Source: Butyrivibrio sp.
GTDB lineage: Bacteria > Bacillota > Clostridia > Lachnospirales > Lachnospiraceae
DNA: 64,000 nt
NCBI GenBank assembly: GCA_017535785.1
Contig: JAFXTN010000008.1
Span: 1 to 64,000, forward strand
Reading direction: 5' to 3'
The notes beneath the pieces were generated by a model, which ran no database searches, had not been told where the DNA came from, and saw only the letters and a list, made by a program, of their open reading frames with translations. Position numbers and translations under genes: made by a program. Below are positions 1 through 64,000 of this stretch, piece after piece (positions within the stretch are counted from its first letter, which is position 1; every line of letters begins with the position of its first letter).

Positions 1-43
1 AACAATTATCTTTCAGTTTTACGTACGAAAGGAAATAACCTAT

Positions 44-493
44 ATGAATATTATGAGGGCCGATAATACTGATCTTCAGGAGATTTTAGATCTTCAGTAC
101 CTGGCGTATCAGAGTGAGGCAGCTCTATTTGGAAGTAAAGAGATACCTCCGCTTAAAGAGACGCTATCCGAACTTGAGGCAGAATTCAAAAAAGGAATAA
201 TTCTGAAGATGGTCGATGATAAAGGAAACATCATAGGCTCAGTACGCTCTAAGTCTAATGAGAATACAGTATATATCGGTAAGCTTATGGTACATCCGGA
301 CGAACAGAAAAAAGGATATGGTAAAAAACTTCTTTGCGAGATAGAAAGGTATTATACAAATAAGCGTTTTGAACTCTTTACGAGCACAAGAAGCATAGAT
401 AATATTAGGCTTTATGAGAAGATGGGATATAAGAAGTTCAAAGAAGAAAAGATTACGGATGAACTCGTATTTGTCTATATGGAAAAGGAATAG
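44..493 (+). CDS. GNAT family N-acetyltransferase
   Basis: A 149-residue GNAT-fold protein, close to the usual family length. Such enzymes move an acetyl group from acetyl-CoA to an amine; the acceptor cannot be told from sequence. The acetyl-CoA pyrophosphate loop is seen at about residues 88-96 (EQKKGYGKK), after the strand IGKLMVHPD, and the typical C-terminal RLYEKMGYKKF follows near residue 125. The ATG at 44 has AAAGGAAA at 28-35. The gene stands alone, followed by a small basic-protein gene on the same strand. Confidence 0.85.
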   Translation: MNIMRADNTDLQEILDLQYLAYQSEAALFGSKEIPPLKETLSELEAEFKKGIILKMVDDKGNIIGSVRSKSNENTVYIGKLMVHPDEQKKGYGKKLLCEIERYYTNKRFELFTSTRSIDNIRLYEKMGYKKFKEEKITDELVFVYMEKE

Positions 494-609
494 TGCATTA
501 AATCGAAAGTTAAAACTCCGATGCAAGGAGGATCCGCAGATATAATGACAGACAGTTGCTCATCCGATATAATGGGTGGGCAACCCAATATACTATGGAG
601 GTAACAGTC

Positions 610-828
610 ATGAACAAGTATGTTTCGCTGGATAAGCGAAGTAAGAAAGCTCAGCGCGAGTATCACGCAAAGCAGAGGCGCACCTGGGGAGAACTTAATC
701 CCATGACAAGGAGCGTACCGAGCGGAAAGATTTACAATCGAAAGAAGGAAAAGCAGAGGATCGGCAAAGAGTTCAGAAATGGATTTGAGGCCGATCTTTT
801 TTTTGCAAAAATATATATTTTTGCTTGA
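610..828 (+). CDS. Small basic protein of unknown function
   Basis: A 72-residue Arg/Lys-rich protein (AKQRRTW, NRKKEKQR). I read the start as ATG 610, because GGAGG lies at 597-601 just before it; an in-frame upstream ATG at 556 has no comparable site. The sequence, with YHAKQRRTWGELNPMTRSVP, resembles a family of short uncharacterised basic proteins I recall from Clostridia; no function is known to me. The last 15 or so codons are odd: they run through a GATCGGC/GCCGATC stem followed by eight T and end inside the -35 element of the next promoter, so the natural C terminus may have been replaced. Confidence 0.5.
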   Translation: MNKYVSLDKRSKKAQREYHAKQRRTWGELNPMTRSVPSGKIYNRKKEKQRIGKEFRNGFEADLFFAKIYIFA

Positions 829-855
829 CTATGACGTAACGTAATAGTTTATGAT
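825..855 (+). promoter_or_regulatory. MerR-type promoter with 19-bp spacer (remnant copy)
   Basis: TTGACT (825-830) and TATGAT (850-855) are separated by 19 bp, the over-long spacing typical of promoters activated by MerR-family proteins. The spacer holds ACGTAACGT, a near-dyad suited to a dimer. An almost identical element sits at 55415-55445 ahead of the intact MerR gene, so this copy came from a duplication and could still bind that regulator. Confidence 0.7.
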
Positions 856-883
856 GTAATCACACGTGAAGGAGATGATAGCC

Positions 884-1048
884 ATGAAGACAGTAAATGA
901 AGTAAGTAAGCTGACAGGAGTGAGTATACGCACACTGCATTATTACGATAAGATAGGACTCTTAATAGACGAATACGCTAAGCGTGCAAAAGAACGGTGG
1001 GGTAATACTCCGGAATATAAGGAACTGCTAAGGATAGAATACATTTGA
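884..1048 (+). pseudogene. Internally deleted MerR/TipA-type regulator remnant
   Basis: The 54-residue product starts like the intact regulator at 55473-56201 (MKTVNEVSKL, SIRTLHYYDKIGLL), then jumps directly to IDEYAKRAKERWGNTPEYKE, which matches residues 121-140 of that protein (IEEYSRMAKEQWGKTPAYKE). Residues 28-120 of the intact copy, including wing 2 and the dimerisation helix, are missing (about 279 bp, in frame). The match is lost shortly after and a stop follows. It keeps the promoter and ribosome site, so a helix-turn-helix peptide could still be made, but it should not dimerise. Confidence 0.85.
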
Positions 1049-1169
1049 ATTTATAATAGATATATTTTAAAGACTTTGGGAAAATTCGAGTATACCATTG
1101 CCGCGCGAGTGGAATCGTGGTAAAATATAATCGAAAATTTCCAAAGACTTTTATTATTATGGAGTAAAT

Positions 1170-2501
1170 ATGGAATACACTAGAGCAAAATATGTAAATC
1201 GGCTTGTTGAAAGAAGACAAAACGGTCTGATCAAAGTGATTACCGGGGCAAGACGTTCAGGAAAATCATATCTTATGAATGAATTGTATTATAAGTACCT
1301 TTTGGCTAGTGGCGTGCCAAGTGCCAATGTTATCAGGTTCGCTTTTGATGCCGACGAGGATATCGATCTGCTTGATTCGTATTTCCCTGATGAAGAGACA
1401 AAACTTGAACAGAAAAATGGGATCTATTATATAAATGCCAAGAAATTCAGGGCATATATCAAGGATAGGACCAATGACAAAGAGGATTTCTATCTGTTAC
1501 TTGATGAGGTTCAGCTTCTGGATAATTTTATTGGAACCTTGAATGGTTTTCTGCGTCATAAGAATTTAGATGTTTATGTTACAGGTTCAAATTCAAGATT
1601 TCTTTCGTCGGACATAGCTACAGAATTTAAGGGAAGAGGTACTATTGTACATGTTTTACCACTTTCTTTTTCCGAGTATATGCAAGGACAGAGTATAAGC
1701 CCACAAGAGGCATGGAAAGAGTACATTATAACTGGTGGGATACCGCTTGTTGCGCAAATGGTGGGAAGCGATGAAAAGATATTCTATCTAAAGTCTTTAT
1801 GCGAGGAAACATATCTTAAAGATATAATAGCCCATAATAAAATAAAAAAGAAAACTGAACTTGCTGATACATTTAACATCATAGCTTCAACTATTGGTTC
1901 ACCGGAAAATATAAGTAAACTCACAAACACATTTAAAAGTGTTAGTGGAAAAGATATTACTGATGACACGATTGGCAATTTCATAGGTTATTTTGAGGAT
2001 GCATTCGTTATATCCAAGGTCAGTAAGTACAATATAAAAGGCAGAAAATATATTGGGACTCCATTCAAGTTATACTTTGAAGATATCGGGGTAAGGAATG
2101 CCAGGCTTAATTTCCGACAGATTGAAGAGACTCATATTATGGAAAACATCATATATAACGAGCTTAGATACAGAGGTTTTAATGTTGATGTTGGCGAAGT
2201 TAACGTCAGCGAGAAGACAGACAGAATAGATGCTAATGGAAAGTATATATATGCACAGAAAGAACTGGAAGTGGATTTCATAGCATCTAAAGGAGATATA
2301 AAATACTATATTCAATCAGCACTTTCGATGGACGATGCTGATAAACAGTTACAGGAAAAGAAGAGCCTTTATTATATTGATGATTCTTTTAAAAAGATAG
2401 TCGTGGCAAAAACAGGATTAAAACCTTCTTATGATGAGAAGGGAGTTATGATTATCGATTTGTTTGACTTTCTTATGGATAATCCAATCAACCAAGTATG
2501 A
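1170..2501 (+). CDS. ATP-binding protein, AAA_14/DUF4143 family
   Basis: A 443-residue P-loop ATPase of the AAA_14 plus DUF4143 architecture. Walker A is GARRSGKS at residues 26-33 and Walker B is YLLLDEVQLL near residue 110; the sensor-like TGSNSRFLS follows, then a C-terminal DUF4143 region with the late conserved LEVDFIAS segment that resembles a nuclease-like fold in this family. Length and order are normal. The family is widespread in gut anaerobes; its cellular role is not established, and a link to toxin-antitoxin or DNA processes is only suggested. The ATG has TGGAG just upstream. It stands alone. Confidence 0.85.
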   Translation: MEYTRAKYVNRLVERRQNGLIKVITGARRSGKSYLMNELYYKYLLASGVPSANVIRFAFDADEDIDLLDSYFPDEETKLEQKNGIYYINAKKFRAYIKDRTNDKEDFYLLLDEVQLLDNFIGTLNGFLRHKNLDVYVTGSNSRFLSSDIATEFKGRGTIVHVLPLSFSEYMQGQSISPQEAWKEYIITGGIPLVAQMVGSDEKIFYLKSLCEETYLKDIIAHNKIKKKTELADTFNIIASTIGSPENISKLTNTFKSVSGKDITDDTIGNFIGYFEDAFVISKVSKYNIKGRKYIGTPFKLYFEDIGVRNARLNFRQIEETHIMENIIYNELRYRGFNVDVGEVNVSEKTDRIDANGKYIYAQKELEVDFIASKGDIKYYIQSALSMDDADKQLQEKKSLYYIDDSFKKIVVAKTGLKPSYDEKGVMIIDLFDFLMDNPINQV

Positions 2502-2543
2502 TATGTTAGAAAGGTAATAACTTTTAATTTAAATGAGGATTAT

Positions 2544-3050
2544 ATGGAAGAAATGAACGATTCAATAGTTATCAAATCAGCTGAAACAGATGAGGAGCTG
2601 TGCGGAAGAGGATACGTCCACTGTACTGCATGGCAGGAAGCCTATAGAGGCATAGTGTGCGACAGATATCTTGATACGATGACTGTAGAGGCTACAACAG
2701 CACGTGCCAGGAATTATCCGGACAATACCCTTGTAGCTAAGGATGGAGATAAAGTTGTAGGATTTGCGGTTTATAGTCCATCGAGAGATGAAGATCTGCC
2801 GGATGCGGGAGAGGTTGACGCAATCTATGTGCTCTCAGAATACTATGGTCAGAAAGTAGGCTATAGATTAATGAATAAGGCACTTTCCCGGCTTAGTGAA
2901 TACAATACCTTTTTTGTGTGGGTGTTCGAAAAGAATGAGCGGGCCATAAATTTTTATCACAAATATGGTTTTGAATTCGATGGATGTAAAAAGGAATGGA
3001 CTCTTGGCACGCCTGTCTCAATAGTCAGAATGGTAATGAAAAGAGCATAA
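2544..3050 (+). CDS. GNAT family N-acetyltransferase
   Basis: A 168-residue GNAT protein of normal length. The N-terminal CGRGYVHCTAWQEAYRG is typical of a common amino-group acetyltransferase subgroup, the strand VDAIYVLSEYYGQKVGYRL carries the acetyl-CoA loop (about residues 93-111), and NERAINFYHKYGFEFDG marks the last conserved strand-helix. The substrate is unknown. ATG 2544 follows ATGAGGAT. It is 42 bp after the ATPase gene and may be cotranscribed with it. Confidence 0.87.
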   Translation: MEEMNDSIVIKSAETDEELCGRGYVHCTAWQEAYRGIVCDRYLDTMTVEATTARARNYPDNTLVAKDGDKVVGFAVYSPSRDEDLPDAGEVDAIYVLSEYYGQKVGYRLMNKALSRLSEYNTFFVWVFEKNERAINFYHKYGFEFDGCKKEWTLGTPVSIVRMVMKRA

Positions 3051-3111
3051 TCTTTTGGTTTGACTCATTATTAGATTGTTCAAATCGTTGTTTGATAACG
3101 AAGGAGAATTG

Positions 3112-3186
3112 ATGGATACAGTGGTTTTTTGTGCAGTTCCGTCATGGAACAAAGAATTTAAGATTCTTCTTGAAAACAATTTTTAA
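3112..3186 (+). CDS. Possible 24-residue ORF or gene remnant
   Basis: ATG 3112 is preceded by AAGGAGAATTG, a strong ribosome site, but the frame ends after 24 codons (MDTVVFCAVPSW...LLENNF). I recognise no family. The good start signal with so short a product suggests either a leader peptide or the first codons of a gene whose remainder was lost. Confidence 0.3.
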   Translation: MDTVVFCAVPSWNKEFKILLENNF

Positions 3187-3239
3187 TTCGATTAGCCTTT
3201 TCTTAGGACGTCCGAATCTTACCTAAGAGGAGGCTACAA

Positions 3240-4229
3240 ATGAATAAAGAAGAACTACACAGTTACATTTCCGAGAGTAAGGGAAATGAGAGTAATATCT
3301 GCCAGATTTGTGCCATAAGAGATGAAGAAATAGTATATGAGGATAGCTGGCCAGGGTATAAAGCAGAGGATCCTGTAAATGTCAATTCTGTGACTAAAGG
3401 TGTTATGGCAATACTTGCAGGCATTGCAGCTGATACAGGAGCCATTAAGAGCCTTGATGAAAAGGTCATAACCTTTTTCCCGGATTATCAGGTCAAGAGA
3501 GGTGAGAAAACAATATACGATGTCACAATAAAACACCTTCTTACCATGACCGCTCCCTATAAGGGAAAGTCTGAACCCTGGAAGAAAGTTTGTACTTCCG
3601 AGGATTGGACTAAAGCAGCGCTGGATTTTCTTGGCGGACGCAGCGGAATAACCGGAGAATTCAAATATGCAACTCTTGGAATACAGATACTTGCCGGGAT
3701 TATTGAGAGAGCAACAGGAGAGAAATGCATTGATTTTGCTAACAGGTATTTGTTCGTTCCGATGGGAATACCGGAACACACCATCCATGGTGCCGGTAGC
3801 AAAGAGGATCAGTTTGATTTCTTTATGAACAAGGGACCAAGGAAGAATGAGTGGTATTCGGATCCTCAGGATACTGTTACTGCAGGCTGGGGACTTTGCT
3901 TATCGGGAAGAGACCTTGCAAAGATTGGGTCTATGGTCTTAAACGAAGGGATATATGGCGGAACTCAGATAGTATCAGCAGAGTGGATCAGGCAGATGCT
4001 CACTCCTTATCTGAAGCTTGGTGAACGCTTTGGCTTTATGGAATACGGATATCTGTGGTATAAACCTTACGAAAACAAAGAGGTATATGCCGCGATAGGC
4101 GACAGTGGAAACATTATCTATGTGAACAAAGAGAAGAACGTTTCTGTGGGTGTTACCGGAACATTTAAGCCTAGGATATTTGACAGGGTGGAGTTCATAG
4201 AGAAAAAAGTACTTCCACTTATAGTGTGA
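3240..4229 (+). CDS. Serine hydrolase, class C beta-lactamase/PBP4-like fold
   Basis: A 329-residue member of the beta-lactamase superfamily (Pfam Beta-lactamase type). The nucleophile motif SVTK is at residues 50-53, the second motif is KYATLG near residue 139, and the place of the KTG-like third motif is taken by IGDSGN near residue 288. These proteins are often esterases or peptidases, not resistance enzymes, and there is no signal peptide, which argues for a cytoplasmic esterase. AGGAGGC at about 3229 sets the start at ATG 3240. Confidence 0.85.
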   Translation: MNKEELHSYISESKGNESNICQICAIRDEEIVYEDSWPGYKAEDPVNVNSVTKGVMAILAGIAADTGAIKSLDEKVITFFPDYQVKRGEKTIYDVTIKHLLTMTAPYKGKSEPWKKVCTSEDWTKAALDFLGGRSGITGEFKYATLGIQILAGIIERATGEKCIDFANRYLFVPMGIPEHTIHGAGSKEDQFDFFMNKGPRKNEWYSDPQDTVTAGWGLCLSGRDLAKIGSMVLNEGIYGGTQIVSAEWIRQMLTPYLKLGERFGFMEYGYLWYKPYENKEVYAAIGDSGNIIYVNKEKNVSVGVTGTFKPRIFDRVEFIEKKVLPLIV

Positions 4230-4292
4230 TATATTTACAATAGACAATGTGAACGGTAAAACAAGAAGAAATTGTAGAGGAGATGAAGGTCT

Positions 4293-4553
4293 ATGAATAG
4301 CAACGAATTATCTATTTTCAAAACATTTGACGCGTTTGAAGCAGAAAGAGTTTCCGCGCTTCTTGAAGCAGAAGGCATCCCTTCATTTAAACGTGAACAT
4401 GGTGCAGGGCAGTATCTTTCGATTGTGTTTGGGACAAACACAACGCAGTGCATAGAGATAATAATTCCTGAAAGCTGCGAAGAAAAGGCACAAAAGGTGC
4501 TTGAAGATGCCGGATTCATAGGTGATCCTGAATCAGATATGGACGAAGATTAA
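4293..4553 (+). CDS. DUF2007-type putative signal-transducing protein
   Basis: An 86-residue protein with the DUF2007 pattern: an N-terminal strand (SIFKTFDAFEAERVSALLEA), the EGIPSFKRE turn, and a later strand ending in IIIPESCEEKAQKVLEDAGF. The fold resembles a small ferredoxin-like unit; the role is unknown. The upstream GAGGAGATGAAGG gives a clear start at 4293. It lies convergent with the AraC gene only 16 bp away, with no obvious terminator between. Confidence 0.8.
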   Translation: MNSNELSIFKTFDAFEAERVSALLEAEGIPSFKREHGAGQYLSIVFGTNTTQCIEIIIPESCEEKAQKVLEDAGFIGDPESDMDED

Positions 4554-4569
4554 GACATACATAAACGAA

Positions 4570-5463
4570 TTATGAATGTTTCTTACGATGCTCTGACGGA
4601 GTTTTACCATATGCCTTCAGAAAGCAGCGGTTGAAATAGCTTATGTCATTGAACCCGCAGGAATAGGCGATATCTGCGATTGGAGTATTTGGGCTTGCAA
4701 GGAGCTCATCCCTTATCTGTTCCAGGCGGAATTTTAGTACATGCTGAATAGGCGTGGTATGAAGTATGTCGTGGTAAAGCCTGAGCAAAGTGCTGACACT
4801 GATGTTTGCACTTGCTGCTATATCCTCGATAGTTATTTGTTCTCTGAAATGAGTTTCAATAAAATACAGAGTCTTTTTAATCCTAAGCTCATCCCTTTGC
4901 GTCTTGGACGTGAAGGGATGTTCTGTTTCTGAATCAATGTTGTGGAGCAGTAGACTCGCGATCTGACTAAGTGAAGAACGTACAGTCAGCGCATAGTCAG
5001 CTTTTTCATGTGCTCCGCTGTTCCAGGCTTTTTCTGCAAAAGAGAGAATGTCTTTTTGCCACGGAACGGAAGGAGTGAGCTTGATAAATGGAAGAATCTC
5101 GTGAGAAAGGATCGGTGATACGTAGGTATTCCAAACGATATCACCGGGTGCTGCTATCAGGCGGGGATCAAAGACCATGCAGTGCTGTCTTCCGGTTTTG
5201 GAACTAAGCTCTGCTGAGTGAAGAATACCGCTGTTAGCAAAATAACCTTCGCCGGTCTTTAACTTGATCTCACATCCGGCGATAAAAACGCTGACTTCTC
5301 CGGAAAGGATGACTACAAGCTCAAGTTCATCATGCCAGTGCCATGGTACTTTGACTTTCGTAAGATCATCGTCGAAAAAGGCGATGGGGTAATCCGGAGT
5401 TCCGTATGTAAGCAGTTCTCTGCCGGTGTCATCTGTTTTATCTGTAGAATATGAAAGAGCCAT
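4570..5463 (-). CDS. AraC family transcriptional regulator with N-terminal cupin
   Basis: A 297-residue regulator. An N-terminal cupin sensor (WHWHDELELVVILSGE and GEGYFANSGILHS, about residues 40-85) precedes the double helix-turn-helix AraC domain at about 195-295 (ITIEDIAASANIS, IADIAYSCGFNDISYFNRCF). It is divergent from the MFS gene at 5598 with a 134-bp shared region, so control of that transporter is the natural guess. The ligand is unknown. Confidence 0.9.
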   Translation of the reverse strand: MALSYSTDKTDDTGRELLTYGTPDYPIAFFDDDLTKVKVPWHWHDELELVVILSGEVSVFIAGCEIKLKTGEGYFANSGILHSAELSSKTGRQHCMVFDPRLIAAPGDIVWNTYVSPILSHEILPFIKLTPSVPWQKDILSFAEKAWNSGAHEKADYALTVRSSLSQIASLLLHNIDSETEHPFTSKTQRDELRIKKTLYFIETHFREQITIEDIAASANISVSTLLRLYHDILHTTPIQHVLKFRLEQIRDELLASPNTPIADIAYSCGFNDISYFNRCFLKAYGKTPSEHRKKHS

Positions 5464-5597
5464 ATAAATCCTTTCTGACGATATTGTCTTATTATAACCA
5501 CGATTATATGCGATTTAATTCTATATGTAAATTTCTGATAAATGATATACTCCAATGCAGTTAAGAAAAATACGTTATGCTTTGGAGGTAAGACTTT

Positions 5598-6752
5598 ATG
5601 TATTCTTTGCTGATTGCTGTAATCTACCTGATATTCATAAGTCTGGGACTCCCGGATTCGCTTCTGGGATCCGGCTGGCCGACTATGCAGGTTGCATTTG
5701 GAGTGCCCTCATCCTATGCGGGGTATGTGTCCATGTCTATTTCTTTTTTGACGATAATATCCGCTCTTTTAAGTCCAAGGATGATAAGGCGCTTTCATAC
5801 GAAGTGGATCGTTATCGTATCAATATTCCTGACCATCATGGGACTTATAGGCTTTTCAATATCATCTTCCTATTGGATGCTGTTTCTTTTCGTGATCCCT
5901 TATGGCCTCGGCGCCGGTGCGATCGATTCATCTGTAAACCACTATGTGGCAAACAACTACTCCGGCTCAGTAATGAATTTCCTTCACTGCTTCTACGGTG
6001 TGGGCGCAGTGATAAGCCCAAACATCATGGGGTTGGCGCTTAGTCGCGCTAGGTGGAATGAAGGCTACAGGTGGACAGCATATATCCAGGTGGCTATACT
6101 CCTTGTATGTATTTTTTCACTTCCTCTATGGAAAAGAAATGAGAATGAAGCAAAAGGTGAAGAAGAGGCAGGAGCCGGCATAAGAGAGGCGATAAAGGTT
6201 CCGGGAGTCATACTTACACTTATCGCATTCTTTGCATACTGCTCCGGTGAGAATACTTGTTTCCTCTGGACATCAAGCTTTTTTGCCGGAACTAAAGAGG
6301 GACTGACAGACGGTATGATCGCTTCCTTTGGATCACTGATATTTGGCGGACTGATGCTTGGAAGATTTATCTCCGGATTTGTATCAAACAGGCTTGGAGA
6401 CAGACTACTGATTAGGATAGGAATCTTGATGGAACTGATCGGTATTGTTATGGTCATGCTTCCGTTTGGTCATTATCTTCCTGCGGCGATTGGGTTTGTG
6501 GTCATAGGAACCGGCATGGGCCCTGTGTATCCTGCAATCCAGCATATGGCTCCTGAGAACTTTGGCAAAAGATACAGCGCAGCAGTCATAGGACTTCAGA
6601 TGGCAGCAGCCTATGTTGGCAGTACTTTCATGCCAATGTTTTTCGGAATTCTACAGCAGCATATCGGAATCGGGATCATGCCGATATATCTTTTGATATT
6701 TGCGATTCTCAATATAGGAATGCTGGAAATGGCATACAGGCGCTTACCTTAA
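5598..6752 (+). CDS. MFS transporter
   Basis: A 384-residue polytopic protein with about 12 membrane segments in two halves, of the FucP/YbjJ-like MFS type. Motif-A-like sequence is at SPRMIRRFHTKW (about 58-69) and LGRFISGFVSNRLGDRLL (about 252-269). It should move a small organic solute across the cytoplasmic membrane; the substrate is not evident. TTGGAGG precedes ATG 5598. It ends at a hairpin terminator that begins inside its last codons. Confidence 0.87.
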   Translation: MYSLLIAVIYLIFISLGLPDSLLGSGWPTMQVAFGVPSSYAGYVSMSISFLTIISALLSPRMIRRFHTKWIVIVSIFLTIMGLIGFSISSSYWMLFLFVIPYGLGAGAIDSSVNHYVANNYSGSVMNFLHCFYGVGAVISPNIMGLALSRARWNEGYRWTAYIQVAILLVCIFSLPLWKRNENEAKGEEEAGAGIREAIKVPGVILTLIAFFAYCSGENTCFLWTSSFFAGTKEGLTDGMIASFGSLIFGGLMLGRFISGFVSNRLGDRLLIRIGILMELIGIVMVMLPFGHYLPAAIGFVVIGTGMGPVYPAIQHMAPENFGKRYSAAVIGLQMAAAYVGSTFMPMFFGILQQHIGIGIMPIYLLIFAILNIGMLEMAYRRLP

Positions 6753-6767
6753 TGGTAGGTGCCTTTT
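6738..6767 (+). terminator. Rho-independent terminator after the MFS gene
   Basis: Arms AGGCGCTTACC and GGTAGGTGCCT (11 bp with two G-U pairs, short loop) are followed by TTTTTG. The hairpin overlaps the stop codon of the MFS gene. Confidence 0.8.
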
Positions 6768-6837
6768 TGTTTTATGAATGAGAAAAAAGAAATGAGGGCT
6801 CTTTTTCTGATATATTAAATCTAGAGTACCGGATAAG

Positions 6838-7194
6838 GTGATTCAGCTATACAAGGAAAAGAAAAAGGGTGAGTATATACTGATCCTGGATCATGGGATA
6901 GAAAGACCTCGCTGGCGAAGTGAGGATGAGGAATTATTCCCGGAGTCTTATGAGTGCCTTGAGCGATTGAGTAAGAAATACAAAATCGGAGTTATAGCTA
7001 ATCAGATCCCGGGAACAGCTTCCAGATTAGAAGAGCATGGAGTTTTGAAGTTCATCGATCTTGTTATAGCTTCTGCTGAAGAAGGATTAGAGAAGCCTGA
7101 CAGGAGGATATTTGAGCTTGCTTTATCAAGAGCAAATTGTAAACCTGAGAATGCGGTTATGGTCGGAGATAGAGTTGACAGTGTATATTGCTAA
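6838..7194 (+). pseudogene. HAD-family hydrolase fragment
   Basis: The 118-residue frame covers only the middle of a HAD hydrolase: motif II region (YKIGVIANQ), the motif III lysine (EEGLEKPDRRIFELAL) and motif IV (AVMVGDRVD). The nucleophile motif I (DxD) near the N terminus and everything after motif IV are missing, so it cannot be an active phosphatase. The frame is cut within GDRVD, exactly where the PadR-gene promoter begins. I judge it a remnant left by a recombination. Confidence 0.75.
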
Positions 7195-7215
7195 TAGTAA
7201 TATACCTATTAGTAA
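7175..7215 (+). promoter_or_regulatory. Promoter and operator of the PadR operon
   Basis: TTGACA (7175-7180), 17 bp, TAATAT (7198-7203) is a near-consensus sigma-A promoter. A dyad TTGCTAATAG (7188-7197) / CTATTAGTAA (7206-7215), matching at 9 of 10 positions with an 8-bp centre, straddles the -10. A repressor bound here would block RNA polymerase; the PadR protein encoded just downstream is the likely ligand (autoregulation, inferred). Confidence 0.75.
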
Positions 7216-7236
7216 CACATGGAAGGAGTACACAAA

Positions 7237-7860
7237 TTGGAGAATATTATCCTCAGTCTGATCTTATTAAAACCAATGACAATCTATGAAATGCGTGCAT
7301 ACATACAACTGAATCTTTCTACGGTTTGCAGCGACAGTCTCGGAAGCTTGCAGACTGCAATAAAGAAACTTGTTGAAAAAGGATATGTATCCGTAACCGA
7401 ATATGTGGAGAATAATACACTTAAGAAGCAGTACAGCGTAACAGATAAAGGCGTGAAATATTATAAGGATTGGGTAGGGACACCGATCAATATACAGAAA
7501 ATGAAGAGTATGGAAGAGGGGAAGTTTTTCTTCCTTGGAATAGCTCCGGGAGAAAAAAGAGTAGCATTTCTTAAGGCTCTTATTTCCGATATGGAGGTAG
7601 AGTATGAGAAACTTCTTGTCATAAAGGACTACGTTGATAAAACTCAGGATACCGCTATAGCTAGGAACACCAAACGTATAAAAGAAGATCCTGTTCTAAC
7701 CGGTAACCTGTTAGAGGTTTCCGGAGAAAAGACAGTTGAAAAGGCAGTAACCAATATAGACAATTATCAGATCTACATGCTGGAGTACGGTCTTGAGAAA
7801 ATCAAAGCGGATCTGAATTTTTACAAAAAAATACTTAAGCGTGAGCTAAAGGGAGACTAG
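7237..7860 (+). CDS. PadR family transcriptional regulator
   Basis: A winged-helix PadR regulator: N-terminal DNA-binding domain (IILSLILLKPMTIYEMR, then LQTAIKKLVEKGYVSVTEYVENNTLKKQYSVTDKG) and a long C-terminal helical dimerisation region. I set the start at TTG 7237, because GGAAGGAG at 7221-7228 is correctly spaced for it; the in-frame ATG 7219 overlaps that ribosome site and has none of its own. This gives 207 residues. It heads an operon with a membrane protein (7868) and a hydrolase (8252), probably its targets. Confidence 0.85.
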   Translation: MENIILSLILLKPMTIYEMRAYIQLNLSTVCSDSLGSLQTAIKKLVEKGYVSVTEYVENNTLKKQYSVTDKGVKYYKDWVGTPINIQKMKSMEEGKFFFLGIAPGEKRVAFLKALISDMEVEYEKLLVIKDYVDKTQDTAIARNTKRIKEDPVLTGNLLEVSGEKTVEKAVTNIDNYQIYMLEYGLEKIKADLNFYKKILKRELKGD

Positions 7861-7867
7861 AAATAAA

Positions 7868-8242
7868 ATGCAGATATACCTAGGAGCGATATTATTGATA
7901 ATAGTCATGATCCTAAGCGTTCTTCTGATATGCGGTCTTCCTCTCGGTGAACTGACTATGGGAGGAAGATATAAAGTGTGGCCGGTGAAGATGCGTGGGA
8001 TCGCAGTAAGCCAGTTGTTTGTTCAAGGATTTGCTCTTTATATCCTTCTTGCTGCAGGAAAGATACTTCACATATTCATATCGGAAAACGCGACGAAGAT
8101 TGCATGCATCTGTTTTGCGGTATTCTTTTTCGGGAACACGGTCATGAATTTTTTTTCGACAAGTAAAAAAGAAAAATACATAATGACGCCTATGTCATTG
8201 GTTGAGGCAATCTGTTTTACGATAACGGCGATAGGGTTTTGA
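7868..8242 (+). CDS. Small integral membrane protein in the PadR operon
   Basis: A 124-residue hydrophobic protein with about four membrane segments (residues 3-23, 42-66, 75-95 and 107-124) and a short cytoplasmic KKEKY patch. I do not recognise the family. It starts 8 bp after the PadR gene, and the next gene starts 10 bp after it, so all three are probably one transcript. Confidence 0.7.
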   Translation: MQIYLGAILLIIVMILSVLLICGLPLGELTMGGRYKVWPVKMRGIAVSQLFVQGFALYILLAAGKILHIFISENATKIACICFAVFFFGNTVMNFFSTSKKEKYIMTPMSLVEAICFTITAIGF

Positions 8243-8251
8243 ATCTAATGG

Positions 8252-9259
8252 ATGCAAAAAGCAATGAAGAAAAAATCAGAAAACTGGAAGGTAAAACGCA
8301 TGATCATCGCATTAGTGATAGTTGCGGTTGTAATAGTGGCTCTTAAGTTTATATTGTTTCCACCGGTAAAAGAGATACCCACCACAGGCGAGTATCAGAT
8401 TGCCTCGGAAGATTATTGGGTGACTGAGGACAAGGAAGATCCATATTCTAAAAACGGAGGATACAGACAACTTCAGGTAAGAAAGTGGTATCCCATAGAT
8501 TGCACTGAGGAGAAGCCGGTTGTTGTGGCGTCTCATGGATCCTGCGGGACCATTGATAATAACGGAAGCTTGTATCGCGAGTTGGCGAGCCATGGTTATA
8601 CTGTGCTTTCGGTGGTGCATCCGGGACAGGCAGCAAGCGTTAAATATGAAAACGGAAAGTCCGGCGGACCTAGCGGAGAATTCCTAAAAGAAATGGGAGC
8701 ATTGAAGCCGGAAGAAGATCTTGAGAAAGCGTACAAGGTATTTTACAAGTGGATGGAAATAAGAATTGATGATCTGAATGCGGTCATGAATGACTGGGTG
8801 GAAAAAGAAGGAGCAACTCACTTTATTTCAGAGGGGCATTCTCTTGGAGGCTCAGCAGCTTACGCCATGGCAAGGATAAGAGATGATGTTATCGGATGCA
8901 TAGCTTTGGAATCCCCTTTTATGTATGACATTAAGGGCGTGGAAGATGGCAATTTTATTTTCGATGACAGTGACTATGATGTGCCCCTGTTAAGTATATA
9001 TTCTGACTCCAGCTATCCACATCTGAGGGAATGGGGACAGTACGGAAATAATGCAAAGTTTTTGGACAGTTCCAACACTTTCTATACAAATATCCATTAC
9101 GAAAATATAGGCCATATGGGTTTATGCGACCTATCTTTGGCATCACCGGTCATAGCCGCAATCCTTGACGGCGGATTTCAGAAAGTTAAAGCAGTAGACC
9201 AGCTTACAAAGCTTAACGAAGATTGTCTTGCCTGGGTCTCTGACTTATGCGCAAGATAA
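8252..9259 (+). CDS. Membrane-anchored alpha/beta hydrolase (PAF-acetylhydrolase/dienelactone hydrolase-like)
   Basis: A 335-residue protein with one N-terminal membrane anchor (about residues 17-37) and an extracytoplasmic alpha/beta hydrolase domain. The nucleophile elbow is GHSLGG with Ser near residue 197; VVASHGSCG around 91 forms the oxyanion region; the late NIGHMG histidine completes the triad. It likely hydrolyses an ester or lipid at the cell surface. No strong ribosome site is seen, so ATG 8264 (MKKKSEN) is an alternative start. Last gene of the PadR operon. Confidence 0.8.
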   Translation: MQKAMKKKSENWKVKRMIIALVIVAVVIVALKFILFPPVKEIPTTGEYQIASEDYWVTEDKEDPYSKNGGYRQLQVRKWYPIDCTEEKPVVVASHGSCGTIDNNGSLYRELASHGYTVLSVVHPGQAASVKYENGKSGGPSGEFLKEMGALKPEEDLEKAYKVFYKWMEIRIDDLNAVMNDWVEKEGATHFISEGHSLGGSAAYAMARIRDDVIGCIALESPFMYDIKGVEDGNFIFDDSDYDVPLLSIYSDSSYPHLREWGQYGNNAKFLDSSNTFYTNIHYENIGHMGLCDLSLASPVIAAILDGGFQKVKAVDQLTKLNEDCLAWVSDLCAR

Positions 9260-9285
9260 ATATGGTCCGGATTAAAAAGATTATA

Positions 9286-9322
9286 AGAAGTTGCTACTGA
9301 AATAAGTGGCGACTTCTTTTTT
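9286..9322 (+). terminator. Rho-independent terminator of the PadR operon
   Basis: Arms AGAAGTTGCTACT (9286-9298) and AGTGGCGACTTCT (9305-9317), 13 bp with two G-U pairs, followed by TTTTT. Confidence 0.85.
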
Positions 9323-9351
9323 ATGCCGGAAAAGAAGCATTCGAATATTTA

Positions 9352-9385
9352 TCATATTGACAATCATCAATATGAGTGGTATTGT
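9352..9385 (+). promoter_or_regulatory. ArsR-type operator and promoter
   Basis: TCATATTGA (9352-9360) and TCAATATGA (9367-9375) form a perfect 9-bp dyad with a 6-bp centre, the layout of ArsR/SmtB operators. It covers the -35 TTGACA (9357-9362), which is 17 bp from TATTGT (9380-9385). The ArsR protein encoded at 9428 should bind here and leave on metal(loid) binding. Confidence 0.8.
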
Positions 9386-9427
9386 CATATTCATGATCAT
9401 CTATATGAGAAAAGAAAGGGGTGCTCT

Positions 9428-9724
9428 ATGGACGAAAATGAAGTAATTAAAATTTGTAAAGCGTTAGGTGACAGGAATAGGCTTAAGATCATTCAGATAC
9501 TGTTGTCCGGAGAAAAATGTGTTTGCGTCATAGATGAATATTTGAAAATAACTCAGCCCACACTATCTCATCATATGAAAGTGCTTGGGGAATGCAAGCT
9601 GGTGAACAGCCGAAGAGACGGAAAATGGGTATATTACAGCATTAACAAAGACACAGTTGATCGCTTTAAAGGATTCTTTGGGGATCTTGTGATAGGTGAT
9701 GAAGGTTGTTGCTGTAATAAATAA
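9428..9724 (+). CDS. ArsR/SmtB family metalloregulator
   Basis: A 98-residue winged-helix repressor. CVC at residues 31-33 (GEKCVCVIDEYL) matches the ELCVCDL metal-site of arsenic-sensing ArsR proteins, followed by the recognition region TQPTLSHHMKVL and the wing RRDGKWVYYSI. The C terminus ends in CCCNK, extra thiols that might join the metal site. ATG 9428 has GAAAGGGG upstream; the longer frame would run through the operator. Its partners downstream are a permease and a thioredoxin-fold protein, giving a classic ars-like operon. Confidence 0.9.
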   Translation: MDENEVIKICKALGDRNRLKIIQILLSGEKCVCVIDEYLKITQPTLSHHMKVLGECKLVNSRRDGKWVYYSINKDTVDRFKGFFGDLVIGDEGCCCNK

Positions 9725-9752
9725 ATTTATAGGCTTAAGCTCGGGAGAATAA

Positions 9753-10763
9753 ATGGGAAAAATACTTAAATTTTTGCAGGATGAATTGTTGGGAATGCAG
9801 TGGCTTGCCATATGTATCGGAAGATTTCTTACGATGATCGGAATCGATATCGAAACCAAGCTGGGAGGAAGCATACATTTTTTTGTTTATGACACAATAA
9901 AAATTCTGATATTGCTTTTTAGTTTGATCTCAATCTTTGGTTATATTGATACTTACATTCCGCCTGAAAAAACGAGAGCTGTTTTGGATAAACTAAACGG
10001 CCTGTGGGCCAATGTTGTAGCAGCATTGTTTGGAACGGTCACATCTTTCTGTTCGTGTTCATCTATTCCGATATTTGTAGGATTTACGAATGCAGGATTA
10101 CCTCTCGGGGTCACATTTTCTTTTTTGATCTCTTCTCCAATGGTCGATATTGCTTCCTGCGTATTGCTGGCGAGTGTTTTTGGTCTGAAGGTTGCGATCG
10201 TCTATGTTATTACAGGACTGATAATCGCGATCGTCGGAGGATGGATCATCGGAGCCCTTAATATGGAGGATGAAGTAGAAGAGTTCGTTAGGAAAAAAGC
10301 GAAAGCTAACGAAGTTAAAATTTTAAATAAGACACAACCGGAAAGAATAAAATATGGATTTGGCGAGGGTTTTCGCACGATCAAAAACATATGGGCTTTT
10401 GTGATCTTTGGAGTGGCTATAGGTGCAGTGATCCATAACTGGATCCCGGAAGAGCTGGTAGTGAGAATTCTTGGTGAGGGAAATCCGTTTGCTGTATTAA
10501 TTGCAACTATCGTAGGCGCGCCTGTTTATGCGGATATATTTCAGACCATTGCAATTGCAGAGGCATTATTGAAAAAAGGAGCGTATCTCGGAGTGATCCT
10601 GGCATTTATGATGTCGATCACTACGCTTTCTTTACCATCACTTATCATGCTGAGGAAGATAATAAAAGGCAAGTTGTTTTATACCTTTCTGGCAATATGC
10701 TTGGTGGGGATCATGATAGTAGGATACATGTTTAATTTTATTCAAAAAATATTATTGATATGA
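9753..10763 (+). CDS. Permease of the DUF318/ArsP type
   Basis: A 336-residue polytopic membrane protein with two related halves. The first carries SFCSCSSIPIFVGFTNAGLPLG (about residues 94-115) and SSPMVD, and the second IVGAPVYADIFQ, both hallmarks of the DUF318 permease family. Family members include ArsP, which exports trivalent organoarsenicals; the ArsR neighbour supports a metalloid or organoarsenical substrate. It starts 29 bp after arsR and overlaps or abuts the next gene. Confidence 0.85.
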   Translation: MGKILKFLQDELLGMQWLAICIGRFLTMIGIDIETKLGGSIHFFVYDTIKILILLFSLISIFGYIDTYIPPEKTRAVLDKLNGLWANVVAALFGTVTSFCSCSSIPIFVGFTNAGLPLGVTFSFLISSPMVDIASCVLLASVFGLKVAIVYVITGLIIAIVGGWIIGALNMEDEVEEFVRKKAKANEVKILNKTQPERIKYGFGEGFRTIKNIWAFVIFGVAIGAVIHNWIPEELVVRILGEGNPFAVLIATIVGAPVYADIFQTIAIAEALLKKGAYLGVILAFMMSITTLSLPSLIMLRKIIKGKLFYTFLAICLVGIMIVGYMFNFIQKILLI

Positions 10764-10774
10764 GGATGGATAAT

Positions 10775-11101
10775 ATGAAAATATTTGATATGTTGAATAA
10801 GAAAAAAGAGTGTTGCGGCAAAGATAATGAATTTGTGAATGCGGTAGAAGGCAGTGAACTAAAAAATATCATTGTTGTGGGAAGTAACTGCTGCAAGAGC
10901 GGTTACAACTTATATGAGCAATTAAAGCAGATAATAAAAGAATCAAATGTTGCCGCAAAGCTGACATATACGGACAGCATTGAAGCCGCATCTGAATATG
11001 GAATAATAAGTAAACCTGCGATCGTTATAGATGATAAGGTAATTGCATGCAATAATGGTATTGATGAGAATGGTTTAAAGGAAATGCTGGTTAGCTATTG
11101 A
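10775..11101 (+). CDS. Thioredoxin-fold small protein (redox-active disulfide protein 2-like)
   Basis: A 108-residue protein: a Cys-rich N-terminal patch (KKKECCGKD) and a thioredoxin-like domain with SNCCKSG at the usual active-site place and a cis-proline segment ISKPAIVIDD. Such proteins often sit next to DUF318 permeases and probably hand electrons or metalloids to them. ATG 10775 is preferred because GAGGATG is correctly spaced; an ATG at 10760 overlapping the permease stop is possible. Confidence 0.75.
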   Translation: MKIFDMLNKKKECCGKDNEFVNAVEGSELKNIIVVGSNCCKSGYNLYEQLKQIIKESNVAAKLTYTDSIEAASEYGIISKPAIVIDDKVIACNNGIDENGLKEMLVSY

Positions 11102-11145
11102 TTTGGCGCCGGACTGACAAATATCCGAAATAGAGATTACTGTAT

Positions 11146-11181
11146 AAAAGCTGACTCTTACAAGAAGAGCCGGCTTTTTTT
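11146..11181 (+). terminator. Rho-independent terminator of the arsR operon
   Basis: Arms AAGCTGACTCTT and AAGAGCCGGCTT with one mismatch and one G-U pair around an ACAAG loop, followed by seven T. Confidence 0.8.
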
Positions 11182-11315
11182 ATGTTCGGAAATAGCAAAA
11201 TCTGCACTATCATTTGTCGTATTATGAGAAGTAATAAAATGATATGTGAGGTTATGATGTAATAGTGACAATTAGATAGGTTAAAAGAATCGAGGCGTAT
11301 AAAAGGAGGCACAGT

Positions 11316-12494
11316 ATGTTTGATTTCAATTACTACACACCTACAAAAGTTGTTTTTGGAAAAGGCACAGAGAATAAGGTTGCGGATCTTATAAATGAAT
11401 TTGGCGGAAAAAAGATCTTGATCCACTACGGTGGAGGAAGCGTTGTGCGCTCCGGACTTCTTAAGCGCGTGACAGATTGTCTTGATGCGGCAGGCATCAG
11501 CTATGTGACGCTTGGCGGTGCTGTTCCCAATCCCCATCTTGGACTTGTTTACGAGGGAATCGAGCTTTGTAAAAAAGAGAATGTAGATTTCCTTCTCGCT
11601 GTCGGAGGCGGAAGTGCTATAGATTCAGCAAAAGCGATCGGCTACGGAATCGCCAACGAAGGCGACGTGTGGGATTTTTATGATTACAAGCGCACAGCAA
11701 AAGGCTGCCTTCCTCTCGGAGTTATTTTGACTATAGCTGCAACAGGAAGTGAGATGAGTGATTCTTCTGTTATCACCAAGGAAGAGGGACTTGTAAAGCG
11801 CGGATACAGCAGCGACTTCGGCAGAGCAAAGTTTGCGATCTTGAACCCCGAACTTACCATGACACTCCCTGATTATCAGACAGCGTGCGGATGTACGGAC
11901 ATCATGATGCATACCATGGAAAGATATTTCACTAACGGTGGTAACATGGAGCTGACAGATGCGCTTGCTGAGGGACTTCTTCGCACAGTGAAAAAGAATG
12001 CGCTTATCCTTCACAAGGATCCCAAGAACTACGATGCAAGAGCAGAAGTTATGTGGGCCGGAAGCCTTGCGCACAACGGTCTTACCGGCTGCGGAAATGA
12101 TGGCGGAGACTGGATGACACATAAGCTTGAGCATGAGCTCGGCGGACTTTACGATGTGGCTCACGGTGCCGGACTTGCAGCAATATGGGGAAGCTGGGCA
12201 AGATATGTTTACAAAGATTGTCTTCCCAGATTTAAGAAGTTTGCTATTAACGTCATGGAAGTTGACGAGGTCGGTCCCGACGAAGAGATAGCTCTTTGCG
12301 GAATCGAGGCTATGGAGGAGTTCTACAGGAGCATCGACATGCCTACCAATTTACGTGAGCTTGGAGTTAATCCTACGGAAGAAGAGCTTAAGCTCATGGC
12401 AAAAAAATGTGCAATAGGAGTCGGCGGCGAAAAGGGCTCAGCCAAGGTGCTGAACGAAGAAGCCATGCTGGCCATCTATCGCGCAAGTATGTAA
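11316..12494 (+). CDS. Iron-containing alcohol dehydrogenase (butanol-dehydrogenase-like)
   Basis: A 392-residue group III alcohol dehydrogenase. It reduces aldehydes to alcohols with NAD(P)H during fermentation. The nucleotide-binding turn is GGGSAIDSAKAI (about residues 95-106); divalent metal ligands are in CGCTDIMMHTMERYF (Asp and His, near 192-206) and HKLEHELGGLYDVAHGAGLA (near 269-288). Length and motifs are complete and resemble the YqhD/BdhA branch, which favours NADPH. AAAGGAGG precedes ATG 11316. The MATE gene follows after 15 bp. Confidence 0.92.
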   Translation: MFDFNYYTPTKVVFGKGTENKVADLINEFGGKKILIHYGGGSVVRSGLLKRVTDCLDAAGISYVTLGGAVPNPHLGLVYEGIELCKKENVDFLLAVGGGSAIDSAKAIGYGIANEGDVWDFYDYKRTAKGCLPLGVILTIAATGSEMSDSSVITKEEGLVKRGYSSDFGRAKFAILNPELTMTLPDYQTACGCTDIMMHTMERYFTNGGNMELTDALAEGLLRTVKKNALILHKDPKNYDARAEVMWAGSLAHNGLTGCGNDGGDWMTHKLEHELGGLYDVAHGAGLAAIWGSWARYVYKDCLPRFKKFAINVMEVDEVGPDEEIALCGIEAMEEFYRSIDMPTNLRELGVNPTEEELKLMAKKCAIGVGGEKGSAKVLNEEAMLAIYRASM

Positions 12495-12509
12495 GGACTT
12501 ATAAGATAA

Positions 12510-13883
12510 ATGGAAAGAAACAGAACTACAGTTATAGATGAAAAAACACCGCTTCTGGTATTGGCAGGTCCCATGTTTTTGGAGCTCCTTCTCAATACCA
12601 TGCTACACAACGTTGATACTGTAATGCTTAGTCACTATGACGAGTATGCAGTCGGAGCGGTGGGAAATGCAAACACCATCATGTTCATGATGATCATACT
12701 TTTCAATATCATAGCCACAGCTACAAGTGTAGTTGTGGCTCAGTATCTGGGCGCCAAAATGTATGACCGCATGAACATGATATATACACTTGCGATCGTG
12801 GTGAATCTTGTATTCGGAGTCGCACTCAGCGCAGCCTTTTGCGCGGCGAATCCGTTTATCATGGACTTCCTTCATGTATCACCTCAGATGCGATCGTTCT
12901 CGATGACATACATTTATATTGTCGGTGGCGGAGGCTTTCTGATGGCAGTGTCTAACGTTATGCTACAGATACTTAGATGTAACGGATACACCAAGATCGG
13001 CATGTGGGTTACCTTTGGGATCAATATCATCAATATCGTCGGCAACTATTGCTTCCTGTACGGACCGCTCAAATTCATGAACATGGGTGTCGCCGGCGTT
13101 GCTATATCAACGGTTTTTGCAAGATTTATTGCAGCGGTCGCTCTCATTGTCTTTTTCTATGTTACTAAGACAGGAAAGCTCTCTCTTCGCTATTTGAACC
13201 CGTTCCCCGGAAAGCTCCTTTCAAGGATGATAAGGATCGGACTTCCTTCCGCAGGAGAGAATCTTACTTACAATCTTTATCAGACGACGCTTCTTTCTTT
13301 TGTTAATGCAATGGGAAATGACGCGGTCAATGCGAGAGCGTATTGCAATACCATAATTTCTTTTGCCATGATATTTTCAAACGCTGCGGCCATGTCTACG
13401 CAGATAATCACAGGACACCTTGTTGGAGCCGACAAGACAGACGAGGCATACAAAAGAGTCTTCAAGACCCTCAGAACTTCAATGCCCATAACAATAGCGC
13501 TGTCGACTATCAACGCTATCCTTTGCAGATATACATTGCACATTTTTACGGACAATGCCAACATAATAAATCTCGCTCAGACCATAATGATAGTGGACAT
13601 ATTTGTTGAGATAGGCCGATGCCTCAACATGACTTTTGTAAGCAGTCTCAAGGCAGCAGGAGCTTATATATTCCCGTTCATAGCGGGTGTGGTTTGTAAC
13701 TGGGGACTTGGACTTACCACGGGATATGCTGTGGGAGTAGCCCTCGGACTTGGTGTTGGAGGGATCTTTATTGGAACAGCCACTGATGAATGTATCAGAG
13801 GCCTTGTAGTCATGTATTACTGGTATAAAAAGAAATGGCTCGGAAAGTCAGTGATCGACAAGAGCGATGTGCTTGTTGAATAG
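12510..13883 (+). CDS. MATE family efflux transporter
   Basis: A 457-residue protein with about 12 membrane segments in two homologous halves; the N-terminal LAGPMFLELLLNTMLHNVDTVML segment and VVAQYLGA motif are typical of DinF/NorM-type MATE pumps. These export cationic drugs or metabolites by sodium or proton antiport. It begins 15 bp after the alcohol dehydrogenase gene and probably shares its transcript, although no functional link is evident. Confidence 0.9.
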   Translation: MERNRTTVIDEKTPLLVLAGPMFLELLLNTMLHNVDTVMLSHYDEYAVGAVGNANTIMFMMIILFNIIATATSVVVAQYLGAKMYDRMNMIYTLAIVVNLVFGVALSAAFCAANPFIMDFLHVSPQMRSFSMTYIYIVGGGGFLMAVSNVMLQILRCNGYTKIGMWVTFGINIINIVGNYCFLYGPLKFMNMGVAGVAISTVFARFIAAVALIVFFYVTKTGKLSLRYLNPFPGKLLSRMIRIGLPSAGENLTYNLYQTTLLSFVNAMGNDAVNARAYCNTIISFAMIFSNAAAMSTQIITGHLVGADKTDEAYKRVFKTLRTSMPITIALSTINAILCRYTLHIFTDNANIINLAQTIMIVDIFVEIGRCLNMTFVSSLKAAGAYIFPFIAGVVCNWGLGLTTGYAVGVALGLGVGGIFIGTATDECIRGLVVMYYWYKKKWLGKSVIDKSDVLVE

Positions 13884-13963
13884 ATTTGCTCAAATTGCAA
13901 AGTTGAGTTAGAATAACATTCAATATGGGGAAAAGGGGACAAAAAGGAAAGAGGTAATTGAAT

Positions 13964-14674
13964 ATGAGTAAAATTTCTAAAAGCAGAGATGCGCAGATCG
14001 TATTTCAGTCTTTTTACTGCGCGCTTGCGCTAGTGGCGTGCGTAGGAAGTGTTGGGTTTTTTAACATGCAGTTTGAAGGAGACTTTTATATCTTCTTCAC
14101 CAATATCAGTAATTATCTATGCGCAGGGATAATACTGGTTGAGCTGATCCAGTCCCTAAGAAAAAAAGAGGATGGCTATGTGACAGTAGCGCCTTGTCTT
14201 CGAGTGATCAGTTTATTGGGGATCATCCTTACATTTTTGGTTTTCAACATATTGCTTGCAGGTGATGCCGGAAGGGATCCGGCACTGAACTATAAAGTTG
14301 AATGTATCTTGTGTCACATCGTTTTGCCGATCATGTATACAGCAGACTGGTTACTGTTTTATGAGCACGGAAAAATGAATGTGAAAATGCCGCTGTTATC
14401 ATCGCTGTTCCCGCTTGCGTACGTGGGCTATGTATTCATACATGCAGCGCTCAGAAATTTTGACAGCAGTATAATGAACCATACAGGAACCAATCCACTC
14501 ATTTATCCTTATTTTTTCCTTAATCCGGAGCGAGTAGGGGTACAGGGAGTGATCACTTGGATCCTTGTGCTTTTGGTATTCTTCATAGTGTTGGGATTTA
14601 TCTTTATGCTGATAGATCGTTTGCTTGGAAGAAATCAGAAAGCTAACACAGATTCAGCGAAACTGGCTGCATAA
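13964..14674 (+). CDS. Pr6Pr family membrane protein
   Basis: A 236-residue protein with six predicted membrane segments, conserved patches FFTNISNYLC, HIVLPIMYTADWLLF and PLIYPYFFLNP. These identify the Pr6Pr (FAR-17a/AIG1-like) group; its biochemical role in bacteria is not known to me. I chose ATG 13964, with GGAAAGAGG suitably placed; a TTG at 13958 is the alternative. Confidence 0.75.
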   Translation: MSKISKSRDAQIVFQSFYCALALVACVGSVGFFNMQFEGDFYIFFTNISNYLCAGIILVELIQSLRKKEDGYVTVAPCLRVISLLGIILTFLVFNILLAGDAGRDPALNYKVECILCHIVLPIMYTADWLLFYEHGKMNVKMPLLSSLFPLAYVGYVFIHAALRNFDSSIMNHTGTNPLIYPYFFLNPERVGVQGVITWILVLLVFFIVLGFIFMLIDRLLGRNQKANTDSAKLAA

Positions 14675-14694
14675 ATCCGATCAAAACAAAAATC

Positions 14695-14735
14695 ATCCCG
14701 TAACTGTCAACATAGTGATCCGACAGTTACGGGAT
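14695..14735 (+). terminator. Bidirectional Rho-independent terminator
   Basis: Perfect 14-bp arms ATCCCGTAACTGTC (14695-14708) and GACAGTTACGGGAT (14722-14735) with T-rich flank TCTTTT and, on the other side, an A-rich stretch. It lies between convergent genes ending at 14674 and 14778 and can serve both. Confidence 0.85.
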
Positions 14736-14777
14736 TCTTTTATATAAACATATTATTTGGTTTAGGAATTGATTTCA

Positions 14778-17039
14778 TCAGTTGTTTTCGTCAATGTAAA
14801 CACCGACTCTGTTCTGAATAATCTTTGCAACTTCTTCTGCAGTCTTTTCCCCTTTGAAATATGCCGAAGCTTCTTCCATGACAATATTTGAAATCTGCAT
14901 GTTAACGCTTGCAAATGTATCTATTGCAACTACATAATCATAAAACTTCTTAATATCATCCTCTGATAAAGGATCTAATTTTATATCTTCGAAGGTCACA
15001 GGATCATATGTGTTTGCAAAAGTATCATTATCGCTTGCTTCCTTGGTGGCTGACTGAAGCTGCTCTTCAAATACGGATTTTACCGGAGAAAAGCCGCCTG
15101 TTGATTGTGTATTTGCAGTCATCATATCTCTGATAAGATCGTAAATAACATCCATATGCTCTGTCTTACTGTTTATAGCAAATGAAGGTCCCTGGATCGC
15201 AGCCAGATTCTTTCCGAGATTATTGGGACATCCCACCATCTCAATATCACCATGAAATATAACCTGCTTAAGCTTAGCATATTCCCATATATTTCTGAAT
15301 CCCAAGCCGTAAAATATTGCATCTCCCGTGGTGTATGGCGCATCGATATCAAAATCATTAACAACATCAACCGGTTCTTCATCAGGGAAATTATTTGTAA
15401 ATTTCAAAAACTCAACAAACTCCGGTGAATCAAAGTTGCACTTCTTGCTCTTAATATCGAGGAATTCTTTTCCATAATATACCCAAAAATATGAGCAGAC
15501 ATTCATTCTTGTGTCTGTTGAACCAAACGCGGCTTTATAATCCGTTCCTCTGCTTTTTATAAGCTCATCACAGTCCTTGTATGACAAAGATGTTTTACCG
15601 TTTGCATCTTCTGCTTTGACCACATATGTAATGGGCTCAAACGAAGGGATGAATGTATAAGTCTTGCCGTTATAATTCATCATCTCTTTGATGTTGGGAA
15701 GTATCTCAAGATCTCCCAAAGGTCCGCCTTGCTCAAAAGCAGGTGCAAGATCAAGCAGTATGCCCTTATTGGCGTACTTTTCTATAGCAGATTCATTTCC
15801 GGAAAAGCACATGATATCGGCCACTTTTCCGGCAGTAAGGTCAAGGTTAAACTGCTTAATAATGTCTTCGTAGTTGCCATTACCAAGCTCACTGTAATCA
15901 ATTATCTTTATAGCATACTTATCGTTTGTTCTGTTGAATTCCAAAATCTGATCTTTAATTTGTTTCTCCAGATACATAGCAGATAATGTAATTATGGTTT
16001 TATCTTTCACATCCTCAGGATTTACCTTGGTAAGCTTTACAAGCGACTCGGGTGCATTATAATCCGCACTGGTATCCGCAAGAATCTCTTTTTCATTTAA
16101 GGCAATAAATCCTACTTGTGACAACACTTGATCGGAACTGATGGATGAGTCTGTGTAATCAAGCAATTTATCAGCCGTGTCGGATTGCTCGTTATATTTA
16201 TAAACTCCGTCTGAATCCGCCCCATATAATGTGTTGTTTTCATCCTTAAAGAAGGTATAGTATCCGTGTGACTCAAAACCGCCGAGTTTCTTTTCTACTT
16301 TATTGTTTTCAGCGTTAACTATAACGAATGATTGATCATAACTTTTTTCATCAAAATAATTTACAAACAGCTTATTATCCGCAAGTTCGAGAACATTCGT
16401 AATTCCGCCCATGCCGCTTAAAGCTTTTTTGTCTACTATCACTTTAAATCCGGACTGCTCGTCAAAAGTCGCAAGGCCATCCAACATACCGCATACAAGG
16501 CCGTGTTTCTCGGTCCATGTCATAGTTCTGAGATATTCCCAATTTTTCTCAAGTTCTTCTGTTATATCATATTTGTAAACAACCTCTCCCGAAGGAGTAA
16601 CCTTTTCAAGAAATGAGCCTGTTACTCCATCATCGCTGCATTCTCTGTATACCATATAGGCATTTCTGTCATTATCGAAAGTGCATATAGTTATATAATC
16701 ATCTTTCTGTCCTCCGATATCTGCGGACTGAACATCAGATCCGTCCGTATTAAATGAAATGTACTTAAATGTACCTTCTGCGCTATGGCAGATTGACACT
16801 ATTCTGTCACCGTTACGTCCGAGGGCAGTCACCTTATCGCCATCATTAAGGACCTTGGCAAAATCTTCCTGTTTGTAAATGCAGTTCTTATCAATTGTCT
16901 TGGCTTCCTCAAAAGCCGATGCAGAATCAATCTTTTTACCGCATCCGGTAAAAGCTGTCATTCCAAGTGTCAATGTAAGAAGAATACATGTCACTTTCCC
17001 TATGACACTTCGTGTCTTAATATTTCTTTCCTTTTTCAT
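14778..17039 (-). CDS. Large lipoprotein: propeller-like N-terminal half plus type-1 solute-binding domain
   Basis: A 753-residue exported lipoprotein with signal peptide and lipobox (AFTGC, Cys near residue 32). Residues about 60-345 have repeated short strands (for example GTFKYISFNTDGSD, NTLYGADSDGVYKYNE) that look like a beta-propeller. From about 350 the sequence reads as an extracellular solute-binding protein: IITLSAMYLEKQIKDQILEF, ADIMCFSGNESAIEKYANKG, PSFEPITYVVKAED. It follows a YtrA-type ABC operon, not an importer with membrane permeases, so an importer role is doubtful; a sensory or envelope-stress role is possible. The substrate is unknown. Confidence 0.75.
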   Translation of the reverse strand: MKKERNIKTRSVIGKVTCILLTLTLGMTAFTGCGKKIDSASAFEEAKTIDKNCIYKQEDFAKVLNDGDKVTALGRNGDRIVSICHSAEGTFKYISFNTDGSDVQSADIGGQKDDYITICTFDNDRNAYMVYRECSDDGVTGSFLEKVTPSGEVVYKYDITEELEKNWEYLRTMTWTEKHGLVCGMLDGLATFDEQSGFKVIVDKKALSGMGGITNVLELADNKLFVNYFDEKSYDQSFVIVNAENNKVEKKLGGFESHGYYTFFKDENNTLYGADSDGVYKYNEQSDTADKLLDYTDSSISSDQVLSQVGFIALNEKEILADTSADYNAPESLVKLTKVNPEDVKDKTIITLSAMYLEKQIKDQILEFNRTNDKYAIKIIDYSELGNGNYEDIIKQFNLDLTAGKVADIMCFSGNESAIEKYANKGILLDLAPAFEQGGPLGDLEILPNIKEMMNYNGKTYTFIPSFEPITYVVKAEDANGKTSLSYKDCDELIKSRGTDYKAAFGSTDTRMNVCSYFWVYYGKEFLDIKSKKCNFDSPEFVEFLKFTNNFPDEEPVDVVNDFDIDAPYTTGDAIFYGLGFRNIWEYAKLKQVIFHGDIEMVGCPNNLGKNLAAIQGPSFAINSKTEHMDVIYDLIRDMMTANTQSTGGFSPVKSVFEEQLQSATKEASDNDTFANTYDPVTFEDIKLDPLSEDDIKKFYDYVVAIDTFASVNMQISNIVMEEASAYFKGEKTAEEVAKIIQNRVGVYIDENN

Positions 17040-17069
17040 TTTTCTCTCCTTTTATAAAAATTCCCCGGC

Positions 17070-17792
17070 TCAATCCAAATTGAGCTTTTTACTTGTAATG
17101 TTTACGGTAGCAACAAAGAAAACTGCTATTAATACGATCGAGCAAATAAGGTTAGGTACACAAAAAAGATCCTCATATCCCCAAAAGATATCGCCGCGAT
17201 GTGCCACGCTCATGCCTAAATTCTTTAAATAAACGGACAGCAAAGTAATTCCTAATACAAAAAAGCAAAGTATCGATCCGATAGTACTGTGATTGCGCCA
17301 ACGACTGCCGATGCATATGCTAAAGATCAGTGCCATAACCCCTGAGAGGCCCATGAGAAACATAACAATAAGTAAGTATATTATCATCAACAACGCTTTC
17401 GGATCTATGCCTTCTTTAAAGACATGTACAACCGATTCAGGAGTAATTGCCACCAAAGAGATGAACACCGATGCACAAAAAATTGTCGCCCATATTAAGG
17501 TAACAATGATCTTAGAAGAAACGATCATTTTGTTATTTGCCGGAAGAGTAAATGTCAGATACCCTTCGTTAGTGTACAGACTCTTGTAGTAGTACTGTGT
17601 GATCACGTATAGAGGTGAGACTACACATAGTACCATTAATCCCAACAATTCATATAATGCATATTTCCCGGGATTCTGAGACACGTGCATGAATATACTG
17701 CAAAATACACCTAACAGTATGGTTAAGCCGCACAGTACTCCCATTACCGGCGCTGTCTTTTTAAGGTCGTATTTAATAAACTTTCCTAACAT
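17070..17792 (-). CDS. ABC-2 type membrane protein
   Basis: A 240-residue protein with six membrane segments (for example PVMGVLCGLTILLGVFC and LLMIIYLLIVMFLMGLSGVM). It overlaps the 3' end of the ATPase gene by 7 bp, as expected for the permease half of a YtrA-controlled ABC transporter. Such systems respond to cell-wall active antibiotics in Bacillus; that role here is only inferred. Confidence 0.8.
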   Translation of the reverse strand: MLGKFIKYDLKKTAPVMGVLCGLTILLGVFCSIFMHVSQNPGKYALYELLGLMVLCVVSPLYVITQYYYKSLYTNEGYLTFTLPANNKMIVSSKIIVTLIWATIFCASVFISLVAITPESVVHVFKEGIDPKALLMIIYLLIVMFLMGLSGVMALIFSICIGSRWRNHSTIGSILCFFVLGITLLSVYLKNLGMSVAHRGDIFWGYEDLFCVPNLICSIVLIAVFFVATVNITSKKLNLD

Positions 17793-18487
17793 CTGTATAC
17801 CTCCCTGAACAATTCATCAACCGACATCCCTTCCTCAGCTCTTATGTCATCAATAGGCTTAAAGAGCTTGATACTGCCGTTCTGTAAGAAAATAGCTTCA
17901 TCAAGCACAGGCTCGACTTCGGAAATGAGGTGAGTTGCGATTATCATCGAAGCTGTTGGTTCATAGTTACTTATAATGGTTCGTAAAATGTAATCCCTTG
18001 CTGCGGGATCCACGCCTGCGATAGGCTCATCAAGAATGTAGAGCTTGGCTCTGCGGCTCATCACAAGCATCAATTGTACTTTTTCTTGATTACCCTTTGA
18101 AAGAGTCTTGAGCTTGGCATTAGGATTAAGATTAAGACTTGAGATCATCTCCATTGCTCTGTCCTCTTCAAAGTCTTCATAAAAGTACTTGAACATCTCA
18201 ACTATGGCTTTAATTGTCATATTCCCGTCAAGGTAAGTTTGATCCGGCAGATAGGATATTGCCGCTCTGCTGTCTGCCGTTCCTGCGGGATTACCGTCAA
18301 CAAGTACTGTTCCGCTGTTAGCCTGCAACAATCCGCATATTATCTTAATAAGCGTTGTCTTTCCGCTTCCGTTGGGACCAAGTAAACCGATTATGTGTCC
18401 CGGTTCGATTGAAAGACTTACATCATTCAATGCCGTAACACTTCCATATGTCTTAGATAATCCCTGAATTTCTAAAAGATTATTCAT
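17786..18487 (-). CDS. ABC transporter ATP-binding protein
   Basis: A 233-residue ATPase: Walker A GPNGSGKTT (about residues 38-46), Q-loop LPDQTYLDG, signature LSKGNQEKVQLML (variant of LSGGQ), Walker B LYILDEPIAGVD and switch His in IATHLISE. This matches the drug/bacitracin-type ATPase group paired with ABC-2 permeases. Cotranscribed with the GntR gene upstream and the permease downstream. Confidence 0.92.
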   Translation of the reverse strand: MNNLLEIQGLSKTYGSVTALNDVSLSIEPGHIIGLLGPNGSGKTTLIKIICGLLQANSGTVLVDGNPAGTADSRAAISYLPDQTYLDGNMTIKAIVEMFKYFYEDFEEDRAMEMISSLNLNPNAKLKTLSKGNQEKVQLMLVMSRRAKLYILDEPIAGVDPAARDYILRTIISNYEPTASMIIATHLISEVEPVLDEAIFLQNGSIKLFKPIDDIRAEEGMSVDELFREVYRC

Positions 18488-18520
18488 ACTTCTCTCCTTC
18501 TAAATAATGTGTGTTTAAAA

Positions 18521-18883
18521 TCATTTTTCTGCGTATTGTTTAACAAGTTCTAAGATCTCTTCTCCGGTAAATCCGAGCTTTTCCATGCTCTTGAAGAATT
18601 TTTCGATCTGTACGTCTACAAGTGACTTTCTTAAATTTTTGATCATGTTATCATCCTCCGTTATGTAACGGCCGCTGGTTCTTTCTGAGTGAACAAGTCC
18701 AGTCGATTCCAGGTCACTGAGTGCCTTTTGCATTGTGTTGGGATTAACACCGGCTTCGGCAGCGAGGTCGCGAACACTCGGTAGCTTATCTCCCGGTTTG
18801 TACTTTCCCGAAACAATATCGATCTTAAGATGCTCAATAATCTGGACAAAGATTGGACTGTCCGAATTAAGGTTCCATGGCAT
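18521..18883 (-). CDS. GntR family regulator, YtrA subfamily
   Basis: A 120-residue regulator: an N-terminal winged helix (PIFVQIIEHLKIDIVSGKY and LPSVRDLAAEAGVNPNTMQK) with a very short C-terminal tail, the YtrA type lacking a large ligand domain. It is first gene of the operon with the ABC transporter and the large lipoprotein, and a perfect dyad lies in its promoter, so it most likely represses its own operon. Confidence 0.9.
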   Translation of the reverse strand: MPWNLNSDSPIFVQIIEHLKIDIVSGKYKPGDKLPSVRDLAAEAGVNPNTMQKALSDLESTGLVHSERTSGRYITEDDNMIKNLRKSLVDVQIEKFFKSMEKLGFTGEEILELVKQYAEK

Positions 18884-18918
18884 AGTACGTTATTCCTTTC
18901 TATATTTTATTTCATTCT

Positions 18919-18952
18919 GTATTACTGTACTAAGCGGCTAGTACAATAATAC
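18919..18952 (-). promoter_or_regulatory. 34-bp palindromic operator of the YtrA-type operon
   Basis: TGTACTA (18926-18932) and TAGTACA (18939-18945) are perfect inverted repeats with a 6-bp centre. The symmetry continues outwards to GTATTA and TAATAC with one mismatch, giving 14-bp half-sites. On the minus strand TTGTAC and TAATAC are 16 bp apart, so the operator fills the promoter. YtrA-type GntR proteins are the expected binders. Confidence 0.75.
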
Positions 18953-19006
18953 AATAACCCCAGCTCAGAAATTTGTCAACAACATTTTGTAAATTCTTTA
19001 ATCTAA

Positions 19007-19024
19007 AGTTAGCAAAAGCTAACT
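19007..19024 (+). promoter_or_regulatory. Iron-box-like palindrome upstream of the methyltransferase gene
   Basis: AGTTAGCAAAAGCTAACT is a perfect 18-bp palindrome, one of six GTTAGC-N4-GCTAAC copies in the window. It lies 50 bp before the methyltransferase start. The others precede flavodoxin, DUF3793, enolase and a flavin-linked membrane operon. A DtxR/IdeR-like iron regulator is inferred as its binder because the TTAG...CTAA half-sites resemble that family. Confidence 0.7.
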
Positions 19025-19074
19025 CGACTGTAGTATTATAAGAACATGAGAATTTTTAAGGAGTATAAAAGCTT

Positions 19075-19905
19075 ATGTACCATATAGAAAAAAATACAGT
19101 GCAGGAAACACTGATAATACCATTGATCGGAAGAAAAGTGTGTTCCGAACATTTCCCTGAGCTATTTAAAGATCCCGAGGCTGAGCGCATATGCTCAATG
19201 ATCGATTACGATTTTGAAGAAAAGTGCAAGAAGATGGAGACCAAGACAGGACTTCACGGAGCGCTTGAAGTTGCGCAGAGACAATATGGTCTTGCATGGG
19301 AGGTAAAAGATTATTTGAGAAAACATCCAAGTGCAGCGGTAGTCAATCTCGGATGCGGTCTTGATGATACATTTCGAAGATGTGATAACGGAACCTGCAA
19401 AGGCTACAACATCGACATGCCGGATGTGATAGAGATAAGAAATGAACTTTTGCCGCCTGCCGAAAGAGAGCAGAATATGGTTGCAGACCTCAATGACGAA
19501 GCATGGATGGATAAGATAGATGCTTCGGACGGCGCGATATTTTTTGCAGCGGGAGTTTTTTACTATTTTAAAAATGAAGCCATAAAGACGCTACTTTGTA
19601 AGATGGCGAAGAAATTCCCGGGAGGCGTAGTCGTTTTTGACAGCTGTAATAAGCGAGGCGTGCGAATGATGTCTAAGACCTGGCTTGAGGAAGCAGACAT
19701 GGGAGAAGTGAACGTTTATTTCTCTGTGGAAGATAAATCCGAAATCGAAGCGTGGAGCGACGACTTCGAATCTGTGACCGCGCGAAGCTATATGAGAGGC
19801 TATCGAGATATTTTCAAAGATATGAATCTACTTCATAAATTTCTTATCATGTTCTGCGACATTGCAGTAAAGATGAAGATCATGAGAGTTGAGTTTAAGA
19901 AGTAA
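19075..19905 (+). CDS. SAM-dependent methyltransferase, leucine-carboxyl-methyltransferase-like
   Basis: A 276-residue class I methyltransferase of the LCMT/polyketide O-methyltransferase type. The SAM motif VVNLGCGLDDTF is at about residues 90-101, followed by the acidic-loop YNIDMPDVIE and GAIFFAAGVFYYF. Small-molecule O-methylation is likely; the substrate is unknown. AAGGAG sets the start at 19075. It is followed after 14 bp by a heavy-metal-associated domain protein, and an iron-box-like palindrome precedes the pair. Confidence 0.8.
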   Translation: MYHIEKNTVQETLIIPLIGRKVCSEHFPELFKDPEAERICSMIDYDFEEKCKKMETKTGLHGALEVAQRQYGLAWEVKDYLRKHPSAAVVNLGCGLDDTFRRCDNGTCKGYNIDMPDVIEIRNELLPPAEREQNMVADLNDEAWMDKIDASDGAIFFAAGVFYYFKNEAIKTLLCKMAKKFPGGVVVFDSCNKRGVRMMSKTWLEEADMGEVNVYFSVEDKSEIEAWSDDFESVTARSYMRGYRDIFKDMNLLHKFLIMFCDIAVKMKIMRVEFKK

Positions 19906-19919
19906 TACAAGGAGTTCAC

Positions 19920-20180
19920 ATGGTAAAAACAGTATTAAAAATCGAAGGAATGATGTGCGGAATGTGTGAAGCGCATATAAACGAAGTTATAAGGAAAAAC
20001 GTCCCCGGTGTGCAAAAGGTAAAAAGCTCTCACACCAAGGGCGAAAGCATGCTTGTTACAACAGAGGAACCAAATATCGAAGTTATCACACAGGCCATAG
20101 CAGGTACGGGATACAAGGTGCTGTCTTCAAAATCCGAGCCTTATGTGAAGAAATTTTTTCAAGCAGAGAACCCATTTTGA
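19920..20180 (+). CDS. Heavy-metal-associated (HMA/CopZ-like) domain protein
   Basis: An 86-residue protein made of one ferredoxin-like HMA domain with the metal site MMCGMCEAH (Cys 13 and Cys 16) plus a short tail. Free HMA proteins act as soluble copper chaperones. Here the context is a methyltransferase and an iron-box-like site, not the copper operon 3.3 kb away, so the natural metal may differ. ACAAGGAG precedes the ATG; the stop codon lies in a terminator. Confidence 0.85.
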   Translation: MVKTVLKIEGMMCGMCEAHINEVIRKNVPGVQKVKSSHTKGESMLVTTEEPNIEVITQAIAGTGYKVLSSKSEPYVKKFFQAENPF

Positions 20181-20203
20181 GATGACTTCGGTTATCTCTT
20201 TTT
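20179..20203 (+). terminator. Rho-independent terminator with UUCG loop
   Basis: GAGATGAC (20179-20186) and GTTATCTC (20191-20198) pair around TTCG and are followed by TTTTT. The hairpin overlaps the HMA gene's stop codon. Confidence 0.8.
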
Positions 20204-20267
20204 ATATGCAACAAAAAGGGTTTATTGTATTATTGATAGAGAAACATAAAAGAACGGAGGAAAGAGA

Positions 20268-21005
20268 ATGATGATTTGTCCAAATTGCGGAGCAGAGATA
20301 GAAAAAGATGTCGATCGTTGCCCATACTGCGGCTATATGAGTAAAGAAAGCGTAGAGAGAAAATATCATGCTGTCATAAAAAGTATAAAAGACAAAACGG
20401 AAAAGAAGGAAAAAGATCCGGGTAAGGCGCTTGTAAAAGGGTTTTTTAGCGGGACAAGGATTAAAGTAATAACCTTAACTATTATTGCTTTGCTTGTAGT
20501 GCTGTTTTTTGTTGAAATTGCAAGAAATCTTTTTCCTTCTGAACAAGCTTATGCGTCGGCATATAAAGAAATAGCCGGTGAAGAGCTTGAGAAGGCTTAT
20601 AAAGAAAAAGATATAGAGAAAATGGCTAAGATATATGATAAGGCCTATTACAAGGACAGGGTATCGCTTTACGGAGTTCCTCATTATGAGGCTGCAATTG
20701 TTTCAAGCAATTATATGAACCTAAAACAGTGCCTGGAAGTTTTGGATAGTGGAGAGATTGATACAAAAGAGGCCGAGGAGATAACATATTACTGCTTCTA
20801 TTTTTATTACGAGGCGTATGATGATGAAGACGATGAGATTTTTGACCCAATAAGAAATGATGAAATTATTCCGATCATCACAGATAGGCTTGGGTTTACG
20901 ATTGAAGACATGGAGGGATTCAGAGATAAGGTTATGTATCCGCCTCATGTAGATAGAACTAAGATTTATAAAGTAACTAAGAAATACTATAAAAATTATA
21001 AGTGA
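20268..21005 (+). CDS. Zinc-ribbon membrane protein of unknown function
   Basis: A 245-residue protein: an N-terminal zinc ribbon (CPNCGAE and CPYCGYMS, four Cys at about residues 4-22), a basic linker, one membrane segment at about 67-86, and an acidic, helical extracytoplasmic domain. This cytoplasmic-ribbon plus outside-domain layout is common in Lachnospiraceae; function unknown. GGAGGAAAGAGA precedes tandem ATG codons at 20268 and 20271, either usable. Confidence 0.75.
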   Translation: MMICPNCGAEIEKDVDRCPYCGYMSKESVERKYHAVIKSIKDKTEKKEKDPGKALVKGFFSGTRIKVITLTIIALLVVLFFVEIARNLFPSEQAYASAYKEIAGEELEKAYKEKDIEKMAKIYDKAYYKDRVSLYGVPHYEAAIVSSNYMNLKQCLEVLDSGEIDTKEAEEITYYCFYFYYEAYDDEDDEIFDPIRNDEIIPIITDRLGFTIEDMEGFRDKVMYPPHVDRTKIYKVTKKYYKNYK

Positions 21006-21022
21006 TAAAAGTTGGGGAAAAT

Positions 21023-21109
21023 ATGAAGTGTAAGTATTGCGGGAGTAATCTGGGAATTGAAGATAAGACATGTCCTTATTGCGGTAAAGAAAATGGACAA
21101 GAAATTTGA
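21023..21109 (+). pseudogene. Truncated double-zinc-ribbon fragment
   Basis: A 28-residue product MKCKYCGSNLG...KTCPYCGKENGQEI with four paired Cys. It has a usable ribosome site (GGGGAAA) and begins 18 bp after the previous zinc-ribbon gene. In related proteins I recall, this ribbon is only the N terminus of a longer membrane protein, so I take it as a frameshifted or truncated gene. A free four-Cys peptide is the alternative. Confidence 0.5.
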
Positions 21110-21149
21110 AGTCTTTGAATAAAAAACAGATAACTTTTCAGGAGGAGCA

Positions 21150-21971
21150 ATGAATTCTGTAAACATAACGGATGTTGATGAGACAACGCGTTGTAAATAT
21201 TTCATCATGGGAGCGTTATTGGTAATACCCGTTATCATGATCGCATTTTTTGTGCCAAGCAGCTATTTCGGCGGATTTATGGCAAATGTGATCCTAATAT
21301 ATTTGGCGTGGTACTTCTATTTTTTGATTTTGTCTTTAAAGAATTTGGAAAAAAGAAAGCTGTTCGAGACGATAGCGGTTATAGTACTGATAGTACATCT
21401 CGTGATAGCATTTGTTTATATATATGTGACCGGGAGGCCGTACGGAAAGCCGGGAGATCTGAAAAACATCTTATATGTTCTGGCATCAGCATTACCGGTT
21501 TCATTAATAATCTTTGACCGGTCAAAAAAGCAGATTTTTAGTTATATATCTGTTGTATTAACTTATCTGTTGGAGATTCCGATTTATCTTTTTTCGCTAT
21601 GGAGATTCAGTAATTTCAACATCTTAAAGCATTTGGGGCTAAAAGATATCATGTTTGGATTCGCAGTCAGACTAGATTCAATCATCATCGGAGTTTTGAT
21701 GATAATAGTATTAAACATGATCAATAAAGGGAAACAGGTAAAGACAATCTTCTTTTTTGCCCCGTTTATTATCAGTTACTTGTGGAGCTTTGTATTTAGT
21801 CTTATAAAAGATGGATTGCCTATTTTGACGGAAGGAACCGGAAGAGAAGGCTTTATAAGATGCGTCGAATCCTGCGTTATGAACGTCGGCTTTTGTAAGT
21901 TTACATTCGCAATAGCCATGATATGCATTTATAATAGAATGAAGATGAGAGAAGAAAATGCTGAGACTTAG
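21150..21971 (+). CDS. Polytopic membrane protein of unknown function
   Basis: A 273-residue very hydrophobic protein with about seven membrane segments, a short acidic N terminus (DVDETTRCKY) and a charged C terminus. I do not recognise the family. CAGGAGGAG gives a clear start. It follows the zinc-ribbon genes in the same direction and may be one transcript with them. Confidence 0.65.
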   Translation: MNSVNITDVDETTRCKYFIMGALLVIPVIMIAFFVPSSYFGGFMANVILIYLAWYFYFLILSLKNLEKRKLFETIAVIVLIVHLVIAFVYIYVTGRPYGKPGDLKNILYVLASALPVSLIIFDRSKKQIFSYISVVLTYLLEIPIYLFSLWRFSNFNILKHLGLKDIMFGFAVRLDSIIIGVLMIIVLNMINKGKQVKTIFFFAPFIISYLWSFVFSLIKDGLPILTEGTGREGFIRCVESCVMNVGFCKFTFAIAMICIYNRMKMREENAET

Positions 21972-21991
21972 ATAACCTAGGAGGACACACA

Positions 21992-22345
21992 ATGATAAAA
22001 GTATATTGCTATTCAAGATGTTCCACCTGCAAAAAAGCCTTGAAATGGCTTGATGACAATGGCGTTAAATACGAAAACATCGACATAAAAGAGAACCATC
22101 CCGACAAGAAGACGCTCAAAGATCTTAACGCAAAAAGCGGTCTTCCGCTGAAGAAGTTCTTCAACACAAGCGGAATGCTTTACAGAGAAATGGAACTTTC
22201 CAAGAAGCTTCCGAACATGAGCGACGACGAGATGCTGGATATTCTTGCATCAGACGGAATGCTCGTTAAGAGACCCTTGCTCATAAAAGACAAAACCGTG
22301 CTCGCAGGCTTTAAGGAAGATGAGTGGAAAAAAGCAGTGTTGTAA
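21992..22345 (+). CDS. ArsC/Spx-family reductase-like protein
   Basis: A 117-residue thioredoxin-fold protein: RCSTCKKA near the N terminus (CxxC at residues 10-13), LKKFFNTSG in the middle and MLVKRPLLI before GFKEDEW. This is the YffB/Spx/ArsC-like family; the CxxC favours a thiol oxidoreductase over a true arsenate reductase. CTAGGAGGA precedes the ATG. A nitroreductase gene follows at 22368. Confidence 0.85.
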   Translation: MIKVYCYSRCSTCKKALKWLDDNGVKYENIDIKENHPDKKTLKDLNAKSGLPLKKFFNTSGMLYREMELSKKLPNMSDDEMLDILASDGMLVKRPLLIKDKTVLAGFKEDEWKKAVL

Positions 22346-22367
22346 TGGCGCGCTGAAAGGAGCAGCT

Positions 22368-23036
22368 ATGAACGATATAGAAGCAATCCTTGCAAGACAT
22401 TCAGTCAGAAACTATTTGGAAAAAAGAATCGAACCTGAAAAGGTTAGACTGATAAAAGAAAAAGTGGATGAGCTCAACAAAGAAGGAAATCTTCATCTGC
22501 AGTTCATCGAAGATGCGGGAGATGCGTACAACAGGCTTCTCAACAAGGCCATGGGCCTGGCTTCCGCGCCGAGCGTTATAGCCTGTGTCGGAAAAGATGC
22601 AAAAGACTTAGAGCAAAGAGTCGGATATTACGGCGAGAAGCTCGTCCTTTTTGCACAGACCTTGGGACTTAACACCTGCTGGGCGGGAACCTTCAACCGC
22701 AAGAAGATTGCAGCTGAGGTTTTGGACGGTGAGCGACTTGTGATATCCATCGCGATCGGATACGGCAAGAATCAAGGCAATCCTCATAAGTCAAAAGACA
22801 TTTCGCAGTTATGCGAAGCGCCCGGCAGCAGACCTGAGTGGTTCGACAAAGGGATGGAGATGGCTCTTTTGGCGCCCACTGCGATCAATCAGCAGAGATT
22901 CCTTATCAAACTAAAAGACGACGAAACGATAGAATTCGTTGACAAAGGCGGCCCCTTCAGCCAAGTGGACATCGGAATTGTAAGACGCCACTTTGAAATC
23001 GGGGCGGGGAAAACACAGCCCGCTGCAAAAAATTAA
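22368..23036 (+). CDS. Nitroreductase family protein (TM1586-type)
   Basis: A 222-residue FMN-dependent oxidoreductase of the TM1586 subgroup: N-terminal RHSVRNYLEKRIEPEKV (about residues 8-24), the central GYYGEKLVLFAQTLGLNTCWAGTF and MALLAPTAINQQRF. Reduces nitro or quinone-like compounds in vitro in this family; physiological substrate unknown. I chose ATG 22368, preceded by AAAGGAG, not the longer frame from 22320 that overlaps the ArsC-like gene. Confidence 0.87.
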   Translation: MNDIEAILARHSVRNYLEKRIEPEKVRLIKEKVDELNKEGNLHLQFIEDAGDAYNRLLNKAMGLASAPSVIACVGKDAKDLEQRVGYYGEKLVLFAQTLGLNTCWAGTFNRKKIAAEVLDGERLVISIAIGYGKNQGNPHKSKDISQLCEAPGSRPEWFDKGMEMALLAPTAINQQRFLIKLKDDETIEFVDKGGPFSQVDIGIVRRHFEIGAGKTQPAAKN

Positions 23037-23052
23037 ATTTTACAAAATCTAA

Positions 23053-23115
23053 TTGACAAATACCCTAGGGGGGTATATATTAATCTCAAAAGATTGGTAT
23101 ACCCCTCTAGGGTAT
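23053..23115 (+). promoter_or_regulatory. CsoR promoter with twin copper operators and terminator-like hairpin
   Basis: TTGACA (23053-23058) and TATATT (23076-23081) are 17 bp apart. The spacer holds ATACCCTAGGGGGGTAT (23060-23076), a typical CsoR site (TACCC...GGGTA). A second site, ATACCCCTCTAGGGTAT, is at 23099-23115. Together, 23060-23077 and 23098-23115 pair over 18 bp with a single G-U and are followed by TTTTTA, so RNA reading in from the nitroreductase gene would form a terminator. RNA started at the promoter lacks the first arm and escapes. Confidence 0.85.
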
Positions 23116-23156
23116 TTTTATATCATAAAAGATGTACTGTTCGGTAGGAGGAAGAT

Positions 23157-23510
23157 ATGGCAAGGAAGAAGGAAAACGCAGAAGACATGCACGATACAGA
23201 AGAGATGAGCATAAGCTGCCCGCACTGCTCCGGTAAGCATAAAGACAGAGAAGATAAAGAGAAAAAAGATCTCATAAACAGGCTTAAACGAATTGAAGGG
23301 CAGGTTCGGGGCGTAGAAGGAATGCTTGAAAACGATGCTTATTGCACGGATATTCTGGTGCAGGTGTCGGCGATAACATGTGCGCTCAACAGCTTTAACA
23401 AGGTGCTTCTTGCCAATCACATGAAGTCCTGCGTTGCGGATAATATCCGAAATGGTAACGACGAGATCATAGATGAGCTTGTTGTTACACTACAGAAGCT
23501 TATGAAGTAA
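23157..23510 (+). CDS. csoR: CsoR-type copper-sensing repressor
   Basis: A 117-residue DUF156 all-helical repressor. The Cu(I) ligands are in place: Cys63 (AYCTDIL), His88 and Cys92 (NHMKSC). RLKRIEGQVRGVEGML is the conserved first helix. An unusual N-terminal extension of about 35 residues carries SCPHCSGKH, a possible extra metal site. It represses itself and copA through the two operators upstream; copper releases it. Confidence 0.93.
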   Translation: MARKKENAEDMHDTEEMSISCPHCSGKHKDREDKEKKDLINRLKRIEGQVRGVEGMLENDAYCTDILVQVSAITCALNSFNKVLLANHMKSCVADNIRNGNDEIIDELVVTLQKLMK

Positions 23511-23522
23511 GAAGGAAAAAAT

Positions 23523-26078
23523 ATGGAACAATACAACGTAACAGGTATGAGCTGTGCTGCATGCCAAGCCAGAGTAGAAAAGGCGGTGAGCGCGATCGAC
23601 GGAGTCGAGAGCTGCGCGGTAAGCCTTCTCACAAACTCGATGGGCGTTGAAGGCAGCGCATCCAGCGAAGAAATAATTAAAGCGGTAGAGGCCGCAGGAT
23701 ACGGAGCAAGCCTTAAGAGATCATCCAAGGCAGCAGGCGGTAACGCTGTGCAGGAAGCGGAAGATTCTCTGAAAGACACAGAAACTCCCAAGTTAAAAAA
23801 GAGGTTGATCGCTTCGATAGTTCTTTTGATCCCACTTATGTACGTGTCGATGGGACACATGCTGTGGAACTGGCCGCTACCCGGATTCCTTGACGGAAAC
23901 CATGTCGCGATGGGCTTGTACGAGCTTCTGATAGCGGGCCTTATCATGGTCATAAATCAGAAATTCTTTATAAGCGGTTTCAAAGGGCTTCTCCACAGGT
24001 CGCCCAACATGGACACGCTCGTTGCGCTCGGAGCCACAGCTTCTTTTGCGTACAGCGTATATGCGCTTTTTGCGATGACCGGCGCCGTGCTTGCAAACGA
24101 CACCGACAAGGTCATGTACTTTATGGATCAGTTCTACTTTGAATCCGCGGCGACAATACTCACACTTATCACAGTCGGAAAGACGCTTGAAGCTAAGTCC
24201 AAAGGCAAGACCACCGATGCGCTAAGGTCACTTATGAAGATAGCACCCAAGACAGCTGTTCTTCTAAAAGACGGCGTGGAAAAAAAGGTTCCGATCGAGG
24301 AAGTTTCAGTCGGAGATAGATTCGTTGTAAGACCCGGCGACAGTATACCCGTGGACGGTATCGTGACTGAGGGCGAGAGCGCCGTGAACGAATCCGCACT
24401 TACGGGTGAGAGCATTCCCGTGGAAAAACAAGTCGGAGACAAGGTTTCTGCCGCAACAATAAACACCTCGGGATATATGGTCTGCGAAGCAACCGGAGTC
24501 GGAGAAGACACAACGCTTGCGGGAATCATCCGCATGGTGAGCGACGCGGCAGCGACCAAGGCACCGATCGCGAAGATCGCCGACAGAGTATCCGGCGTTT
24601 TTGTCCCTGTTGTAATCGCCATCGCACTTATCACATTCATCGTCTGGCTCCTTGTCGGACAGACCTTCGGCTACGCGATCGCGAGAGCGGTATCCGTTCT
24701 TGTCATCAGCTGCCCATGCGCGCTTGGACTTGCCACACCCGTAGCCATTATGGTCGGAAACGGAGTCGGTGCAAGAGCCGGCATTCTGTATAAAACCGCT
24801 GCAGCTCAGGAGCTTGCGGGCAAAATAAATATCGTCGCGCTCGATAAAACGGGAACGATAACCACAGGAATAATGCGAGTTACGGACGTGATCCCGACAG
24901 AAAAATACAGTAAAGAAGAACTTCTTAGCACAGCTTTTTCACTTGAAGCAAAGAGCGAACATCCGATTTCAAAGGCAATCGCAACATGCGCTGAAGAGCA
25001 GGGAATCAAGCTTGAGGAGACAAAAGAGTTTGAGGCTTTGTCCGGAAACGGACTTCGAGCAAAGCTCGGCGACAACGTGATCGCGGGCGGAAACGCTAAG
25101 TTTATCACGGGAATCGCAGGTGACGCCGTCGTTTCACATAAGAGCACAATGGATGAGCTTGCAAAGCAGGGCAAGACACCGGTTCTTTTTACCAAGAACA
25201 ATGAACTGCTCGGAATAATTGCTGTCGCAGATACGATAAAAGAGGATTCGGCCGATGCGATAAAACAGCTTAAAAACATGGGAATCCATGTCGTGATGCT
25301 GACGGGCGATAACAAGATAACAGCCAAGGCGATTGCGGATCAGGCCGGTGTTGACGAAGTTGTCGCGGAAGTGATGCCCGACGGAAAAGAGTCTGTGGTA
25401 AAAGAGCTTATGGCAAAAGGCAAAGTCGCCATGGTCGGAGACGGAATTAACGATGCACCTGCACTTACACGTGCGGACATAGGGATCGCGATAGGAGCAG
25501 GAACAGATATTGCCATAGATGCGGCGGACGTTGTGCTTATGAAGGGAAGCCTTCTCGACGTCGCGGCAGCAATCAGGATCTCAAGAGCAACACTTAAGAA
25601 CATAAAAGAGAATCTATTCTGGGCATTCTTTTACAACGTCATCGGAATCCCGCTCGCGGCAGGCTGCTATGTAGCTGCATTCGGCTGGACACTCAATCCG
25701 ATGTTCGGCGCCGCAGCAATGGGACTTTCAAGCTTCTGTGTGGTATCGAATGCGCTGAGGCTGAATCTTCTCAAGGTATATGACAGTACGAAAGATAAAT
25801 CGATAAAACTCCCGCTTACAGGGAATTTGATAGATAAAACAAGCAATGATGAAATAGAAAAGGAGAACAATCAAATGAATATTACAGTTAACGGAATGAT
25901 GTGTCAGCACTGCGAAGCACACGTAAAAAAGGCACTTGAGGCAATCGACGGAATCACAAGTGCGACAGCATCTCACGAAAAGAACCTTGTAACTATAGAA
26001 ACCACCAAGGATATCGACGAGGCGCTCATCAAGGCGGCTGTCGAGGAAGCAGGATACGAATATGGCGGAAAAGCCTGA
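23523..26078 (+). CDS. copA: Copper-exporting P1B-type ATPase with N- and C-terminal HMA domains
   Basis: An 851-residue Cu(I) export ATPase. In order: HMA domain with MSCAAC (Cys11, Cys14), eight membrane helices with the CPC transport motif (Cys397, Cys399), TGES actuator motif (LTGES), phosphorylation DKTGT (Asp441), and [10 protein letters not shown] hinge. After the last helix a linker leads to a second HMA domain (MMCQHCEAH, Cys794 and Cys797). A C-terminal HMA is uncommon: CopA proteins normally carry theirs at the N terminus. The extra domain has its own ribosome site inside the gene. Twelve bp after csoR, same operon. Confidence 0.95.
25875..26078 (+). CDS. copZ: Nested CopZ-like copper chaperone, internal start within copA
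   Basis: In frame inside copA, ATG 25875 is preceded by AAAAGGAGAAC with 9 bp spacing, as strong as any ribosome site in the window. It would give a 67-residue free HMA protein ([13 protein letters not shown] start, ending EYGGKA) of normal CopZ length. I infer that the gene makes both the fused pump and a soluble chaperone. In related genomes a separate copZ follows copA; here the two have probably merged by loss of the stop codon. Confidence 0.6.
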
Positions 26079-26102
26079 GCCGGATGCACTTTGGGGAAGG
26101 GT

Positions 26103-26155
26103 TAATGGTCCATTTTAAAATCAGGTAAAAAAAGTTATATTTTAGGTAAAAAAAA
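26103..26155 (+). promoter_or_regulatory. Direct repeats upstream of the sugar ABC operon
   Basis: AGGTAAAAAAA occurs at 26123-26133 and 26144-26154, exactly 21 bp (two helical turns) apart, the layout used by AraC-type activators. Just upstream TAATGGTCCAT (26103-26113) recurs as TAATGGTTCAT at 31724-31734 beyond the yesN-like gene. The response regulator at 30989 is the likely binder. Confidence 0.55.
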
Positions 26156-26228
26156 TACGTATTAAACGATCTGCTTTAGATGCAAAGTATAAGTGTAATG
26201 AATAACCTTATTTGTAAAGGAGGACGGT

Positions 26229-27527
26229 ATGAAAAAGAGATTGGCGGCGATATTGATCGCTACATTTACACTGTGCAGCATCTTAAGCGGATGTGGAAAA
26301 ACTACCGATTCATCAGCTCCTACAGGTGCCGATGATAGTGCGAAAGCCGGTGGTGCACAAACTTTAAAGATATGGTCTATTGCAACGGAGGGAGATTCGT
26401 CTCATCATGCTTATGAGGCAGCTATCGCTGATTATATGAGTGCACATCCCGATGTGACTGTTGAGATGGAAACCTTCGAAAACGAGTCTTATAAAACCAA
26501 GATCAAAACCGTTGCCGCTTCGGATGAATTACCCGATATTTACTTTACTTGGGGCGGCGGATTTTCACAGCCTTTTGTTGAGGCAGGCAAGGCTTTGAAT
26601 CTGGATTCTTATTACACTGATTATCAGGATGAATTACCACAGGGAACTATGTCATATGCTACCTACGACGGATCTGTATATGGCGTTCCCTACGTGGTTT
26701 CTATTTCAGGAATTTTCTATAACAAAAAAATGTTTGAACAATATGGTCTTAGCGAGCCCAAAACCTGGGACGATCTGATGAACGTTACCAAAACTTTCTT
26801 GGATAACGGAATCACACCTTTTGGTGTAAGCGTTAAGGAAGCATGGGTTATGGCAATGTTTAACGATGCACTCACTCTTAAGTGTGTAGGACCTGAGATG
26901 CTTGATAAGGCATTTACAGGAAGCGGAACAGGATACGAAGATGCAGGATTTACGGATGCAGCTGAGAAGCTCAGCGAGCTCTTTAAGATGGGAGCATTTG
27001 ATAAAAATGCGGCTGCACTTTCAAATGACGAAGCTGTTTCGGAATTTTTGGCAGGAACAGTTCCTATGTATGTGACAGGAGCATGGCTTGATGGTTCAAT
27101 CCAATCCGGAGCAGAGAATCCCGATGACTTCTCATTCATGCCTTTCCCCGCATGTAGCGATCAGGCTGTTCTTGAGGACTCAATGGGCGGAGCTCAGGAT
27201 ATGTTGATGGTAAATCCCAAAACAAAGGATGCCGATCTTGCTGCAAACGCTGCTTTTGAGATAGCTAAGAGCCTGTCCAAGTACGGATATCAGGATGGTG
27301 CCGGTCTGGCAGCTTGGAAAGTTGATTATGAAGTGGAAGGACAGAGCCCTATTTCCGAGCGCATGGCAGAGTGCGTAAACGAGGCAAACTCACTGACAGT
27401 TTGGTCCGGAACACTCATGAGCGCAGAGGATTATACAGATTATCAGTCTGCTCTTCAGGAGTTCTTTGTTGGCAACATAGATTCAAAGACATTTGTTGAA
27501 ACAATGAATAAGATGTTGACAGAGTAG
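26229..27527 (+). CDS. ABC transporter sugar-binding lipoprotein
   Basis: A 432-residue family 1 solute-binding protein. The lipobox LSGC places the lipidated Cys near residue 22. The mature part has the usual LKIWSIATEGDSSHHAYEAAI start and IYFTWGGGFSQPFVEAGKAL substrate-cleft segment. Captures an oligosaccharide outside the membrane for the permeases at 27536 and 28414; sugar not identifiable. AAAGGAGG precedes the ATG. No ATPase is in the operon, so a shared MsmK-type ATPase elsewhere is expected. Confidence 0.92.
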   Translation: MKKRLAAILIATFTLCSILSGCGKTTDSSAPTGADDSAKAGGAQTLKIWSIATEGDSSHHAYEAAIADYMSAHPDVTVEMETFENESYKTKIKTVAASDELPDIYFTWGGGFSQPFVEAGKALNLDSYYTDYQDELPQGTMSYATYDGSVYGVPYVVSISGIFYNKKMFEQYGLSEPKTWDDLMNVTKTFLDNGITPFGVSVKEAWVMAMFNDALTLKCVGPEMLDKAFTGSGTGYEDAGFTDAAEKLSELFKMGAFDKNAAALSNDEAVSEFLAGTVPMYVTGAWLDGSIQSGAENPDDFSFMPFPACSDQAVLEDSMGGAQDMLMVNPKTKDADLAANAAFEIAKSLSKYGYQDGAGLAAWKVDYEVEGQSPISERMAECVNEANSLTVWSGTLMSAEDYTDYQSALQEFFVGNIDSKTFVETMNKMLTE

Positions 27528-27535
27528 GTGTTAAC

Positions 27536-28411
27536 ATGGATAAAGTCAGACACAACAAGGGGGCAGCAATTATATTGCTGCTCCCTGCAATAATATTATT
27601 TGTATCCATTATCATCATACCTATTATATGTTCCGGGTATTACAGTCTTACGGAATGGGACGGGATAAGGGATAAAGTATTTATCGGTTTTTCCAACTAC
27701 CGTGAATTGTTCGAGGGAGAAGTTTTACGCGGTTCTATTAAAAACATGCTTCTACTGGCTCTGTGCGCTGTAGGTATCCAGCTTCCTCTCGCTCTTGTTT
27801 TTGCGATCCTGATATCAGGAGGAATAAAGGGCGAAAAGATGTATATGACGGTATTCTTTATTCCTGTTATGCTTTCGACAGTTGTGATCGGTCAGCTTTG
27901 GCTCAAGATATATAACCCGTCTCACGGGTTGTTAAATGGGATCTTAAGCATGATAGGTCTTGAGAATTATGCGGATTCTTGGCTTGGCAATCAGGGAAAA
28001 GTACTGGCGGCAGTCTTTGTCCCGATGATATGGCAATATGTCGGATACCATATGCTGTTAATGTATGCAGGTATCAAATCCATCAACTCAGAGATAATAG
28101 AAGCTGCCAAAATAGATGGAGCGAACGGATTTCAGATTGCATGTCGCATAACAATACCAATGCTCATGCCGGTGCTTGAAGTATGTACTATCTTTGCGGT
28201 TACCGGTGCATTTAAGTCCTTCGATCTTATCTACATTCTTACGGGAGGCGGCCCTGCGCATGCTTCGGAAGTTCCGAGTACATTGATGTTTACTGAGATC
28301 TTTCAAAAGAACCATTATGGTGTCGGTAGCGCGATAGCTATTTTTATAATACTGATATGCTTCACTTCTGCCATCATTATCAAACGTATTTTTAAACGTT
28401 GGGAGGTGTGA
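27536..28411 (+). CDS. Sugar ABC transporter permease (MalF/UgpA-type)
   Basis: A 291-residue membrane permease with six helices and the EAA loop EAAKIDGANGFQIACRITIPML (about residues 189-210). Carbohydrate uptake type 1 family. Starts 8 bp after the binding-protein gene; couples with the permease at 28414. Confidence 0.93.
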   Translation: MDKVRHNKGAAIILLLPAIILFVSIIIIPIICSGYYSLTEWDGIRDKVFIGFSNYRELFEGEVLRGSIKNMLLLALCAVGIQLPLALVFAILISGGIKGEKMYMTVFFIPVMLSTVVIGQLWLKIYNPSHGLLNGILSMIGLENYADSWLGNQGKVLAAVFVPMIWQYVGYHMLLMYAGIKSINSEIIEAAKIDGANGFQIACRITIPMLMPVLEVCTIFAVTGAFKSFDLIYILTGGGPAHASEVPSTLMFTEIFQKNHYGVGSAIAIFIILICFTSAIIIKRIFKRWEV

Positions 28412-28413
28412 CA

Positions 28414-29241
28414 GTGAAGGAAAAGATAGCAAAAAAGATTAAGCACATTATCCTTATCATATGGTTGGTATTGTGTATATTTCCGCTATATTGGTTGTTG
28501 GCATTTTCGCTAAAAAACAACAATGAGATTTTTAACGGAAATCCTCTGGCACTTCCTAAGGTATGGCAGTTTGAAAATTATAAGAGCGCTATGTCGGTAG
28601 GAAACGTGCTCGTATATTTTAGAAACAGCATTTTTGTAACGGCACTTACGATAGTGATCGTGATAATCACTTCGGTTATGGCTTCCTATGCGCTCAGCAG
28701 ACTTATATTTGTCGGAAGAAAGATGTTAAATATACTGTTTGTACTGGGACTTACGATCCCGATACATGCTGCGCTGTTGCCTGTTTTTTTGATACTGCAG
28801 AAAATAGGATTTCTTAACTCATATGCATCGCTTATAATCCCTTATTCTGCCTTTGCATTATCTATGGCAATACTTATATGCAACAGTTTTATGGCGGGTA
28901 TCCCTTACGAACTGGAGGACGCTGCCTGCATTGACGGATGCGGAACCTTGGGGATCTTCTTTAGGGTAATTGTTCCGCTGATGAGACCTGCACTTTCTAC
29001 CATAGCTATTTTTACATTTCTTCAGGCGTGGAATGAATTGATGTTTGCAACTGTATTTATAAGCGATTCTCAGCATAGAACACTCACAGTTGGTATCCAA
29101 ACACTTGCAGGCACTTATTCGACCAATTGGGGGCCCATAGGTGCAGCCCTTGCAATTGCAACATTCCCGACAATTGTAGTATATTTATTTATGAGTAACA
29201 AAGTTCAGCAAAGCCTCATTGCAGGAGCTGTGAAGGGGTGA
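28414..29241 (+). CDS. Sugar ABC transporter permease (MalG/UgpE-type)
   Basis: A 275-residue permease with six membrane helices and EAA loop (ELEDAACIDGCGTLGIFFRV, about residues 167-186). I set the start at GTG 28414 (VKEKIAKK), as GGGAGGTG lies just upstream; an upstream TTG at 28399 lies within the 3' end of the previous gene and lacks a site. Followed with 4-bp-type overlap by the histidine kinase. Confidence 0.9.
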   Translation: MKEKIAKKIKHIILIIWLVLCIFPLYWLLAFSLKNNNEIFNGNPLALPKVWQFENYKSAMSVGNVLVYFRNSIFVTALTIVIVIITSVMASYALSRLIFVGRKMLNILFVLGLTIPIHAALLPVFLILQKIGFLNSYASLIIPYSAFALSMAILICNSFMAGIPYELEDAACIDGCGTLGIFFRVIVPLMRPALSTIAIFTFLQAWNELMFATVFISDSQHRTLTVGIQTLAGTYSTNWGPIGAALAIATFPTIVVYLFMSNKVQQSLIAGAVKG

Positions 29242-29243
29242 TT

Positions 29244-30971
29244 ATGTTCAAAAATTTAAAGCATAGAATACTCTTTAAAGGTAATTTAAAAAAGCACATG
29301 CGTATAATGCTTGCGCTTATGCTTACGGGTTACCTCGGGGTATCTATGCTTTTCTTTTGCATTGTTCTTCAGCACAGGCTTATCCCGTATTACAGAAGCG
29401 TCAACGAGGATGCACTCGAGACCGCAAAGATAAGCTGTGAGAAGGTCTTTGAAAATCTAAGTTCCCTAAGTAAGATAATAATGTTTTCGGATGAGATAAC
29501 GGCATACCTTACGGATAATAATTCATCGCATTACGCGCATACCAAGGAAGCCATAAGATATATGTATCTGTGCACCAATTACTATGACAAGATCGATTCG
29601 GTCTACGTGTTTAAAACAAACGGTGAATACGTAAATATCAATACATCATTCGGGCATGTGAGCGTTGACAGAGATAAGGTAAAAAACACTGATTTGATAA
29701 AAGATATTACGTCACTGGGCGGAGGATATCGCGTGCTTACAGACAAAAACGGATTATTTATCCGAAAAGACCGCGAATTCTTTACTTTTATCCGTGCCAT
29801 CAATGATCTTGAAACATTGCGGCCGATAGGAGTGATAGCGATTAATTGTCCGCTCAGTCTTTTGGAAAGTGCTGTCGGAGACAGTGAGGATCTGGCACTG
29901 TTTGACAGTAACGGAAATGTTTTCTTCGGAGAAGAATTCAGTAAGCAGTTTATAGGTGAGCATCTGAGTGAGCTTGTTGAGGGGAATGATGACGGGAACG
30001 TTCATGCTCTTGATAAATATTCTATAGCTACGGCAAGCATTGCCAATTCCGATCTGTTTCTCATAAAGAAAATGGCAATATCCGTTGTGTCGCAGATGCA
30101 GAGGGAAATAATATGGCTACTTGTTATCCTGCTCATCCTGGCGGTGGTATTTATGTATGCTATGAATATGTATATGAGGATCATAGTGATAAGGCCGCTT
30201 GAGAAGCTTTCCGAGACAATGGATAAGGTAAAAGACGGATACATGCATCGGGCAGGACTTACAACTCAGGTCGATGAGATCAATATTTTAAAAGACAGCT
30301 ATAACAACATGATCATAAAGATCAATGATCTTATCCTTGAACTGGTTGAGCAGGAGAAGGTTCTTGCACAGAGCAGATTGGATGTTCTGGTAGAGCAGAT
30401 AAATCCGCATTTCCTTTATAACACACTGGAAACCTTGGGCTATATGTCATTGGAAAGTGACAGGAAAGAAGTATATGAAGCGATAGTTAGTCTCGGAGAT
30501 TTTTACAGGATATTCTTAAACAGCGGCGAAGAAATGACTACGGTAGAGCTTGAACTGGAAATGATACAGAACTATTTGAAGCTTCAGAAATTGCGTTATG
30601 ATGACTTGTTTGAAGACTACTATGATATAAATCCCAGGGTCCTGAATATTCATATACCTAAGCTGATACTGCAGCCGCTTGTCGAAAATTCTTTATATCA
30701 TGGGCTTCGCAAAAAGGATGAAAAAGGAGTTATCAGGATAACTGCGGATTTTGAAGATAATAATCTTGCACTTACCATTTATGATTCCGGAATCGGAATG
30801 ACGGAAGAAGAGATAGAAATGGTGATACACACAGACACCGGTGGCTTTGGCTTGTATAAGACCCTTCAAAGATTGAGTTACCTGTACAAGAGCGAAAACC
30901 TTTACAGGATTGAGTCAGTTAAAGGAGAGTTCTTTAGGATAACCTTACTTCTTCCGTATGATAAATGTTGA
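29244..30971 (+). CDS. Sensor histidine kinase (YesM-type)
   Basis: About 575 residues: membrane segment near 19-40, an extracytoplasmic Cache-like sensor (about 45-270), a second membrane segment near 290, HAMP (IVIRPLEKLSETMDKV), then the His_kinase domain with INPHFLYNTLETLGYM carrying the phospho-accepting His, and an HATPase domain (LVENSLYHGL, YDSGIGM, GGFGLYKTLQRL). It should sense sugar or the binding protein and phosphorylate the regulator at 30989. Start ATG 29244 has AAGGGGTG upstream. Confidence 0.9.
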   Translation: MFKNLKHRILFKGNLKKHMRIMLALMLTGYLGVSMLFFCIVLQHRLIPYYRSVNEDALETAKISCEKVFENLSSLSKIIMFSDEITAYLTDNNSSHYAHTKEAIRYMYLCTNYYDKIDSVYVFKTNGEYVNINTSFGHVSVDRDKVKNTDLIKDITSLGGGYRVLTDKNGLFIRKDREFFTFIRAINDLETLRPIGVIAINCPLSLLESAVGDSEDLALFDSNGNVFFGEEFSKQFIGEHLSELVEGNDDGNVHALDKYSIATASIANSDLFLIKKMAISVVSQMQREIIWLLVILLILAVVFMYAMNMYMRIIVIRPLEKLSETMDKVKDGYMHRAGLTTQVDEINILKDSYNNMIIKINDLILELVEQEKVLAQSRLDVLVEQINPHFLYNTLETLGYMSLESDRKEVYEAIVSLGDFYRIFLNSGEEMTTVELELEMIQNYLKLQKLRYDDLFEDYYDINPRVLNIHIPKLILQPLVENSLYHGLRKKDEKGVIRITADFEDNNLALTIYDSGIGMTEEEIEMVIHTDTGGFGLYKTLQRLSYLYKSENLYRIESVKGEFFRITLLLPYDKC

Positions 30972-30988
30972 TACATGAGGGAATCGTC

Positions 30989-31717
30989 ATGCATAGGATA
31001 ATGATAGTCGATGATGAAAAGGCCATAAGAAATCTGATAAAAAAACTTATTAAGTGGGATGAGCTTGATGCGGAATTTGTAGGTGAAGCAAAGAGCGGTA
31101 TAGAAGCAATACAATTGCTCGACGATCTGATGCCGGACATAATCCTTGTCGACATCAGAATGCCCTTTATGGATGGACTTACCTTCATCAAGTACCTTCG
31201 AGAGATCTATGAAAATATAAGCGTTATCGTTATTTCCGCGTATTCTGATTTTGAGTATGCGAGACAGTGTATTGAGCTTGGCGTTGAGCATTATCTTTTA
31301 AAACCGATATCAGAAAATAAGCTGAATGAGACGGTCGCAGATTCGATAAACAGAGGAAGAAAAAGAATCAATGAAAGTAAGGAGTCTTCGCCTTCCGAAT
31401 ACAACATCAACCGCTATGTGGCCTATATGAAAAAGAACTATGCCAATCCTGAGCTTAGCATGTCATATGCCGCAAAGCACTTTGGGTTCAGCAGTGGATA
31501 TTTCAGTAGAAAGTTTAAAGAAGTCACAGGAGAGACCTTTGTCGATAGCCTGACCTCGTATCGAATGGAAAGAGCAATGGAGATGGCTCTTAAAGGAGAA
31601 CTTATGTACATGGCTGCCGAGGCGGTTGGAATTCCCGATGTAAGTTATTTCGGGAAATGCTTCAAAAGGCACACCGGCATGTCATATACCGAATATGCCA
31701 AGGATGGTCCCAAATGA
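30989..31717 (+). CDS. Response regulator with AraC-type output (YesN-type)
   Basis: A 242-residue regulator: receiver domain at 1-120 (MIVDDEKAIRNL, phospho-Asp in DIILVDIRMP, Lys in LLKP) and AraC DNA-binding domain at about 143-240 (MSYAAKHFGFSSGYFSRKFKEVTG). Shorter than YesN of Bacillus because the linker is reduced. ATG 30989 is chosen over 30965 because GAGGGA lies between them. Probably activates the sugar operon through the repeats near 26123. Confidence 0.9.
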   Translation: MHRIMIVDDEKAIRNLIKKLIKWDELDAEFVGEAKSGIEAIQLLDDLMPDIILVDIRMPFMDGLTFIKYLREIYENISVIVISAYSDFEYARQCIELGVEHYLLKPISENKLNETVADSINRGRKRINESKESSPSEYNINRYVAYMKKNYANPELSMSYAAKHFGFSSGYFSRKFKEVTGETFVDSLTSYRMERAMEMALKGELMYMAAEAVGIPDVSYFGKCFKRHTGMSYTEYAKDGPK

Positions 31718-31745
31718 CGGGGGTAATGGTTCATATTTTTTTAAT

Positions 31746-31774
31746 TTGACAAAAGATGAAATGCGGACTAAATT
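31746..31774 (+). promoter_or_regulatory. Sigma-A promoter upstream of the DUF2156 gene
   Basis: TTGACA (31746-31751), 17 bp, TAAATT (31769-31774). The element TAATGGTTCAT lies 12 bp upstream, similar to one in front of the sugar operon. Confidence 0.6.
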
Positions 31775-31824
31775 GATTGTGTACAATCTAATATAATGTT
31801 CATTCGTTAGTTTGGAGTCTAATT

Positions 31825-32751
31825 ATGGATAAAAAACTTGCATTTCACAAACCGAATTTTGAAGAAGCTGCGGAGCTTTCCAAGATATATGCGCTAAGAG
31901 ACAATAAGACCTGCGACAGCACGGTGCTTGATACGTATATCTGGAAAGGTCTGTATAATACGGAAGTTTATTATGAGGAGGGCGTTGCGCTCATTCTTAT
32001 GAAGGATGAGAAGGGATATTTTGCGGCGATGCCCTACTGCAGCGAAGAGGATCTCCCAAAGTATTTCGAGCTTTTAAGGCAATATTTCCACGAGGAATTA
32101 AAGAGCACGTTAAGGATTGACCTTGCGGACGAAGATGCTCTGAAAGTTTTGGGATTATTTGATAACCCCGAATATGTCATTGAGGAAGAAACTGACCTCA
32201 AAGACTATCTCTACGACGCCGAGGAACTCAGAACCCTTGCGGGAAAGAAGTTCCAGAAGAAAAGAAATCTCGTAAACAAATTCATGAAAGAATACGAGGG
32301 CAGATGGGAATACAAGACCATGTGCTGTGTCGACGAATATTTCCTTGAAGAGTTCATGAAAAAATGGGTCGATAACAGAGTCGCAGAAGGTGCGGATAGC
32401 GAAGATATGCTTTTCGTGGAAAAAGACGGTATCATAGATATCCTTAGAAACTGCGATAAAGTTACGTTCAGAGTAGGCGGTATCTTCATAGACGAGATGC
32501 TTGAAGCATTTTCCATCGGCTCATATAACAGCAGGGAAAAAATGGCGGTTATCAGCGTGGAGAAAGGCAATTCCGCCATTCCCGGAATATATCAGGTCAT
32601 CAATCAGCAATTTCTTATAAATTCCTTTGAAGAAGCAGAGCTTGTAAACAGAGAAGACGACATGGGGCTTGAGGGTCTAAGGCAGGCCAAGGAGAGCTAC
32701 AACCCGATCGGATACGCCAGAAAATACAGGGTTTGTGAGAAGAGCATATGA
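31825..32751 (+). CDS. DUF2156 protein (phosphatidylglycerol lysyltransferase C-terminal-like)
   Basis: A 308-residue soluble protein of the DUF2156 family, built of two GNAT-like units. Conserved parts are KKFQKKRNLVNKFMKEYEGRW (about 131-151), FRVGGIFIDEMLEAFSIGSY and FLINSFEEAELVNREDDMGLEGLRQAK at the C-terminal end. It lacks the membrane helices of MprF, so it probably aminoacylates or acylates a soluble or membrane-facing substrate that remains unknown. It overlaps the next gene by ATGA. Confidence 0.88.
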   Translation: MDKKLAFHKPNFEEAAELSKIYALRDNKTCDSTVLDTYIWKGLYNTEVYYEEGVALILMKDEKGYFAAMPYCSEEDLPKYFELLRQYFHEELKSTLRIDLADEDALKVLGLFDNPEYVIEEETDLKDYLYDAEELRTLAGKKFQKKRNLVNKFMKEYEGRWEYKTMCCVDEYFLEEFMKKWVDNRVAEGADSEDMLFVEKDGIIDILRNCDKVTFRVGGIFIDEMLEAFSIGSYNSREKMAVISVEKGNSAIPGIYQVINQQFLINSFEEAELVNREDDMGLEGLRQAKESYNPIGYARKYRVCEKSI

Positions 32752-33410
32752 TAAAAGAGTATTCGCAAAAGGATATTTTGGAAAAAGAGAATACGAGAGC
32801 GCTCTACGAAGCATCTTTTGACGATCCGAAGGAATTTGTCGACTACTATTATGACGATAAATGCCGCGACAACAGGATGATTGTAAGCGAGGAGAACGGT
32901 GAGATCATTTCGATGCTTCACCTAAATCCCTATATGGTGAATCTGTGCGGGACTACCGTTCAAAGCTACTATGTTGTTGCCGTCGCGACTAAGGAGAACA
33001 GACGTCACGAAGGGCAGATGTCGAGAGTTTTTGAAAAGACCTTTGAAATCCTGAAAAAAGAGCATATTCCTTTTATATATCTTTTGCCCGTGGACGAAGC
33101 AATCTATTCCCCTCTGGGCTTTGAAAAGGTATGCGATTTTTCTTTGGATAGGATCTCCGACTACGGAGAGATCAAGAAAAACTACGATATTTACTGCGAA
33201 AGAGACGACGATTATATCCGCAGGATGAACATGGAAGAGGAGCTCCGCAAGCTGGATAAGGGCGAAGTCCTTCCGGAAAGCCCTGTGATGATGGCGAAGA
33301 TAACTGATCTTGAAGCTTTCAGCGCCGTTGTGGGAAAAGAGCTTTCTAATGAGCATGAAGCGCTGGCATGGCTTAAGGAAAAGAGAATTTATCTCTGCGA
33401 AGAAGTTTGA
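32748..33410 (+). CDS. GNAT acetyltransferase, probably C-terminally truncated Eis-like
   Basis: A 220-residue protein. Residues 1-125 are a GNAT domain (EENGEIISMLHLNPY, VVAVATKENRRHEGQMSRVF with acetyl-CoA loop, PVDEAIYSPLGFEKV). Relatives I recall are longer (about 350-400 residues) and end in an SCP2-like domain; this one stops at KRIYLCEEV. A MATE fragment begins about 40 bp later, so one deletion may have removed both the end of this gene and the start of the next. Translationally coupled to the DUF2156 gene. Confidence 0.75.
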   Translation: MIKEYSQKDILEKENTRALYEASFDDPKEFVDYYYDDKCRDNRMIVSEENGEIISMLHLNPYMVNLCGTTVQSYYVVAVATKENRRHEGQMSRVFEKTFEILKKEHIPFIYLLPVDEAIYSPLGFEKVCDFSLDRISDYGEIKKNYDIYCERDDDYIRRMNMEEELRKLDKGEVLPESPVMMAKITDLEAFSAVVGKELSNEHEALAWLKEKRIYLCEEV

Positions 33411-33447
33411 AACCGATAACAAAAAATGACAACTGAAAAATCGAAAT

Positions 33448-33705
33448 ATAAGAGGCGTGCTGAACGGTCTTGGAGATTCTGTTTTTGCACTCATCAACGG
33501 GATCGTCGAAGTCATCGGCAGGTTTATCGTGCCCGTATTCCTTACGGGGATTTCAGCGATCGGCCTCTGGGGCATCTGGTGGTCCGTCGGGATCGTATGG
33601 GCCATGGCGGGGATCTCAGCCTGGATGAGGTATCTGCAGTACAAGAAAATGACTCTTGGAGACGGGATCGGTGATCCGCAAAATATACTCAACGGACAAA
33701 CATAA
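33448..33705 (+). pseudogene. MATE transporter 3' remnant
   Basis: The frame IRGVLNGLGDSVFALINGIVEVIGR...YLQYKKMTLG reads as the last 75-85 residues of a MATE pump, with its two terminal membrane segments, and no N-terminal part is present. The only start codons are internal GTG/CTG without ribosome sites. It is a decayed gene, distinct from the intact MATE gene at 12510. Confidence 0.8.
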
Positions 33706-33723
33706 CTTCTTATTGAGAAAAAT

Positions 33724-33747
33724 GCTCTGCATGCGCAGAGCTTTTTT
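33724..33747 (+). terminator. Rho-independent terminator after the MATE remnant
   Basis: GCTCTGC (33724-33730), loop ATGC, GCAGAGC (33735-33741), followed by TTTTTT. Confidence 0.88.
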
Positions 33748-33798
33748 ATTGTTTAAATAAAGTGGGGTATAATTAATATAAAAAAGAGGAGGCATATC

Positions 33799-34746
33799 AT
33801 GGCGACTTTAAAAGAAAGAAAAGTAGCGGTAGTAGGTTGTGGATTTGTCGGATCGGCATCTGCATTTGCCCTTATGGAAAGCGGATTGTTCTCCGAGATG
33901 GTTTTGATAGATGTAAATAAAGAAAAGGCTGAAGGGGAAGCGCTTGATATAAGTCACGGTCTTCCTTTCGCAAAGCCTATGCAGATATATGCAGGTGATT
34001 ATAAAGATGTCGCTGAGGCAGCAGTTATCGTTGTCACGGCGGGCGCGGGACAAAAGCCCGGAGAGACCAGACTTGATCTGGTAAAAAAGAATATTGGGAT
34101 CTTCAAGTCCATAATCCCTGAAATAGCTAAATATAACAGGGAAGGAATCCTTCTTATAGTTGCAAATCCGGTGGATATACTTACGTATGCGGCAGCGAAG
34201 CTGAGCGGATTCCCCGAAAACAGAGTATTCGGTTCGGGAACCGTTCTTGATACTGCAAGACTTAAATATCTGCTCGGACAGCATCTAAGTATAGACAGCA
34301 GATCTGTTCATGCGTGCATCATTGGAGAACACGGAGACAGCGAGATTGCAGCTTGGAGCAGTGCCAATGTTTCGGGAATACCGCTCAATGATTTTTGCGA
34401 GATGAGAGGACATTTCGAGCATGAGAAATCGATGAAGGAGATCGCAGAAAACGTTAAGAACAGTGCGTACAAGATCATAGAGAAAAAGGGTGCGACATAT
34501 TACGGAATAGCAATGAGCGTAAGGCGAATCTGCGAAGCGATCATCAGAGACGAGAAATCAATCCTTCCTGTATCAAGTATTCAGCACGGTGAGTTCGGAA
34601 TCGAGGACATTGCACTCAGCATGCCCGCGATCGTAGGAAGAAACGGTGTTGAGGGCGCGGTTCCAATCAACTTAAACGACGCCGAAAAAGAGGCACTAAA
34701 GGCATCTGCGGCCACATTAAAAGAAGTGCTAAAAGAAGCATTTTGA
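33799..34746 (+). CDS. ldh: L-lactate dehydrogenase
   Basis: A 315-residue NAD-dependent enzyme reducing pyruvate to L-lactate, which regenerates NAD in fermentation. Rossmann motif GCGFVGSASA (residues 13-22), mobile loop AGAGQKPGETRLDL, the GSGTVLDTARLKYLL signature and the catalytic His in IIGEHGDSE (near 178). Length and motifs complete; the Gln in QKPGE supports lactate over malate specificity. TATAAT at 33768-33773 lies upstream; AGAGGAGGC precedes the ATG. Confidence 0.95.
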   Translation: MATLKERKVAVVGCGFVGSASAFALMESGLFSEMVLIDVNKEKAEGEALDISHGLPFAKPMQIYAGDYKDVAEAAVIVVTAGAGQKPGETRLDLVKKNIGIFKSIIPEIAKYNREGILLIVANPVDILTYAAAKLSGFPENRVFGSGTVLDTARLKYLLGQHLSIDSRSVHACIIGEHGDSEIAAWSSANVSGIPLNDFCEMRGHFEHEKSMKEIAENVKNSAYKIIEKKGATYYGIAMSVRRICEAIIRDEKSILPVSSIQHGEFGIEDIALSMPAIVGRNGVEGAVPINLNDAEKEALKASAATLKEVLKEAF

Positions 34747-34788
34747 TCTTTTTATTTATTTTTGGGCTATTCTAAAAAAGAAAATTAT

Positions 34789-34804
34789 GTTAGACTACTC
34801 TAAC
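34789..34804 (+). promoter_or_regulatory. Iron-box-like palindrome, distal copy
   Basis: GTTAGACTACTCTAAC is a perfect dyad (GTTAGA / TCTAAC). It differs from the consensus at one symmetric pair (A for C). Its start is 21 bp (two helical turns) from the next box at 34810, so two dimers would bind on one DNA face. Confidence 0.55.
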
Positions 34805-34809
34805 AAACG

Positions 34810-34825
34810 GTTAGCAATAACTAAC
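34810..34825 (+). promoter_or_regulatory. Iron-box-like palindrome, proximal copy
   Basis: GTTAGCAATAACTAAC, one mismatch from the GTTAGC-N4-GCTAAC consensus, 31 bp before the lipoprotein gene at 34857. Confidence 0.65.
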
Positions 34826-34856
34826 AAAGCAAACCCGTTTAGAGAGGAGTCATAAT

Positions 34857-36239
34857 ATGAAAAGCAAAGTTATATCAGTAACATGCGCTGCCATTCTGGC
34901 ATTTTCACTTATAGGATGCGGAAGTAAGGAGGAAGATCCTTCAGCCCAAGTAGCAGCTACCGAGACTGAGACCACTGAGGCAACAGCCGAAGAAACCGTA
35001 GAAGTAAAAGGAACCTTCGTAAAAATGAACATTCCTTACGGAGAATTTTTCGCTGCCGAGTTTGAGGGCGGAGACGGAGTAGACGCAGTTTCAAGTGCAA
35101 CTATGAACAAGGCCTCAAACGAGAAGCTCACAGGCGGAACTTATCATCTTGAAGACAACAGCAAGATCTTGGGTGTAAGTTTCCCTGTCTGTGTCCCCGA
35201 AGGAACAACACTCGATGAAAGCTTAAAAGAAGACGATGAAGAAGCTTTATATTCGGCACCGGATCATTCATATGTCGCAATTACAGAAGCTCCTGCCAAT
35301 TACAAGGAACTCACTGTTGACGATTCCGGAAAATATTCATTCGGAAAGACAGTCGGAGATGCAGAGGATTTTGATTCAAGCAACGCAAGCATCAATACCG
35401 CTACATTCTGGGGAGATTATGAGATAGATCTCGATGAGTCTCTTTCAGAGCAGGTTGTATTTGCCGCAAGCATCCATACAACAGACGGAAAGACCTACGC
35501 TATGCGTTCTCTTGAAAACGTTTGGAGAGGCTTTGAGATCGCATTTGCGACAACGGATAAATATGAAGAGCCTCACGGGAATATCGTTGCATATCAGCCT
35601 TACGAAGATCTTCCCGGAAAGACTGTCGACGAGATCGTTCTTTATACAAAAGATGGTGTAAAAAAAGCTGCTGTAAATCTTTACCTTCCTTTGAAATTTG
35701 AGAACGAGATAAAGGTAGAGGACGCCACACAAAAAAGCGGGACTACAACCGTTAAGCTTGACGGATTCCCTGAGGATTATGATCTTGAGTATGAAGTGGA
35801 AGGCGACAGCAAAGACATTGTATGTGACGGTACAAACATCACATGGAAGGATGCTATTGCAGGAAAATACACACTTAAGGTAAGCGATAAATCGGGAGTA
35901 TACGCTCCTTACACAAGTGAGTTCGTTCTTTCTACAGATAAGGCCGTAGCGGAAGCTTCCGAAGATGGTGTAAAAAAAGCTGACGATGCAACAGATGATG
36001 AGTTCGCTGCATACATCAAAAATATTGAAAAATACGATGTTAACGGAACGGAAGTATCAGGAGCTGGTCACCACGGAGCCAAGATCGTCAAAGAAGACGG
36101 AACGGTTGATAAGACACTTTCGAAGGTTTTCGACAAAGAAGGAAGCTACAAAGTTGTTGTAAAGTCGGCTGGATATCCCGATGTGACGCTTAATGTGGAG
36201 ATCACAGAGGTGGCTCCTTCCGAAGAAGGAAAGAAATAA
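34857..36239 (+). CDS. Secreted lipoprotein (Tp47-like) with a possible FMN-attachment motif
   Basis: A 460-residue lipoprotein; lipobox LIGC with Cys near residue 21. After an acidic linker the sequence KMNIPYGEFFAAE and GVDAVSSATMNK recalls lachnospiral proteins annotated as penicillin-binding Tp47-domain proteins. DAVSSAT resembles the ApbE flavinylation motif Dxx(S/T)GAT except Ser for Gly. C-terminal part: Ig-like beta domains. It precedes a membrane reductase with a true DTVSGAT motif and follows two iron-box-like sites, so extracellular electron transfer to iron is my inference. Confidence 0.65.
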   Translation: MKSKVISVTCAAILAFSLIGCGSKEEDPSAQVAATETETTEATAEETVEVKGTFVKMNIPYGEFFAAEFEGGDGVDAVSSATMNKASNEKLTGGTYHLEDNSKILGVSFPVCVPEGTTLDESLKEDDEEALYSAPDHSYVAITEAPANYKELTVDDSGKYSFGKTVGDAEDFDSSNASINTATFWGDYEIDLDESLSEQVVFAASIHTTDGKTYAMRSLENVWRGFEIAFATTDKYEEPHGNIVAYQPYEDLPGKTVDEIVLYTKDGVKKAAVNLYLPLKFENEIKVEDATQKSGTTTVKLDGFPEDYDLEYEVEGDSKDIVCDGTNITWKDAIAGKYTLKVSDKSGVYAPYTSEFVLSTDKAVAEASEDGVKKADDATDDEFAAYIKNIEKYDVNGTEVSGAGHHGAKIVKEDGTVDKTLSKVFDKEGSYKVVVKSAGYPDVTLNVEITEVAPSEEGKK

Positions 36240-36272
36240 TATTCATTTCACAAAGAAAGGAACAGTACCGCC

Positions 36273-37364
36273 ATGGTGTTTTTCTTATCTCTTTTAACGG
36301 CTGTATTGTTTGTCCTTTTGTTTGAGAAACCCCTTAAAAAGAATCCCATACCGTTTTATGTGATTTCAGCGATACTGTCCCTTGCAACGATCATTATCCA
36401 GATGCAGGGGATAGTTTTCGGCGGGGTTATGGGTAAATACATATTTCCTATGTTCAGTAAAGCGGGGCTTGGAACCGCATTTTTTGTTCTGGTCATGTAC
36501 GCCGCAACATTTAAGAACGGCTCCGAACCCATAAAGCTTCTCATGCCCATAAGAGGACAACTGTCAATAATAGCTTCTATTTTGGTATTGGGTCATGTTT
36601 TTTCTATTTCAGGAATATTTTCTCCGGAAAAGACGCTTTTATACATCCTGTCAGTCACAATGTTTATCATCATGATCCCATTGTTCATAACTTCTTTTAA
36701 CCTGATCAGAAAAAAGATGAATGCAAAGGTATGGAAGAACTTGCAACGCTTTGCCTATATCTTTTATCTGTTTATTTATTTTCATATTTTGCTTTTATAT
36801 GTCCGCGGAGCCATCAGGGGAGATTTGAGATCAACATTAAATATATTTGTTTATTCGATTATTTTTCTGTGGTATTTTATAAGTAGACCTTTGAAAGCAT
36901 ACAGTGTCAAGCATAAGGATTTTGATCTCAACAGATACAGATATATATCACTTATCTTGGTCGTATTTGTATCGCTTGGGATATACGGATACATGCTTGG
37001 TGCCGCTGACCATGCAAGGGACGAAAGCACAAAGAGTGTTGCCGAAACAATCTCTTTTGCCGAATCGGAGGATGCAAGTAAAGAGCCGGCACCTGTTGTC
37101 GAGGATGGGATTTACAGCTCAACCTGCTTTGGATATGCAGGAGACATAACTGTTGAGATAAAGGTTGAGAATGGCGAGGTTGTCGATATTTCTCTTCCCG
37201 ATTATGGAGATGAGGAAGATTACAAGCACTTTTCCGAGGATGTCATAGAGGAACTTAAGAAAGATCCGCTGGCCGACGCAGACACCGTAAGCGGAGCAAC
37301 ATTTTCAACACAGGCTGTGATAGACGCATATAACGATGCACTTAAAAAAGCGGGGCTTAAGTAA
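36273..37364 (+). CDS. Ferric-reductase-like transmembrane protein with FMN-binding domain
   Basis: A 363-residue protein: about seven membrane helices (residues 1-255), two of which hold His in LGHVFSIS and FIYFHILLLYVRG as in haem-bearing ferric-reductase-like domains, and an external FMN_bind domain at about 275-363 (DGIYSSTCFGYAGDITVEIKV). DTVSGAT near residue 340 is the exact ApbE target pattern, with Thr the expected FMN attachment site. It should pass electrons from the membrane to an outside acceptor, plausibly Fe(III). No apbE is in the window. Confidence 0.75.
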   Translation: MVFFLSLLTAVLFVLLFEKPLKKNPIPFYVISAILSLATIIIQMQGIVFGGVMGKYIFPMFSKAGLGTAFFVLVMYAATFKNGSEPIKLLMPIRGQLSIIASILVLGHVFSISGIFSPEKTLLYILSVTMFIIMIPLFITSFNLIRKKMNAKVWKNLQRFAYIFYLFIYFHILLLYVRGAIRGDLRSTLNIFVYSIIFLWYFISRPLKAYSVKHKDFDLNRYRYISLILVVFVSLGIYGYMLGAADHARDESTKSVAETISFAESEDASKEPAPVVEDGIYSSTCFGYAGDITVEIKVENGEVVDISLPDYGDEEDYKHFSEDVIEELKKDPLADADTVSGATFSTQAVIDAYNDALKKAGLK

Positions 37365-37422
37365 GAAACAAAAGACATTTTGAGAATCTTTTTCATTAAG
37401 GCCCAAAGTAAAAACCAATTCG

Positions 37423-37451
37423 TTGACACGCCCAAAGCGGAATAATAGAAT
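37423..37451 (+). promoter_or_regulatory. Sigma-A promoter of the enolase gene
   Basis: TTGACA (37423-37428), 17 bp, TAGAAT (37446-37451). The iron-box-like site starts 8 bp after the -10, covering the transcription start. Confidence 0.75.
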
Positions 37452-37453
37452 AG

Positions 37454-38812
<1,359 letters not shown>

Positions 38813-38855
38813 TACGTAAGCAGTCCCCAATTAATATAATAGGTTTTTTCATAAG

Positions 38856-38892
38856 GTCTCATGGTGGCAGATGATACTGACTACCATGAGAC
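38856..38892 (+). terminator. Intercistronic hairpin between enolase and ECF genes
   Basis: GTCTCATGGT (38856-38865) and ACCATGAGAC (38883-38892), perfect 10 bp with a 17-bp loop, followed only by TATTTACG. It is a weak terminator or an RNA-processing hairpin, so part of the enolase transcript may read into the transporter operon. Confidence 0.5.
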
Positions 38893-38930
38893 TATTTACG
38901 TAGAAAGTCAGAAGACTTGGGAGGAAAAGT

Positions 38931-39506
38931 ATGAAATTAAAAACTAAAGATATGATCTATGCAGGAGCTTTTGCGGCACTTTATGTTGTTGCCGTTTTGA
39001 TAATCATGATGTTGGTTGGAACAATACCGATCATATATATCGCATGTCCGCTTATACTCGGTGTTTTCTTAGGCGCAATCTATCTTTTGAGTGTTCTGAA
39101 AGTAAGAAAATTCGGAGCAGCTCTTTTGATGGCTGTATTGTTTGCTTGTATAGCAACAGGCTTTGATCCGATCGCGTTTTCCGTTTGCATCGTAAGTGCG
39201 CTGGCTGCTGAGCTTTGCATGGCTCTCGGAAAATATCAGTCAAAGAAAATGTATGTTATATCTTATGTGTTTTTCAACTTTATAACAGCAGCAAACTTCT
39301 TCAAAATCCTCATTGCCAAGGATGCCTATATAGCAGGCGTCAGAGCAATGGTCGGTGATGATTTTGCTGACGGAATGAGCAAGCTTGTCACACCTTGGTG
39401 GGCTTGGATCATGATCATCGGATTTGCGATCGTGGGAGGAATCCTCGGCGGACTTCTCGGATCCAAGATCGTGAAAAAGCACTTTGAAAAAGCAGGGATC
39501 GTCTAA
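38931..39506 (+). CDS. MptD family ECF transporter S-component
   Basis: A 191-residue membrane protein with five to six helices, N-terminal KLKTKDMIYAGAFAALYVVA, and KSKIVKKHFEKAG-like C terminus. MptD proteins are substrate-capture units of group ECF transporters; members have been linked to haem or metal-chelate uptake in lactic acid bacteria and streptococci. It heads operon A: S, T, fused ATPase/exporter, exporter. A paralogue ends operon B at 48806. Confidence 0.85.
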   Translation: MKLKTKDMIYAGAFAALYVVAVLIIMMLVGTIPIIYIACPLILGVFLGAIYLLSVLKVRKFGAALLMAVLFACIATGFDPIAFSVCIVSALAAELCMALGKYQSKKMYVISYVFFNFITAANFFKILIAKDAYIAGVRAMVGDDFADGMSKLVTPWWAWIMIIGFAIVGGILGGLLGSKIVKKHFEKAGIV

Positions 39507-39517
39507 GGGGATAAGCG

Positions 39518-40234
39518 ATGTTTACCGGCAATGATAATTCGATAATAAAAGCAGATCCAAGAACAAAACTTTTGTTACTCATTATTTCCATGATCATTCC
39601 GCTTAAGTGCGTGACGATTTTTCCGTCTCTTGTTTATGCGGCCCTTCTTTGCGTGATGCTGTTTTTGGAAGGTGAAAAGTATTTATCTGTAATAAGCTTT
39701 GTTGCTGCAATGATAATAATGTGCTTATATGCCGGCGCGGCTAAGGGCGGCTTTGGCTCGCTCCTAAATATGATATGCATGTCGGTCATGCTCCTTATCA
39801 GATTCTTTTGCCCGATCACCATGGCTCTTATGCTGTTTACAAAGACAACCGACATGTCGCATCTTATTTCTTCTTTTCAAAAGATGCATCTTCCGATGGT
39901 TTTTGTCATTCCATTCGTGGTCCTTATAAGGTTTATCCCGACCATATTTGACGAGTGGGACGGGATAAAGAAAGCCATGCTCTTTAGAGGGATTGAATTT
40001 AAGCTAAAGAGTTTTCTTACCAAGCCCATTCAGATAATCGAGTACACCATGGTTCCGCTTCTTTTTTGTTCGGTTGAACTTATGGATGAACTTGCATCGT
40101 CGGCAATGGCAAGAGGACTCGACAGTGACAGACAAAGAAGCTCGTACGTTGAAGCGAGGCTCGGGGCCTACGATTTTCTTGTGATCCTGGTATTTGTCGG
40201 CTTTCTGGCGTACATGCTTTTTATTTACCAATGA
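39518..40234 (+). CDS. ECF transporter T-component (CbiQ/EcfT family)
   Basis: A 238-residue membrane protein. IIKADPRTKLLLLIISMI is the conserved N terminus, LIRFIPTIFDEWDGIKKAMLFRG contains the first coupling helix, and SSAMARGLDS holds the ARG coupling motif that docks onto the ATPases. Starts 11 bp after the S-component gene. Confidence 0.88.
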   Translation: MFTGNDNSIIKADPRTKLLLLIISMIIPLKCVTIFPSLVYAALLCVMLFLEGEKYLSVISFVAAMIIMCLYAGAAKGGFGSLLNMICMSVMLLIRFFCPITMALMLFTKTTDMSHLISSFQKMHLPMVFVIPFVVLIRFIPTIFDEWDGIKKAMLFRGIEFKLKSFLTKPIQIIEYTMVPLLFCSVELMDELASSAMARGLDSDRQRSSYVEARLGAYDFLVILVFVGFLAYMLFIYQ

Positions 40235-40244
40235 AGAGGTTGAA

Positions 40245-43200
40245 ATGATAAAGATAGAAGATGTTTCATTCAATTATACCGGTGACAAAACGGGCAGCAA
40301 TGGAATAAAAAATATAAATCTTACGATAAACAAAGGCGAATTCGTGGTTCTTTGCGGAAAGAGCGGATGCGGAAAGACAACTCTGACACGAGTGATCAAT
40401 GGCTTGATACCTCACTTTTATGAAGGAGAGATGGAAGGATCCGTATACATCGATGATGCAAATATTACAAAGCAGTCTCTTTCCGATATCTCCACACTTG
40501 TGGGTTCGGTTTTTCAAAATCCGAAAAGCCAGTTTTTCCATGTAGACACGACCGGAGAGCTTTTATTTGGATGTGAGAATCACAACATGTCAAAAGAGCT
40601 GATGGAGGAGAGGCTTAACGAAACAGCAGATGTTCTTCAGATAAGACCTTTACTTAACAGGAATATCTTTGAACTGTCGGGAGGAGAAAAACAGCAGATA
40701 GCGTGCGGATCCGTATACGCTTCCGATCCCGAGATATTTGTTATGGATGAACCCACGTCAAACCTTGACAGAAAGGCGATCAACAGACTTCATCACATAT
40801 TGGAGAAGCTTAAAAGCGACGGGAAAACTATCGTGATCTCAGAGCATCGCTTGTATTTCCTTATAGATCTGGCTGACAGATTTATCTATGTAAAAGATGG
40901 GGAGATAGCGGGTGAATATACGGCGGAGGAATTCAGAGAGTTTCCAAATGAAAAGCTTTTTGAGATGGGGCTCAGAACAACAGATCTTTCCACTGTTAAG
41001 GGGCATCCTTTGGAAGGAAAGCCTTCGAAACCTGTTGTAACGATGAGCGATCTTTCGTGTCAGCGAAACAATTCCACGATCCTTGATGTTGATGACTTAA
41101 AGCTTCCAAAGAATAGCGTTGTTGCTTTCATCGGGGATAACGGAACGGGGAAGAGCACATTGGCGGAAGCGCTCTGCGGCGTACTTGGATCGATGGGAAC
41201 CGTGAGCATAGATGACACGATCATGGATGACAAGCAAAGAGCCAAAGCATGTTTCATGGTAATGCAGGATGTAAACAGACAGCTCTTTTGTGAATCGGTT
41301 CTCGATGAGCTGAAACTGAACAGTGATGTAAGTGATGAACAGGAACTGACTGTCCTTGAAAGACTGGGAATAGATGGGCTTAAGGATAGGCATCCGTCAT
41401 CACTCTCCGGAGGGCAAAAACAGAGAGTTGCGATCGCATCTGCAATCTGCTCCGGTAAAAAGATCATTTTTTATGATGAACCTACAAGCGGACTCGACTA
41501 TGAAGGGATGGAGAATTTTTCCAAGATCATAAGAAACACAGAGTCCGAGGTGGAAGCATCGATAATAATAACTCATGACCTTGAACTTATATTAAACTGC
41601 TGCACTCACGTTGTGCATATGGAAAAGGGAAGACTCGTATCCGTATATCCGTTGGATGAAGCAGGTATTGATAAAGTCAGATATTACTTCACGACTGAAA
41701 GTGAAGAGGCACATACGACTAAAAGAGGATCCGGCTCAGCGATGAACAGGATCATAGAAAGAATGGGCGCGTACAAGAAGCATTTTTATGCGGCCATAAT
41801 CTGCATGATACTTGGAGTTGCGGCAAGTATATTTCCTTATGCGATGCTTTATAAGATAACAGGGAAGGTCCTTTCGGAAGATGTTTTCTCTATAAGGGAT
41901 GTATTTCTTCCGATACTCGGAATATTTTTTGGAAATATATTTTACGGTCTTTTTTATACTAAGGGACTTTCACTTTCGCATATAGCTGCTTTTAACACCC
42001 TTCAGGCGATAAGGATAAAGTTAAAGGATAAGCTGAACAAGCAGCCCATTGGGACAATAAGACAGATCGGTACGGGTGCTCTAAAAAAGATTTTCACAGA
42101 TGATATCGAAGACATAGAGGTCATCCTGGCACATGCGATCCCCGAAGGGATATCCAATCTTCTGGTGTCGCTCGGAATTCTTGTTTTTATGTTCAGTATA
42201 AATTTCCAGCTTGCACTTGTTGCATTCTGTGCTGTTCCGCTGGGGCTTCTTTGCATGAAGCGGATGTATGACGACGGCGTTGAGAGAATGGGTGGTTATT
42301 TTGCTGCCGCGAAGAGAATGAATAACGCGATCGTAGAGTACATAAACGGAATGGAAGTTGTGAAGGTATTTAATTACCAGAGTGAGTCGTACAAGAGTTA
42401 TGAAGCAAGCGTGGTCAACTATAAGAACCTTAGCTTGTCGTGGTATAGGGCGTGCTGGCCTTGGATCGCTCTTTATATGAGCCTTCTTCCCAACATGCTG
42501 TTGTTTGCTCTTCCGGTAGGAACTGTTCTTATAATGTCCGGCGTCGTGGCGATCAATGATTTCATACTTATTATCTGCATGTCGCTTGCAATAGGACCTC
42601 ATCTGCTCAGGGCACTTTCCTTTGCATCTTATGTGACTCAGATAAATTATAAGATACAGGCCCTTGAAAGAGTTCTGGACAGAGCAGAGCTGCGTGAAGG
42701 AACAGAGTCTTTTACAGGCGATGAGCAGCTTGATGTTGAATTTAAAAATGTTCATTTTTCATATAATGACAACGAAGTTCTGAAGGACGTAAGCTTTGTA
42801 GCGAAAGCGGGAGAAATGACTGCGGTTGTCGGAGAGTCGGGAAGCGGTAAGTCTACAATAGCAAGGCTTCTTGCGCATCAGTATGATACCGACGGAGGAA
42901 GCATAACTGTCGGAGGGAAAAAGATCACAGATCTGAGCCTGTCCGAGCTAAATTCAAAGATTTCTTTCGTGTCGCAGGAGATATTTCTTTTTAACAGAAG
43001 CATCATGGAGAACATCAGGATCGGAAATCCGGGTGCCACAGATAAGATGGTGCTTGAAGCGGCAAGGAAAGCGGCTTGCGATGAGTTTATAGAGAAGCTG
43101 CCTTTAGGCTATCAGACTAAAGCAGGAGATGCCGGAAAGAAATTATCAGGTGGGGAGAGACAGAGAATAGCGCTTGCAAGGGCTATTTTAAAGGATGCGC

Positions 43201-43499
43201 CGATCGTGATCCTGGATGAAGCAACATCGTCCATAGATCTCGAGAACGAAGATAAGATCAACAAGGCTATAGATGAGATCATAAAAGGGAAAACAGTTAT
43301 TGTCATTGCGCATAAATTGAGTGCCATGAGAAACGCAGATAAATTCGTACTTATCCAAAACGGTAAAGTAGTAGGCGAAGGAAATAAGACTGAGATCATG
43401 AAGGACGCATACTTTAAGCAGCTTTACAAGCTGTCTAAAAATGCTGAAGAATGGATGGTCAATAACTTCGGGGACATCAAGGAGGATAAGGCTATATGA
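40245..43499 (+). CDS. Fusion of paired ECF ATPases with an ABC-exporter-type half transporter
   Basis: A 1084-residue protein with three ATPase domains. Residues 1-475 are an EcfA-like tandem: Walker A GKSGCGKTT (38-46) and GDNGTGKST (297-305), each with LSGGEKQQ or LSGGQKQR signature. From residue 500 (MNRIIERMGAYKKHFY) comes a complete type IV (MsbA-like) half transporter with six helices and an ATPase (GESGSGKST near 863, LSGGERQRIALARAILKDAPIVILDEATSSID). The join lies exactly where a free half transporter would start, and AGAGGA precedes ATG 41742 there, so separate translation is possible. ATG 40245 follows GAAGAGG. The partner half is the next gene. Confidence 0.9.
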   Translation: MIKIEDVSFNYTGDKTGSNGIKNINLTINKGEFVVLCGKSGCGKTTLTRVINGLIPHFYEGEMEGSVYIDDANITKQSLSDISTLVGSVFQNPKSQFFHVDTTGELLFGCENHNMSKELMEERLNETADVLQIRPLLNRNIFELSGGEKQQIACGSVYASDPEIFVMDEPTSNLDRKAINRLHHILEKLKSDGKTIVISEHRLYFLIDLADRFIYVKDGEIAGEYTAEEFREFPNEKLFEMGLRTTDLSTVKGHPLEGKPSKPVVTMSDLSCQRNNSTILDVDDLKLPKNSVVAFIGDNGTGKSTLAEALCGVLGSMGTVSIDDTIMDDKQRAKACFMVMQDVNRQLFCESVLDELKLNSDVSDEQELTVLERLGIDGLKDRHPSSLSGGQKQRVAIASAICSGKKIIFYDEPTSGLDYEGMENFSKIIRNTESEVEASIIITHDLELILNCCTHVVHMEKGRLVSVYPLDEAGIDKVRYYFTTESEEAHTTKRGSGSAMNRIIERMGAYKKHFYAAIICMILGVAASIFPYAMLYKITGKVLSEDVFSIRDVFLPILGIFFGNIFYGLFYTKGLSLSHIAAFNTLQAIRIKLKDKLNKQPIGTIRQIGTGALKKIFTDDIEDIEVILAHAIPEGISNLLVSLGILVFMFSINFQLALVAFCAVPLGLLCMKRMYDDGVERMGGYFAAAKRMNNAIVEYINGMEVVKVFNYQSESYKSYEASVVNYKNLSLSWYRACWPWIALYMSLLPNMLLFALPVGTVLIMSGVVAINDFILIICMSLAIGPHLLRALSFASYVTQINYKIQALERVLDRAELREGTESFTGDEQLDVEFKNVHFSYNDNEVLKDVSFVAKAGEMTAVVGESGSGKSTIARLLAHQYDTDGGSITVGGKKITDLSLSELNSKISFVSQEIFLFNRSIMENIRIGNPGATDKMVLEAARKAACDEFIEKLPLGYQTKAGDAGKKLSGGERQRIALARAILKDAPIVILDEATSSIDLENEDKINKAIDEIIKGKTVIVIAHKLSAMRNADKFVLIQNGKVVGEGNKTEIMKDAYFKQLYKLSKNAEEWMVNNFGDIKEDKAI

Positions 43500-45151
43500 T
43501 AAAGCAGATAAGAAGGATCATACATCTTTCAGGTAAATATAAGACGAGCTTAAGACTCTCATATTTCTTTTCCCTCCTTCGTTCGTTGTGCACATACAGC
43601 CCATATATGCTGAGTGTTTACATAATCAAGCTTTTGTATGAAAAAGAGATGACATCAGGAAAAGTGGGCATTATGATAGCTGTTATTGCGGCTCTGTTTG
43701 TGGGACAGGTGTTGTTTTCATATCTGTCTGACAGACTACAGTCGACGGCCGGATATAAGCTCTTTTCAGATCTTAGGATCAAGCTCGGAGAAAAACTCCG
43801 TCACATGCCTATGGGCTTTTTTACTGATGGAAATATAGGAAAGATAAGCACGGTTCTTGCAGTCGATATGGGATTTATCGAATCGAATTGCATGAATACG
43901 ATATCTTCCTTTGTCGGAGATCTATGTTCCGAGATCCTTATCATCGGATTCATGACTTTTTTGCATCCGTTGCTTGGAGCGCTTACGCTTGTAGTTGCGA
44001 TCATGATAGTGATCGCGGGAAACTTTGCCATGAAACATGAACAGGGAGAAGCGGACGGGAAACAGGCGCTGAATGAGGAGCTTTCAAGTCATGTCCTTGA
44101 ATATATCGAAGGAATGGGTGTTATAAAGTCCTACAACATGGTCGAGAGCGAATCTACCGACATAGAAAAAGCATTTGAGAAGATGAAAAAAGAGTGTATC
44201 GCTTTCGAAAGAAAAGTAACGCCTAACCTAAGGATCCTGGAGTTTGTGAATCTTTTGGGAGTCGTTCTTGTCATTTCTTTGTGCATAGGACTTTACGGTG
44301 CCGGTGAGCTGGAAAGATTCAGGACTCTTGCGGTATGTATTTTTTCATTTGGTGTTTTCAAACCGATCAAGGAAGTATATCTGCAGGTTACGAGGTTTGC
44401 TGTTATGAACAGCAGTCTTGATCGTATCGAAGAATTGTTTGAGCTTGAAGTTTTGGATGAAAAAGATATATCGACTATCCCGGACAGAGCGCCCGTGGGA
44501 ACTCCTGAGATTGAATTTAAAGATGTATCTTTTGCCTATGAAAAAGAGAGTGTACTTGAAAACGTATCGTTCAAGGTTGAAAAGAACACCATGGCTGCGC
44601 TTGTCGGACCTTCCGGAGGCGGAAAGAGTACAGTTGCGAGCCTGCTTACCAGATTTTGGGATGTTGAAAGCGGAAAGATAATGATCAGAGGCGTCGATAT
44701 AAGGGACGTTCCGATGGAAAATCTAATGGACAATATAAGCGTGGTATTTCAGAAGGTATATCTTTTCAAGGATTCAATATACAACAATATCAGGATGGGA
44801 AGGCCGGATGCTACTCGTGAAGAGATCATAGAGTGTGCAAGGAAGGCAAGATGCATGGAATTCATCGATAAGCTTCCGTACGGGATCGATACGGTCATAG
44901 GCGAAGGCGGTGCGAGTTTATCGGGGGGAGAAGCTCAGAGGGTCTCCATTGCGAGGTGTATTTTAAAAGATTCTCCTATAGTAATTTTGGATGAAGCTAC
45001 AGCAAGTATTGATGCAGATAACGAGGCGTATATTCAGGAGGCGCTGGATGAGCTTTGCCTTGGAAAGACGCTTTTGGTCATTGCGCATAGACTAAATACA
45101 ATAAAAAATGCCGATGTCGTGTATAAAGTGATGAACAAGACAGTGGCATAA
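43496..45151 (+). CDS. ABC-exporter-type half transporter (IrtB/YbtQ-like)
   Basis: A 551-residue half transporter: six helices at about 20-300 and an ATPase with GPSGGGKST (near 370), QKVYLFKDSI Q-loop, LSGGEAQRVSIARCILKDSPIVILDEATASID. ATGA overlap with the fusion gene implies a heterodimer with its C-terminal half. Such pairs with exporter fold but import role (IrtAB, YbtPQ) take up siderophores, which fits the iron context; export is the alternative. Confidence 0.88.
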   Translation: MIKQIRRIIHLSGKYKTSLRLSYFFSLLRSLCTYSPYMLSVYIIKLLYEKEMTSGKVGIMIAVIAALFVGQVLFSYLSDRLQSTAGYKLFSDLRIKLGEKLRHMPMGFFTDGNIGKISTVLAVDMGFIESNCMNTISSFVGDLCSEILIIGFMTFLHPLLGALTLVVAIMIVIAGNFAMKHEQGEADGKQALNEELSSHVLEYIEGMGVIKSYNMVESESTDIEKAFEKMKKECIAFERKVTPNLRILEFVNLLGVVLVISLCIGLYGAGELERFRTLAVCIFSFGVFKPIKEVYLQVTRFAVMNSSLDRIEELFELEVLDEKDISTIPDRAPVGTPEIEFKDVSFAYEKESVLENVSFKVEKNTMAALVGPSGGGKSTVASLLTRFWDVESGKIMIRGVDIRDVPMENLMDNISVVFQKVYLFKDSIYNNIRMGRPDATREEIIECARKARCMEFIDKLPYGIDTVIGEGGASLSGGEAQRVSIARCILKDSPIVILDEATASIDADNEAYIQEALDELCLGKTLLVIAHRLNTIKNADVVYKVMNKTVA

Positions 45152-45155
45152 ATGC

Positions 45156-45192
45156 AAAAATGCCGCCACTTGGGAAGAGTGTCGGCATTTTT
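45156..45192 (+). terminator. Rho-independent terminator of operon A
   Basis: AAAAATGCCG-CACT and AGTG-CGGCATTTTT pair with one internal mismatch around TGGGAAG. The A- and T-runs on each side make it bidirectional, so it can also serve the flavodoxin gene read from the other strand. Confidence 0.88.
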
Positions 45193-45246
45193 GAATATAT
45201 TTTCCTAATACGGAGGAAGTTGTAGTGTGTATCTGATTAAGTTAAG

Positions 45247-45678
45247 TTACGCCTGTGCAAGCTGTCTTCCGAGATCTTCGCACTTAGAGATTCCGTCTTC
45301 GTCGGGAGCGCTGTTTACGATAAGGCCCTCACCGCCGATGATAGTAGCGCCTGCAGCTGTAAGTCTGTCCTGCCAATCGCGCATCCACTGACCGTCGCCC
45401 CAGCCGTATGAACCAAAGAGAGCGATCTTCTTGCCGCTTGCGAAACCTTCGTACTCAGCCATGAAAGGCTCAACTGTTCCTTCCTCAAGAACTTCAGCGC
45501 CCATAGCGGGGCATCCGAATGCGATAACAGACTCCTTTGCTGCGTCTGCTACGCTGATAGCGTCAAATGTAAGAACCTCAGCCTCACCGCCTGCAGCATT
45601 GATTCCGTTTGCTACAGCATCAGCCATTGCCTGAGTATTTCCGCTTCCTGTCCAAAAGATTACTTTTACTTTACTCAT
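45247..45678 (-). CDS. Short-chain flavodoxin
   Basis: A 143-residue flavodoxin, an FMN electron carrier that replaces ferredoxin when iron is scarce. FMN phosphate loop TGSGNTQAMA (residues 10-19), GCPAMGAEVLEEG loop and GSYGWGDGQWMRDW (aromatic flanking the flavin). The predicted promoter (TTGATT, 17 bp, TAACTT on the minus strand) is covered by an iron-box-like site, and a Fur box lies further upstream. Confidence 0.95.
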   Translation of the reverse strand: MSKVKVIFWTGSGNTQAMADAVANGINAAGGEAEVLTFDAISVADAAKESVIAFGCPAMGAEVLEEGTVEPFMAEYEGFASGKKIALFGSYGWGDGQWMRDWQDRLTAAGATIIGGEGLIVNSAPDEDGISKCEDLGRQLAQA

Positions 45679-45738
45679 GTTGTTATCATCCTTTCTGAGT
45701 ATTTAATGTAAAAAAGAGAATTGTCTCTTGAAAAATAA

Positions 45739-45754
45739 GTTAGCAAATGCTAAC
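45739..45754 (-). promoter_or_regulatory. Iron-box-like palindrome in the flavodoxin promoter
   Basis: GTTAGCAAATGCTAAC, identical to the enolase site including the centre. It falls in the spacer/-10 of the predicted flavodoxin promoter. Confidence 0.75.
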
Positions 45755-45775
45755 ATAATAATCAATACAGATAGC

Positions 45776-45790
45776 TGATAATTATTATCA
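45776..45790. promoter_or_regulatory. Perfect 7-1-7 Fur box
   Basis: TGATAATTATTATCA exactly fits the Bacillus-type Fur consensus TGATAATnATTATCA. It lies between divergent flavodoxin and DUF3793 genes, 22 bp and 60 bp from the two GTTAGC boxes, and could control both. Confidence 0.8.
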
Positions 45791-45849
45791 TAAATGACTG
45801 TAGATCAAAGCAAAGCCCGATGAGATTCGGGTATTTCTTTTGCAAACGC

Positions 45850-45865
45850 GTTAGCCATAGCTAAC
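45850..45865 (+). promoter_or_regulatory. Iron-box-like palindrome before DUF3793
   Basis: GTTAGCCATAGCTAAC, perfect arms, ends directly before AGGAGG and 14 bp before the ATG, so it is in the leader of operon B. A bound protein would block elongation or ribosome access at the DNA or RNA level. Confidence 0.72.
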
Positions 45866-45878
45866 AGGAGGAAACAAA

Positions 45879-46430
45879 ATGGGAGACCAAGTACTTATAG
45901 AGTTATGCTCTCCGACTTTGGCGGGGCTCAAGACGGGCAATCTTTTTACTGTTGATTGTGATGATATAGGAAAGTTCAATCACGAAGTCAGAGGATTTAA
46001 TGCCAGGCTCGCAGACAAAGGGCTTCGCATGATACCGGTCAAATATTGGAACGGGCGCGTGCTCATTTATCTTTACAGACCCTCTTTTTTAAAAAGAGAT
46101 TTTTCAGACAAAGAGGTTTGCAAAGTTCTCAAGGAAAAAGGCTATTCGTACAGCAATGCAGATCTTTGTGTGGCAGAGCTTTCCAAGCATCTTAGGAAAG
46201 ATTCTAAATTTCCGCATGAGATAGGTCTTTTTCTCGGATATCCGGTAAAAGATGTTGTGGGATTTATGAAGGATTCCAGAAAAGGCGTGCAGTACACAGG
46301 CTTTTGGAAGGTTTATGGAGATAAGGACTCTGCGCTTGCAACGTTTGACAGGTACAAAAAGGTAACGGAAATTTACAGCATGGCACATGAAAACGGTGCT
46401 TCATTGGAGCAACTTACAGTTGCCGGGTGA
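45879..46430 (+). CDS. DUF3793 family protein
   Basis: A 183-residue soluble protein of DUF3793, identified by LIELCSPTLAGLKTGNLF at the N terminus, GRVLIYLYRPS, FPHEIGLFLGYPVKDVVGF and WKVYGD with the trailing FDRYKKV. The family is typical of Clostridia and frequently sits with iron genes or flavodoxin; its activity is unknown. First gene of operon B (DUF3793, Fur-like, T, ATPases, S). Confidence 0.9.
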   Translation: MGDQVLIELCSPTLAGLKTGNLFTVDCDDIGKFNHEVRGFNARLADKGLRMIPVKYWNGRVLIYLYRPSFLKRDFSDKEVCKVLKEKGYSYSNADLCVAELSKHLRKDSKFPHEIGLFLGYPVKDVVGFMKDSRKGVQYTGFWKVYGDKDSALATFDRYKKVTEIYSMAHENGASLEQLTVAG

Positions 46431-46440
46431 AAGGGGCAGT

Positions 46441-46674
46441 ATGAGTAAAAAACAGATAATAGGCGTTTTAAGGGAACAAGGATTCAGAGTTACCAAACAG
46501 AGAGAAATAATGGCAGATGTGATCGCGGAAAACGACGGTGCGTCCTGTAAGGATATCTGCTGCATAGTAAAGTCCAAGGACAGATCGATCGGGACGGCTA
46601 CAGTTTACCGTATGATCAAGACTTTGGAGGATCTGGGGATCATAGAGAGGATCGATATGATCAAGCTGCATTAG
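46441..46674 (+). CDS. Short Fur-like winged-helix protein without dimerisation domain
   Basis: A 77-residue protein containing only the DNA-binding half of Fur: VLREQGFRVTKQREIMADVI and SIGTATVYRMIKTLEDLGIIERID. Full Fur proteins have about 140-150 residues; the whole metal-binding and dimerisation half is absent. It ends in a clean TAG with no in-frame continuation. ATG 46441 has AAAGGGG upstream, 10 bp after DUF3793. Either a natural short family or a truncation; retained position in an iron operon suggests a role. Confidence 0.8.
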   Translation: MSKKQIIGVLREQGFRVTKQREIMADVIAENDGASCKDICCIVKSKDRSIGTATVYRMIKTLEDLGIIERIDMIKLH

Positions 46675-46713
46675 GCAGTGTTATTTAGTCAGAAATGAGG
46701 AAAGTATGAAAAA

Positions 46714-47391
46714 ATGAAAGCAATTAATATCAACCCTATCGTTCTCATTATAGTGAACATAATCGCTCCGTCGATGTACATGTTCTTAAGCGGAAAATTC
46801 ATCCAGGTATTCCTGCTGGTATTTGCAGCGGCACTCATGGCCTTGATGGGGAGGTTCAAGAGGCTTGCGATATATCTTTTGATATACGGCGCTATTATGG
46901 GAATATATTACGTGACAATGCAGATAAAGAGTATAGAAGCCACCGGTCTTTTTCTGATCGTGTTGGTTCAGTGCGTTCCGTGTATTGCACTGGCTTCAAT
47001 ACTCGTAAGTAAATATAATTCCGCGCAGCTTCTGTCTGCGCTTGAAACACTTCATGTTCCGAGAGTGCTTGTAGTGGCCGTCACGATCACACTCAAATAT
47101 ATCCCTACATTCAGAAGAGAGTTTTCTTATATTACAGAATCGATGAGACTTAGAGGAATCGGATTCACCTGGAAGAGACCGGTGAAGAGCTTCCAATATT
47201 TTATTGTGCCTCAGCTGTTCAGATGCGCTGCGCTTGCGGAAGAAGTCACTGCGGCGGGACTTGTAAAAGGGATCGATGCGCCCATGAACAGGTCGTCATA
47301 TTTTGAAGAAAAATTCACCTTCGCGGACGTAGCGGTTCTTGTTGTGTTTGCGGCAGGACTCGTGGGAGGTATCGTATGGAAGCATATGTGA
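46714..47391 (+). CDS. ECF transporter T-component, operon B
   Basis: A 225-residue membrane protein: five or six helices, LKYIPTFRREFSYITESMRLRGIGF coupling segment and AAGLVKGID at the position of the second ARG-type motif. A minimal ORF (ATG AAA AAA TGA at 46706) precedes and overlaps its ATG 46714, whose spacing from GAGGAAAG is long; a one-base change in the A6 run would extend the N terminus by MKK. Confidence 0.85.
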   Translation: MKAININPIVLIIVNIIAPSMYMFLSGKFIQVFLLVFAAALMALMGRFKRLAIYLLIYGAIMGIYYVTMQIKSIEATGLFLIVLVQCVPCIALASILVSKYNSAQLLSALETLHVPRVLVVAVTITLKYIPTFRREFSYITESMRLRGIGFTWKRPVKSFQYFIVPQLFRCAALAEEVTAAGLVKGIDAPMNRSSYFEEKFTFADVAVLVVFAAGLVGGIVWKHM

Positions 47392-48809
47392 AAAAAGAAA
47401 ATGTGATAAAAGCGGACAACCTTAGCTTTAACTACGAGGAATCGGAGGAAGGCATAAGTGATGTCAATTTTGATATAAGCGAGGGGGAGATAGTTCTTCT
47501 TACGGGAAACAGCGGAAGCGGAAAGTCAACGCTTTTAAAGTGCTTGAACGGCCTGATCCCGGCAGTTACCGAAGGGGATATGAAAGGTCTTTTGTCGATC
47601 GAAGGTGAGAACTATTCGGAGCTTAAGATGTACCGTCTGAACCAGATGATCGGATCGGTATTTCAGAATCCGCGCTCGCAGTTTTTTACGGACAATACGA
47701 CAGCGGAGCTTGTCTTTCCGATGGAGAATTACGGTTTTTCCAAAGAAGAAATGAAGGAGAGACTTGAGAGCCTTTGTAAGACATTCGGTATCAGCGAGCT
47801 TATGGACAGAAATATCTTTTCTTTATCAAGCGGAGAGCGTCAGCTTATTGCGCTTGCATCCGCAGTAACGATGAAGCAGAGGGTTCTTTTGTTCGATGAA
47901 CCGAGCGCAAACCTTGATTACGGCAACGCAATGAGGCTCGGACGGTTATTGAAAAAGCTTCGTGATAAGGGATACACCATCATTGTCGCCGATCACAGAT
48001 TCTATTACCTGGGAGGGGAGATCGACAAGGTTCTCTTTATGGAAGACGGAAAGCTGAAGCTCTGTAACAGCGAGGAAGAATTCAAGCAAGGCAACTACAA
48101 TACGCGAAGCTTTGACATCTTCTCGATAGACATCCCATTTCCCGAAAAGAGACAAGCAAGCGAAGTTGTCGCAAGCCTTGAGGATGTGCGCTACAAGGAT
48201 ATTTTAAACGGAGTGGATCTCAAGCTTAATAAAGGTGAGATCACGGTCCTAGTCGGAAACAACGGAGCGGGGAAGACCACTTTGGCTAAGGCGCTGTGCA
48301 TGAGCATCAAGCCCGACAGCGGTAAAGTCGATGTCTCGGGACTTCCTTTCTTTATCATGCAGGATCCCGATTATCAGCTATTCGGAACTTCTGTTAAAAA
48401 TGAGCTTGAGCTGGTAAAAAAAGATCCCGCGGCGATAGATCATTGTCTTAAATATTTGGGACTATCCAAATACAAATACAAGCATCCCTTTGACCTCAGC
48501 GGAGGCCAGAAGCAGAGACTTCAGATAGGTATGGCGATGCTCTGCGACAGAGAGCTTATAATCTTCGACGAACCCACAAGCGGACTTGATGTCTACTCGA
48601 TGTTAAATGTCTCGAAGGAGATAAACAGACTAAGGGAAAAGGCGGGCGTTCTTGTGATCTCGCATGACTATGAGTTCATAAGACATGTCGCGAATAGGGT
48701 AGTGTACCTAAAGGACGGCGTGATCAAAAAAGATTTTATTTTGGATGAGCAGAGCTTATCTGATTTAAATAACATTTTTAAAGAAATGCAGGAGGATAAA
48801 GACGTATGA
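47376..48809 (+). CDS. Tandem ECF ATPase (EcfA-like pair in one chain), operon B
   Basis: A 477-residue protein with two ATPase domains: Walker A GNSGSGKST (about 44-52) and GNNGAGKTT (near 297), signatures LSSGERQ (variant) and LSGGQKQRLQIGMAML, Walker B LLFDEPSANLD and IIFDEPTSGLD. Equivalent to the N-terminal half of the fusion protein in operon A. Overlaps the T gene by 16 bp and the S gene by 4 bp. Confidence 0.9.
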   Translation: MEAYVKKENVIKADNLSFNYEESEEGISDVNFDISEGEIVLLTGNSGSGKSTLLKCLNGLIPAVTEGDMKGLLSIEGENYSELKMYRLNQMIGSVFQNPRSQFFTDNTTAELVFPMENYGFSKEEMKERLESLCKTFGISELMDRNIFSLSSGERQLIALASAVTMKQRVLLFDEPSANLDYGNAMRLGRLLKKLRDKGYTIIVADHRFYYLGGEIDKVLFMEDGKLKLCNSEEEFKQGNYNTRSFDIFSIDIPFPEKRQASEVVASLEDVRYKDILNGVDLKLNKGEITVLVGNNGAGKTTLAKALCMSIKPDSGKVDVSGLPFFIMQDPDYQLFGTSVKNELELVKKDPAAIDHCLKYLGLSKYKYKHPFDLSGGQKQRLQIGMAMLCDRELIIFDEPTSGLDVYSMLNVSKEINRLREKAGVLVISHDYEFIRHVANRVVYLKDGVIKKDFILDEQSLSDLNNIFKEMQEDKDV

Positions 48810-49405
48810 AAATGTTAAAGATCAAAGATGTAGTAATGGTGGCGCTTTTAACGGCGCTTTACTTTGTCGCTTACATGGTGGGAAGCGGAGTAAGCATGGT
48901 GTTCGGACCTTTCGGACATGCGATCAGTCCCGGACTTTGCGGATTCTTTACGGGGGTAGTTTTTTATTTCGTCAGCAGAAAGATTGGTAAGTTTTTACAG
49001 TTTTCACTTATGCAGGCAATTGTAATGATACTTTTCAGCATCATGGGAGCAGGATATCTACCGTGGATCATAACTTCTATGATCTGTGCGATCATTGCGG
49101 ATCTTATCGCATCAAGAGAAAGTAAGCCCGCTGTATGGAAGGTCGCTGTAGCATCAGGTGTGTTCCATGTAGGACAGGCACTTGGAGCGATCATTCCTTC
49201 AATTTTCTTTATGGAGAGCTACAAGGCTGATTGGGTATCAAGAGGACAGACACCTGAGCATATGGACGAGATGATCGCTGCTACAACAGGAGCAATGGGC
49301 GTTATAGCAACTGTGATCGTATTTGCGCTTGCTTTTGCGGGAATCTATTTAGGACACCTCATTCTCAGAAAGCACTTTGAGAAAAAGGAAGCTCAGGCAG
49401 CATGA
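48806..49405 (+). CDS. MptD family ECF S-component, operon B
   Basis: A 199-residue membrane protein with five or six helices, MLKIKDVVMVALLTALYFVAY N-terminal helix, and LGHLILRKHFEKKEAQ C terminus. Paralogue of the protein at 38931. ATGA overlap with the ATPase gene. Substrate probably iron, haem or a chelate, inferred from the regulatory context only. Confidence 0.85.
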   Translation: MKMLKIKDVVMVALLTALYFVAYMVGSGVSMVFGPFGHAISPGLCGFFTGVVFYFVSRKIGKFLQFSLMQAIVMILFSIMGAGYLPWIITSMICAIIADLIASRESKPAVWKVAVASGVFHVGQALGAIIPSIFFMESYKADWVSRGQTPEHMDEMIAATTGAMGVIATVIVFALAFAGIYLGHLILRKHFEKKEAQAA

Positions 49406-49481
49406 AGGCCTCAGATTGCATTCTTATCGTTAACAATGGTAAGATTGAGGAAAGTGAAAATCACGATAAGATGAGGGGCAT

Positions 49482-50249
49482 ATGTGGCAGATTATTTTAA
49501 TACCGTTCTTGGGAACGACGCTGGGTGCAGCGACAGTATTTCTGTTCAGAAAATCGATTGGTGAAAAGATGCAGAAAGCATTCACCGGATTTGCGTCAGG
49601 TGTGATGGTTGCGGCTTCTTTTTTCAGCCTTATACTCCCTGCGCTTGAACAGACGCAGGATATGGGAAGGCTGGGTTTTATCCCGGCATGTATAGGCTTT
49701 GGAATAGGTATGTTGTTCCTGCTTGTGCTTGACGTGATCACACCGCATATGCATTTGGATAAAATGGAAGAAGGCCCCAAAAGTGGCCTTAAGAGGACTA
49801 CCAAACTGGTCCTTGCCGTTACACTTCACAATATACCCGAAGGAATGGCGGTTGGAATAGTATGCGCCGGCTGGATGAGCGGAAATGCCGCAATAACATT
49901 TACCGGTGCACTTGCACTTGCGATAGGTATCGCGATCCAGAACTTCCCTGAGGGAGCGATTGTTTCAATGCCGCTTCTCGGAGAGGGCGTTCCGAAGAGT
50001 AAAACATTTTTATACGGCATGCTTTCCGGTATAGTGGAGCCTATCGGAGCACTGCTTATCATCGCAGCTTCGAGACTTCTCATACCCACGATGCCGTATC
50101 TTTTGAGCTTTGCCGCAGGAGCAATGATCTACGTTGTTGTCGAAGAGCTTATTCCGGAGATGTCGGAAGGAAAACATTCCAACATCGGAACAGTCTGCTT
50201 CGCCGCAGGATTCATTGTTATGATGGCACTTGATGTCGGACTTGGGTAA
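49482..50249 (+). CDS. ZIP family metal transporter
   Basis: A 255-residue divalent-metal transporter with eight membrane helices. The metal-binding helices are HNIPEGMAVGI (about residues 115-125) and NFPEGAIVSMPL (about 149-160), with the E-E-L-I-P-E segment near the C terminus. The GufA-like branch, which takes up zinc, iron or manganese. GAGGGG before ATG 49482; 76 bp after operon B. Confidence 0.9.
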   Translation: MWQIILIPFLGTTLGAATVFLFRKSIGEKMQKAFTGFASGVMVAASFFSLILPALEQTQDMGRLGFIPACIGFGIGMLFLLVLDVITPHMHLDKMEEGPKSGLKRTTKLVLAVTLHNIPEGMAVGIVCAGWMSGNAAITFTGALALAIGIAIQNFPEGAIVSMPLLGEGVPKSKTFLYGMLSGIVEPIGALLIIAASRLLIPTMPYLLSFAAGAMIYVVVEELIPEMSEGKHSNIGTVCFAAGFIVMMALDVGLG

Positions 50250-50280
50250 AAGATATATTCGCAGGTCGAAGGAGTATTTC

Positions 50281-50961
50281 ATGAATTACAAGACTATTGA
50301 CATGGCAACATATGCAAGAAAAGAGCATTTCAATCACTTTAGGAGCATGGTCTATCCGTTCGTCACAATGACCGTTCAGGTAGATATATCCGATTGGATC
50401 GTGCGCCTTAAAAAGGCCAAGTATCCTCTTTTTCTTTGCTTTCAATATGCGGTAAGCCGCGCAGCCAATGCGGTTCCCGAGTTTCGTCAGCGCATAAAGG
50501 GAGATGGCATAATCGAATATGATTATTGCAATCCATCCTATACCGTTGCGCTTCCCGACGAGACTTACAGATATTGTCTTGTAAACACCGATCAGCCTCT
50601 TTTGGATTATCTTGAAGAAGCTAAGATCAAACAGAATAAAGCTCTTAATGATGAGCATCTTGAAGAAGAGGGCGAATCTGAGAGCCATCTTTATACTTCC
50701 GTTGTTCCGTGGCAGGATTTTACCGGCGGCACCATGCCGTATCCCAGTGCTGACTTTTCTGTTCCAAACGTAGTTTGGGGTAAATATAAGTCTGAGAAAT
50801 ATCTTGTCATGGAGGGTGGTAACATTGTAGAAAAAACAAAGACAACCATCCCTGTGGTTGTCTTTGTAAATCATGCTCTTATTGACGGGCTTCATATATC
50901 CAAGTTCTTTTCCAATCTGGAAAAAGAGCTTGCTGATATGCAATTTCCCATTACGATTTAA
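50281..50961 (+). CDS. Chloramphenicol-acetyltransferase-like O-acetyltransferase
   Basis: A 226-residue CAT-fold protein. The catalytic His is in [15 protein letters not shown] (about residues 197-211; consensus HHxxxDG with one His replaced by Asn), and [10 protein letters not shown] matches the acetyl-CoA tunnel segment. CAT homologues in anaerobes may not modify chloramphenicol. ATG 50281 follows GAAGGAG. Its end overlaps the convergent chemoreceptor gene by 11 bp. Confidence 0.87.
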
Positions 50962-52990
50962 AGAATTTCATTTCTTCATTGAGCTTCTCTGCAATATCCT
51001 TGAGGTCGTCAGCTGACGATGCAAGTGTTGTAACAGTAGCTGAGAGCTCTTGCATGGATGCGCCGGTTTCCTCTGAGGAAGCGGCGTTTTCTTCTGATAT
51101 TGCGGAAAGTGCGCTCATTGTATCAACAACGGCATTCTTAGAGGTCTCACATGTATCTGCACCCTGTGATATAAGCTGAACTCCGCCGACAGTGCTTCCG
51201 ATATCCTGAAGCATTCCGTTAACTGCCGTAAGCGTCTCACCGATCGCTATCTGTTGGTCGCTATTGCCGCTCTTGACGTCTTCGGCTGCAGCAACTGCGG
51301 CTTTACTCTGTTCAAGGAGCGTACTCATCTCTTTCATGATATCATCAGCCATTGCCTTTGAATCGTCGGCAAGCTTGCCGATCTCTTCAGCAACAACAGC
51401 AAATCCTTTTCCGGCTTCGCCTGCTCTTGCAGCTTCGATGGAAGCGTTGAGTGAAAGGAGGTTGGTCTGAGTTGCGATCGATGTGATTCCTTCAACCTTT
51501 TCGCTGATATTGTCAACGGCTTGCTGTGTAGCCTGGATAGTCTGAGCAATGTCATCTATCTTGTTCGTCATTTCAACGGATGATTCCTGAAGTGACGACA
51601 GTGACTGACTCGATATTTCCGAAGCTTCTTTCATCTTGCTTGCAAGTCCTGAGAGCTGTCCCGTGGATGTCTGTACATCACCTACAGCGTCACCGATCTT
51701 ACTTACGTTGTCGGTAGCATCCTGAATCTCATCAGCCTGCTGCGTAGCGCCCGATGCGATCTCCTGAACCGCATTGGATACATCTTCCGCGGTCTGCGCG
51801 ATCTGATTAGCCATATCGGAAAGCTCATCGGATGACTGTCCAACGTTTGCAGCAGATTCTTTTATGTGGCCTACTATCTCGTCAAGCGTTCCTATAACTG
51901 AATTGGTGGCCTTTGAAATGGCACCGAATTCGTCTTTTCTTTTATCAAATTTAGTAACCTTAACAAATCTACCGTCTGCAAGTGCTCCAAGGGATGCATT
52001 AACGGCTGCGATTGGCTCTGTAAAGTTCTTTGCTATAAGGAATGAGATCACTGTAGCAATGGCAAGCAGGATCAGGCCAAGTATAACAACGGTGATCGCC
52101 GAGCGCGTAGCCGACGCCATTATCTCATAATTGGTCTCGGAAACGGCAACCACGAAGCCTGTGACAGGCTCTCTTACCCATGATGTGTAGGTGAGTTTTC
52201 CGTCTATCATGCTTTCGAAAAGTCCGCTCATATCAGAAGTTGTCATGAATTCTTCTTCTGTATGTACTATCGGCTCATCCTCAGGAGTTATCTCGAACTG
52301 TGAATGAGCGGCGACAGTACCGGCTTTGTCGACAATGTATCCGTTCTTAACGTTATCTGCAAGGAACTGGTGCAAAACGCTAAGGTCGAAGCTTCGCTGC
52401 AGTGTTCCGATCATCTCTCCGGTATCGGGATCAAAAACAGGAACGATGATGATCGTGATCCTGTTTCCTGCGGCCTTACTTATAACGATCTCGGAAACAG
52501 CGGTGCTCTTGGTAGCCCAGCATTCCTGGAAATATGCTCTGTCTGAAATGTTGGTCGAATCCTTTCGGTCGGTCCTTATGAGCTGATCGCCGCTCGGGAT
52601 CGAAAGGATCGCGTTTTTGTTTCCGTCATTGATGTTGGAATTTATTTCGTCCATCTGACGAAGGATGATCTCTCTTTTGGCTTCGGCACCCTCCTGATCC
52701 CAGGTCTTCACGTAGTCGATCGTGCTCTGCGCCGACGCGCACGTCTGGAGTGCGATCAGATTTTGTTGGATCAATTCTGAATATTTGCCCTCAACCACCT
52801 TTGCATCTGAACTTAGAAGATCCAGCGCGTCAGTTTTGGCTTTGCCTGTCGCGGTCTTATAGCTTACAAGTACCGCAAGTGCAAGTGGAACAATAACTAT
52901 AATGAGGATTATCGCTATGAGTCTGGTCTTTATGCTGTCCTTAAAACTAATATCACTTTTTTTCTTGATAACATTAGATTTCGCCGCCAT
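50951..52990 (-). CDS. Methyl-accepting chemotaxis protein (dCACHE sensor)
   Basis: A 679-residue chemoreceptor: membrane helix near 25-47, extracytoplasmic double Cache domain (about 50-295) with [18 protein letters not shown]-like ligand motif, second helix (about 300-325), HAMP, then a cytoplasmic signalling domain with tip [14 protein letters not shown]-type residues. It detects a small ligand, perhaps an amino or organic acid, and signals to CheA. GGAGG is five bases from ATG 52990, which I prefer over a GTG six bases upstream. Only chemotaxis gene in the window. Confidence 0.92.
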
Positions 52991-53164
52991 AAACACCTCC
53001 GTGAAGAAACCGGTTAGAACTGTTTTTAGATATTTTCGTAAAAAGATAGTGTCTCTACAAAAGGGGTCACTTAAAATTCTACAACTAAAACTGACTAAAT
53101 AGCGTGCGTTTATAAACTTTTAATCAATATTTAATAGGAAATATATGAGGGAAGATCGTAGCCC

Positions 53165-53193
53165 TTTCCGTGTGCCTTGGAAGACGCTATAAT
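53165..53193 (+). promoter_or_regulatory. Predicted promoter of the nucleoside phosphorylase gene
   Basis: Perfect -10 TATAAT (53188-53193) 17 bp after a weak -35 TTTCCG (53165-53170), 26 bp before the start codon. The rest of the 223-bp gap holds nothing else I can support. Confidence 0.5.
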
Positions 53194-53219
53194 AGAACAT
53201 AAACTCAAGGAGGAAAGAC

Positions 53220-53990
53220 ATGATCATAAAAAACGAGATACCCATACTGGAATACGACGATCACTCCTTGGAGGTGATCGAACCAAACCACGGAAGTAAG
53301 GACATAAAGCTCCCGGAGAAGTGTCTTTTTGCTTTTCTTGGAGATGTTGTTGATAGATATGCCAAAGAGCAGGGTGCGGATATCGCAGAAGAATACATTA
53401 CGGTCTCGCACAACATTAAGGTATATATTATGCATGAAAAAGATGAGGATATATGCCTTGTCCAGCCGACGATCGGGGCTCCTGCGGCAACAGCGCTGCT
53501 TGATTATCTTGTGAGCTGCGGTTGCAAAAAGATCATAGCGGTCGGCTCCTGCGGCGTTCTTACGGATATCCCCGAAAATGCATTCCTTGTTCCTACCAGG
53601 GCGCTTAGAGGGGAAGGCACGTCTTATCAGTACTTGCCGGCTTCAAGATACATCGAACTCGACGAGGAACCGATAAGCGTTATCGAGAATACCTTCAAAG
53701 AACATGATCTTCCGTTTGTGACCTGCACAACTTGGACAACCGACGGATTTTTCAGAGAGACAAAAGATATGGTGAAATACCGCTTGGAAGAAGGCTGCTC
53801 TGTAGTTGAGATGGAGTGCTCGGCTCTTGCTGCGTGCTGCCAAAAAAGAGGTGCCAAGTTCGGACAGTTCCTGTTTACGGCGGATTCGCTTGCTAATGTG
53901 CACGAGTACGACCTTAGGGATTTCGGGTTAGATTCGCATGAGAAAGCTCTTTTGCTGGGGCTTGATATTCTGAGAAATTATAAAAACTAA
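53220..53990 (+). CDS. Nucleoside phosphorylase (PNP/UDP family)
   Basis: A 256-residue phosphorylase splitting nucleosides with phosphate. IGAPAATALLDYLVSCGCKKIIAVGSCGVL (about residues 84-113) is the core signature; VVEMECSALAACCQKRG provides the ribose-binding Met-Glu; FTADSLAN is the base-pocket loop. Uridine or purine preference cannot be decided. Followed after 12 bp by an ArsC-like gene. Confidence 0.88.
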   Translation: MIIKNEIPILEYDDHSLEVIEPNHGSKDIKLPEKCLFAFLGDVVDRYAKEQGADIAEEYITVSHNIKVYIMHEKDEDICLVQPTIGAPAATALLDYLVSCGCKKIIAVGSCGVLTDIPENAFLVPTRALRGEGTSYQYLPASRYIELDEEPISVIENTFKEHDLPFVTCTTWTTDGFFRETKDMVKYRLEEGCSVVEMECSALAACCQKRGAKFGQFLFTADSLANVHEYDLRDFGLDSHEKALLLGLDILRNYKN

Positions 53991-54002
53991 GGGGAAAAGA
54001 GT

Positions 54003-54344
54003 ATGAACATACAGATATTCGGAACTAAAAAGTGTAACGATACCAAGAAGGCTGAGCGATTCTTTAAGGAGCGAGGCATCAAATTCCAGTTCATAGACAT
54101 GAAGGAAAAGGGAATGAGCAAGGGCGAGCTTACGTCTGTTGCAAGCGCAAATGGCGGTATCATGAATATGATAGATCCTGCTGCTAAAGACAAGGACGCA
54201 GTTGCGCTCATGCAATATATAGCCGACGAGGACAAGCTCGAGAAGCTCCTTGAAAACCAACAGATAATAAAAACTCCCGTTGTAAGAAACGGCAAGCAGG
54301 CGACACTCGGCTACCAACCCGATGTCTGGAAGAAGTGGGAGTGA
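54003..54344 (+). CDS. ArsC/Spx-family protein with a single Cys
   Basis: A 113-residue thioredoxin-fold protein: IFGTKKCNDTKKAERFFKERGI (Cys at residue 12), late TPVVRNGKQATLGYQPDVWKKW. Only one Cys is present, unlike the CxxC relative at 21992. Arsenate reductase function is unproven; redox role likely. Part of a run of closely spaced genes from 53220. Confidence 0.82.
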   Translation: MNIQIFGTKKCNDTKKAERFFKERGIKFQFIDMKEKGMSKGELTSVASANGGIMNMIDPAAKDKDAVALMQYIADEDKLEKLLENQQIIKTPVVRNGKQATLGYQPDVWKKWE

Positions 54345-54404
54345 GGCTGTAATGATATGATCATTAAGCCGAAAGAATTTTTGTATCATAAGGAGGAACG
54401 CGGT

Positions 54405-54857
54405 ATGCGTCCGACACGAACAGAAAAAGAAAATGCGATGAGGGAGAAGATAATCCCTGAATTATACGCAAATGAATATAACAAATTTATAGGCTTTGAG
54501 GTTTTGGAGCTAAGCGCGACATACAGCAAGGCGAGGATCAAGGCGGACACGAGGCTTCACAACACGTACGGAAGTATCCACGGAGGAGCGCTGCTGTCAT
54601 TTGTTGATGCGATGGCGGGTGCGACGGGAAGTATGAGCGGATATTATGTGACGACGGTTTCCGCGAACCTGAATTTCTTGCTTCCTGCGGTGAACACTGA
54701 ATACATTTACTGCGAGTGTATGAAACTCAAGACAGGTAAGCACATACTGGTATTTGATATACGAGTTACCGACGACAACGGAAATCTTTTGGACAGCGGT
54801 GAGTTCTCGTTCTTTGCAAGCAAGGTTCCGGTACTCGGAGACAATCTGAAATTCTAA
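54405..54857 (+). CDS. PaaI-type hotdog-fold thioesterase
   Basis: A 150-residue hotdog protein of the PaaI family. NTYGSIHGGALLSFVDAMAGA (about residues 54-74) is the signature helix with the HGG motif, followed by VTTVSANLNFLLPA. Hydrolyses an acyl-CoA of unknown type. AAGGAGG at 54390-54396 fixes ATG 54405; the longer frame from 54357 has no site. Confidence 0.88.
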   Translation: MRPTRTEKENAMREKIIPELYANEYNKFIGFEVLELSATYSKARIKADTRLHNTYGSIHGGALLSFVDAMAGATGSMSGYYVTTVSANLNFLLPAVNTEYIYCECMKLKTGKHILVFDIRVTDDNGNLLDSGEFSFFASKVPVLGDNLKF

Positions 54858-54864
54858 TAGGTAA

Positions 54865-55311
54865 ATGATAATGATCATAAAACACTTCAACGAGCTCACC
54901 ACCACCGAGCTCTATGAGATTTTAAAAACCAGATTCGAGATCTTCGTAACCGAGCAGGAGTGCCTGTATCAAGATCTTGACGATAAAGATCAAGACGCGA
55001 TCCATGTTTTTTGTATGAATGAAAAAGGACGTGTGGCAGGGTGCCTCAGAGTCTTTTGGAATGACGAGGCAGCAGGCGTTGCGCAAATAGGAAGAGTGGC
55101 GACGCTTGAGCACGGCAAGGGAATCGGCGGAGAGATTCTGCATGCCGGTGTGGAAGTTGCCAGAGACAGGCTCGGCGCGAAAAAGATAACTCTGCATGCG
55201 CAGGAGTACGCCATCGGCTATTACGCAAAAGAGGGCTTCGAAGTCGTGTCCGACATCTTCATGGAAGACGGGATCCCGCACGTGACGATGGAGCTGGCTG
55301 TTATGCTATAA
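54865..55311 (+). CDS. ElaA-like GNAT N-acetyltransferase
   Basis: A 148-residue GNAT of the ElaA subgroup: ELYEILKTRFEIFVTEQECLYQDLDDKDQDA is diagnostic, then IGRVATLEHGKGIGGEIL (acetyl-CoA loop) and GYYAKEGFEVVSDIFMEDGIPH. Seven bases after the thioesterase gene; weak own ribosome site, probably translationally coupled. Confidence 0.9.
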   Translation: MIMIIKHFNELTTTELYEILKTRFEIFVTEQECLYQDLDDKDQDAIHVFCMNEKGRVAGCLRVFWNDEAAGVAQIGRVATLEHGKGIGGEILHAGVEVARDRLGAKKITLHAQEYAIGYYAKEGFEVVSDIFMEDGIPHVTMELAVML

Positions 55312-55368
55312 TGGAGTATATAGAGAGATGCATGTGAGTGGTAGATTCGTAAATGACCCGATAAACAC

Positions 55369-55403
55369 ACCCATATCGGAAAAATAAAAAATCCGATATG
55401 GGT
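55369..55403 (+). terminator. Rho-independent terminator upstream of the MerR gene
   Basis: ACCCATATCGGA (55369-55380) and TCCGATATGGGT (55392-55403) form a perfect 12-bp stem, followed by AAAATTTTT. It separates the ElaA gene from the MerR promoter. Confidence 0.82.
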
Positions 55404-55414
55404 AAAATTTTTGC

Positions 55415-55445
55415 TTGACTACGACGTAACGTAATAGTTTACGCT
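55415..55445 (+). promoter_or_regulatory. MerR-type promoter with 19-bp spacer (intact copy)
   Basis: TTGACT (55415-55420) and TACGCT (55440-55445), 19 bp apart, with ACGTAACGT in the spacer. Nearly identical to 825-855. The regulator at 55473 should activate it on ligand binding. Confidence 0.75.
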
Positions 55446-55472
55446 TTAATTACACGTGAAGGAGGTACAGCT

Positions 55473-56201
55473 ATGAAAACAGTAAATGAGGTGAGTAAGC
55501 TGGCGGGTGTGAGTATACGCACACTGCAGTATTACGACAAGATCGGGCTTCTAAGGCCAACAGAGTATACGGAAGCCGGCTACAGGCTGTATGACGATAC
55601 GGCGCTGGAGAGATTGCACCAGATCTTGCTGTTTCGTGAGCTGGAATTTCCGCTTAAAGACATAAAGGAAATAGTAAGCAGATCTGATTTTGACAAGAAA
55701 AAGGCGCTGGATCAGCAGATTAAGCTCCTGGAACTTAAGAAGGAGCATATTGAAGATCTGCTCACCATGTGCCGCGACCTTAAAAAGAGAGGAGTGAAGA
55801 ATTTGAGTTTTACGGCATTTGATTCGAGTAAGATCGAAGAATATTCAAGAATGGCGAAAGAGCAGTGGGGCAAAACGCCCGCATATAAAGAGTTTGAGGA
55901 AAAGAGCAAGGATCGCACGAAGGAAGATGAGAAAAATCTTATGGTCGAGCTTATGAAGATCTTTGAGGAATTCGGAGCTATCAAGGATAAAGAACCTGCT
56001 TCCAAAGAGGCTCAGGCGATAGCCAAGAAGCTACAAGATTTCATAACCAAGAACATGTATACCTGCACAAAAGAGATCCTGTCGGGCCTTGGCAAGTGGT
56101 ATGTATCGGGCGGTGAAGTGACCGATAATATTGAAAAAGCCGGAGGTCCCGGCACCGCGGAGTTTGCATCCAAGGCAATAGATATTTACTGCGGTAGATA
56201 A
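55473..56201 (+). CDS. MerR family regulator with TipAS antibiotic-recognition domain
   Basis: A 242-residue regulator. Residues 1-70: winged helix (VSKLAGVSIRTLQYYDKIGLLRP); 75-120: dimerisation coiled coil; 125-242: TipAS domain (EYSRMAKEQWGKTPAYKEFEEKS, and YTCTKEILSGLGKWYV). TipAS proteins bind thiopeptide-like or other hydrophobic drugs and activate export genes. A deleted second copy is at 884. GAAGGAGG precedes the ATG. Confidence 0.93.
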   Translation: MKTVNEVSKLAGVSIRTLQYYDKIGLLRPTEYTEAGYRLYDDTALERLHQILLFRELEFPLKDIKEIVSRSDFDKKKALDQQIKLLELKKEHIEDLLTMCRDLKKRGVKNLSFTAFDSSKIEEYSRMAKEQWGKTPAYKEFEEKSKDRTKEDEKNLMVELMKIFEEFGAIKDKEPASKEAQAIAKKLQDFITKNMYTCTKEILSGLGKWYVSGGEVTDNIEKAGGPGTAEFASKAIDIYCGR

Positions 56202-56202
56202 G

Positions 56203-56255
56203 AAAACGGCATGCATATCAGCTAAAAGCTTTGATATGCATGCCGTTTATTTTTT
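56203..56255. terminator. Bidirectional terminator between MerR and lipoprotein genes
   Basis: AAACGGCATGCATATCA (56204-56220) and TGATATGCATGCCGTTT (56232-56248), perfect 17-bp arms, with TTATTTTTT on one side and AAGAAAA on the other. Confidence 0.9.
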
Positions 56256-57987
56256 ACTTGTTGAGTTTTTCCATGAAACTGTCGTAATCCAGGGTTCCTC
56301 GAATCTCTTTATATGATAAGGAATCGTATTTTTCGATCATCTTTTTGATCTCGTCTTCAGACATGTTTTTGTCGACATTATTATGGTACTCGGAAGTGAC
56401 TTCATAATCATCTGATGACGCAAGTTCCTCTTCCGAAGGGACACCGTCACCGTTGATATCATTGAAATTGTTATCCACGGACCAAACGGTTGTTTTAAGT
56501 TCACCGTCATCATTTATGGACATGTATGTGTTGTAATAGATTGCTCCGGCATGATCGGCGTTTCCGTTATAGACAACATTTTCTTTTTCGGCATAGCTGT
56601 AGCCGACGTTACCCATAGCGCCGTATGCCCACCTATCCATGACAAGGTGAGTGTGGCCATTCTTAAAGGTGTAGAGAGTAACCCAGTAACCGGAAGGTCC
56701 AAGGACCAATTCGGGGATATCATCATCATCCACATATATAAGATCAAAATCCATATCGCTACCGTTATATTTATAGATATTGGCGATCTGAGCGTATGCT
56801 TCTTTGTAGTTGTCGTATTTTCCGTCTTTGTTATCACCGAGGATCACCGATTTTATTCCGTTGATCGTAAGGTCTGTGCCCATCTCTGCCGCCTGTTTTT
56901 CTCTTATGTCGACAAAATAAGCAAAGGGTTCTTCACTGTCTGTTGTGGCCAGGAGCAAGGATAAACACTTACCATGACCTGAGTCTCCGACATAGGCAAT
57001 GTCATCCATACCGTTTGCGTCAATGTCAAAGAAACCGACAGCTTCAATGGTTTTTATATGTTGAATATCTTGAAGTTCATCAGAAAAGGATGGTACAAAG
57101 TTGTCGATAAACTTTCCGTCTTTTTCAATGATCATTTCTGCTTGGTCGGGTTTTTCCTGATAGGTTACAAAATGTACCGGGGAGTCATACTGAGCAAGAT
57201 CCACATCAAAGGTCTGCTCCGGAACACAGTGATCGTCCCACTGAATCTCGTTGGATTCAAAGACAAGGTCATTACCCGACTTGGTGAATTTTACGATCCT
57301 GTCGGCGTAAATTCCGTAATATGCATCAGAATTCAGTTCAGTACTTTTTTCAGGACTGACTTTAAGACGAACTGTATATTCATCACCGGATTTTTTTCCG
57401 GATATGCATTCATAGCCTACATAGCGATGTTCATGATCCCATATTACTTTGTAAAAAGAATCGAACTTTTCAAAATACTCCCAAGAAAGATCTTCGGTAG
57501 CAGGCATGAGATCCTTGCCTGTATGTCTCTTGATAAAATCAGCAAGATCGGTTTTCTTTATAACATTAAGTTCACTGTATTCAATGAGTGGATCATAACC
57601 CATGGCTGTAAGAACGTCATTCGCTTCATCTTTGCCGCAGTCCTGCGAACTGATCCCGGCGCCGAGCTTCAGAACCTTCTCCCAATCTATCTCTTCGGGA
57701 GAATTAAAACCATCTTCCAAGAATCCGTTATATTCCATTGTGTTAAAAAGATCTGTGAACTCAGAAAGTTCATCGGCAGAAAGCTCTTCGCCGGGTTCGC
57801 TGCTTTCGGCATCTTTTTTGTCCGAGTCGTCATCGGAAGCTTCGCCCTGCGCGCCGTCTTCGCTCTGCGCATTGATGCTACCGTTAGCAGATTCGGCGTT
57901 TGAACTGCTATCGGAAAGTTCAAACGAGCTACAGCCTGACATAATAAGCGTTGCCGCTATAATTGGTAAAAGATATTTTGTTTTCAT
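56254..57987 (-). CDS. Lipoprotein with EF-hand/FG-GAP-like repeats
   Basis: A 577-residue exported lipoprotein: signal MKTKYLLPIIAATLIMSGC with lipobox MSGC, then a Ser/Glu/Asp-rich linker, and a large domain with calcium-loop-like segments (FDIDANGMDDIAY, YVDDDDIPELVL, DINGDGVPSEEEL) as found in FG-GAP/VCBS-type repeats. Function unknown; surface binding likely. I chose ATG 57987 with AGGAGGGG in front. The 5' region and signal match the lipoprotein at 63326, though mature parts differ. Confidence 0.8.
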   Translation of the reverse strand: MKTKYLLPIIAATLIMSGCSSFELSDSSSNAESANGSINAQSEDGAQGEASDDDSDKKDAESSEPGEELSADELSEFTDLFNTMEYNGFLEDGFNSPEEIDWEKVLKLGAGISSQDCGKDEANDVLTAMGYDPLIEYSELNVIKKTDLADFIKRHTGKDLMPATEDLSWEYFEKFDSFYKVIWDHEHRYVGYECISGKKSGDEYTVRLKVSPEKSTELNSDAYYGIYADRIVKFTKSGNDLVFESNEIQWDDHCVPEQTFDVDLAQYDSPVHFVTYQEKPDQAEMIIEKDGKFIDNFVPSFSDELQDIQHIKTIEAVGFFDIDANGMDDIAYVGDSGHGKCLSLLLATTDSEEPFAYFVDIREKQAAEMGTDLTINGIKSVILGDNKDGKYDNYKEAYAQIANIYKYNGSDMDFDLIYVDDDDIPELVLGPSGYWVTLYTFKNGHTHLVMDRWAYGAMGNVGYSYAEKENVVYNGNADHAGAIYYNTYMSINDDGELKTTVWSVDNNFNDINGDGVPSEEELASSDDYEVTSEYHNNVDKNMSEDEIKKMIEKYDSLSYKEIRGTLDYDSFMEKLNK

Positions 57988-58031
57988 AATAGCCCCTCCT
58001 ATAAGCGTTAACAACATAATAGCATATAAGA

Positions 58032-58469
58032 GTGAAAGTTCAATGGAAAATATGCGGTTTTAGATTGAAACGCATTCGGAGAAATGTTAAAATTATTACT
58101 ACATTGTTACATGCTCACATTGGTTCAAAAAGAGAAATTGATATAGTAAAAGGGCATCATGAAGCTGAAGTTGGACTAGATCTTGAAAGAAGAGGCTTAT
58201 TAGAAAATATAAAGAGAGATCCCACAGGAGCAGCGGAGTTTATAGAAGAAAATGGAACGAAATGGGATGTAAAGAGTTTTAATTCTAATTATCCGGTTAA
58301 GAAAGGCGGATTTGAATTAAATAGAGTAATGCGTACGATAAACAAATCACTGGAAAAACAGGAAAATGTCATTGTAGATACTCTAAATATGTCACAAGAA
58401 CATATAACCGAATTGAAGGCAGCTGTTAAAGCGAATGGAATAGATGATAAAGTGATTTTTTGGCCATAG
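58032..58469 (+). CDS. Orphan polymorphic-toxin-like C-terminal nuclease domain
   Basis: Frame of 145 codons, GTG start, no ribosome site. Residues about 42-145 read as a toxin module of the restriction-endonuclease-like type: HHEAEVGLDLERRG (candidate catalytic Glu), PTGAAEFIEENGTKWDVKSF (D-x-K core), then NVIVDTLNMSQEHITELKAAVKANGI. Such modules normally end giant CdiA, RHS or LXG proteins; no delivery part lies upstream. AT-rich codon use differs from neighbours, which suggests transfer. Tightly coupled to the pentapeptide gene. Could be a silent cassette. Confidence 0.5.
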   Translation: MKVQWKICGFRLKRIRRNVKIITTLLHAHIGSKREIDIVKGHHEAEVGLDLERRGLLENIKRDPTGAAEFIEENGTKWDVKSFNSNYPVKKGGFELNRVMRTINKSLEKQENVIVDTLNMSQEHITELKAAVKANGIDDKVIFWP

Positions 58470-58480
58470 GAGGGATTGGC

Positions 58481-59014
58481 ATGGAACTTAAAGAGAACCT
58501 TGAAAGATACACTAGATATGCTAATGGAGATATTAGTTGCAAATGTAATCTTGAAGTTCAGGATGAAATAATAAATGACTTAGACTTTTCTGCTTATGAT
58601 CTGAATAATAGTTATTTTGGAGGAGTGACGTTTAATAATTGCGATTTTTCTAGTGTGTATCTAAGCGGATCTAATTTTGGTGGAAGTATTTTTAATAAGT
58701 GTGTGTTTAGAGATAACCGTCTTGTAAAAGCAGATTGGGACGATACGGTTTTTGCTGATACAAGATTTACAGGACTAATTGCGTTCAGAACAACTTTTCT
58801 TTATGGCAATTATTCAAATACAACATTTAAATCATGTAAATTCACAAGGGCAGTATTTGATTGTTCGAATTTTGAAAATATTATCTTTGAGAATTGTATG
58901 ATTGATGAAAGTTCTTTTGATGATTGCATATTTAAAAACGTAACTTTTTTGGGGTGTAACTTTCACGGTACATCGTTAGAGAATATTGAAGGAGTTATTG
59001 TGCAAAGTTATTAA
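58481..59014 (+). CDS. Pentapeptide-repeat protein, candidate immunity protein
   Basis: A 177-residue protein whose residues about 35-170 follow the A(D/N)LXX-type repeat with Phe/Leu at the centre (FNNCDFSSVYLSGSNFGGSIFNKCVF), forming a right-handed square helix. AGGAGGG overlaps the toxin-like gene's stop codon, six bases before ATG 58481, so the two are coupled. Position right after an orphan toxin domain suggests immunity; this is inference from context. AT-rich like its partner. Confidence 0.75.
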   Translation: MELKENLERYTRYANGDISCKCNLEVQDEIINDLDFSAYDLNNSYFGGVTFNNCDFSSVYLSGSNFGGSIFNKCVFRDNRLVKADWDDTVFADTRFTGLIAFRTTFLYGNYSNTTFKSCKFTRAVFDCSNFENIIFENCMIDESSFDDCIFKNVTFLGCNFHGTSLENIEGVIVQSY

Positions 59015-59056
59015 AGAGCTATGTCAATAGTGTAATTAAAAAGGGAGAGCAATAAA

Positions 59057-59239
59057 ATGGTAGAAAAAATGTATGAGCTTGCGGGTTATTCCGTAGTGAG
59101 CTTTTTGATCATGTACACGGTCGTTTATTTTGTGATTAAGCACATGGAGAAAAACGGGAAGCCAATCAAATATAAAATGCTATGGAACATACTTATTCCA
59201 CTGGCATGGGTAATTGTCAGAGTGGTCACATATAAGTGA
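59057..59239 (+). CDS. Small two-helix membrane protein
   Basis: A 60-residue protein with two membrane helices (about residues 10-28 and 42-57) and a basic loop HMEKNGKPIKYK between. AAAGGGAGAG precedes the ATG. No family recognised; may belong to the toxin-like cassette. Confidence 0.55.
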   Translation: MVEKMYELAGYSVVSFLIMYTVVYFVIKHMEKNGKPIKYKMLWNILIPLAWVIVRVVTYK

Positions 59240-59255
59240 GGCATTATTGCAATTA

Positions 59256-59413
59256 TTATCTGTGAAAAAACTGTTCAAGAGGCCGGATTTTTTCCAAAAA
59301 TCCCAGATAAAACCATCAATATCCTGTCTTTTATCTGGAATCGCTTCGGATAACAAGAAGAAAAAAGCAAAAAAACACAGATAAAAACATGTATATAGGA
59401 ATCATTTATCTGT
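59256..59413. repeat. Five TTATCTG/CAGATAA repeats forming two hairpins
   Basis: The 257-bp gap before 59497 carries TTATCTG at 59256, 59331 and 59406 and its complement at 59304 and 59378. CCAGATAAAA/TTTTATCTGG (59303-59312, 59329-59338) and ACAGATAAA/TTTATCTGT (59377-59385, 59405-59413) are perfect stems. Role unknown; repeated protein-binding sites or tandem RNA hairpins are possible. Confidence 0.6.
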
Positions 59414-59496
59414 ATATAGTAATATTCTCTTGCCGTTAACTGCGATATAATCTTCTTAGTACGCCAATCGTAAACCGAAGCTACGGGGGGACAATA

Positions 59497-60117
59497 ATGA
59501 AAACCAGGGCAGAAGCCTTAAAATACGGATTATCTTTCGACGGCGCATATCAGGATGCGCCCTTTCACGACAACAACTGGCAGCTTGTGCGATATAAAGG
59601 CAACAAGAAAGCCTTCCTCTGGACGTATGAAAGAGACGGATTTATCAACCTTAACGTCAAAGTCGATCCCGAGAAAGCCTACTTCTGGCGCAAGATATAC
59701 AAGTCAGTCATTCCCGGATATCATCAGAATAAAGAACATTGGAACACCATAATCCTCGACGGGAGCATTCCCGACAAGGATGTAAAGACCATGATCGCAG
59801 AGAGCTACGATCTTATATCAGACAGCCCGAGCAAAAGAATCTACGAAGCCGTAAAGCGCATTCCAAAGGGGAAGGTTGCGACCTACGGTCAGGTTGCCGA
59901 GATGGCGGGCGATAAGAAGATGGCTAGAGCTGTCGGCAACGCGCTTCACAAGAATCCGGAGCCCGGCAAGATACCGTGCCACCGCGTGGTCAATTCCAAA
60001 GGCGAGCTCGCCGGTGAATTCGCTTTCGGAGGCGCCTGGAAGCAAGGAGAGATCCTGCAGTCGGAGGGAGTAGAAGTTATAAACGGTCGCGTAGACCTAG
60101 ATAAGTATAGAATGTGA
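59497..60117 (+). CDS. YjbR (MmcQ) domain fused to an MGMT-type DNA-binding domain
   Basis: A 206-residue fusion. Residues 1-108 match the YjbR/CyaY-like fold (FDGAYQDAPFHDNNWQLVRY, PGYHQNKEHWNTIIL). Residues 115-206 match the 6-O-methylguanine-DNA methyltransferase active domain: RIPKGKVATYGQVAEMAG and the acceptor-Cys motif IPCHRVVNSKGEL. Cys in PCHRV is present, so alkyl transfer may be active. Fusion of this kind is known in Firmicutes. Confidence 0.88.
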   Translation: MKTRAEALKYGLSFDGAYQDAPFHDNNWQLVRYKGNKKAFLWTYERDGFINLNVKVDPEKAYFWRKIYKSVIPGYHQNKEHWNTIILDGSIPDKDVKTMIAESYDLISDSPSKRIYEAVKRIPKGKVATYGQVAEMAGDKKMARAVGNALHKNPEPGKIPCHRVVNSKGELAGEFAFGGAWKQGEILQSEGVEVINGRVDLDKYRM

Positions 60118-60151
60118 AAAAGATATAATTTTATGAGAGAGGGAGAAAATT

Positions 60152-60643
60152 ATGAAAACACTGATCGTTTACTACTCAATGGGAGGGAACACTGAGTACG
60201 TCGCAGAAAAGCTTAAGGCTAACATCGAAGATGCTGAAACACTGCGCCTTGTTCCGCAAAAAGCTTACAAAGATAAAGGCTTTGCCAAGTTTGTTTGGGG
60301 AGGAAAAAGCGCGATAATGGCGGAAAAGCCTGAGCTCGAAGAGTATAAGGTCGATCTTTCGCAGTATGACCGTATCATCTTCGGCTTTCCTGTGTGGGCG
60401 GGCACATTCACGCCACCCATCCGCACATTTATTGCCGACAATAAAGCTTCGCTCGAGGGCAAAAGATTCTGTGCTTATGCCTGCATGGCCGGAAAAGGCG
60501 GGGTAAAAGCGATCGAGAAGCTTGCAAAGGCACTTAAGATCAAGGGCTTTGAAGCAACCTCGATATTCATAGATCCAAAAGACAGCCCGAGCGCGGAAAA
60601 AGAGGCACAGATAAATGGCCTTATCGTGGCGCTGAATCAATAA
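60152..60643 (+). CDS. Flavodoxin-like NAD(P)H-dependent FMN protein
   Basis: A 163-residue flavodoxin-fold protein: YYSMGGNTEYVAEKL (FMN phosphate loop, residues 7-21), IIFGFPVWAGTFTPPIRTFI and CAYACMAGKGGVKAIEKL. This is the flavodoxin/WrbA-like group seen in anaerobes. No iron-box-like site lies upstream, unlike the one at 45247. AGAGAGGGAG precedes the ATG. Confidence 0.85.
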   Translation: MKTLIVYYSMGGNTEYVAEKLKANIEDAETLRLVPQKAYKDKGFAKFVWGGKSAIMAEKPELEEYKVDLSQYDRIIFGFPVWAGTFTPPIRTFIADNKASLEGKRFCAYACMAGKGGVKAIEKLAKALKIKGFEATSIFIDPKDSPSAEKEAQINGLIVALNQ

Positions 60644-60657
60644 GATCATCAATAAAA

Positions 60658-60690
60658 AAGGGGCCTGCAGCTTGATCGGCAGACCCCTTA
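60658..60690 (-). terminator. Terminator of the diguanylate cyclase gene
   Basis: AAGGGG-CTGC and GCAG-CCCCTT pair with one mismatch. On the minus strand the stem is followed by a TTTTTT run (the AATAAAAAAGG on the plus strand), 3 bp after the gene ends. Confidence 0.8.
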
Positions 60691-60692
60691 TC

Positions 60693-62099
60693 TTATCTAT
60701 TCCTTCTTTCAAGTTCCGGATGTTCCTCATAGAACTTATCTTTATCCTTGTACATCTCTTCATCAGCGATCCTTAGACAATCGCGTATAGTCAGATCCGA
60801 ATCATTAAATATATAACCGACGGACATGCTTATGTTATCCGGATCGCTTGTTCTTTCTTTTAATTCACTGATCTTTTCAGAGAACGCTTCCTTGTCGCAG
60901 CCCTTAACGACGATCATGAACTCGTCACCGCCCGCACGGTAGATGTCCTGATCCAGGAACACCTCCTGAAGGACCAGAGCAGCTTTTTTGATCAAAAGAT
61001 CTCCTGCCTGATGACCGCTCTCGTCGTTGACCTTCTTAAGCCCGTTGATATCCGCAAATACAACGCCGTATGGCCTTGGAATGACGGCTTTTCTGGAAAC
61101 AACGTCAAGGACCATGCTGTTCATCGCATTCGAATTATATACACCCGAAAGAATATCCGTGTAGCTTATATGCTCAAGCTTTTTTAGCATAGTATAGCTT
61201 GCAAGTTCCGAAGAGATAAAGAACGTGGTAAACTCCAAAGTTTCTTTTATAACGGAATAATTGTCCGTATCAAAATTCGTCGCCCATATGAATCCCAAAA
61301 GCTGCAGATTATGACGAAGTGGGAAGACGATGATGCTCTTTACTCCTGATTCGACAAGCGTCTGATACCATGGATAATTTACTTCTTTTATATACTCAAA
61401 ATCCTTTTCGGTTCTGATAATGATACTGTCTCTTTCACCTATGGTATCAAGCCAAGACATAGTGATATCGTATTGGTTCGGATAGTCTGTCAAAGGCTTG
61501 ATCGTACTGCCTTTTGCACTGCTGGATGCAAGGAGCGTTGATGTGCCTTCGCCCTGATTGACAAGCAAAAGAGAACATTTCTCAGCATTACACTGCACAC
61601 GAATATCCTGGATGACTTCGTTTATCGTCTCTTCGAAATTATTAGTTCCGCGAAGCTTGATACATGTCTTAAGGACATCGTTTGATATCGTCATAGAACT
61701 TAATGTAGCTGTATTGATATCATCGACCGGAAGCTTTTCATTCATAAAAACACAGTAGCAAAGCCCATCTTCTTCGTAATCTACAGGCAAAAACAGCAGA
61801 TTAAACCAAAGATCTGCGACATTGAGATTAAGGTATGTGTGGATCGTCTTTTTGAGAACGGCACTCTGATAGCACCTGGCTTCAAAATCCGCTGCCTTTG
61901 GAAGATACTTGTCGTAAAGGTGGTTCTTACGAAACTTACCGATGACGGTACCCGGCTTAACTGCAAAAAGAGGGTACTCAACAAATTCGACAAACGACTT
62001 GTTGCCCGCAACTATCCTGATCTCGCCGCCTTCCTTCTTCTCGACGGAAAGAACACATGCCATTGTTTTGAAACCATCAACAAAATTTTGTAAATCCAT
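60693..62099 (-). CDS. GAF-GGDEF diguanylate cyclase
   Basis: A 468-residue soluble protein: an N-terminal PAS-like region (1-140), a GAF region (about 155-305, FEETINEVIQDIRVQCNAEKCSLLLVN), and a GGDEF domain at about 310-465 with intact RAGGDEFMIVV active site, GVVFADINGLKKVND metal site. The RxxD inhibitory site before GGDEF is absent. It makes cyclic di-GMP from GTP. Start ATG 62099 (MDLQNF) has GGGGGCTTG before it. Confidence 0.9.
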   Translation of the reverse strand: MDLQNFVDGFKTMACVLSVEKKEGGEIRIVAGNKSFVEFVEYPLFAVKPGTVIGKFRKNHLYDKYLPKAADFEARCYQSAVLKKTIHTYLNLNVADLWFNLLFLPVDYEEDGLCYCVFMNEKLPVDDINTATLSSMTISNDVLKTCIKLRGTNNFEETINEVIQDIRVQCNAEKCSLLLVNQGEGTSTLLASSSAKGSTIKPLTDYPNQYDITMSWLDTIGERDSIIIRTEKDFEYIKEVNYPWYQTLVESGVKSIIVFPLRHNLQLLGFIWATNFDTDNYSVIKETLEFTTFFISSELASYTMLKKLEHISYTDILSGVYNSNAMNSMVLDVVSRKAVIPRPYGVVFADINGLKKVNDESGHQAGDLLIKKAALVLQEVFLDQDIYRAGGDEFMIVVKGCDKEAFSEKISELKERTSDPDNISMSVGYIFNDSDLTIRDCLRIADEEMYKDKDKFYEEHPELERRNR

Positions 62100-62258
62100 C
62101 TCAAGCCCCCATTGGCAAATGCATGGTGAATAAACTTCCGGATAATAAATATTATATACCACGATATACAATATTGCGTATGTATTAACTCGATTTTATG
62201 ATTTTTGCATGAAAATTTAGAATATGTTTATAGCATTGAGGTTTTCTTTTTCCTTGGA

Positions 62259-63326
62259 TTATTCTCCAAACTTATAGACTTCATCACTTAAACCGATCTC
62301 TTTTCTCTTGGCTGCGAGCATATCGTCAATTTCTTTTCCGGAAACGACGTTAAGACCTTTTTCTTTGACAAGGATGTCCCTTGCGGCATTAAATGGGTTG
62401 CTTGAGTTATTCGGGGCGTCTTCGATATCATTGTAATCCGAATCCATCATATAAATCTGATAGTAAGTATTTTCTTCTTTTCGATTCTCATCAAGATCAT
62501 ATCTTACGACAGTCATAAGGTCTGCACCGTCAATAGTATATTCGTTGCCGTCTCCGTTAAATTCAAATGAAAGCTTGTTGTTATTGTCACGCTCTCCGTA
62601 GAGTTCTTCCCAATATGCATGCCAGAAGTGATATTCACCCGAAGCATCTATGTAGCCTTCTTCGCCTCCGTGTGAACTTGCTCCGCCTGAGCCTGTAGAA
62701 GATGTCATGCCGTTAAATCCCACAAAAACTGAATTTCTATCCCATGAATCGGCTATGTAACACACTTTTAATGAGCCGCCGACGTTTTTGATGACGATAG
62801 AAGGATGAAACTCGCTTTCTATATCCGGATGTACGATCATTTCGATCTTCCCGTCCAAGCCGCAATCTATGTAATCAGCACTAACTCCTTTTAAAGTGAC
62901 TTCAGAGTCGGACGAAACGCCTGTTGTGAGATCCGATACCATTTCCTCCAATGTATAGCTTTTTCCGTCTTCCAAAGCTGTTGAAAATTCCAGATATTCG
63001 CATTTGTCATTTTTGCTTATGTAGGTTGCTTTTGCAGTGCCCTCCAAAAATGAATCGTAAAGAGCTGCGGAATCATCATCGATCTTAACTTCGTTTCGTT
63101 CTTTTGGATTGTTTTGGTATCCGCTTCCGCTTGAGGCCTCGGAAACAGAGGCACTATCGGAAACGGCCTCGGTAGAAGCATCCGCTGCTGTATTTTCACT
63201 CTCGGCGGCAGATGCTACGGAAGCTATGCTTGAATCTTGTGAAGGCGCAACCGATGAGACCTCTTGTTTGCACCCTGAAAGAACCAGCATAAGAGCCGGT
63301 ATGGTCAAAAGATATTTTGTTTTCAT
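62259..63326 (-). CDS. Lipoprotein of unknown function
   Basis: A 355-residue lipoprotein: MKTKYLLTIPALMLVLSGC, lipobox LSGC (Cys at 19), a Ser/Ala/Glu linker to about 75, then a beta-rich domain ending in EIDDMLAAKRKEIGLS. I do not recognise the mature domain. ATG 63326 with GGAGG. Signal and 5' leader match the lipoprotein at 57987, which indicates a shared origin or shared control. Confidence 0.8.
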   Translation of the reverse strand: MKTKYLLTIPALMLVLSGCKQEVSSVAPSQDSSIASVASAAESENTAADASTEAVSDSASVSEASSGSGYQNNPKERNEVKIDDDSAALYDSFLEGTAKATYISKNDKCEYLEFSTALEDGKSYTLEEMVSDLTTGVSSDSEVTLKGVSADYIDCGLDGKIEMIVHPDIESEFHPSIVIKNVGGSLKVCYIADSWDRNSVFVGFNGMTSSTGSGGASSHGGEEGYIDASGEYHFWHAYWEELYGERDNNNKLSFEFNGDGNEYTIDGADLMTVVRYDLDENRKEENTYYQIYMMDSDYNDIEDAPNNSSNPFNAARDILVKEKGLNVVSGKEIDDMLAAKRKEIGLSDEVYKFGE

Positions 63327-63404
63327 TATCATTTCCTCCAATAAGCGTTTTGTATATGATAACATATTATTATGTTCAAAAAAGACTTCAGGGAGAGCGC
63401 ATAA

Positions 63405-64000
63405 ATGACAACAGTGGAAAAAGCATTACAGGGAAAAGAATTTATCAAAGAGGAACTATACAAGGCATTCACGCAAGAGGATGCAGATGAGATATGGAAA
63501 AGAGCGGAAGAAAAGCTGGCCAAGATCTATGCTGACCATCAAGGTCTCCCCAAGGGAGTTGCCGCTCACACCGACGGAAATATCTTCCCGTCAGCAGCTA
63601 TTTATCTTTCAATGAAGGAAAAAGATCCGGAGAAAGCATTTGAAGTAATGCGAGTATCCATGAAAGCCAATAGTGAGAAAGCGGGAGCATCTCTTGCAAG
63701 ATCGGCAAGATTTCCCGGTTTTACAAGATTCTTCCTGGCTATGTGGAAGCCTGTTGCTAAGAAATCATTCGGAGAGGCTGCCGGATTTAAGAACGTTTTT
63801 TACCCTAAGAAGAAAGGCGAGTTTGCCATGGACATAACTCAGTGCCCATACCACACTTACCTCACAGAGCTTGGATGCCCGGAGATAAACAGATTATTCT
63901 GTGACAACGACATCTACTGTTACGGAAATATCCCCGGACTTGAGTTCATCCGTACCAAAACGATCGGAAACGGCGATGAACTGTGCGATTTTAGGCTGAG
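63405..64000 (+). CDS. L-2-amino-thiazoline-4-carboxylic acid hydrolase-like protein (partial)
   Basis: The first 198 codons of a frame open at the window edge. MTTVEKALQGKEFIKEEL, then KANSEKAGASLARSARFPGF and the conserved FAMDITQCPYHTYLTELGCPE with CDNDIYCYG resemble the ATC hydrolase family (PF14196), which opens thiazoline rings; many members have unknown function. CAGGGAGAG precedes the ATG; divergent from the lipoprotein gene. Confidence 0.75.
   Translation, partial: MTTVEKALQGKEFIKEELYKAFTQEDADEIWKRAEEKLAKIYADHQGLPKGVAAHTDGNIFPSAAIYLSMKEKDPEKAFEVMRVSMKANSEKAGASLARSARFPGFTRFFLAMWKPVAKKSFGEAAGFKNVFYPKKKGEFAMDITQCPYHTYLTELGCPEINRLFCDNDIYCYGNIPGLEFIRTKTIGNGDELCDFRL

What the first reader, a model, noticed from the sequence alone, without database searches (positions are those of the whole stretch)
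40245..43499. One polypeptide with three ATPase domains joins an ECF energiser to an ABC-exporter-type half transporter
Residues 1-475 are paired EcfA-like ATPases and residues 500-1084 a full half transporter. The next gene gives the other half. This physically links ECF import and a siderophore-type transporter, and suggests a joint machine in which both act on one substrate, for example uptake followed by release. I know of ECF and exporter genes being neighbours but not of this fusion as a described system.
Basis: partly seen in the sequence, partly recalled or inferred. Interest (0 to 1): 0.8.

Follow-up and report, generated by a model that had tools for sequence, protein, structure and literature searches.

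The report
Fused ECF and siderophore-type transporter protein
A gut-type bacterium makes one long protein that joins the ATP motor of a vitamin-type uptake system to half of a siderophore-type transporter; the fusion is real, has arisen more than once, and appears tied to iron-chelate uptake, although nobody has yet shown that the two halves work together.

Summary
40245-43499 is one open frame of 1084 aa: paired ECF ATPases (1 to ~482), a short linker, then a complete ABC half transporter (500-1084). Gene order: S (Trep_Strep/MptD), T, fusion, second half transporter. It is not a sequencing error: I hold 14 fused loci from Bacillota, Spirochaetota and Actinomycetota; 11 form one clade with no indel across linker and elbow. 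Trees of both parts reject a single origin; three or four separate fusions of neighbouring genes are needed. The fused half's membrane domain matches the siderophore importers YbtP and IrtA better than any solved exporter, also in the three fused loci outside the main clade; the partner half does not. A rare palindrome (13 in the genome, 6 in this window) precedes feoA-feoA-feoB, flavodoxin and the enolase gene just upstream of this operon, so iron regulation is likely. A same-genus relative has the fusion 17 kb from a thiazoline NRPS/PKS cluster; the window's own genome shows no NRPS condensation domain. Unfused operons of this kind are in print (eqb, mpt); I found no description of the fusion. 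Best reading: metallophore uptake with two importers tethered 1:1. Joint mechanism, substrate and direction are untested.

The parts
37423..37474 (+). sigma-70-like promoter (TTGACA-17-TAGAAT, 11/12) with palindrome GTTAGCAAATGCTAAC (37459-37474) just downstream, in front of enolase
   Evidence: promoter-like matches in that region are no more frequent than in shuffles; operator role inferred
37487..38812 (+). enolase (first possible ATG given), immediately upstream of the transporter operon; co-transcription inferred
   Evidence: frame; Pfam of the L066 counterpart; palindrome before enolase also in L066 and L067
38856..38892 (+). stem-loop GTCTCATGGT/ACCATGAGAC between enolase and the S gene; arms kept in two same-genus loci with one G-U pair; role unknown
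38931..39506 (+). ECF S component, Trep_Strep/MptD family; C-terminal KKHFEKAG
39518..40234 (+). EcfT (CbiQ family) with FRG and ARG motifs
40245..43499 (+). the fusion: EcfA + EcfA' + IrtA/YbtP-like half transporter, 1084 aa
41691..41741 (+). linker between EcfA' and the half transporter (residues 483-499); no gap among the main-clade relatives
43496..45151 (+). partner half transporter (551 aa), Walker A/B and signature intact; TMD nearer to exporters than to YbtQ by sequence
45739..45865 (.). two palindromes (45739, 45850) and a perfect Fur box (45776-45790) between the divergent flavodoxin and DUF3793 genes

Best explanation
The operon 38931-45151 is an iron-regulated uptake system for a metal chelate (a siderophore-type metallophore, most likely foreign). 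S+T+EcfAA' form an ECF importer; the second half of the fusion and the 43496 protein form a heterodimeric exporter-fold importer that works like IrtAB/YbtPQ. Joining EcfAA' to the N-terminus of the IrtA-like half ties the two transporters 1:1 in the membrane so that both act in one uptake pathway. Shown by computation: the single frame, its conservation, fixed linker, repeated origin, family identities, and the position of the palindrome. Inferred: iron as signal, metallophore as substrate, import for both, assembly of all four proteins. Unknown: whether substrate passes from one transporter to the other.
For: Fused frame in 14 loci, four of them named records from three phyla. Eleven rows form a clade in both trees (EcfAA' 97/99; half transporter 87, not starred); holding all fused rows as one clade is rejected (p-AU 3.7e-199 and 4.8e-5). 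No gap over residues 466-545 (80 columns, 9 rows) against 33% gaps in the A-A' spacer. TMD-only PDB search: YbtP 2e-18 and IrtA 1e-17 to 8e-11, all before the first exporter (3e-10); IrtA/YbtP also lead for L042, L043, L041; one control half transporter, L008, shows no IrtA/YbtP in the 60 listed of 208. Of 80 loci drawn by the TMD alone, 28 hold a Trep_Strep S frame and 20 have S or T in one gene chain with an ABC half; 43 such S genes in 100 family genomes predict well under one. Palindrome GTTAG-N6-CTAAC: 13 sites in 2.9 Mb (reversed-pattern control 1), 6 in this window, among them before feoA-feoA-feoB (elsewhere in the genome), flavodoxin/DUF3793 and enolase. Same-genus G332 holds the fusion and, 17 kb on, a thiazolinyl imide reductase with NRPS/PKS; in G203 (fusion on another contig) B-B-S-T-A directly precedes NRPS genes with an aryl-AMP-ligase-like protein.
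Against: The partner half's TMD is closer to exporters (TM_0288 3e-9) than to IrtA (8e-4), YbtP (0.002) or YbtQ (0.009). In S. equi, eqbKL deletion did not block uptake and lowered secreted activity twofold, so the ABC pair may export. The window's operon has no palindrome within 250 b of the S start; the nearest lies before enolase, with a strong hairpin between; L040, L104, L068, L111 and L215 show no full palindrome at all in the stretch held. The protein that reads the palindrome is not identified; TetR genes lie near five fused loci. mptABC of M. avium subsp. paratuberculosis is zinc-regulated. Most ABC pairs of this type in the set have no ECF gene in their chain (103 B-B chains), so the partnership is optional. 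No structure could be predicted.
Confidence: 0.5

Rival explanations
1. Import plus release: the ECF part brings in the loaded chelate and the exporter-fold pair sends the empty chelator (or a toxic product) out again, a recycling unit. (The rivals are not mutually exclusive.)
For: S. equi: eqbHIJ needed for import, eqbKL deletion lowers secreted activity twofold (PMC3672683 passages). Partner half nearer to exporters.
Against: Fused half nearer to IrtA/YbtP in the window and in the three fused loci outside the main clade. No NRPS condensation or IucA/IucC domain in this genome (genome 90.8% complete).
Confidence: 0.2
2. Mere co-expression: the fusion is a stop-codon loss between adjacent genes of one pathway and has no mechanical meaning.
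For: The unfused genes are neighbours with small gaps or overlaps, so fusion is easy; fused members are few (7 of 397 family genomes).
Against: No indel in the linker region among main-clade members of three phyla and purifying selection through it; fusion reached three or four times.
Confidence: 0.2
3. The system is for another metal or cofactor (zinc, heme, cobalt) and not for an iron chelate.
For: mptABC answers to zinc; an Enterococcus relative lies beside metal-ABC and rpsN/rpmF/rpmG genes (their zinc link is recalled); LhaSTA is an ECF heme importer; a Shr-like Hb-interacting domain gene at 34857 and a ZIP gene at 49482 lie in the window.
Against: Palindrome shared with feoA-feoA-feoB and flavodoxin, perfect Fur box nearby, thiazolinyl imide reductase and NRPS in same-genus G332. 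The Enterococcus S, T and AA are closer to the window's second ECF set than to this one.
Confidence: 0.2

Closest known systems
Equibactin locus eqbHIJ + eqbKL, Streptococcus equi (PMC3672683, passages)
   Same: A three-gene importer beside a pair of permease-ATPase half transporters related to YbtPQ (28-30% by the paper), in a siderophore locus with a DtxR-like regulator.
   Different: K and L are separate proteins; no fusion in the passages. I could not compare sequences; that HIJ is of ECF kind I take from the annotation of a C. difficile relative and a remark on S. lugdunensis.
mptABCDEF, Mycobacterium avium subsp. paratuberculosis (PMC4298942, PMC4132290, passages)
   Same: IrtAB-like mptABC next to mptDEF; the S family is called 'MptD family' in NCBIfam, presumably after this mptD (inferred).
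   Different: mptABC is zinc/FurB-regulated; no fusion in the passages; 'ECF' had no hit in either text. Sequences not compared here.
YbtPQ and IrtAB siderophore importers
   Same: Best PDB matches of the fused half's TMD. IrtA too carries an extra N-terminal part: matches begin at residues 286-401 of the 859-908 aa chains (that this is a siderophore-interaction domain is recalled).
   Different: Here the N-terminal addition is an ECF ATPase pair; the partner half is not YbtQ/IrtB-like by TMD.
LhaSTA heme ECF transporter, Staphylococcus lugdunensis (PMC7299338, passages)
   Same: Iron-regulated ECF importer for an iron source.
   Different: Three genes, no half-transporter pair or fusion in the passages.
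Unfused S-T-AA-ABC-ABC operon on a Corynebacterium aurimucosum plasmid, L221
   Same: Same five parts in the same order, 28-36% identity to S, T, AA and halves.
   Different: Five genes; AA and first half transporter separate.

Membership tests
ECF transporter | S component of a known S family | tested here: met
   PF09605 151.8 bits (cut-off 28.7) and TIGR02185 109.1 (76.45)
ECF transporter | EcfT with two short x-R-G coupling motifs (motif recalled) | tested here: met
   CbiQ 57.6 bits (cut-off 25); FRG and ARG at 156 and 198
ECF transporter | Two ECF ATPases with intact catalytic motifs | tested here: met
   Walker A/B, signature, Q and H residues invariant in six fused proteins; best PDB hit of 1-482 is EcfA2 4mki, narrowly ahead of two-domain ABCB proteins whose scores sum. 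The 396-bit TIGR04520 score counts three stretches and is inflated
ECF transporter | S:T:A:A' complex and substrate uptake | not testable with these tools
   needs protein
IrtAB/YbtPQ-type importer | Exporter-fold half transporters encoded as a pair | tested here: met
   ABC_membrane + ABC_tran in both
IrtAB/YbtPQ-type importer | Fused half's TMD nearest to IrtA/YbtP | tested here: met
   single control
IrtAB/YbtPQ-type importer | Partner half nearest to IrtB/YbtQ | tested here: not met
   exporters first, YbtQ 0.009; so I do not file the pair as a member, only as probably working like one
IrtAB/YbtPQ-type importer | Inward transport of metal-siderophore | not testable with these tools
   needs assay
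Iron regulon of this genome | Shared operator with feoAB | tested here: inconclusive
   palindrome lies before enolase, one gene upstream; read-through into the S gene not tested; regulator not identified
Equibactin-type siderophore locus | NRPS beside the transporters | tested here: not met
   0 condensation-domain matches in the window's genome; present in same-genus G332

The most novel reading that the evidence does not exclude
A single four-motor machine: the ECF S component is the high-affinity receptor, and the fused ECF and IrtA-type modules pass the captured metal chelate between them, so that an ECF S protein serves an exporter-fold importer that lacks a binding protein.
Probability: 0.2. 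Interest if true: 0.85.

Novelty: new variant of a known kind. Interest (0 to 1): 0.6.

Why it matters
ECF and exporter-fold transporters are studied as separate classes, and the role of the exporter-fold pair beside siderophore-linked operons (eqbKL) is open. A natural tether that arose more than once fixes their ratio and gives a stable object for pull-down or cryo-EM, so the question whether the two act together becomes directly testable. It also points to a siderophore economy in gut-type anaerobes, including a member that keeps the transporter but shows no NRPS.

Tried and rejected
Frameshift or assembly error: rejected. Internal start as conserved design: the ATG at residue 500 has GAGGA before it in the window, no such site before it in L066/L067; at the aligned place L076, L039, L081, L111 and L068 have no ATG, and L104 and L040 have one a residue away without a site. 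A second ATG seven codons on has an AGGA in the window and L066/L067 and none in L076, so internal starts are not excluded in this genus. One single fusion event: rejected by AU tests in both trees. Limits of the trees: one search used 80 of 152 half-transporter rows (72 of 111 stand-alone rows dropped, quick method, long branches flagged); one search used 53 rows (also without L074 and L096), quick method, with the long row L041; in the EcfAA' tree (52 rows, careful, no mixture model) L043 stands next to the main clade beside one unfused row, so that tree forces only 3 changes. Viral contigs: no relative of a 378-aa query. Rfam over 28000-56000: nothing at gathering threshold. Fur box directly before the S gene: only a 3-mismatch match inside the hairpin at 38872 (18 such matches in the window, shuffles 7.9 on average), not used. 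Full-length PDB scores of the halves were hard to read because two-half transporters sum both halves; I used TMD-only searches. No Trep_Strep S match in the PDB by sequence at E up to 1. T. vincentii L111 is counted as fused, but its frame lacks about the first 62 residues and another frame stands before the partner, so it may be decaying; L045 has the ATPase part split over two overlapping frames and is not counted as fused in the locus count or trees, but was counted in one row (told in the report). L076 is a MAG contig, so its phylum rests on correct binning.
Full report
What is there. The frame 40245-43499 codes for 1084 aa without a stop. Residues 1-~482 are two ECF-type ATPases, 500-1084 an ABC half transporter. 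Walker A, signature and Walker B motifs of all three ATPase domains are intact in the window protein, and the Q, catalytic E and H residues are invariant among six fused proteins. The gene follows a Trep_Strep/MptD S gene and a CbiQ-type T gene and overlaps by 4 bases a second half-transporter gene. A second, unfused T-AA-S set lies at 46714-49405.

Is the fusion real and general? In the genus, 4 of 61 genomes (window included) show a frame over 1000 aa with no stop across the junction (the listing was cut, so a lower bound). In the family, 7 of 397 do (only matches at E up to 1e-40 and at most 8 candidates per genome; one row with a stop inside, G164, and the split G198 not counted); in the phylum sample only the window itself, 1 of 398 (E up to 1e-20). 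A scan of named species genomes by the membrane domain kept the best 80 of 453 relatives; four are fused: a Spirochaetales MAG, Curtanaerobium respiraculi (Actinomycetota), a Lachnospiraceae MAG and Treponema vincentii. Beyond L066/L067 the window protein's nearest kin is the spirochaete MAG copy, nearer than the same-genus copy G350, which suggests transfer between phyla if the MAG is binned correctly.

One or many origins? In the half-transporter tree the fused state needs 4 changes, all forced by starred branches; in the EcfAA' tree 4, of which 3 forced. Holding all fused rows together is rejected (p-AU 4.8e-5 and 3.7e-199). Eleven rows make the main clade (97/99 in the EcfAA' tree; 87, not starred, in the reduced half-transporter tree); L041, L042 and L043 lie outside it, L043 close by in the EcfAA' tree. 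Unfused chains in the order S-T-A-B-B (6) and B-B-S-T-A (13) occur in the same set (near-copies included), so fusion joined genes that were already partners. Among the 80 loci chosen by the membrane domain alone, 28 contain a Trep_Strep S frame and 20 have S or T in one chain with an ABC half. The family has 43 such S matches over the cut-off in 100 genomes, about 0.15 per Mb if a genome is near 2.9 Mb, so chance would give well under one in the 1.04 Mb held; the two samples are not the same genomes, so this is an estimate.

Is the single chain under selection? Between the window and a same-genus copy (L066) 1084 codons align; dN/dS is 0.06 over residues 471-512, as low as in the domains (0.04-0.09), though dS is near saturation. 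Among the main clade the stretch 466-545 (tail, linker, elbow, first helix; 9 rows, L066 and L067 left out) has no gap, while the spacer between EcfA and EcfA' has 33% gaps and the C-tail 17% (full-length identity of L039, L040, L076, L081 and L104 to the window is 51-68%). In that script a text search gave the same 63-residue span in 10 of 11 rows; for L081 it stopped at an earlier PY, but its aligned row has no gap. A start codon with a ribosome-binding site in the linker is not conserved outside the genus. So the full-length product with fixed geometry is the conserved thing; protein-level proof is lacking.

Which transporter class? Full-length comparison is blurred by the ATPase domains. 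With the membrane domain alone, the fused half finds YbtP (2e-18) and IrtA (1e-17 to 8e-11) before any exporter (TM_0288 3e-10; MsbA 4e-4 or worse). The three fused loci outside the main clade rank IrtA/YbtP first as well: L042, L043, L041. The one control, another half transporter of the same genome, ranks exporters, with no IrtA or YbtP among the 60 shown of 208 matches. The partner half behaves differently: exporters first, IrtA 8e-4, YbtP 0.002, YbtQ 0.009. IrtA in the PDB also has about 285-400 residues before the matched part, so an N-terminal addition to this half has a precedent; that it is a siderophore-interaction domain is recalled.

What is it for? Upstream of these operons I found a palindrome GTTAGY-N4-RCTAAC. 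The core TTAG-N6-CTAA lies within 250 b of the first gene in 6 of 12 fused S-led chains (this row includes the split L045 and omits L215, whose upstream is too short; 5 of 11 without L045), 17 of 26 unfused S-led, 9 of 16 ABC-led with ECF and 82 of 121 ABC-led chains without ECF, against 0.0034 per 250 b in the ECF/ABC coding sequence and 0.046 in all sequence (near-copies included). In L043, counted as lacking it, the site overlaps the first codons of the frame and lies upstream of a later, more likely start. In the window's genome the full palindrome occurs 13 times (reversed pattern once), 6 of them in this window. Sites lie before feoA-feoA-feoB, a MATE gene, an ABC/FtsX pair, two methyltransferase-like genes, two other ABC pairs of this kind (C38, C39), a Shr-like gene (two sites), flavodoxin/DUF3793 (two sites, with a perfect Fur box at 45776) and enolase; one, on C16, lies between a protein without a family and an exonuclease gene. 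A search with the DtxR-type domain PF02742 finds one protein in this genome. That the palindrome is a DtxR/IdeR-type box is recalled resemblance, and TetR genes near five of the fused loci are an alternative reader. The fusion operon itself has no site within 250 b; its nearest lies before enolase, next to a promoter-like pair, and L066 and L067 also have a site before enolase. Co-transcription is inferred.

In same-genus G332 the region after the fusion holds an ABC pair, two S-T-AA sets and then, 17 kb on, a thiazolinyl imide reductase (259.7 bits, cut-off 188.8) with NRPS/PKS modules. In G203, B-B-S-T-A (not the fused operon, which is on another contig) directly precedes NRPS genes with an aryl-AMP-ligase-like protein (450 bits, below its curated cut-off of 723.55). 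Of 10 genomes with the fusion, 4 have condensation domains over the cut-off; the window's has none, and none of the 10 has IucA/IucC (the four named records' genomes were not searched). So thiazoline siderophores are likely substrates of the family, and this organism would use foreign ones, if its 90.8% complete genome is representative.

Against what is known. S. equi eqbHIJ is needed for equibactin-dependent iron import, while eqbKL deletion leaves uptake and lowers secreted activity twofold (PMC3672683, passages). M. avium subsp. paratuberculosis mptABC is IrtAB-like and zinc-regulated, next to mptDEF (PMC4298942 and PMC4132290, passages). C. difficile and S. lugdunensis have ECF genes in equibactin-like clusters (PMC6814731, PMC12709192, passages). 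Corynebacterium and Enterococcus plasmid records hold unfused relatives. None of the passages I saw describes the fusion, and no title or abstract start listed by the ten searches points to it. Supplementary files, most subscription papers and preprints are not covered.

Verdict. A real, conserved fusion, evolved three or four times, of an ECF ATPase pair with an IrtA/YbtP-like half transporter, in an operon that is probably iron-regulated and for metallophore uptake. It is a new variant of a known operon type. Whether the tether makes one machine is open and testable.

Noticed in passing
46714-49405: Second ECF set (T, AA, S) of the same S family without half transporters; its AA is 43% identical to that of an Enterococcus operon beside metal-ABC and rpsN/rpmF/rpmG genes, and a ZIP gene follows at 49482. 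It may be a zinc counterpart.
   Followed up: partly
38856-38892: Stem-loop between enolase and the S gene, arms kept with one G-U pair in L066 and L067; no Rfam match. Possibly an attenuator or operator.
   Followed up: partly
34789-37364: Two palindromes before a gene with a Shr-like Hb-interacting domain, followed by an FMN-binding membrane protein: perhaps a heme or ferric-reduction unit.
   Followed up: no
46387-46674: A 95-aa FUR-family protein that matches only positions 1-64 of the 121-position Pfam model.
   Followed up: no
19008-19023: A further palindrome before a leucine-carboxyl-methyltransferase-like gene at 19075; a site on contig C24 also precedes a methyltransferase gene.
   Followed up: partly
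38931-39506 and 22 other S genes: C-terminal K-H-F-x-[KR]-[AS]-[GDN] tail in the Trep_Strep S family: K, H, F invariant in the 23 aligned; L041's S gene deviates.
   Followed up: no
L111 5681-11804: Treponema vincentii copy: fused frame lacks about the first 62 residues and a 367-aa frame stands between it and the partner; may be decaying.
   Followed up: no
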